A stretch of DNA of 20,816 nucleotides from a virus. The translations under genes were made by a program, and so were the position numbers. The DNA lies in IMG/VR virus record IMGVR_UViG_3300006119_000078, positions 1-20,816 of that record; one strand, given 5' to 3'. A model generated the notes under the pieces. That model was given only the letters and a program-made list of their open reading frames with translations. It ran no database searches and was not told where the DNA came from. Positions 1-20,816 of this stretch are shown here, one piece after another. Position 1 is the stretch's first letter. Each line of letters opens with the position of its first letter.

Positions 1-552
1 GTCGTCCACGATGATGATCGAGCCGCCCTCGCCGGTGATTTTCGCATCGACCGAGGTGATCAGGCGCTCGCCGCGCTGATCGTTCAGGAAGCGCCCCTTG
101 GTGTTCTGGTCGGACGTCAGCTTGAAGCGGTCGCCCCAATACCGCTGGTACCACGGGCTCTCGATCAGTCGGCGGCACTTCACGGAGTCGCGCATCGCCA
201 GAGACGAACCGTATGAGGCGCAGAGGAACTGGACTTGAGGCCCCGAGGTGGCCGACCGTTCCGTCTGCGCCCACGTCCAAGCCGGGAAGGCCACAGACGT
301 GATCGATGACTTGCCCATACGCGGAGGGATGTTGATCACCAGCCGCTTGATGTCGCCATCGACCACGGCCTGCAGGTGCTCGGCCACAGCCTCAATCGGC
401 CAGCCGTCCTTCCACGGCGAGGCGTCAATGTGCTGCCACGCGCCGACCAGAAAGTCATAGAGGCTGTTCTCGTAATCGTACCGCTCGAGAAGCCGAAGCT
501 GCTCGCTCGGGTCGATCAGAACCCCACCCCCAATGTCGATCAACCGGCTCAT
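1..552 (-). CDS. terL: Terminase large subunit, N-terminal part (cut by window edge)
   Basis: This is the motor ATPase that drives DNA into the phage prohead. The 184 visible residues hold the start of the ATPase domain: a Walker A-like P-loop PPRMGKS at about residues 76-82, and the Walker B strand IIIVDD at 179-184, where the window ends. The order and spacing of the two motifs fit phage large terminases. The nuclease domain lies outside the window. The ATG at 550-552 overlaps the terS stop as ATGA, so the two genes are translationally coupled. Confidence 0.93.
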   Translation of the reverse strand, partial: MSRLIDIGGGVLIDPSEQLRLLERYDYENSLYDFLVGAWQHIDASPWKDGWPIEAVAEHLQAVVDGDIKRLVINIPPRMGKSSITSVAFPAWTWAQTERSATSGPQVQFLCASYGSSLAMRDSVKCRRLIESPWYQRYWGDRFKLTSDQNTKGRFLNDQRGERLITSVDAKITGEGGSIIIVDD

Positions 553-1154
553 TCGTCGTCGATCTCTTCGACTTCCGCCTCGTCGGTCCCGTCCGAAATC
601 ATCGTGTAGTCAGCCTCCGGAACCTGAGACTGCCGATAGCCGCTGGCCTCGTCGATGGCCTCGCGCAGCACGCCGGACACCGCCTCGCGCAGCGCGTAAC
701 GCTGCTCGTCGGTCAACTGGTAAGGGTCGAGCGTGGTCGTCTGCTGAGGGTCAATCGGCCGACCGTCCTTGCCCAGAAACTGGATCTGCTGCTTCTCGCT
801 GAACACCTCGGGCATCAGCCGGCTCAGCATGAACTTGCCGGCCACGACAGACTGCTTGTGCCCCGGATCCTGCGCGATGACGGCCATGTTCGAGGCGATT
901 TTCGTCATCAGGGACGACGTGCCGGCCTGCATCTCTTCGCCGTAATACTTCTCGACCGTGGGCAGGCTCACCCCGACCAGCTTGGCCACCTGATCCTTGC
1001 GCAGGCCACCAGCGCGCAGGCGCTCGACCATCGCGGCCGTCACGTCGTCGTATTCGTGCGCAGGCGTAGGGAGCGGAATAACCCCGCCGTCAGGGCGCAT
1101 GCGCGCCAACGGGCTCTTCGAGAGTCTCGGCTCGGCTGGTGGTTTTTTGGGCAT
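549..1154 (-). CDS. terS: Terminase small subunit
   Basis: A 201-residue protein directly upstream of terL and overlapping it by 4 nt. A helix-turn-helix stretch at about residues 43-72 (LRKDQVAKLVGVSLPTVEKY) fits the DNA recognition domain of small terminases, which bind the packaging site. The N-terminus is basic and proline-rich. The C-terminus is very acidic and ends in EVEEIDDE. Position and fold signature support the call; overall sequence similarity could not be tested. The Shine-Dalgarno sequence before this start is weak (GAGA). Confidence 0.85.
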   Translation of the reverse strand: MPKKPPAEPRLSKSPLARMRPDGGVIPLPTPAHEYDDVTAAMVERLRAGGLRKDQVAKLVGVSLPTVEKYYGEEMQAGTSSLMTKIASNMAVIAQDPGHKQSVVAGKFMLSRLMPEVFSEKQQIQFLGKDGRPIDPQQTTTLDPYQLTDEQRYALREAVSGVLREAIDEASGYRQSQVPEADYTMISDGTDEAEVEEIDDE

Positions 1155-1249
1155 AGCTCTCGTCTCTTCGCGTAACGGCCCAATATGTAATGGATCAGCC
1201 GCCTCTTGGGAAGTGACAGAAGAGAATGGTGCCGGATGTGGGGATCGAG

Positions 1250-1325
1250 TGGTGCTTCAGGAGGGAATCGAACCCCCTGTCTCCGGGTTACAAATCCGGC
1301 GCATCGCCAGCAATGCTTCTGAAGC
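1250..1325 (-). tRNA. tRNA-Thr (anticodon TGT)
   Basis: A full 76-nt cloverleaf can be folded by hand on the minus strand. The acceptor GCTTCAG pairs with CTGAAGC, and the D stem is GCAT/ATGC. The anticodon loop is TTTGTAA, the T arm is GGGGG-TTCGATT-CCCTC, the discriminator is A, and CCA is encoded. The anticodon stem has an A-C mismatch at the loop-closing pair (31-39). The gene begins one base after the stop codon of the HNH gene, so both are probably on one transcript. Confidence 0.93.
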
Positions 1326-1718
1326 CTAAAAACTCTTTTTCTCGGCGTACCGCACCCTTCTCTGGTGACGGCCGTTACCCCTATTGCGGATTTTGTACGT
1401 ATCCGTCTGCGAGTGGCAGTTCGGGCATAGTATCAATAGGTTGATAAGGTTGTTATTGTCCCCGTTCCCGTCAATGTGCTCAAGCTCGAATGTCAGCGCC
1501 TTGCCGTTCCATCCTTCAATGCCGCACTCTTGACATTGCCTCCCGCGAGTGTCCAAAAGGTACCGCCTGACGGAGGCATGGCTTGCTGTTCCGCAAGTGA
1601 CTTTCTGCGCTCTGGTGTGCGCATGCTGGCACTTGTTCGAACAATACTTGCCCATCGTGTTCACCCGAGTAACTGTGACTCCGCAGTTTAGGCATGGGTA
1701 CGTTTTGTGCGTGGGCAT
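1326..1718 (-). CDS. HNH endonuclease (probable homing endonuclease)
   Basis: A 130-residue zinc-binding nuclease. The N-terminus has a small zinc-ribbon pattern (C9xxC12, C26xxxC30). The HNH core follows: C62xxC65, then ELEHIDGNGD at 78-87, an Asn near 93, and LCPNCHSQT at 97-105, which gives the His/Asn/His triad with the CxxC pairs. Such free-standing HNH nucleases often act as homing endonucleases in phages. The gene sits between two tRNA genes, and its TAG stop directly abuts tRNA-Thr. Its base composition is more AT-rich than its neighbours, which suggests a recent insertion. The Shine-Dalgarno GAGGAAG lies inside a hairpin (1723-1741). Confidence 0.9.
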   Translation of the reverse strand: MPTHKTYPCLNCGVTVTRVNTMGKYCSNKCQHAHTRAQKVTCGTASHASVRRYLLDTRGRQCQECGIEGWNGKALTFELEHIDGNGDNNNLINLLILCPNCHSQTDTYKIRNRGNGRHQRRVRYAEKKSF

Positions 1719-1722
1719 AATA

Positions 1723-1741
1723 CTTCCTCGCCGAGAGGAAG
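1723..1741 (-). promoter_or_regulatory. Hairpin burying the HNH gene ribosome binding site
   Basis: On the minus strand, CTTCCTC and GAGGAAG form a perfect 7-bp stem with a 5-nt loop (TCGGC). The 3' arm is the Shine-Dalgarno sequence, 4 nt before the ATG at 1718. Folding would block ribosome binding. Comparable sequestration limits translation of some phage homing endonucleases such as I-TevI. Regulation here is inferred. Confidence 0.7.
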
Positions 1742-1783
1742 AACACTACCTTAAAGTGAGATGCTCTGCTACAAGAAAATAAG

Positions 1784-2005
1784 CTAATCCGGCGAAACAC
1801 GACGCCCATAGTCTGACAGCTTCTTCATCGCAACCATCTCGCCCACGCCGAGGCGCTGCGCCACGCGACTGAGGGGAACCTCGGTGCCGGCGTAATAAGC
1901 GTACAGCTTCTCCATCCGCTCATTGTGCTCAGCCTCAAGCCGGCGCTTCTTCATGGCCGACTGCAGCTTGCGGTTGGACTTCATCGCTTCGACATCGTCG
2001 CCCAT
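1784..2005 (-). CDS. Small helix-turn-helix protein
   Basis: A 73-residue, charged protein lying between the HNH gene and tRNA-Pro. The ATG at 2005 is chosen over an upstream ATG at 2044 because GAGG stands 8 nt before it, while the upstream start has no Shine-Dalgarno sequence. The first half is a basic helix rich in Lys, Arg and Glu. The second half (VPLSRVAQRLGVGEMVAMKK) reads as a helix-turn-helix. It could be a DNA-binding regulator or a packaging accessory protein. No specific family was recognised. Confidence 0.7.
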   Translation of the reverse strand: MGDDVEAMKSNRKLQSAMKKRRLEAEHNERMEKLYAYYAGTEVPLSRVAQRLGVGEMVAMKKLSDYGRRVSPD

Positions 2006-2235
2006 AACTACCCTCGATATGTTGGTCTGGGTGATAGCTTCCATAAAAGAAGATAGATCGTGGGTATGTGGGCCTCAGGTCCTCAGTTATTCCCCGGATC
2101 GGAGGACTCCACGGGACGCTTTCGCGTTTCATGCCATCTCAGGCAATCGTCAGCCGTTTCGGGTTCCGGGCCAGATGTGCGCTGTACTCCCACGCGCACC
2201 CACGGTCTATCTTCTCTTCTACTTCGATTTCAAAC

Positions 2236-2311
2236 TGGTCTGGGTGACAGGACTTGAACCTACAACCTCCTGCTCCCAAGGCAGGCGCTCTACCACTTGA
2301 GCTACACCCAG
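2236..2311 (-). tRNA. tRNA-Pro (anticodon TGG)
   Basis: A complete 76-nt cloverleaf on the minus strand. Acceptor CTGGGTG pairs with CACCCAG, and the D stem is GCTC/GAGC. The anticodon stem is CCTGC/GCAGG with loop CTTGGGA, the T arm is GTAGG-TTCAAGT-CCTGT, and CCA is encoded. All stems pair when G-T wobbles are allowed. Confidence 0.96.
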
Positions 2312-2317
2312 ATCCGA

Positions 2318-2336
2318 GCGTAGCCAGTGGCTACGC
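2318..2336. repeat. Perfect 9-bp inverted repeat before tRNA-Pro
   Basis: GCGTAGCCA and TGGCTACGC are separated by one base, 7 bp upstream of the tRNA-Pro 5' end. As RNA the spacing is too tight for a normal hairpin loop, so an operator for a dimeric protein is the likelier reading. The function is unproven. Confidence 0.6.
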
Positions 2337-2510
2337 CCTCAGGTCGTCGGTCGAGGCGCTGTCGTGTTCATGGCCATTCCTGTAGCCGGCCTGTGCGTGG
2401 GTGTAAAGGGGGCAGGGCAGTGCGCCTGTTACGATACGCATCCAGCCCACCCGGAGATGGACCATGAGAATCCCCGCCCCCTAGACGCAAAGGCGCCGTC
2501 CGCCGCCGAC

Positions 2511-2630
2511 ATACCCCCACCCCGCCCTCACAGTCAATTGGGGGTATACCCCCTTCGGCGGATAGGCATGTTTTTCCTAGGAAAAATATACCCCACCCCC
2601 GTTTTGCTCCAGTTTTTAGGGGGTATGTGG
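2511..2630. repeat. ATACCCC iteron-like motifs and two palindromes
   Basis: ATACCCC(C) appears on the plus strand at 2511, 2546 and 2588 and in inverse form at 2540-2547 and 2619-2626. The 2540 and 2546 copies together make the perfect palindrome GGGGGTATACCCCC (2540-2553). A second palindrome, TTTTTCCTAGGAAAAA, fills 2571-2586. The array could bind a replication initiator or a regulator. Confidence 0.65.
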
Positions 2631-2636
2631 GTTTGT

Positions 2637-2665
2637 GGCACCGGCCCCTACGGTGCCTTTTGTTT
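2637..2665 (+). terminator. Rho-independent terminator (plus strand)
   Basis: GGCACCG (2637-2643) and CGGTGCC (2651-2657) form a 7-bp stem with a 7-nt loop, followed at once by TTTTGTTT. No gene ends just before it on this strand, so it may shield the origin-like region from antisense transcription or end a small RNA. Confidence 0.65.
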
Positions 2666-2676
2666 CCTGTTGTCAA

Positions 2677-2709
2677 GGGGGGTGCCACCCCCCAATGCAA
2701 GTTTTTTTT
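2677..2709 (+). terminator. G/C hairpin followed by a T run
   Basis: GGGGGGT and ACCCCCC (2677-2693) pair around GCC. A run of eight T follows at 2702-2709, 8 nt after the stem. The gap makes it a weaker terminator than the one at 2637-2665. Confidence 0.4.
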
Positions 2710-2715
2710 ATTTAG

Positions 2716-2724
2716 TTATCCACA
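2716..2724 (+). promoter_or_regulatory. Perfect DnaA box
   Basis: TTATCCACA matches the bacterial DnaA consensus exactly and sits in an AT-rich tract flanked by T and A runs. One 9-mer can occur by chance, but this position between repeat arrays supports a role in initiation. Confidence 0.55.
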
Positions 2725-2806
2725 AAAAGTTAACGCAGCAACTTGTCAAGGAAAATTTTTTTACTGTCAGCGCGCAGAGTATTACTTGAGCGATACTTAG
2801 TGCACG

Positions 2807-2825
2807 CTCGTCAATACTTGACGAG
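2807..2825. repeat. 8-bp inverted repeat
   Basis: CTCGTCAA and TTGACGAG flank TAC. The inverted repeat lies between the AT-rich tract and the 76-bp tandem repeat, and each arm carries a TTGACG-like element. An operator is possible. Confidence 0.5.
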
Positions 2826-2837
2826 GCAGCCGCGCCG

Positions 2838-3032
2838 TCGAGCCTGACAGCCTGCGGCTGACGGGCGCGTCGGCGCGGTGGCTGGGGGAGCTGCGTCCTC
2901 GAGCCAGCCTGCCGCAGGCTGTCAGGCTCGAGGACGCAGGCGCAGAGGGCGCGGCGGCTGGGGGAGCTGCGCCCTCGAGCCAGCCTGCCGCAGGCTGTCA
3001 GGCTCGAGGACGCAGGCGCGGAGGGCGCGGCG
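2838..3032. repeat. 76-bp tandem repeat with nested inverted repeats, plus an inverted partial copy
   Basis: Two near-identical 76-bp units occupy 2881-2956 and 2957-3032. In each, TGCGTCCTCGAGCC (TGCGCC in unit 2) faces GGCTCGAGGACGCA across an inner hairpin AGCCTG-CCG-CAGGCT, so each unit can extrude a branched cruciform. An inverted 21-bp copy of the core lies at 2838-2858. The unit is not CRISPR-like because there are no spacers. Confidence 0.85.
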
Positions 3033-3190
3033 GCAGGGCGGCTCAGAGGCCCGTACAGCGCGTCGGCCTGCCGTCCGCAGCATAGCCCCACGGCAATCGA
3101 TCTTCGCGCTGTAGGGCGCGTTTCCGGGGCGAGAAAAGGCTATCTAAGGCTGATGTTGAGTGGGCGGCCACCAACCGACAGCCCTTCCGC

Positions 3191-3242
3191 TCATGCAGCT
3201 TTCAGACAGGCGAGCGCAATGAATGCGTGCTGAGCTGCATGA
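3191..3242. repeat. 10-bp inverted repeat upstream of the early genes
   Basis: TCATGCAGCT (3191-3200) and AGCTGCATGA (3233-3242) are perfect inverted repeats with 32 nt between them. They end 5 bp before the candidate -35 element at 3248. They could be paired operator sites. Confidence 0.45.
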
Positions 3243-3247
3243 ATCGT

Positions 3248-3276
3248 TTGACTTCGGGGTCGAGGTATGAGATAGA
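3248..3276 (+). promoter_or_regulatory. Candidate promoter for the rightward early genes
   Basis: TTGACT, 17 bp, then GATAGA, about 40 bp before the first plus-strand gene. The -35 is good and the -10 is weak. Confidence 0.45.
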
Positions 3277-3318
3277 TTTGCCACCGGGCGAGGAACGCCC
3301 AGCGCACAGGAGCCTACC

Positions 3319-3576
3319 ATGACCGAAGCGACCTTCACCTACGAGAACGCCAACAACGCCAAGTTCGAAACCCTGCGCGACGTCCGCGAAGCCCTCTTCT
3401 GCATCCGCGCCCTGACGTCGGCTCTCTCCGACCGCCTGTACGACGAGCTCCGTGAGCGCAAGCTGCAGGCTGGCACCGCCGAGTACGAGCAGTTCCGCCA
3501 GATCCAGAAGCTGATCGACGACAAGTGCTGGCTGGCTGCGCGCGAAGCCTGCCTGCTGCTCGAAGACTTCGTCTGA
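3319..3576 (+). CDS. Small phage protein of unknown function
   Basis: An 85-residue protein, mostly helical, with no membrane segment. Its central part is charged (LYDELRERKLQ) and the C-terminus is acidic. The start follows AGGAG at a 6-nt spacing. It is the first gene of the rightward cluster, a position where phages often place host-takeover genes. No family was recognised. Confidence 0.75.
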   Translation: MTEATFTYENANNAKFETLRDVREALFCIRALTSALSDRLYDELRERKLQAGTAEYEQFRQIQKLIDDKCWLAAREACLLLEDFV

Positions 3577-3619
3577 TCCACGCCTGACCATCGACCCTGA
3601 CCTGACCGGAGACATGACC

Positions 3620-4057
3620 ATGAACGCCATCACCACCTTCGCCCGCCCGTGGATCGCTGAGCGCACCGCCGAGATCAACGCCGCAGCCGACGCCATCAGC
3701 GCCCTCGACATCGGCGACGGCGTCAGCGTCTCGGTGTGGTCCGACATCGAAGCCTACACCATCATAGCCAAGACCCCGACCACGATCACGCTGCGCGGCG
3801 ACCACGCCAAGCTGGTCAACGGCGACGAGCTGATCTTCGAAGCCGGCGGTTTCTGCGCCAACTGCGTCAACCCCGAGATCCAGCGTTACGAGTACACGCG
3901 CAACTCCTGCGGGCATGTGATCAAGATCAGCCTGCGCCGCTGGACCGACGAGGATGGCAACGAGCGCCGCAAGTGGAAGCGTTCGGGCACCAAGACCTTC
4001 GAGCAGGGCGGCGACGCCTACGCTGGTCGCCGCGCCTTCCACGACTACAACTTCTGA
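3620..4057 (+). CDS. Conserved-type phage protein of unknown function
   Basis: The protein has 145 residues from the ATG at 3620. An ATG 6 nt earlier (3614) lies only 2 nt after the GGAG and is less likely to be used. The middle is beta-rich, with alternating hydrophobic residues around TITLRGDHAKLVNG, and is followed by CANC and the basic stretch RRKWKRSGTKTF. The ending, with Gly, Arg and His before DYNF, recalls an uncharacterised family of small proteins in many phage genomes. A nucleic-acid-binding role is possible but not shown. Confidence 0.8.
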   Translation: MNAITTFARPWIAERTAEINAAADAISALDIGDGVSVSVWSDIEAYTIIAKTPTTITLRGDHAKLVNGDELIFEAGGFCANCVNPEIQRYEYTRNSCGHVIKISLRRWTDEDGNERRKWKRSGTKTFEQGGDAYAGRRAFHDYNF

Positions 4058-4065
4058 CCAGCCTC

Positions 4066-4085
4066 GGCGGGGCTTCGGCCCCGCC
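4066..4085 (+). promoter_or_regulatory. UUCG-tetraloop hairpin in the gene leader
   Basis: GGCGGGGC and GCCCCGCC enclose TTCG, giving an 8-bp stem with the very stable C(UUCG)G cap. It stands just before the ribosome binding site of the gene at 4112. Similar hairpins recur at 4852 and 19504. Confidence 0.7.
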
Positions 4086-4111
4086 ACCCCCTTCCAACCG
4101 GAGTGAGCGCC

Positions 4112-4594
4112 ATGACCACCGTGACCAGCACCCCCATCCGCACCGACGGAGCCAACTACATCGTCAAGGTGCGCGAGGCCGAGGGCATATCGCTGTCCAA
4201 CCTTCGCGCCTACGACTACTACGTCGGCGAGATCATACGCATCGATACCGGCGCAGTCGCGTACAACACCCGCGGCTACGACTCGATCCGCGCTGCCCGC
4301 CTGCAGGCTGCCCGCTACATCAAGCGGTACGAACACCACCTTGCCAAGCACGGCATCGGGTTCGAGGAGCAGGAGGCTGCGCGCAAGGCTGAGGAGCGCG
4401 CGGAGCGCGATGCCAAGCGCAGGGCTGACCGCCGTGTGCGCGACGAGGCCCACGCCACGCTAGGGTCGCTGCGCAAGATGCTTGGCCTGCTCGATGCCGT
4501 GTGGTCGCTGACCGAAGACAATTACGCAACCGGCGACTGGCAGGATGTCCTTGAGGCCCAAGCCGTCCTTGCGCGCATCGATGGGGAGGCTTGA
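4112..4594 (+). CDS. Phage protein of unknown function with charged helix
   Basis: The protein has 160 residues. The ATG at 4112 is preferred because GGAG lies 8 nt before it; a GTG at 4103 overlaps that GGAG. The first 70 residues look like a small alpha/beta domain. Next comes a highly charged helix (about 80-115) rich in Glu, Arg and Ala, likely a coiled coil, then a shorter helical end. No family was recognised. Confidence 0.75.
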   Translation: MTTVTSTPIRTDGANYIVKVREAEGISLSNLRAYDYYVGEIIRIDTGAVAYNTRGYDSIRAARLQAARYIKRYEHHLAKHGIGFEEQEAARKAEERAERDAKRRADRRVRDEAHATLGSLRKMLGLLDAVWSLTEDNYATGDWQDVLEAQAVLARIDGEA

Positions 4595-4597
4595 GCC

Positions 4598-4810
4598 ATG
4601 TTTCACACCGTTTGCATCGAAGACAACATCGACCCCGCCCAGTGGCTCGAGATCGCCAAGTTCCGCTGGCACGCTGACGCCTGCGAGTACGCCAAGGAGA
4701 TCAGCCGCAGCGACCGCTGGGGCAAAATCGTCCGGATCGAGAGCGACCACAGCTACGTCAACGTCTACTTCAAGGAGGGCGCTGAGACGGTGAACGAAAT
4801 TTTTGCATGA
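4598..4810 (+). CDS. Small protein of unknown function
   Basis: A 70-residue soluble protein that starts 3 nt after the previous stop, with GGGGAGG 8 nt before its ATG. It is rich in Trp, Tyr and acidic residues (FRWHADACEYAKEISRSDRW), with alternating residues near the end that suggest a beta strand (SYVNVYFKEG). No family was recognised. Confidence 0.75.
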   Translation: MFHTVCIEDNIDPAQWLEIAKFRWHADACEYAKEISRSDRWGKIVRIESDHSYVNVYFKEGAETVNEIFA

Positions 4811-4851
4811 GCTGGTATTGAAATCTGTCTGAACGCACTTACATTGAACTC

Positions 4852-4873
4852 GGGCGGTGGCTCAGCCCCGCCC
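4852..4873 (+). promoter_or_regulatory. Leader hairpin, second copy
   Basis: GGGCGG pairs with CCGCCC, and GGC with GCC inside, with one bulged T and loop TCA. GGAG begins 7 nt after it and an ATG 19 nt after it. The sequence and placement match the hairpins at 4066 and 19504. Confidence 0.55.
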
Positions 4874-4892
4874 CTTATCTGGAGATGACGCT

Positions 4893-5225
4893 ATGGCTAC
4901 CAAGTTCGCCCCGACCATCAAGCCCGCCTCGATCATCGACCGCCTCGGCGAGATCAAGGCGCAGATCGCCGACCTGACCGCTCTCGAGAAGGAGCTGACC
5001 GCTCAGATCAAGGCCGAGGCTGCCAGCACCGGCAGCACCGAGTTCGACGGCGAGTGGTTCCGCGCCGCTGTCGTCACTGTCGCGGCCCGCGACACGCTCG
5101 ACCCCAAGGCTGCCGAAGCCAAGCTGCGTGAGCTGGGCGTCGATGGCCGCTGGTTCAGCAAGAACCAGAAGACCGTCGCCGGCTACACCACCGTCCGCAT
5201 CGCGGCTCGCAAGACCGCTCGCTGA
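4893..5225 (+). CDS. Coiled-coil phage protein of unknown function
   Basis: The protein has 110 residues from the ATG at 4893, which follows GGAG by 8 nt; an in-frame GTG at 4857 lacks a ribosome binding site. Residues 15-45 (about IDRLGEIKAQIADLTALEKE) form a heptad-like coiled coil. The C-terminal half is compact and ends in the basic tail RIAARKTAR. A DNA-associated role is possible. No family was recognised. Confidence 0.78.
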   Translation: MATKFAPTIKPASIIDRLGEIKAQIADLTALEKELTAQIKAEAASTGSTEFDGEWFRAAVVTVAARDTLDPKAAEAKLRELGVDGRWFSKNQKTVAGYTTVRIAARKTAR

Positions 5226-5237
5226 GGAGATCCTGAC

Positions 5238-5384
5238 GTGACCACCACCAGCGAGTGGACCCCAGCCCTGCGGGCAGCCTGCATCGAGCGCAGCGGCAAG
5301 CTCTACGCCTTCTGCTACAGCGAAAAGCGCGCCCCCTGCGACCAGTGTCGCGCCGCCCTCAACCTCACAACCGGGAGCAACTGA
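5238..5384 (+). CDS. Tiny cysteine-containing protein, GTG start
   Basis: A 48-residue frame beginning with GTG, 7 nt after GAGGAGA. It holds four Cys, including CDQC near residues 34-37, which could bind a metal. It lies 12 nt after the previous gene and ends 1 nt before the next, so it fits the packed operon. No family was recognised. Confidence 0.6.
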   Translation: MTTTSEWTPALRAACIERSGKLYAFCYSEKRAPCDQCRAALNLTTGSN

Positions 5385-5385
5385 C

Positions 5386-5610
5386 GTGAGCAATAAGAGC
5401 ATCGAGCGCATCAATCGCGAACGCACGATCCCCTTGGAACGCTATCAGGAAGAAGGTGCCGAAAGTCGTTACGAATACTTAACCGACCTTGCTGAGAACG
5501 CGGGCGTCGATCTTGAGATGGTTCTGACGCTGATCGATGTTCTCGGACCCAATGAAGATTTCGACGGTCTGGTCTCAATGACTGAAGACTTAGCAATGGG
5601 AGCGTTTTGA
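5386..5610 (+). CDS. Small acidic protein of unknown function
   Basis: A 74-residue protein with a GTG start 8 nt after GGGAG. It is acidic, helical and leucine-rich in its second half. Its codons are visibly more AT-rich than those of its neighbours, which may point to a different origin. Its TGA overlaps the next ATG by one base. Confidence 0.75.
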   Translation: MSNKSIERINRERTIPLERYQEEGAESRYEYLTDLAENAGVDLEMVLTLIDVLGPNEDFDGLVSMTEDLAMGAF

Positions 5611-5774
5611 TGAGCAAGAAGTCACCCGCAGAACTCAAGGCGATGGGCTTTGCCATCGCCGACGAGATCGAGACCCGCATCCAGCCGCTGCTCGACATCG
5701 GCATCACCCGCCAAAACGCTATCAACCTGACCGTCGCCCTTCTTTCCAACCGCCTCATTATCGTCAAAGCTTAG
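5610..5774 (+). CDS. Tiny helical protein of unknown function
   Basis: A 54-residue protein whose ATG overlaps the upstream TGA as TGATG, so it is probably translated by reinitiation. It looks like two helices, a charged one (ELKAMGFAIADEIETRIQ) and a hydrophobic one (NLTVALLSNRLIIVKA). It ends in TAG. No family was recognised. Confidence 0.65.
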   Translation: MSKKSPAELKAMGFAIADEIETRIQPLLDIGITRQNAINLTVALLSNRLIIVKA

Positions 5775-5785
5775 GAGATACAGAC

Positions 5786-6076
5786 ATGAGCAAGCACCCC
5801 TTCCCCTCGACCCAGTACATCGTGAACGTCGGCTACAACCGCTACGCCTTCGACACCATCGAGAAGGCCTCGCGCCTTGTCGAGCTGCTCTGCCTCGGGC
5901 AGCGCGTCGAGTACGACTACGACGCCGAGCGTCGGGCAGACAACGCGCGCTGCTACCACAAGGTCTTCGACACCACCGTGGCCGAGATCGAGGCCGTGAA
6001 GGCAGTCATCAGCGACAAGCCCTCCGTCCCCGCCGTAGAGCTTGTGGAGATCCCCTCCAGCGATGCGGAGGCGTGA
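5786..6076 (+). CDS. Small phage protein of unknown function
   Basis: A 96-residue protein 11 nt after the previous stop, with TAGGAGA before the ATG. The N-terminal half carries Tyr-rich strands, and the second half is helical with an acidic tail. No catalytic motif or membrane segment was seen. Confidence 0.75.
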   Translation: MSKHPFPSTQYIVNVGYNRYAFDTIEKASRLVELLCLGQRVEYDYDAERRADNARCYHKVFDTTVAEIEAVKAVISDKPSVPAVELVEIPSSDAEA

Positions 6077-6078
6077 TC

Positions 6079-6429
6079 ATGAGAGACCGCGTTATCGTCC
6101 GCTTCGACGACGCCCGTGGCACTGCTTGCGGCGTCTACCTCCACTGGCACGGCTACGCAGTTCTGGACTGGCTCAAGGAGGCAGCGCCTACCATGCGCAG
6201 GGGTGACGCCTCCTGCGCCAGCGCCCGCTTCGTCGGCTTTTGCTGCCAGAAGGTGCCCGGCGGCCTGTCTGTCGGCATCCTTCCGCCGGATCAATGCACG
6301 CTGGCAGAGGCCCAGTGGCAGGACAACGGAATGGTGATCGTCAATTGCTCGACGTGCGCTATTCAGGTTGCGCAAGGCCCAAACGACAAGCCCCACACCT
6401 ATGACGTAATCGAACTGGGAGAGTTCTGA
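6079..6429 (+). CDS. Conserved-type phage protein of unknown function
   Basis: The protein has 116 residues from the ATG at 6079, 7 nt after GGAGG; an in-frame GTG at 6073 overlaps the previous gene and is too close. The region VYLHWHGYAVLDWLKEAAP and the later FVGFCCQ resemble an uncharacterised family that is frequent in phages. Six Cys are present. No function is known to me for that family. Confidence 0.8.
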   Translation: MRDRVIVRFDDARGTACGVYLHWHGYAVLDWLKEAAPTMRRGDASCASARFVGFCCQKVPGGLSVGILPPDQCTLAEAQWQDNGMVIVNCSTCAIQVAQGPNDKPHTYDVIELGEF

Positions 6430-6599
6430 TGGACAATTTCACCGCCGTGATGATCGCTGAGGGCGTCGAGGAAGCTGACGAAGCAACCCAGATCGCTGCG
6501 TGGCAGCATCTGCACGATACCGGCCTTGCCTATGAGCTGCAGGGCTGGTTTGGCCGGGCAGCTCGAGATCTTGTGAACCGCGGCATCATCGCCGCCTAA
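6429..6599 (+). CDS. Tiny conserved-type phage protein
   Basis: A 56-residue protein whose ATG overlaps the upstream TGA by one base (TGATG). The C-terminal part (LHDTGLAYELQGWFGRAARD) matches the pattern of a small protein family that recurs in many phage early regions. The function is unknown. The acidic N-terminal helix and Gly/Arg-rich end suggest a compact helical hairpin. Confidence 0.78.
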   Translation: MDNFTAVMIAEGVEEADEATQIAAWQHLHDTGLAYELQGWFGRAARDLVNRGIIAA

Positions 6600-6609
6600 G
6601 GAGGACACA

Positions 6610-6885
6610 ATGCGCCGCAGCACTTCAACCAAGGTGGTGAGGAAGGTTCGCCGGCGCGGCACTCGCCCTGTCACGCTCACCGCAAAGCAATTCAAGGCTC
6701 TCATCGAACGCCACTCCTTCCGTGTGATCGATGCGGCTTGGATTTGCGACTGCGGGGAGCGGCAGGGCACGTACTGGGGGGTCAGGGGCGTAAAGGGCGC
6801 CCCTGCCCTTCTCCTCAAGGCCTTCGACCAAGGCCTGATCCCGCTCGAGTGGTTCGTCGAGCACGTCCACCGCGAGATCCCCTAG
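6610..6885 (+). CDS. Basic small protein of unknown function
   Basis: A 91-residue protein with a strong AAGGAGG before its start. The first 25 residues are very basic, then come CDCGE near residue 47 and an amphipathic C-terminus. It is the last gene of the rightward cluster. Its TAG shares the palindrome CTAG with the stop codon of the convergent gene at 6882. Confidence 0.75.
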   Translation: MRRSTSTKVVRKVRRRGTRPVTLTAKQFKALIERHSFRVIDAAWICDCGERQGTYWGVRGVKGAPALLLKAFDQGLIPLEWFVEHVHREIP

Positions 6886-7529
6886 AACGGACAGTCGTCC
6901 ACCACCGCGATGTCCGAGATGTCCTGATCGAGGTCGGTGTCCGACGTCTTGAGGTTGTTCAGGGGGTCGTCGATCTGGCTATCCGTCTTGATCACCGTGG
7001 CTCCGGGGAAGGCCAGCTTGGCGTACATTGTCGCCGTCTGCTGATCGACCAGAGCCGCAACCTCATCGAGCGACCAGACCACCTTCTTCCGGCCATCCGC
7101 AGCCACCTTGACCACATCATCGGGGTGCTTCACCACCACCAGCACAGCCCCGAAGTCCAGCACAGCCTCCCACTGCTCGACCGGCTTCCTGCTCTCGCCT
7201 GCAGCCTCAGCGGCCTTGTCGAGCGCGCGGTAGGCGCTGATCATCCGCTTGGTCTGTGTGCGCAGCTCCTCAAGATCCCCAGCCCAGATGGCCTGATTGG
7301 TCAGGTACCGCTGCCGGTCGAATTTCTCGCGCAGCTCAGCCCCGACCTTCATCCGGAGCGCACCGACGCCCCACTTATCCTCCATCGCCCGGATCACCAC
7401 CTTCATGTCATCGATGGCCTCGCTGCCGGCAATGTACAACCCGTAGGACGTCTGCCACGGAGCCGAGCCCGGCCTCGACGGGGGGAGGACAATGTTCGGG
7501 TTGCGCTTGCGCTGAAACGACTTGGCCAT
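6882..7529 (-). CDS. Phage protein of unknown function with SSB-like acidic tail
   Basis: The protein has 215 residues. The ATG at 7529 follows AAGGAG by 8 nt; an in-frame GTG 9 nt upstream lies inside that site. A basic N-terminus is followed by long helices (about residues 60-110) and a mixed alpha/beta part. The end (SDIAVVDDCPF) is acidic with a terminal Phe, like the protein-docking tails of SSB proteins. No OB-fold signature was recognised, so an SSB call is not made. It is the last gene of the long leftward operon. Confidence 0.75.
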   Translation of the reverse strand: MAKSFQRKRNPNIVLPPSRPGSAPWQTSYGLYIAGSEAIDDMKVVIRAMEDKWGVGALRMKVGAELREKFDRQRYLTNQAIWAGDLEELRTQTKRMISAYRALDKAAEAAGESRKPVEQWEAVLDFGAVLVVVKHPDDVVKVAADGRKKVVWSLDEVAALVDQQTATMYAKLAFPGATVIKTDSQIDDPLNNLKTSDTDLDQDISDIAVVDDCPF

Positions 7530-7921
7530 CAGTTGCACTCCTTAATCGCCCACGTTGCCCACTGCAGGGCGTCGGGGTGGTTCTCCATCAGATTGGTAAT
7601 GAACGCGCCGCCGGTGATCCGGCCATCCTTGTGCGCGAGGTGCCAGACCTTCTTCCGCGCCTTCGCATCATCCAGAAACAGCTTGTAGCTCTTCCAGCCA
7701 TCCCTCGACCACTCGGGTACGTGCACCAGCACCCACCGATCCTTCTTTGCCACATCGACCTCACCATCGTGCCGCATGTAGGCCCTGCCTCCGATCATGC
7801 GCGACAGCTTACCGGCCATTGCGTCCGCGCCCCCCTTCCGGCCATTGCGCCCACCGGCACGACGACCACCAGCACGATCATCCACACGACCGTCCACACG
7901 GCCATTCCTTCCTTCAGCCAT
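7529..7921 (-). CDS. Phage protein with Arg/Gly-rich N-terminus
   Basis: The protein has 130 residues from the ATG at 7921, 4 nt after GGAGG. Residues 4-35 are a low-complexity Arg/Gly/Asp repeat, often linked to RNA or DNA binding. The folded part, with WVLVHVPEWSRDGW and KARKKVWHLAHKDGR, has no recognised family. A later ATG (start MAGKLSRM) could give a shorter form without the repeat. Its TGA overlaps the next ATG as TGATG. Confidence 0.7.
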   Translation of the reverse strand: MAEGRNGRVDGRVDDRAGGRRAGGRNGRKGGADAMAGKLSRMIGGRAYMRHDGEVDVAKKDRWVLVHVPEWSRDGWKSYKLFLDDAKARKKVWHLAHKDGRITGGAFITNLMENHPDALQWATWAIKECN

Positions 7922-7952
7922 ACAACCTCCATCACATATCGCCTGCGCCAGC

Positions 7953-7972
7953 GGAAAGGGGGCGAAGCCCCC
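7953..7972 (-). terminator. Leader hairpin, terminator-like (minus strand)
   Basis: GGGGGC and GCCCCC close on TTC, followed by TTTCC on the minus strand. It lies about 30 nt before the gene at 7921. The U tract is short, so attenuation or mRNA protection is as likely as full termination. Confidence 0.4.
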
Positions 7973-8040
7973 GTGCGGGACGAGCCCCGTCAAGGGGCGA
8001 GATCACGCTTCCGCGCCCGGCGCGCTCAACTCCATATCCC

Positions 8041-8080
8041 TTATAGGTGCGCGTACCTCAGTACGCACCTTATAAAATAA
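8041..8080. repeat. Imperfect inverted repeat with an AT-rich flank
   Basis: TTATAGGTGC (8041-8050) faces GCACCTTATAA (8065-8075) around an inner GTAC-CTCA-GTAC. TATAAAATAA follows. It could be an operator overlapping a -10 region for leftward transcription. Confidence 0.45.
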
Positions 8081-8089
8081 GGTGGCCCC

Positions 8090-8251
8090 CTTCCGTTTTC
8101 GACTTCCGTGGTTTTTTCTTTTCTTTTCAATGAGTACGGAAGTCGCTTCCGCAGCTTCCGTGAGACTTCCGTAACGACTTCCGTGCAATGATTTCAATCA
8201 CTTAGAGATAGTAAGCACGCTTACTTCCGTGAGCTTCCGTGAGACTTCCGT
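8090..8251. repeat. Cluster of phased CTTCCGT repeats
   Basis: Plus-strand copies of CTTCCGT start at 8090, 8103, 8155, 8166, 8178, 8224, 8234 and 8245. A CTTCCGC variant is at 8146, and an inverted copy (ACGGAAG) is at 8136-8142. A further CTTCCGC lies at 8008. Most neighbours are 9-13 bp apart, close to one helical turn. The stretch 7922-8404 has no securely supported gene. The cluster fits a multi-site binding region for a phage regulator or replication protein. Confidence 0.8.
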
Positions 8252-8404
8252 GACCACTTTTGCCCCGTGCAGCAGGATGGCCGCGAAGCTGATCATGGCC
8301 AGCGGCGTCCACCACCACCTCTCCGGAAGGTACGTCAGGGCCTTGCCTGCCAGCCAGTAGGCTGCGGCTGTCGCTGCCAGATCGAGGATGGGGACTGCGG
8401 GCTC
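8198..8404 (-). pseudogene. In-frame hydrophobic extension after a TAG stop (possible small membrane protein)
   Basis: After the TAG of the gene at 8405, the same frame stays open for 68 codons and ends in TGA. It encodes two likely membrane segments: one around LDLAATAAAYWLAGKALTYL, the other around TPLAMISFAAILLHGAKVV after a WWW interface. No ATG, GTG or TTG precedes the first segment. The options are readthrough of TAG, initiation at a rare codon such as ATC or CTG, or a decayed fusion. The last residues are encoded by CTTCCGT repeats. Confidence 0.4.
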
Positions 8405-8671
8405 CTACTCCTTCGGAGCCTTGGTGATCCGCCCTGTCTTCTCGTCTCGGAAGAGGGCGTTGCGGACCTTGTTGTCGAGCTCGACAATCTGGTCCTTCTG
8501 CATGCGCACGCGGATCGACAGCTTGCTGTTCTCCAGCCGGCTGTTCCTCAGGTCGTCCTTGAGCTTTCGGATCTCCCGATCCTTGTCGATGACGTGCTGC
8601 AAGAGGTTCCTGACGGACTCTTGAAGCTCGGCCAGCTTCTTATTGGGGAAGATGGTGTCCAGAATGCTCAT
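8405..8671 (-). CDS. Coiled-coil protein of unknown function
   Basis: An 88-residue protein with a GCAGGAGA site 6 nt before the ATG. Residues 12-70 form a long heptad-patterned coiled coil (for example LAELQESVRNLLQHVIDKD), followed by a short basic tail. The stop is TAG, inside a 6-bp hairpin (GGCTCC/GGAGCC), and the frame stays open beyond it. If read through, the product would be a coiled coil fused to a membrane domain. Confidence 0.78.
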   Translation of the reverse strand: MSILDTIFPNKKLAELQESVRNLLQHVIDKDREIRKLKDDLRNSRLENSKLSIRVRMQKDQIVELDNKVRNALFRDEKTGRITKAPKE

Positions 8672-8695
8672 GCGCGTCTCCTGCCTTCTCTCACT

Positions 8696-9115
8696 TCATT
8701 CCGTGATCGACTTGAAGAGGGTTGTGCCGATCAGCACCACGCTCTCGCGGTCGAGGGGGTCGCCCCTGTCGTATCGTCCACCCACGCCTTCGGTGAAGGT
8801 CGCGGGGATCTTCACGTAGGCCAGATCGTCCGTCCACTGCACGAACAGCGCGGTGTTGAAGCCCTTCTTGCTCCAATCAAGCAGCGCGTCGTACTTGCCC
8901 CGCCCCAGCATGTACGTCTCGTACTTGTTGCGGGTGTTCGAACGCTTCTTGATCTCGACGATGGCCTTGGGCTTGCCCTCGGTGTGGAACAGAAAGTCGG
9001 CGCGGCTGTTCTGGGGCAGCTTGATGTATTCGGACTTCAGGTGCTTCCCGATCCTTTCCGCGATGATCAATTCCGCGTCGAGATCGGCCTGCGTTTCGTA
9101 CCGGGGACGTGCCAT
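8696..9115 (-). CDS. PD-(D/E)XK-type nuclease-like protein
   Basis: The protein has 139 residues from the ATG at 9115, 7 nt after GGAG. Residues 38-57 carry the motif of the PD-(D/E)XK superfamily: D40 in SRADFLFHT, then E54-x-K56 in AIVEIKKR on the next strand. E15 in the first helix could complete the site. A helix and the strand TALFVQWTDDLAYV follow, as in this fold. It is most likely a small endonuclease or resolvase-like enzyme. The target is unknown, and inactivity cannot be excluded. Confidence 0.72.
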   Translation of the reverse strand: MARPRYETQADLDAELIIAERIGKHLKSEYIKLPQNSRADFLFHTEGKPKAIVEIKKRSNTRNKYETYMLGRGKYDALLDWSKKGFNTALFVQWTDDLAYVKIPATFTEGVGGRYDRGDPLDRESVVLIGTTLFKSITE

Positions 9116-9167
9116 TTGTATCTCCGTTCTTTCGCCAGATGTACCATAAGCACCCAATTGGTACAAT

Positions 9168-9338
9168 CTATTGACCAGTTGGGCGGTTTTTCAGGTTCGC
9201 CTGCGCCCGCGGGACGAACGACTGGACGACGCTGCCCTGATCCCACTGGCCTGTTTCGATAGCCACCGCGCACGGCCGCCCCCAGACCTTGCTGGCAAGG
9301 CATAGCCGGCGCGCTTCCTTCATAACCTCTTCGCTCAA
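9168..9338 (-). CDS. Tiny protein, TTG start
   Basis: A 56-residue frame that starts with TTG, 8 nt after GGGGAG and overlapping the upstream TGA as TTGA. An ATG five codons later has poor spacing. The sequence is balanced, with two Cys, two Trp and a basic end. It ends in TAG. No family was recognised. The coupled overlap supports it as a real gene. Confidence 0.55.
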   Translation of the reverse strand: MSEEVMKEARRLCLASKVWGRPCAVAIETGQWDQGSVVQSFVPRAQANLKNRPTGQ

Positions 9339-9490
9339 TTGAGGTGCTCCCCAGCCTCGATCTGCCGCGCCGTCTGCTCACGGCCGTGCTTCCTGAACCA
9401 GCGGGCGATTCGCTCCCGCTCCTCGAGCCGCGCCGCGACTGCTGCAGACGCAGCCACGGTGGCGATAAATTCGTTTTTGTCCTCGGTCAT
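9335..9490 (-). CDS. Small protein with RIA-W-RK-GEH module
   Basis: A 51-residue protein with ATG at 9490 overlapping the upstream TGA (ATGA). An alanine-rich first half is followed by ERERIARWFRKHGRE and the end IEAGEHLN. The same C-terminal pattern occurs in the genes at 10268 and 10477. The pattern is common in small phage proteins, and its role is unknown. Confidence 0.68.
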   Translation of the reverse strand: MTEDKNEFIATVAASAAVAARLEERERIARWFRKHGREQTARQIEAGEHLN

Positions 9491-9714
9491 GCCTTTTCCG
9501 GTGTGCGGGTTGCGGGGTATATCCCCCTGCTCGCGCGCTTGATCTGGGACAAGCAGTTTTTGACCGCCCGCCGATTCGCCTCATTTGGCGTCAGGGGCAG
9601 GATCGCGACGAGATGGCCATCCACCCTCACCTTGACGTGCCGAGAGCCCTCCACGAGCTCCCACGGGCGTCCTGAGGCCTCTAAGGCCGATATGATCTGC
9701 TTATCGATCTTCAT
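9487..9714 (-). CDS. HicA-like small protein
   Basis: The protein has 75 residues from the ATG at 9714, 6 nt after GGGAGG. The layout (N-terminal helix, GSRHVKVRVDGHLVAILP, then a basic helix) recalls the small double-stranded-RNA-binding-like fold of HicA toxins, including a His after the Gly-Ser turn. No HicB partner is adjacent, so a toxin role is doubtful; phages carry many orphan proteins of this shape. This assignment rests on pattern only. Confidence 0.6.
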   Translation of the reverse strand: MKIDKQIISALEASGRPWELVEGSRHVKVRVDGHLVAILPLTPNEANRRAVKNCLSQIKRASRGIYPATRTPEKA

Positions 9715-9919
9715 CGATGACCTCCCAGCCCAGCGCCTCGAGCGCGATGTCGCACATGTCGCTTGCGGGGCACAGGACGTCTGCATCGACCAGCACGATC
9801 TTCCTCAGCGCCTTCTCAAGGGACAAGATGCGCATCGCGGCATCGAAGCAGAGGTGCTCTGCGCCTTCCGCCCCGAAGGTGGCGCAGTCCATCAGCTTCT
9901 CGACGAGATCCTTTTCCAC
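9701..9919 (-). CDS. Small acidic protein, GTG start
   Basis: The protein has 72 residues from a GTG at 9919, preceded by AGGGGG. It is helical and acidic with several Cys (for example ADVLCPASDMCDI). Its end overlaps the start of the gene at 9714 by 14 nt. No family was recognised. Confidence 0.65.
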   Translation of the reverse strand: MEKDLVEKLMDCATFGAEGAEHLCFDAAMRILSLEKALRKIVLVDADVLCPASDMCDIALEALGWEVIDEDR

Positions 9920-9921
9920 GC

Positions 9922-10086
9922 CTACCCCCTGACCTTGAGATTGTGCAGCTCGAACCTCTTGTCCGGACACATCTTGTGCAGCAGCGCGACCAGCCACCGC
10001 GCCTTGTCCTCGCTGACAAAGGCCGGCTCGATGATGTCCGCGCCCGTCCCCTCCTTGTAGGACCACTGGATCACCCAGACGTTCAT
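9922..10086 (-). CDS. Tiny protein of unknown function
   Basis: The protein has 54 residues from the ATG at 10086, which overlaps the upstream TGA (ATGA); a GGGGAGG site lies upstream. It begins with the beta strand MNVWVIQWSYKEG, followed by an amphipathic helix and a basic end. The pattern strand-helix-strand suggests a small alpha/beta domain. No family was recognised. Confidence 0.68.
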   Translation of the reverse strand: MNVWVIQWSYKEGTGADIIEPAFVSEDKARWLVALLHKMCPDKRFELHNLKVRG

Positions 10087-10271
10087 TTGCCCTTCCTCCC
10101 CAAGTCGTAGATGGCGGTGAGCAGCGTCAAGATGCCCACAATCGGCAAGAGGATCGGCCACAAGAGGCTCAGGGGCGCAAGGGCCAGCTCGTCAACATCA
10201 AGCCTGCCTGCCACATAGGCTGTGGCCAGCGCCACTGTCGCATAGACGGCGATTACGATTGCGATGCTCAT
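10083..10271 (-). CDS. Small two-span membrane protein
   Basis: A 62-residue protein with two hydrophobic stretches. Residues 2-21 are MSIAIVIAVYATVALATAYV-like, and about 33-56 centre on LLWPILLPIVGILTLLTAI. A short acidic linker (GRLDVDE) joins them, and the tail is basic. The start overlaps the upstream stop (ATGA) and follows GGGGAG by 8 nt. It could be an inner-membrane accessory protein; a holin role is less likely so far from the lysis genes. Confidence 0.72.
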   Translation of the reverse strand: MSIAIVIAVYATVALATAYVAGRLDVDELALAPLSLLWPILLPIVGILTLLTAIYDLGRKGK

Positions 10272-10480
10272 TTCAGATGCTCCCCATCCTCGATCTTCTT
10301 GGCGATCTGCGTGTAACCGTGCTTCCGCAGCCATGCGGCGATCTCGGCCTCGGTCTCCTGCCGGATGCTCTCGATGCGCGCACGCTGCTCCTGCCAGCGG
10401 TCGGTCATCCGCATCAGTTTCCAATACAGCTCGCCCACCCACTCCTCGAGGCGCGCGATCTCGGCCCGGCTGTCGCTCAT
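10268..10480 (-). CDS. Helical protein with RIA-W-RK-GEH module
   Basis: A 70-residue, fully helical protein. The first half is a coiled coil with aromatic residues (LEEWVGELYWKLMRMTDRW). The second half has ETEAEIAAWLRKHGYTQIAK and ends in IEDGEHLK, the module shared with the genes at 9335 and 10477. The start overlaps the upstream TGA (ATGA) and follows GAGGAG. Confidence 0.72.
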   Translation of the reverse strand: MSDSRAEIARLEEWVGELYWKLMRMTDRWQEQRARIESIRQETEAEIAAWLRKHGYTQIAKKIEDGEHLK

Positions 10481-10713
10481 TGCCAGTGCTCCTCGTCAAT
10501 GATTGCGGCGGCGATGGTCGTGGGCGACTGGTCGCAGATTTCCGCATTGTTCTTGCGCAGCCAGTCCGCGATGCGCTCACGCTCCTGCTTGCGGCCCTCA
10601 GCCAGCAGGCCAGTGCCGCAGTCGGCCATGAAGGACAACGTGCTGCTCTGCCAAGTGAACTCAGCCTCCTGCTCGCTCAGGCCCTCGACGGTGTCATATG
10701 GTTCGTCGCTCAC
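10477..10713 (-). CDS. Small acidic protein with RIA-W-RK-GEH module
   Basis: The protein has 78 residues from a GTG at 10713, 8 nt after AGGAG and overlapping the upstream TGA (GTGA). The N-terminal half is acidic. Then come ERERIADWLRKNN and an IAAAIIDEEHWQ ending, a longer variant of the module in the genes at 9335 and 10268. The function is unknown. Confidence 0.7.
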   Translation of the reverse strand: MSDEPYDTVEGLSEQEAEFTWQSSTLSFMADCGTGLLAEGRKQERERIADWLRKNNAEICDQSPTTIAAAIIDEEHWQ

Positions 10714-10838
10714 CACCACCACTCCTCTGGATCTTCCCGCTCCTGCGGCGGGAGGACGTTCGGCTTGGTCGTGGCCAGCCAGCCTGCCGCGCACAGCACG
10801 GCCACGATGACGGCGAGCAGCCAGTGGTTGCTCGTCAT
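10710..10838 (-). CDS. Tiny single-span membrane protein
   Basis: A 42-residue frame with ATG at 10838, 8 nt after GGGAG and overlapping the upstream TGA (ATGA). Residues 5-24 are a membrane span (HWLLAVIVAVLCAAGWLA), and the polar tail ends in three Trp. The Cys in the span lacks a proper lipobox, because the residue before it is Leu. The TGG run that encodes WWW also provides the GTG start of the next gene. Confidence 0.62.
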   Translation of the reverse strand: MTSNHWLLAVIVAVLCAAGWLATTKPNVLPPQEREDPEEWWW

Positions 10839-11155
10839 TGCCGCTTCTCCCACAGGTCGATGGCGAGAAGGGCGGCCCGTATAGAGTGGAAATCATCCCA
10901 GTCGCCTGTTCGGAAGTTATTCGCGTCCTCCATACCGCTCTCCTCGAAAATCTGCGCACAGGCCTCGCGCACGAGCAGCAGCTTGGGGTCCACAGGCGGC
11001 TGCTCGTGCTTCAGGATCATGTCACAGAGGGCGCGGTACGCGCTGTGGGCGCACGAGCGGTACAATTGGAGCAAGGTGTGCGGGCTTTTATCAGCCCATC
11101 CACTCCGCTTCCCGGCCTCGATCAGCACCCACTCGGGCATCGTTTCGTCGCTCAT
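10835..11155 (-). CDS. Small protein of unknown function
   Basis: The protein has 106 residues from the ATG at 11155, with GGGGGA upstream. It is helical and soluble, with an acidic middle (MEDANNFRTGDWDDFHS). The start shares one base with the upstream TAA (TAATG), and the end overlaps the next ATG. No family was recognised. Confidence 0.72.
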   Translation of the reverse strand: MSDETMPEWVLIEAGKRSGWADKSPHTLLQLYRSCAHSAYRALCDMILKHEQPPVDPKLLLVREACAQIFEESGMEDANNFRTGDWDDFHSIRAALLAIDLWEKRQ

Positions 11156-11490
11156 TACGCGTCCCCCGTGCGGCTGTAGCTGACCTGCCCGCCGTCCTTG
11201 TAGTAGACGCAGGCGTAGGGCTTGCCGGGCTCGGCCCAATGCTCCTTGTAGTCCTCGATGGGCGTGCCGTAGATCATGGGCGTCTCCATGCCGTCCTCCC
11301 AAGCGCGGCTCCAGCGGGTGCCGCAGCACTCGCAGTCAACCTCGTAGTCATCGTCGAAGTAGATGCCGATTTCCTGCGCCCTCTCGTCAGCATCCTTGGG
11401 GCTGTCGGCCTCGATGAAGACGTTGTGGGCCACGCGGTCATTGACGATGAAGCCGCCGCCCGAGTTGTTCTGGTTGTATTGAAAAAACAT
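11155..11490 (-). CDS. Small phage protein with Cys motif
   Basis: The protein has 111 residues from the ATG at 11490, 6 nt after AAGGAGC. It begins MFFQYNQNNSGGGF, contains the helix DADERAQEIGIYF, and then carries CECCGTRW, a likely metal site. This layout is familiar from small, uncharacterised phage proteins of the T4-like and other groups. No biochemical role is known to me. Confidence 0.8.
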   Translation of the reverse strand: MFFQYNQNNSGGGFIVNDRVAHNVFIEADSPKDADERAQEIGIYFDDDYEVDCECCGTRWSRAWEDGMETPMIYGTPIEDYKEHWAEPGKPYACVYYKDGGQVSYSRTGDA

Positions 11491-11503
11491 TGCTTTGCTC
11501 CTT

Positions 11504-11590
11504 CTAAAATCTGATCTCATCATCCCGCCACTCGTAAACGTCGATCCCGAAGTTCACCCACAGCCAGTGGCGCAGCGCGGGCGGGATCAT
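11504..11590 (-). CDS. Possible 28-residue protein
   Basis: The ATG at 11590 overlaps the upstream TGA (ATGA), and the frame ends in TAG just before the next gene's ribosome binding site. The peptide is rich in Trp and acidic residues (RHWLWVNFGIDVYEWRDD). It fits the packing of the operon, but its length makes it uncertain. Confidence 0.45.
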   Translation of the reverse strand: MIPPALRHWLWVNFGIDVYEWRDDEIRF

Positions 11591-11790
11591 TGGTCTGCCT
11601 TTCCCGCGAGGGCGGCGCGGGCGACATTTGCCCATGTGGACGATGCGCCCATGTTGTGATGGTCAAGATAGATAATAGCCCGCAACGCCTCCCGCAGCCG
11701 CGCGTTCTCCGCCTCCAGTTGCTTGACGCGGTCGGCGGCCTCCTTGCACCCAACGCAGAAGTTGGTGCGGATGTTGTCCATATCGCTCAC
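11587..11790 (-). CDS. Small coiled-coil protein
   Basis: A 67-residue protein with a GTG start overlapping the upstream TGA (GTGA), preceded by AAGG. An N-terminal FCVGCKEAAD with a CxxC leads into a heptad coiled coil (VKQLEAENARLREALRA). It resembles many short phage accessory proteins and the neighbour at 11787. The function is unknown. Confidence 0.7.
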   Translation of the reverse strand: MSDMDNIRTNFCVGCKEAADRVKQLEAENARLREALRAIIYLDHHNMGASSTWANVARAALAGKADQ

Positions 11791-12038
11791 TGCTCTGCCT
11801 TTCCTGCTTGGTAGGCTATGATGTCACGGTGCAGCTTTTCCAGCCGCTCGATGCGCCTTTGGCGTATGCCGTTTTCCTTTTGTAGCCGCACGTTCTCCGC
11901 CTCCACCTCGGCCAGACGGGCGGACAGGGCTGCGAGCGTGTCGGCGGCTTTGTCTGCCACCATCCCCGCTATTTCTGGGTACGGATGCCTTAGATGCTCA
12001 ATCAGTTCGGCCACATCGGCCTGTGTGGTGCTGGTCAT
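11787..12038 (-). CDS. Small coiled-coil protein
   Basis: An 83-residue protein with a strong GAGGAGGAC before its ATG, which overlaps the upstream TGA. Helical throughout: an acidic first half (VAELIEHLRHPYPEIAG) and a coiled coil ending in RRIERLEKLHRDIIAY. The LAEVEAENVRLQKEN segment parallels that of the next gene downstream, which suggests duplication. Confidence 0.73.
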   Translation of the reverse strand: MTSTTQADVAELIEHLRHPYPEIAGMVADKAADTLAALSARLAEVEAENVRLQKENGIRQRRIERLEKLHRDIIAYQAGKAEQ

Positions 12039-12289
12039 GCTTGGTCCTCCTCAATTCCAAGGGCTTCCCGAAGTTTCGCCTGCGCGTCAGCCTTCCCGTA
12101 TTCGTAAGCGGCGTTGATCATTGACGCGATCTTGAGGCCAAGGTCGAGGCTGTCGCCGGGCAGGTCTATCGGCCCCCGCCCGAACGATACCGTGTAGCCA
12201 TAGCTATCGAATATCCCGACCGAATTGGCAGGTTTCAACTTGTTGTTCGCGTTGCTGCGAACGGCGGCGGTGACGGGAAACAGGATCAC
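12035..12289 (-). CDS. Small protein of unknown function, GTG start
   Basis: An 84-residue protein starting with a GTG that overlaps the upstream TGA (GTGA). No clear Shine-Dalgarno sequence is seen, so reinitiation is likely. A short basic and beta-rich first half is followed by the helix LGLKIASMINAAYEYGKADA and an acidic end. No family was recognised. Confidence 0.65.
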   Translation of the reverse strand: MILFPVTAAVRSNANNKLKPANSVGIFDSYGYTVSFGRGPIDLPGDSLDLGLKIASMINAAYEYGKADAQAKLREALGIEEDQA

Positions 12290-12471
12290 AGCCCCAGCCC
12301 CCAGCAGATAACGGCCACCGGGATCAGCAGCGTGAAGGCGACAGTCAGCAGGGTCAGCAGCTTGGTGGTGCGCGGCGTGCGCGGATCGTCCTCAAGGCAT
12401 ACCAGCACGGTGATGACGCACCCCAGCACGATCAGGGCGCTGAACACGAGGGGTTGGATGCTGTGGGTCAT
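12286..12471 (-). CDS. Small two-span membrane protein
   Basis: A 61-residue protein with GGAGG 7 nt before its ATG. Two membrane spans are clear: residues 8-26 (LVFSALIVLGCVITVLVCL) and 39-59 (LLTLLTVAFTLLIPVAVICW). The linker EDDPRTPRTTK is polar. The start shares one base with the upstream TAA (TAATG). Function is unknown. Confidence 0.75.
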   Translation of the reverse strand: MTHSIQPLVFSALIVLGCVITVLVCLEDDPRTPRTTKLLTLLTVAFTLLIPVAVICWGLGL

Positions 12472-12767
12472 TAATCTACCTCCTCAACGCTCATGATGCC
12501 GATCTCGACATCGTGGCCATAATCATCAACGATCTCCTCCTCCGCGATGTCCTCAGCGGACTTGGCGTCCTCCGCCTCCACTACCTCATCGAAGCTGGCC
12601 TCGACGGTGTAGCTGTAGTCGAACTTGACGCGGAACCGCCTCATGTTCTCCGGCTGCGGCTTGCCCCAGTCGGAGTCATACCAGCAGCGCATGGCCACGA
12701 CAGACTGCGAGATCGGCATGTTGGCGATCTCCTGCAGCGTGGGCTTGTTGGGGTCATCATTCGCCAC
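12471..12767 (-). CDS. Small acidic protein of unknown function
   Basis: A 98-residue protein with a GTG start 5 nt after GGGAGG. After a short N-terminal part comes RRFRVKFDYSYTVEASFDEV and a highly acidic helix (AEDAKSAEDIAEEEIVDDY). This strand-then-acidic-helix layout is frequent in small phage proteins and in DNA mimics, but nothing here proves mimicry. Confidence 0.73.
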   Translation of the reverse strand: MANDDPNKPTLQEIANMPISQSVVAMRCWYDSDWGKPQPENMRRFRVKFDYSYTVEASFDEVVEAEDAKSAEDIAEEEIVDDYGHDVEIGIMSVEEVD

Positions 12768-12779
12768 GGCCGCCTCCCG

Positions 12780-12971
12780 CTATTCAGCAACGCCCAGCGC
12801 GCGACGGGCGATCAGGCCACGGTCGCGCTGCACAGCCGGCGGCTCGGGGTCGTACTGCGCTGCGAAGCCGGTCGAGGCGCACAGCCAGTTGTCCTCATTC
12901 GCGTAGAACGACAGGGCCCGTTCGAGCTCCTTCACGCGGCTGTAGAGTATCTCTTCGGGGTACTTGATCAC
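12780..12971 (-). CDS. Small protein of unknown function, GTG start
   Basis: The protein has 63 residues from the GTG at 12971, which stands 8 nt after GGAGG; an ATG at 12986 overlaps that GGAGG and has no site of its own. The start (YPEEILYSRVKELERALSFY) is a helix, and the end is a polar stretch with RGLIARRALGVAE. No family was recognised. Confidence 0.68.
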   Translation of the reverse strand: MIKYPEEILYSRVKELERALSFYANEDNWLCASTGFAAQYDPEPPAVQRDRGLIARRALGVAE

Positions 12972-13033
12972 AGCTCGATCCTCCATTGTGGGTGGTTGGC
13001 GGCGGTCGCCAACGTGACAACCGCCGCCAGCAG

Positions 13034-13300
13034 TCAGGAAACGCGATAGATGCGGACGTGCTTTTCGCTCACGCGACGGCAAACGAACTTCTTGCCAGTC
13101 TTCTTGCCCTTCGCCGACGCGCAGGCCGAAACCGACTTCCAGCTCGCATAGCGCCCGCTCGAGTCAACCTCACCCTGACCTTCAACGTCAAAGGCATCGC
13201 CCACCTCGAGCTTGTCGAAGGGATAGGCGTTGTTGTAACGGGCATTGCTCTGGACACGAGCAGGGACAGGTCCGGCGTTCTTGATGATCGCGATGGTCAT
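13034..13300 (-). CDS. Small basic phage protein, paralogue of the gene at 17613
   Basis: An 88-residue protein and the first gene of the long leftward operon, with AAAGGAA before its ATG. It shares a layout with the protein at 17613: a short strand, then YPFDKLEVGDAFDV, a variable loop, a basic SVSACASAKGKKTGKKF stretch, and a final strand RIYRVS. This pattern belongs to a small protein family seen in many phages whose role is unknown; binding of nucleic acid is plausible from the basic helix. Confidence 0.82.
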   Translation of the reverse strand: MTIAIIKNAGPVPARVQSNARYNNAYPFDKLEVGDAFDVEGQGEVDSSGRYASWKSVSACASAKGKKTGKKFVCRRVSEKHVRIYRVS

Positions 13301-13338
13301 ATGATTCCTTTCTAAACTAGCCCTATGGGGCGGGCATT

Positions 13339-13367
13339 CTTAAATCATAACGCGAAAGTTGTGTCAA
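13339..13367 (-). promoter_or_regulatory. Promoter for the long leftward operon
   Basis: On the minus strand a perfect -35 TTGACA (13362-13367) is followed after 17 bp by TTTAAG (13339-13344), 39 bp before the ATG at 13300. The -10 is imperfect. It is the only good candidate in the 123-bp gap. Confidence 0.65.
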
Positions 13368-13423
13368 CTGTGTTGTGTGAGTGTTGTGGCTGTCCATAGG
13401 TGACCGCGGGTGTTCGCCAGCGT

Positions 13424-15505
13424 TCAGTAATAGAGGCCGGTGATCACCTTCAGCCCCTTAATCTTGTTCTGCCTGTCGCACATATCGACCTCGACGATAC
13501 CGTTCAGGAGCCAGCTATTGATCAACCCCTCGGCCACCTCTTCGCTCATCTCCCAGCGGGTCATCAGCATCGGGGCGTAGCGGCCATCCCTGCGCGTGTT
13601 CGGCTGGGTGGACCACGGCTTCTTGTCGTTCCAAGCCCGCTCCATCGTGTTCAGGATCTCCTGACAGGTGAACTTGCTCGGCAGCTCCTGCACCACATGC
13701 AGGTCTTCCTTGGCCGCAGGCTCGGCGAACAGGCTCGTGTGGCCCGCCACGTCCCCGCACAGCACCTCTGTGAGCTTGAAGGCCTTCGACCACCCGTCAG
13801 CAGCCGCCTTGATCTTCTTGGCCTTCATTTCGCCAATCGTGACGCCTTCCTCGCGCCGGATCTCGTAAATGAAGTCGGCCGCACCATCGAGCACGCTCGA
13901 TCCGCGCATGCCCTGCTGCTTGTTGGTGTGGTGGATACCGAACATCGTGCAGCCGAACTCAACCTTGAGCTGGTCGCACGCACGCACGAACAGCGTCATG
14001 TCCTTCTGCAGGTTCTCATCCGCACCGGGCAGGGCACGGCTGACCGTGTCCACGAACATGGCCACAGGCATCTCGCCCATCATCATGTTCGAATACTGGA
14101 TGGTCATCGACAGCCGCTCGATCTCGTCCGGGCTCATGAAGTTGATGGGGACGTGGATCAGGTAGAACGGGATGCTGTCCACATTGATGCCGGTGGCGAC
14201 TTCCCAAGCCGCGATGCGGAACTTGAGATCGCTGACGCCTTCCGACGAAATGTAGATCACCGGCCCGTGCTTGTTGATCTTGTGCCCCCACCACTGCGCC
14301 AGCCCGGCCGCAATCGACAGCGCCATCGAGAGCGAGATGAACGTCTTCCCGCAGCCCGGCGCACCGTAGATTATGCCGAAGGCGTTCTCGATCACGACGC
14401 CCTCGATCAGCCACTTCGGGTCAGGCATGACCTTGATCATCGGGATCGACATCATCGGGAAGGGCTCGAAGACCGGCCTCTGGATCCCGTCCTCGTCCTC
14501 GGTCACCTCGTAGACCTTCTCGGCCGGCGCAGGCGCATCGCGCTTCTTCGGCACCGCTGCAGCTTCGGCCACGTCGGTGAACCACTTGCTCATCGCGATC
14601 TGCCACTTCTTGGCGAACTCGGTGATCCCGCGGCCTTCTCGCTCGAGCAGGTCGGCGTTCGAGATCCCGGCCTCGCGCAGGCGGCTCTTTACGCTGATGG
14701 CGTATTGGTTGAAGGCCTCGAGCATCAGCCGCTTCGAGATCTCGTCGGTCATCGAGACGTAGTCGCGCCTGTGATCAACCACCTTTGCCCAGATCAGCTT
14801 GGCCATGTAGTCTTCGCGCCCATCGATGATGGCGCCGAAGTTGTCGAGGGCGACGTCGGGGCTGTCCGTATGCTGCCGCGGGCCATCGACGCGGGTTGCC
14901 CCGCCGTACTTCTCCAGCACGTCCTCGACCGCCTCGAGCAGCCACTCAGCGGCGTCGGGGATCTCGATCTTCCACGGCTCGCAGCCGGGCATCCACGAGT
15001 AGTTTTTGCCGCTCTCGTGCATCGACGGGGGCAGCACGGCGAAGCCGCCGTGGCCGCGAATATCGACACCAATGGACGTCTTGCCCGTCGGGATGACATA
15101 GCCCTCGGGCGCGCGGACGAAGATCTGCAGGCCACCGCCGCCCGTGCGCTGTGTCGGCGCGGCCAGCGGCATGCTCGAGTTGTAATCGTCCAGAATATCC
15201 TGCCACCATTCCAGAGCTTGCGGCAGCTTTTGAATATCCAGATCGACGCACATAATGTTGCCAGAGCACTCGCCAGTCATCAGGCCGAGGTTCAGGCGGT
15301 GAAGGAACTCTCCGTTGTCGCCGTACCAGTCATTGAACAGCTCGTCGGAGATCAGCTTGTCCTGATATTCTTTCCACTTCACGCACGGACGCTTCCAAGC
15401 TTGGTTCTCGGACGGGTGCAGCGAGGGAACTACTTGCCAGCCAATGCTCCGATACATGTGTGCGTATTCCGAAGGGCCAGCAAACTCCTCGTCAAAATCT
15501 CGCAT
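13424..15505 (-). CDS. PrimPol-ATPase fusion (primase/helicase)
   Basis: The 693-residue replication protein joins two domains. Residues 1-200 look like a bifunctional primase-polymerase: MCVDLDIQ with D88 and D90, TGGGGLQIFV at 121-130, and the later metal ligand D148 in GVDIRGHGG. In motif 2 a Gln (127) stands where most members have His. Residues 345-560 are a RepA-like ATPase: Walker A GAPGCGKT at 381-388, Walker B AMFVDT with D486, and GIHHTNK at 523-529. Together they should prime and unwind DNA at the fork. A winged-helix-like end may follow. The Shine-Dalgarno sequence is weak (AAGAGAGA). Confidence 0.9.
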   Translation of the reverse strand: MRDFDEEFAGPSEYAHMYRSIGWQVVPSLHPSENQAWKRPCVKWKEYQDKLISDELFNDWYGDNGEFLHRLNLGLMTGECSGNIMCVDLDIQKLPQALEWWQDILDDYNSSMPLAAPTQRTGGGGLQIFVRAPEGYVIPTGKTSIGVDIRGHGGFAVLPPSMHESGKNYSWMPGCEPWKIEIPDAAEWLLEAVEDVLEKYGGATRVDGPRQHTDSPDVALDNFGAIIDGREDYMAKLIWAKVVDHRRDYVSMTDEISKRLMLEAFNQYAISVKSRLREAGISNADLLEREGRGITEFAKKWQIAMSKWFTDVAEAAAVPKKRDAPAPAEKVYEVTEDEDGIQRPVFEPFPMMSIPMIKVMPDPKWLIEGVVIENAFGIIYGAPGCGKTFISLSMALSIAAGLAQWWGHKINKHGPVIYISSEGVSDLKFRIAAWEVATGINVDSIPFYLIHVPINFMSPDEIERLSMTIQYSNMMMGEMPVAMFVDTVSRALPGADENLQKDMTLFVRACDQLKVEFGCTMFGIHHTNKQQGMRGSSVLDGAADFIYEIRREEGVTIGEMKAKKIKAAADGWSKAFKLTEVLCGDVAGHTSLFAEPAAKEDLHVVQELPSKFTCQEILNTMERAWNDKKPWSTQPNTRRDGRYAPMLMTRWEMSEEVAEGLINSWLLNGIVEVDMCDRQNKIKGLKVITGLYY

Positions 15506-15580
15506 GCTTCATCTCTCTTGCAAATATGCGGTTTCTTATGGCAGAGAGAGGTGCGCTACACCTCCATGTGCGACGACTCT

Positions 15581-15617
15581 GGGGCTGGCATGTTCACAGA
15601 CAGCCAGCCCCATTTTT
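15581..15617 (+). terminator. Strong hairpin with T run (plus strand)
   Basis: GGGGCTGGC (15581-15589) and GCCAGCCCC (15603-15611) pair over 9 bp, with ATTTTT after them. The T run is on the plus strand, although neighbouring genes are on the minus strand. On the minus strand the same hairpin follows the stop of the resolvase gene without a T run, so it could also protect or end that message. Confidence 0.55.
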
Positions 15618-16083
15618 AGATGTGTGCGCCGTAGTACGCGATCAGGGCAGCGTCGGCCCGACCGTCATCCTTCTTCCGGCTGAAAAGCTTTGCCTGCTTG
15701 GGAAAGAGCTGCATGGCCCTCTCCCGCGCTCCATCCTTGCCCCCGCGCACGTTGACCTTGCGCTGCCACGTCGTGGGCGGGACGATGGTGGTGGGGATGT
15801 CGAGCGTGGCGAGCACGCCCTCGATCATGCCGACAGATCGGCCGAAAGAGAACGTGCTCGAAACGCCCTGACCGGGCATCGCCCCCACTCGCTCGAGGAA
15901 CGCCTGATTGGCGTATGCCGCGGCAATGGCCTCCGAAAGGAGCTGGGCGCTGATCTCGCGCTTACTCTTCCCGTTGCGGACAATCTCGACCGTCGGCATG
16001 TCCTCGACCATAAGGTCTCCGGTTTCCGTGTCGTAGGTTGCGATAGCGCCGCTGAGGCCGGGGTCGATTCCCATGATGATCAT
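15616..16083 (-). CDS. RuvC-like Holliday junction resolvase
   Basis: The protein has 155 residues with the RNase H fold acidic site of RuvC: D7 in MGIDPGLSGA, E64 in AFLERVGAM, and D140 and D144 in KDDGRADAALIA. The segment GVSSTFSFGRSVGMIEGVL is also typical. Phage members cut branched DNA during recombination or before packaging. It lies directly upstream of the PrimPol-ATPase gene. An ATG at 16074 is an alternative start; neither start has a clear Shine-Dalgarno sequence. Confidence 0.9.
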   Translation of the reverse strand: MIIMGIDPGLSGAIATYDTETGDLMVEDMPTVEIVRNGKSKREISAQLLSEAIAAAYANQAFLERVGAMPGQGVSSTFSFGRSVGMIEGVLATLDIPTTIVPPTTWQRKVNVRGGKDGARERAMQLFPKQAKLFSRKKDDGRADAALIAYYGAHI

Positions 16084-16100
16084 GACGGGATGGTATCCAG

Positions 16101-16598
16101 TTAAGAGGACAGAGGGAAGGGCGACGTGATGATCCGCGGCTCGATGTAAACCGGCTTCACGTCATCCTTGCCCGGCACCCGGCACAGCACCCAAGTGCCA
16201 TCGGCCGCAGCGGGGCTGAACAGGCCATTGGGGTCGGCCTGCGGCATCGGGATGTGGCCATTGTCCTGACCGTTGCTCCACACCAGCTTCTGCGGGCTGG
16301 TGTACTGGGTGGCATAGGGCACCCCGTAGCCGATGCTATCGCAGACCTTGTGCAGCCGCCCATTGAGGTCGGTGAGGTACGTGTAGGTGACGAGGTTCGG
16401 CGTGTCGCGCAGCTCGAGGATGTCCTTCAGGATACGCTTCTCCTGAAAGTTGGTAATGGCCGGCAGGCCGACAGACTGGACCGACTGCTTCGACAGCCGT
16501 TCCTGCTGCTGGTTGGCCAGTTGATCCGAGGACTGCGGCGTCCGGTCAACGCACGCCGCGAGGGCGAGCAGGGGCAACGCGATAATCATTCTCTTCAT
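16101..16598 (-). CDS. Phage lipoprotein of unknown function
   Basis: The protein has 165 residues from the ATG at 16598, preceded by AAGG. The N-terminus KRMIIALPLLALAAC is a lipoprotein signal with the lipobox LAAC, and Cys16 would be lipidated. The exported part is polar, and the mid-section YATQYTSPQKLVWSNG and PQADPNGLFSP recall a family found in many phages next to a small membrane protein such as the gene at 16609. A role at the cell envelope, such as altering entry of other phages, is only a guess. Confidence 0.85.
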   Translation of the reverse strand: MKRMIIALPLLALAACVDRTPQSSDQLANQQQERLSKQSVQSVGLPAITNFQEKRILKDILELRDTPNLVTYTYLTDLNGRLHKVCDSIGYGVPYATQYTSPQKLVWSNGQDNGHIPMPQADPNGLFSPAAADGTWVLCRVPGKDDVKPVYIEPRIITSPFPLSS

Positions 16599-16608
16599 GA
16601 TCTGACCC

Positions 16609-16935
16609 TTACTTGATGCTGTCGTAGAAGGCGGCGAGATCGGCCGGCAGGCGGCCTTCGTCATACACCTCGAAGCGGTGGCGGATGATCGGCCGCAGCG
16701 CGGCCTTCCCGTCGGCGTCGGCCTGCTTGTACTGGCGCTCCAGCTCGGACAGGTCGCGGACCATGCCCTCGTTGTACTGGACGCTCTCCTTGAAGACCTT
16801 GGCGTCAATGGCCGTGTAGCGCGGCGCAAAGAAGCCTTGAGCTGTCAGGGAGACGTAGTTGAGGCCGAAGGCCAGCAGGACCACGCCGCAGAAGGCGGCG
16901 ATGGCGATGCCGATGATTGCGAGAACGTCCCTCAC
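16609..16935 (-). CDS. Small membrane protein paired with the lipoprotein
   Basis: A 108-residue protein with a GTG start overlapping the upstream TGA (GTGA). Residues 4-24 are one membrane span (VLAIIGIAIAAFCGVVLLAF). The rest is helical, with VFKESVQYNEGMVRDLSELE and an IIRHRFEVYD segment, probably outside the membrane. In many phages a protein of this shape is encoded directly before the lipoprotein as here, which suggests a joint envelope role. The function is not known. Confidence 0.82.
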   Translation of the reverse strand: MRDVLAIIGIAIAAFCGVVLLAFGLNYVSLTAQGFFAPRYTAIDAKVFKESVQYNEGMVRDLSELERQYKQADADGKAALRPIIRHRFEVYDEGRLPADLAAFYDSIK

Positions 16936-17168
16936 AGCCCCAGAGCCCCCTTGTACAGTTCGACCATAGCCTCTTCGGCGTCACGCTCGTCCTTGTTCTT
17001 TTTGCGCAGCTTGATGATCTCGCGCATCGCCTTGACGTCGAAGCCGCCAGCCTTTGCCTCGAGGAACACGTCCTTGATGTCGTCCGAGATGTTTTTCTTG
17101 TCCTCGTTCAGGTTCTCGATGCGCTCGATCAGCAGGCGCAGGCGGTCTTGTGCAATTTCATAGGTCAT
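16932..17168 (-). CDS. gapR: GapR/DUF2312 family DNA-binding protein
   Basis: A 78-residue protein matching the DUF2312 (GapR) family along its length: a helix with RLRLLIERIENLNEDKKNI, then DIKDVFLEAKAGGFDVKAMR, then EIIKLRKKNKDERDAEEA. In Caulobacter and other Alphaproteobacteria, GapR binds overtwisted AT-rich DNA and supports replication. Here it probably serves phage replication or competes with the host protein. The family assignment is from memory of the sequence pattern. The end overlaps the next start (GTGA). Confidence 0.85.
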   Translation of the reverse strand: MTYEIAQDRLRLLIERIENLNEDKKNISDDIKDVFLEAKAGGFDVKAMREIIKLRKKNKDERDAEEAMVELYKGALGL

Positions 17169-17189
17169 CAGATGTTATCCCTTCTATCT

Positions 17190-17405
17190 TCAGTCTTCGC
17201 GGAGGAATTCGTCGCGCTGTTCTTCGGTCATGTCGCGGACCTGAAGCAATGCGTCCGAGACGGTGTATGCCGAAACGGCACCCAATTGCATGGACAGGTC
17301 GGAGCCATAGCGCGTCACCAGCGCCTGCATTGCGAGGCCGGCGAACCAGTCGCGCAGCTCCATGCCGGGACGAGGCCCCGCGGGGAATGCGTAATTATCC
17401 TTCAC
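17190..17405 (-). CDS. Small phage protein of unknown function, GTG start
   Basis: A 71-residue protein with GTG at 17405, preceded by GAGGAGA. Residues 14-35 (GMELRDWFAGLAMQALVTRY) resemble a small family common in phages, often encoded near replication genes. The second part is helical and acidic. The role is unknown. Confidence 0.75.
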   Translation of the reverse strand: MKDNYAFPAGPRPGMELRDWFAGLAMQALVTRYGSDLSMQLGAVSAYTVSDALLQVRDMTEEQRDEFLRED

Positions 17406-17421
17406 GTCTATCTCCTCTTCG

Positions 17422-17601
17422 TTATGCGGCCTTCAGCCGGTTGGTAATCGCTTCGTCGCGCAGCCCCCAGCACTTCAGGTCTTCCATCACCGGGCTTTTG
17501 ATCTGCGCTCTCTCGGCCTTGGTCAAGACGACCAGACGCTCGAGTCGTTCAATCTTCTTCGTCAGGCGGATCCACCGCTTCTGGCTTTCCGTCAACTTCA
17601 T
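17422..17601 (-). CDS. Small basic helical protein
   Basis: A 59-residue protein from the ATG at 17601, 5 nt after GGGAGG. A basic coiled coil (RWIRLTKKIERLERLVVLTK) is followed by a short second helix near DLKCWGLRDEAI. It fits the spacing of the operon. No family was recognised. Confidence 0.68.
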   Translation of the reverse strand: MKLTESQKRWIRLTKKIERLERLVVLTKAERAQIKSPVMEDLKCWGLRDEAITNRLKAA

Positions 17602-17612
17602 CGATCCCTCCC

Positions 17613-17867
17613 CTATGCGATGCGGACAACGCGAATCACGTTTTCCTTCCTCGGGTGCCAGCCGATCTCGAACCGATGATCGGGGTTGCGCTTGCGGAAG
17701 AAACCCACAGAGTTACGCACGGACACCTCGCGGCGCGAGCGGCCGTTTCCGTAGTTCCCCATGTCGTCGGGCAGGTCGAGGCCATCGCCGACCTGAAGCT
17801 CGTGTAGTGGGTAGCTTTTTGTCTTTTTGTTCAGCGGCGCGGAGGCCTGTCGAACGATCTTGATCAT
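17613..17867 (-). CDS. Small basic phage protein, paralogue of the gene at 13034
   Basis: The protein has 84 residues and matches the layout of the gene at 13034: YPLHELQVGDGLDLPDD, a loop, SVRNSVGFFRKRNPDHRFEI, and the end VIRVVRIA. The two copies are at the heads of the two minus-strand blocks. Both likely bind nucleic acid through the SVRNS-basic helix, but this is unproven. AAAGGAA precedes the ATG. Confidence 0.82.
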   Translation of the reverse strand: MIKIVRQASAPLNKKTKSYPLHELQVGDGLDLPDDMGNYGNGRSRREVSVRNSVGFFRKRNPDHRFEIGWHPRKENVIRVVRIA

Positions 17868-17967
17868 CTCTTTCCTTTCGATAGCGGCGCGCTTGGGCCT
17901 GCCGCTTCATGGCGTAAAACGATAGTCAGTGCAAGTCATGCGAAGGAAATAATTTTCAGACCATCGC

Positions 17968-17996
17968 TTGACAGCAGACCCCTTTTGCCCGATTTC
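17968..17996 (+). promoter_or_regulatory. Candidate promoter for the exonuclease gene
   Basis: TTGACA (17968-17973) and GATTTC (17991-17996) are 17 bp apart, in the divergent gap 17868-18023. The -10 is poor. A CCCGA/TCGGG hairpin overlaps it and may be regulatory. Confidence 0.4.
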
Positions 17997-18023
17997 TCGG
18001 GCACGAGATACGCAAGGACAGAT

Positions 18024-18776
18024 ATGAGCCCCTTCGAAAAGTACGGGATGCAGCACCTTTCCCCGTCATCCTGCAACACCTTCGTCAACTCCCCCGCGGC
18101 CTTCATCCTGCAGAAGTGCATGAAGCGGAACAACCCCGTCGGGCCGGCGGCGCACCGCGGGACAGCCTCGGAAACAGGCATTGCCCACGGCCTCGTGAAC
18201 CCGAAAGCATCGCTCGAGGAGTGCGTTGCGGCCGCGCGTGAGCAGTACAACACGCTGACTGCGCTGAGCACCGATCCCCGCGTCGAGAAGGAGCGGGACG
18301 CGATTCCCGGCTTCGTGAAGACCGGCCTGCAGGAGCTGCGCCCCTACGGCATCCCGTCGTCGCTGCAGGGCCACGTCTCGCACACGGTCGAAGGCTTGGC
18401 CGTGCCGATCATCGGCTATTACGACTTCGAGTGGGAGCACAAGGGCATCCTGATCGACCTCAAGACGACGCACCGGCTGCCCAGCAAGATCAGTGTGCCG
18501 CATGCCCGTCAGGTGTCGCTCTACAAGGCCGTGCGGGGCAACAACCTGTCGGCCCGCATCTCCTACACCACGCCCTCGAAGGTGGCGACGTATGAGCTCG
18601 AGAATTACGACCAGCACCTCAAGTCTCTTGAGCGTGTCGCCCTGACGATCCAGAAATTCCTGTCCATCAGCGAAGATCCGCTCGAGCTTGCCGCTCTCGT
18701 GATCCCTGACGTTGACAGCTTCTATTTCGATGACCCAGTCACCCGCCACGAGGTGTTCGAGATCTGGGGCATGTAA
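18024..18776 (+). CDS. Cas4/RecB-like exonuclease (PD-(D/E)XK)
   Basis: The protein has 250 residues from the ATG at 18024, preceded by AAGGACAG. The Cas4/RecB nuclease signature is present: LSPSSCNTFVNSP near residue 12-24, RGTASETG near 45-52, D134 in GYYDFEW, the DxK motif ILIDLKTT with D145 and K147, and QVSLY (Q163, Y167). It lacks the cysteine set expected for the Cas4 iron-sulfur cluster. In phages it pairs with an SSB-like gene, as here, and probably trims ends for recombination. No CRISPR locus was found. Confidence 0.88.
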   Translation: MSPFEKYGMQHLSPSSCNTFVNSPAAFILQKCMKRNNPVGPAAHRGTASETGIAHGLVNPKASLEECVAAAREQYNTLTALSTDPRVEKERDAIPGFVKTGLQELRPYGIPSSLQGHVSHTVEGLAVPIIGYYDFEWEHKGILIDLKTTHRLPSKISVPHARQVSLYKAVRGNNLSARISYTTPSKVATYELENYDQHLKSLERVALTIQKFLSISEDPLELAALVIPDVDSFYFDDPVTRHEVFEIWGM

Positions 18777-18841
18777 CCAGTTTCCGCGACGTGCGGAGAA
18801 GCAAGCGGCGGGCTAGATCGCTGCGAAAAAGGAAGACGTAA

Positions 18842-19492
18842 ATGGCTATTGGCATCAACTACGAAGCGGCCTCGAGCGGCGACATCATCCCCATCGTCAA
18901 GTACGATGCGAAGGCTGGCCGCATGTTCCGCCGCGACCGCGTGAACGGCGAGAACGAGCAGATCGACATCACCCGTTCGTTCAAGGCGGTCTTCGACTTC
19001 GAGAACCTCGAGACCGGCTTCATCGACTTCAACACCGGTGGTGCGCCGAGCTTCGCTCTGGCCCACATCGACAGCAAGTCGAAGGTGACCAGCCCTCCGA
19101 CTCCGGGCCACAAGCCGGGTGCGCGCGTTCTGGTGAAGCTGACCAAGGAATGCGGCGGTGACGTCCGCGAGCTGGCTTCGACGGCCAAGGCCTTCCTCCG
19201 CGGCATCGACGCCGCGCACGACGCCTACGTGTCTGGTGCCGCCGCCAACCCCGGCAAGCTGCCGGTGTTCGTGCTCAAGGACACCATCCCGATCACCTCG
19301 GAAGGCGGTGGCAACAAGACCACCAACTATTCGCCGGTGTTTGAGCTGGTCTCGTGGGCTGCACGCCCCAGCGACCTGACCTACGTGCCGCGCGCTACCG
19401 AAGCGGCCACCGAGACCAAGGCCTCGCACGCTCCCACGACCGGGAGCACCAAGGTTTCGGCTCCGGTTGCTGATGAAGACGACTTCGGCTAA
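18842..19492 (+). CDS. Probable single-stranded DNA-binding protein
   Basis: The protein has 216 residues from the ATG at 18842, with AAGGAAG upstream. The opening MAIGINYEAAS and an internal KLTKECGGDVRELASTAKA and NYSPVFELVSWA match a family I recall from phages, encoded beside RecB-like exonucleases. The acidic end (APVADEDDFG) is like SSB tails that recruit partners. No strict OB-fold motif was identified, so the binding role is inferred from the neighbour and the tail. Confidence 0.7.
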   Translation: MAIGINYEAASSGDIIPIVKYDAKAGRMFRRDRVNGENEQIDITRSFKAVFDFENLETGFIDFNTGGAPSFALAHIDSKSKVTSPPTPGHKPGARVLVKLTKECGGDVRELASTAKAFLRGIDAAHDAYVSGAAANPGKLPVFVLKDTIPITSEGGGNKTTNYSPVFELVSWAARPSDLTYVPRATEAATETKASHAPTTGSTKVSAPVADEDDFG

Positions 19493-19503
19493 GTAACGAG
19501 TGG

Positions 19504-19527
19504 AGGGCGGGGCTACGGCCTCGCCCT
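19504..19527 (+). promoter_or_regulatory. UACG-tetraloop hairpin in the gene leader
   Basis: AGGGCGGGGC and GCCTCGCCCT pair over 10 bp (one G-T) around TACG, a UNCG-type loop. It ends 8 nt before GGAG and 17 nt before the ATG at 19545. It nearly copies the hairpin at 4066. Confidence 0.7.
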
Positions 19528-19544
19528 TTCCTCGGAGCTATAGT

Positions 19545-19784
19545 ATGCGATTTCTCTTCACAATGAATATGCCGAGCTTCAGTGGCCATCTCGTCCACCA
19601 AATTATTGGCGACCATGAGGCCGATACGCTCGAAGATCTTATGGAGATCATGGCCGAGTCCGACTTCATCACTGTGAACGAAGTCTACAAGGACAGCAGC
19701 CACAACTCCGTCACCTATTACAGCAAGGGGCCTGTAGCCATCGGCTGCATGCACATCGGCAAGGTGAAGGAATTTTCCGCATGA
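19545..19784 (+). CDS. Small phage protein of unknown function
   Basis: The protein has 79 residues from the ATG at 19545, 7 nt after GGAG. The start MRFLFTMNMPSFSGHLVHQI recalls a small uncharacterised family that occurs near replication genes in phages. The middle is acidic and the end beta-rich. The hairpin at 19504 precedes it. The stop overlaps the next ATG (ATGA). Confidence 0.75.
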   Translation: MRFLFTMNMPSFSGHLVHQIIGDHEADTLEDLMEIMAESDFITVNEVYKDSSHNSVTYYSKGPVAIGCMHIGKVKEFSA

Positions 19785-20095
19785 AGCGAAAGACATGCGA
19801 GCACGGAACCCCGAAGGCCAACTTCTGCGCGCCCTGCATCGACGAGTATCTCGCCAATTTCCACATCCTGCCGGACCAGCACGGAGATCTCGACATGACG
19901 TGCAAGCCTCTCGCCTCGGACGATCTCCCGCCTCGCGCCGATTTCCAGCACCTCCAGTTCGCAGTGACTGATCACGCCGCAGCGGCCGCTGAGGCCCTCG
20001 GCAAGCTCCAGCAGCGCCTACTGACTGGGGAGACCCCCGAGGACATTGGCCCCGAGGTTATTCTGCTGGGCCGGCTGCTGGCCCGCCGGACCTGA
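19781..20095 (+). CDS. Small protein with Cys/His motif
   Basis: A 104-residue protein whose ATG overlaps the upstream TGA. The N-terminus has CEHGTPKANFCAPC, a likely zinc site with two further residues. The middle and end are helical (AAAAAEALGKLQQRLL). The last 78 bp lie opposite the end of the Rz gene on the other strand, a tail-to-tail overlap. Confidence 0.7.
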   Translation: MKRKTCEHGTPKANFCAPCIDEYLANFHILPDQHGDLDMTCKPLASDDLPPRADFQHLQFAVTDHAAAAAEALGKLQQRLLTGETPEDIGPEVILLGRLLARRT

Positions 20096-20593
20096 GGCAG
20101 CACGCATCTTCGCATACCAGTCCTGCCACCCTTCGGCCTTGATCACGGCCGAGGTGCAGGCGACTTCATCCAGCTTGGCCTGTCCACCGGCTCCAGCAGC
20201 ACTGGCGGGGGTTCCGGCAGCTTGGGGCACAGCGCCGGATCCGGCCGCGTCGAGACTGGCTTGGGTGTTCCGCAGGCGCTCAAGAGCATCAGCAAGCTTG
20301 CCGCGAATAGATCTTTCCTCATCATGACTGATCGCCTTCTGGTTGCCCTCAACTGCAGCCTTGTTCGCCGCGGCCCTCGCATTGACCTCGGCGATTCCCT
20401 GCTTGAGGTTGTCCACACTTTGCTGCAGCGCCTTCACCGACTGCTCGGCGTGAAGGTACTTTTTCTTGTTCATCTCGCCCCAGCCGGCCACCAGCGAGAA
20501 CATGATGGCGACCGCAAAAAGGGCGAGAAGCAGCGGCTCCTTGAAGAGGCCAGAGACGAATCTCATGCCCCCGCTAAGCAGGAGGCCAAGCAC
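20018..20593 (-). CDS. Rz: i-spanin (Rz-like)
   Basis: The protein has 191 residues from a GTG at 20593; an ATG at 20566 (start MRFVSG) is an alternative but sits only 1 nt after a G run. A membrane anchor at about residues 20-38 (PLLLALFAVAIMFSLVAGW) is followed by a helical periplasmic coiled coil with KALQQSVDNLKQGIAEVNAR. That layout, the holin-like gene upstream and a lipoprotein nested in another frame mark it as the inner-membrane half of a spanin that fuses the two membranes at lysis. The Ala/Gly-rich tail is longer than usual. Confidence 0.85.
   Translation of the reverse strand: MLGLLLSGGMRFVSGLFKEPLLLALFAVAIMFSLVAGWGEMNKKKYLHAEQSVKALQQSVDNLKQGIAEVNARAAANKAAVEGNQKAISHDEERSIRGKLADALERLRNTQASLDAAGSGAVPQAAGTPASAAGAGGQAKLDEVACTSAVIKAEGWQDWYAKMRAASGPAGQQPAQQNNLGANVLGGLPSQ
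20143..20322 (-). CDS. Rz1: o-spanin lipoprotein (Rz1), nested in Rz
   Basis: A 59-residue protein read in another frame entirely inside Rz. MRKDLFAASLLMLLSAC is a lipoprotein signal, with lipobox LSAC and the lipid-bearing Cys17. The mature part is short and proline-rich (KLPEPPPVLLEPVDRP), as in Rz1 outer-membrane spanins. AAGG precedes the start, and an ATG 3 nt upstream (20325) is equally possible. It should bind the Rz periplasmic coiled coil. Confidence 0.88.
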   Translation of the reverse strand: MRKDLFAASLLMLLSACGTPKPVSTRPDPALCPKLPEPPPVLLEPVDRPSWMKSPAPRP

Positions 20594-20596
20594 CGG

Positions 20597-20761
20597 TCAC
20601 TTCTCGGGGAAGACGGCGAGAAGGATAGCCGCGCCGAAGGCCACGTAATTCCAAGGGCTCGACAAGTTGTTCGCCACAGTCGCAGCGCCAGCCGCCGCGG
20701 CGATGATCGCCCCGATCTTGGTCGAAAGCTCCTGCGAGCGAGCGCGCATCCATTCCATCAT
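20597..20761 (-). CDS. Holin-like small membrane protein
   Basis: A 54-residue protein with two hydrophobic segments, about 16-30 (KIGAIIAAAAGAATVA) and 39-51 (YVAFGAAILLAVF), a basic N-terminus and a short tail. It ends 3 nt before Rz and overlaps the upstream gene (ATGA). Position between the probable endolysin and Rz supports a holin; a second ATG at 20758 might give a slightly shorter form. Confidence 0.75.
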   Translation of the reverse strand: MMEWMRARSQELSTKIGAIIAAAAGAATVANNLSSPWNYVAFGAAILLAVFPEK

Positions 20762-20816
20762 GCTTCGGTTCCCTTCCTATAGATGTCAGCCTCTGCGGCC
20801 CGGCGGCTCACAAGGC
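20758..20816 (-). CDS. C-terminus of a probable endolysin (cut by window edge)
   Basis: The last 18 residues of a gene entering from the right edge end in TGA overlapping the holin ATG. LVSRRAAEADIYRKG has the Arg-Arg followed by Glu pattern at the end of many phage lysozymes. With the holin and spanins downstream, an endolysin is the natural reading, but most of the gene is not visible. Confidence 0.5.
   Translation of the reverse strand, partial: LVSRRAAEADIYRKGTEA

Follow-up and report, generated by a model that had tools for sequence, protein, structure and literature searches.

A phased CTTCCGT array as the probable replication origin of an environmental phage, with a candidate reader domain in its primase-helicase

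A cluster of CTTCCGT repeats at 8090-8251 of an environmental phage contig (IMG/VR record IMGVR_UViG_3300006119_000078; "the window" is the whole stretch analysed, 20,816 nucleotides) is probably a phage replication origin, a reading that comes from comparison of sequences and to which we give a probability of about 0.8. At the sequence level three things are established: how the cluster is built, that it is conserved along with a family of helicases, and that the type of iteron corresponds to the domain with which the helicase ends. Judged from their contigs, many related environmental viruses have the same arrangement.

The CTTCCGT array

Recounting confirmed the ten copies reported at 8090-8251 by a first-pass annotation of this DNA: nine are exact CTTCCGT, eight of them on the plus strand and one inverted, and one is CTTCCGC. 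The plus-strand copies fall into three blocks, at 8090-8109 (CTTCCGT at 8090 and 8103), 8147-8184 (the CTTCCGC variant at 8147, then CTTCCGT at 8155, 8166 and 8178) and 8224-8251 (CTTCCGT at 8224, 8234 and 8245). The inverted copy (8136-8142, minus strand) is kept at the same place in one relative (L434), and a further CTTCCGC stands at 8009. The window as a whole holds 10 exact CTTCCGT against 2.65 expected from dinucleotide shuffles, none of 100 shuffles reached 10, and nine of the 10 lie within these 162 bp. A near-identical sister contig (IMGVR_UViG_3300006116_000003, 60,313 bp) has 12, nine in the array and only three elsewhere, which bears out the clustering over a longer sequence; these counts rest on the 20,816-bp window contig and the sister contig, either of which may be a partial genome. 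The first-pass annotation had also raised the possibility of a second origin. Comparative evidence (below) backs the origin; "second" is without support, as neither contig has another cluster.

Successive starts in the array are 13, 33, 11, 8, 11, 12, 46, 10 and 11 bp apart. Six of these nine steps are 9-13 bp, in keeping with what had been claimed for most of them, and three (33, 8 and 46 bp) depart from it. Phasing is strongest at 11 bp (R = 0.79 against a null 95% limit of 0.66, the period having been picked post hoc), and same-strand steps in relatives selected by protein peak at 10 bp and are mostly 9-14 bp. Steps of about one helical turn would suit cooperative binding to the array, as first proposed. 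Several contigs fetched by the bare iteron pattern (L008, L019, L028, L087 and others) carry CTTCCGT every 12 bp exactly; the repeats of the four named here may be unrelated to origins, and are possibly coding or another kind of tandem repeat.

The array is flanked by likely genes at 7529-7993 and 8405-8671 (both minus strand) and crossed only by short or antisense ORFs. The stretch is not convincingly coding. Short direct repeats at roughly helical phase in a non-coding stretch, as in iteron origins, are thus what the locus contains. The AT-rich inverted repeat noticed earlier beside the cluster is real (TTATAGGTGCGCGTAC-CTCA-GTACGCACCTTATAA, 8041-8075, fold z -4.7) and lies ahead of the first iteron; in many relatives too a palindrome or hairpin immediately precedes the first iteron, with differing sequences. 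A nucleotide comparison of 7500-9200 with known phages gave no match. An Rfam search of the window returned two tRNAs only and no RNA element at the array; these are phage genes for tRNA-Thr(TGT) and tRNA-Pro(TGG), at 1250-1325 and 2236-2311 (minus strand). Directly to the right of the putative origin is a phage gene for a putative PDDEXK endonuclease (8696-9166, minus strand; PF24579). GC skew was dropped as independent evidence for an origin because four long contigs gave no consistent switch at the array.

Linkage of the array to a primase-helicase gene

The putative initiator is a 693-residue protein encoded at 13424-15505 (minus strand), in which a Prim-Pol domain (Pfam, 6e-20) and a RepA/RecA-like hexameric helicase (AAA_25, 2e-30) share one chain; such a union of primase and helicase is a feature of P4 alpha, not of SaPI Rep. 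In a structure search, which listed matches to the helicase core only, the best match was RSF1010 RepA, with which the AAA part aligns at Z 23 and rmsd 2.8 over 225 residues. The core accordingly matches AAA_25 and RSF1010 RepA and not a superfamily 3 or D5-like helicase. In the window the gene lies 5.2 kb from the array and does not adjoin it.

Searching for relatives with the iteron pattern retrieved two loci (L029 and L076) that share the layout, their blocks being separated by GATTTCAATGACTTA-like spacers and their arrays standing directly after a primase-helicase gene whose product is 34-40% identical to that of window 13424-15505. Since loci should not be chosen by their repeats, an unbiased set of 76 relatives was fetched by conserved helicase peptides alone (44-61% identity, except for the sister contig). 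Of the 30 loci in which downstream DNA extends for 6 kb or more, 23 carry at least five CYTCCGY within 250 bp on that side of the helicase gene, so that the repeats are indeed found in relatives; no locus has such a cluster upstream, where 41 offer 6 kb or more, and the threshold was reached in none of 380 shuffles. Variant iteron arrays lie beyond the helicase gene in four of six cluster-less loci: ACCTCCGG (L481), TCTCCGG (L485), TTATCCGCA with a core of the kind described below (L502) and GGTTCCGT (L508).

Across the protein-selected relatives the array always lies past the helicase gene, at a distance of 11 bp at the least and 6.2 kb at the most, and it keeps its position down to about 45% protein identity; the cores found in relatives by search pattern are likewise constant in orientation. 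These loci therefore show the conserved linkage to a putative initiator gene that is expected of an iteron origin, and constancy of side and orientation at varying distance is not expected of a site that regulates particular neighbours. In the Rhizobium phage RHph_N65, which has been isolated, an array of 12 GCGGAGA iterons with two cores starts immediately past the helicase gene.

A C-terminal domain that accompanies the iterons

The helicase ends in a domain of about 85 residues (approximately residues 607-693; 13424-13687, minus strand) with the signature W..gkPWS..PQt...GRYA...W...gvi....D..tK.kGL.V, and this we propose as the iteron reader. Neither Pfam nor a sequence search of the PDB gave a match to the domain, the PDB hits being without significance. 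An AlphaFold2 model built with 15 aligned relatives (a single-sequence model with pLDDT 33 was discarded in its favour) has helices at 611-626, 644-651 and 655-668 and a hairpin at 671-677/682-687, with pLDDT mostly about 90, and predicts a winged helix with high confidence.

The domain goes with the iteron type. Among core-holding loci with related helicases, the domain is present in 44 rows, of which 40 have at least five YTCCGY, and absent from 22, of which none does. These figures include several copies of one locus and are in part non-independent, they come from a domain profile trained on 15 of the loci later scored, and many of the domain-positive rows were supplied by the helicase-protein search. 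The 22 domain-less rows have CGCAAAC, CGTTCCC, ACCCGAC, GCGCCAC and other iterons. The four domain-positive rows with other iterons are L498 and three with weaker domain scores (L232, L277 and L326). Is the association simply one of overall kinship? Apparently not, because three proteins with only 17-23% whole-protein identity to that of the window (L149, L220, L367) have both domain and iterons, whereas three with 21-29% (L276, L294, L303) have neither. A second, small protein that is not a helicase likewise ends in this domain; it has about 200-310 residues, is without match in Pfam or PHROGs, and is encoded beside the array in some ten loci (L462, L465, L469, L475, L481-L483, L486-L488, L499). 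That the domain and the iterons occur together in two protein contexts is good circumstantial evidence for iteron binding, and from this association we infer that it binds CTTCCGT. A diverged form of the domain occurs in Microcystis phage Mae-Yong1326-1 (L538), with GCGCCAGTC-like repeats after the helicase gene.

The small protein bears on the best-surviving alternative, that the array is an operator to which a repressor or activator binds cooperatively and so controls nearby transcription. With a reader-domain protein encoded beside the array, autoregulation is plausible in those ten or so relatives, and an operator function could be an added role of an origin. As the whole explanation we nevertheless consider it improbable, since the array follows the helicase family with side and orientation kept and distance varying; the control of leftward transcription first suggested for it is unsupported on the same ground, and a scan of 7900-8450 for promoters of the sigma-70 type found none. 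Since partition and packaging sites may likewise be built of short repeats in phase, a centromere bound by ParB, or a cos/pac site bound by small terminase, deserves mention; we rate it lower still, for it leaves the match between iteron type and the C-terminal domain of a helicase unaccounted for. That the repeats are a product of chance or composition we dismiss almost entirely: CTTCCGC is a common 7-mer in a GC-rich phage, but the concentration of exact CTTCCGT in 162 bp of a 60-kb contig, the shuffles of the whole window and the conserved position in relatives all speak against it.

A conserved core between the iteron blocks

In arrays of this type a conserved IHF-like core (ATGATTTCAATNACTTA) stands between the iteron blocks, and it is present beside quite different iterons too. 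Alignment with the arrays of four further relatives revealed two in the window: a degenerate first core, TTTTCAATGAGTAC (8124-8137, plus strand), after a T-rich run at 8110-8129 that is a possible melting segment, and a clear second core, AATGATTTCAATCACTTAG (8187-8205, plus strand), which is IHF-like with TCAA-N4-TTA. When the iterons of 35 arrays were masked, 26 core-like sites were found on the array strand and four on the other, against 2.9 expected. A search with the core only gave, among the matches listed, many contigs in which it is interleaved with CGTTCCC, ACCCGAC, CGCAAAC or TCTGGACA, often with a RepA-like helicase gene near. The core also occurs with TTATACT-type iterons in Paracoccus phage vB_PmaS-R3 (L429, 6002-6020), where the primase encoded nearby is a different one (DUF3987, NrS-1-like domain), and an exact core lies in a large plasmid of Ruegeria sp. 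AD91A (L430, 6001-6019), about 95 bp past a ribonucleotide reductase gene on its 3' side. Neither the iteron string nor the core string turned up in the literature searched.

What binds the core? TCAA-N4-TTA is the heart of the IHF consensus; the window core TTTCAATCACTTA differs from the consensus WATCAANNNNTTR only at the second base, and four relatives (L076, L473, L478, L505) match it in full. Both at origins and at attachment sites IHF is a classic participant, which makes it the favoured candidate, with a chance of about one half. Conservation extends to the N4 bases, however, beyond what IHF requires, so that IHF alone is no full explanation.

The 19 bases of the core are also found in the genomes of many Alphaproteobacteria, exactly after tRNA CCA ends, at some 30 loci besides those of Sphingorhabdus wooponensis (L383, L523-L525). 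The latter comprise four core copies about 11 kb apart, each with the 3' part of a tRNA, and would resemble the attachment repeats of tandem integrative elements; no integrase was among the two ORFs checked near these sites (an AraC-like regulator and a methyltransferase). A tentative idea, which we think rather doubtful, is that the core of about 19 bp (AATGATTTCAATGACTTAG) is a landing site common to many phage origins with iterons and readers of their own, placed also after tRNA ends in alphaproteobacterial integrative elements, and recognised by a single shared factor other than IHF alone.

Comparison with known systems and a proposed mechanism

SaPI Rep, as described in PMC7581432 after Ubeda 2007, recognises by its C-terminal domain iterons just downstream of its own gene. 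Our comparison, made at the level of this description, finds a likeness in a helicase that would read short iterons by a C-terminal domain and in an origin that would lie downstream of the helicase gene. Unlike SaPI Rep, the present system has a RecA/RSF1010-RepA-like helicase with a fused Prim-Pol, a ACTTCCGT-like iteron and an IHF-like core between blocks.

The type I iterons of satellite phage P4 are very short, and P4 has a second site, crr. The likeness to P4 alpha lies in a single protein that would be multifunctional here too and in very short iterons, but here the ATPase is RecA-fold and RepA-like, not superfamily 3, and no crr-like second site was seen. Because the helicase core is from another superfamily, the system would work like SaPI Rep and P4 alpha and is not filed as a member of either group. 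RSF1010, whose RepA structures match the helicase core best, uses three separate proteins, of which RepC reads iterons of about 20 bp at oriV; in the phage all functions would sit in one chain, and the iterons are 7-8 bp. P4 alpha itself is described as uniting origin recognition, helicase and primase in one protein (Ziegelin 1993, as cited in PMC8628076) and is placed in helicase superfamily 3 (PMC9611036).

Phased iterons together with a site for an architectural protein, here a candidate IHF-like one, are shared with the origins of pSC101, R6K and other iteron plasmids with IHF (PMC4980987, PMC5043065); several iteron plasmids are assisted by IHF (PMC4980987). Their iterons are typically 17-22 bp (PMC4980987), and their initiator, unlike the phage protein, is no helicase.

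We propose that the CTTCCGT iterons are read by the winged helix in which the primase-helicase ends, as the association of the two suggests, while a host bending protein, probably IHF, would fold the three iteron blocks together at the two IHF-like cores. On the model of SaPI Rep and P4 alpha, the helicase would then assemble cooperatively on the array, the AT-rich segments at about 8110-8132 and the cores would open, and a helicase ring would be loaded, the Prim-Pol domain making the first primers.

Implications

Although this kind of origin is familiar, the sources searched appear to contain no description of the reader domain, of a constant core combined with exchangeable iterons, or of how widely the family is spread. 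A constant core stands beside ever-changing iterons and is shared with tRNA attachment sites; if the idea of a common landing site is true, the core would serve replication modules and integration modules alike as a general plug. For a large, mostly uncultured phage group there is now a concrete, testable candidate origin and a named candidate reader domain, one that is absent from Pfam and found in two kinds of protein. The natural co-variation of iteron and domain is a ready set for deciphering a DNA-recognition code; plasmid replicons could also be derived from these phage origins.
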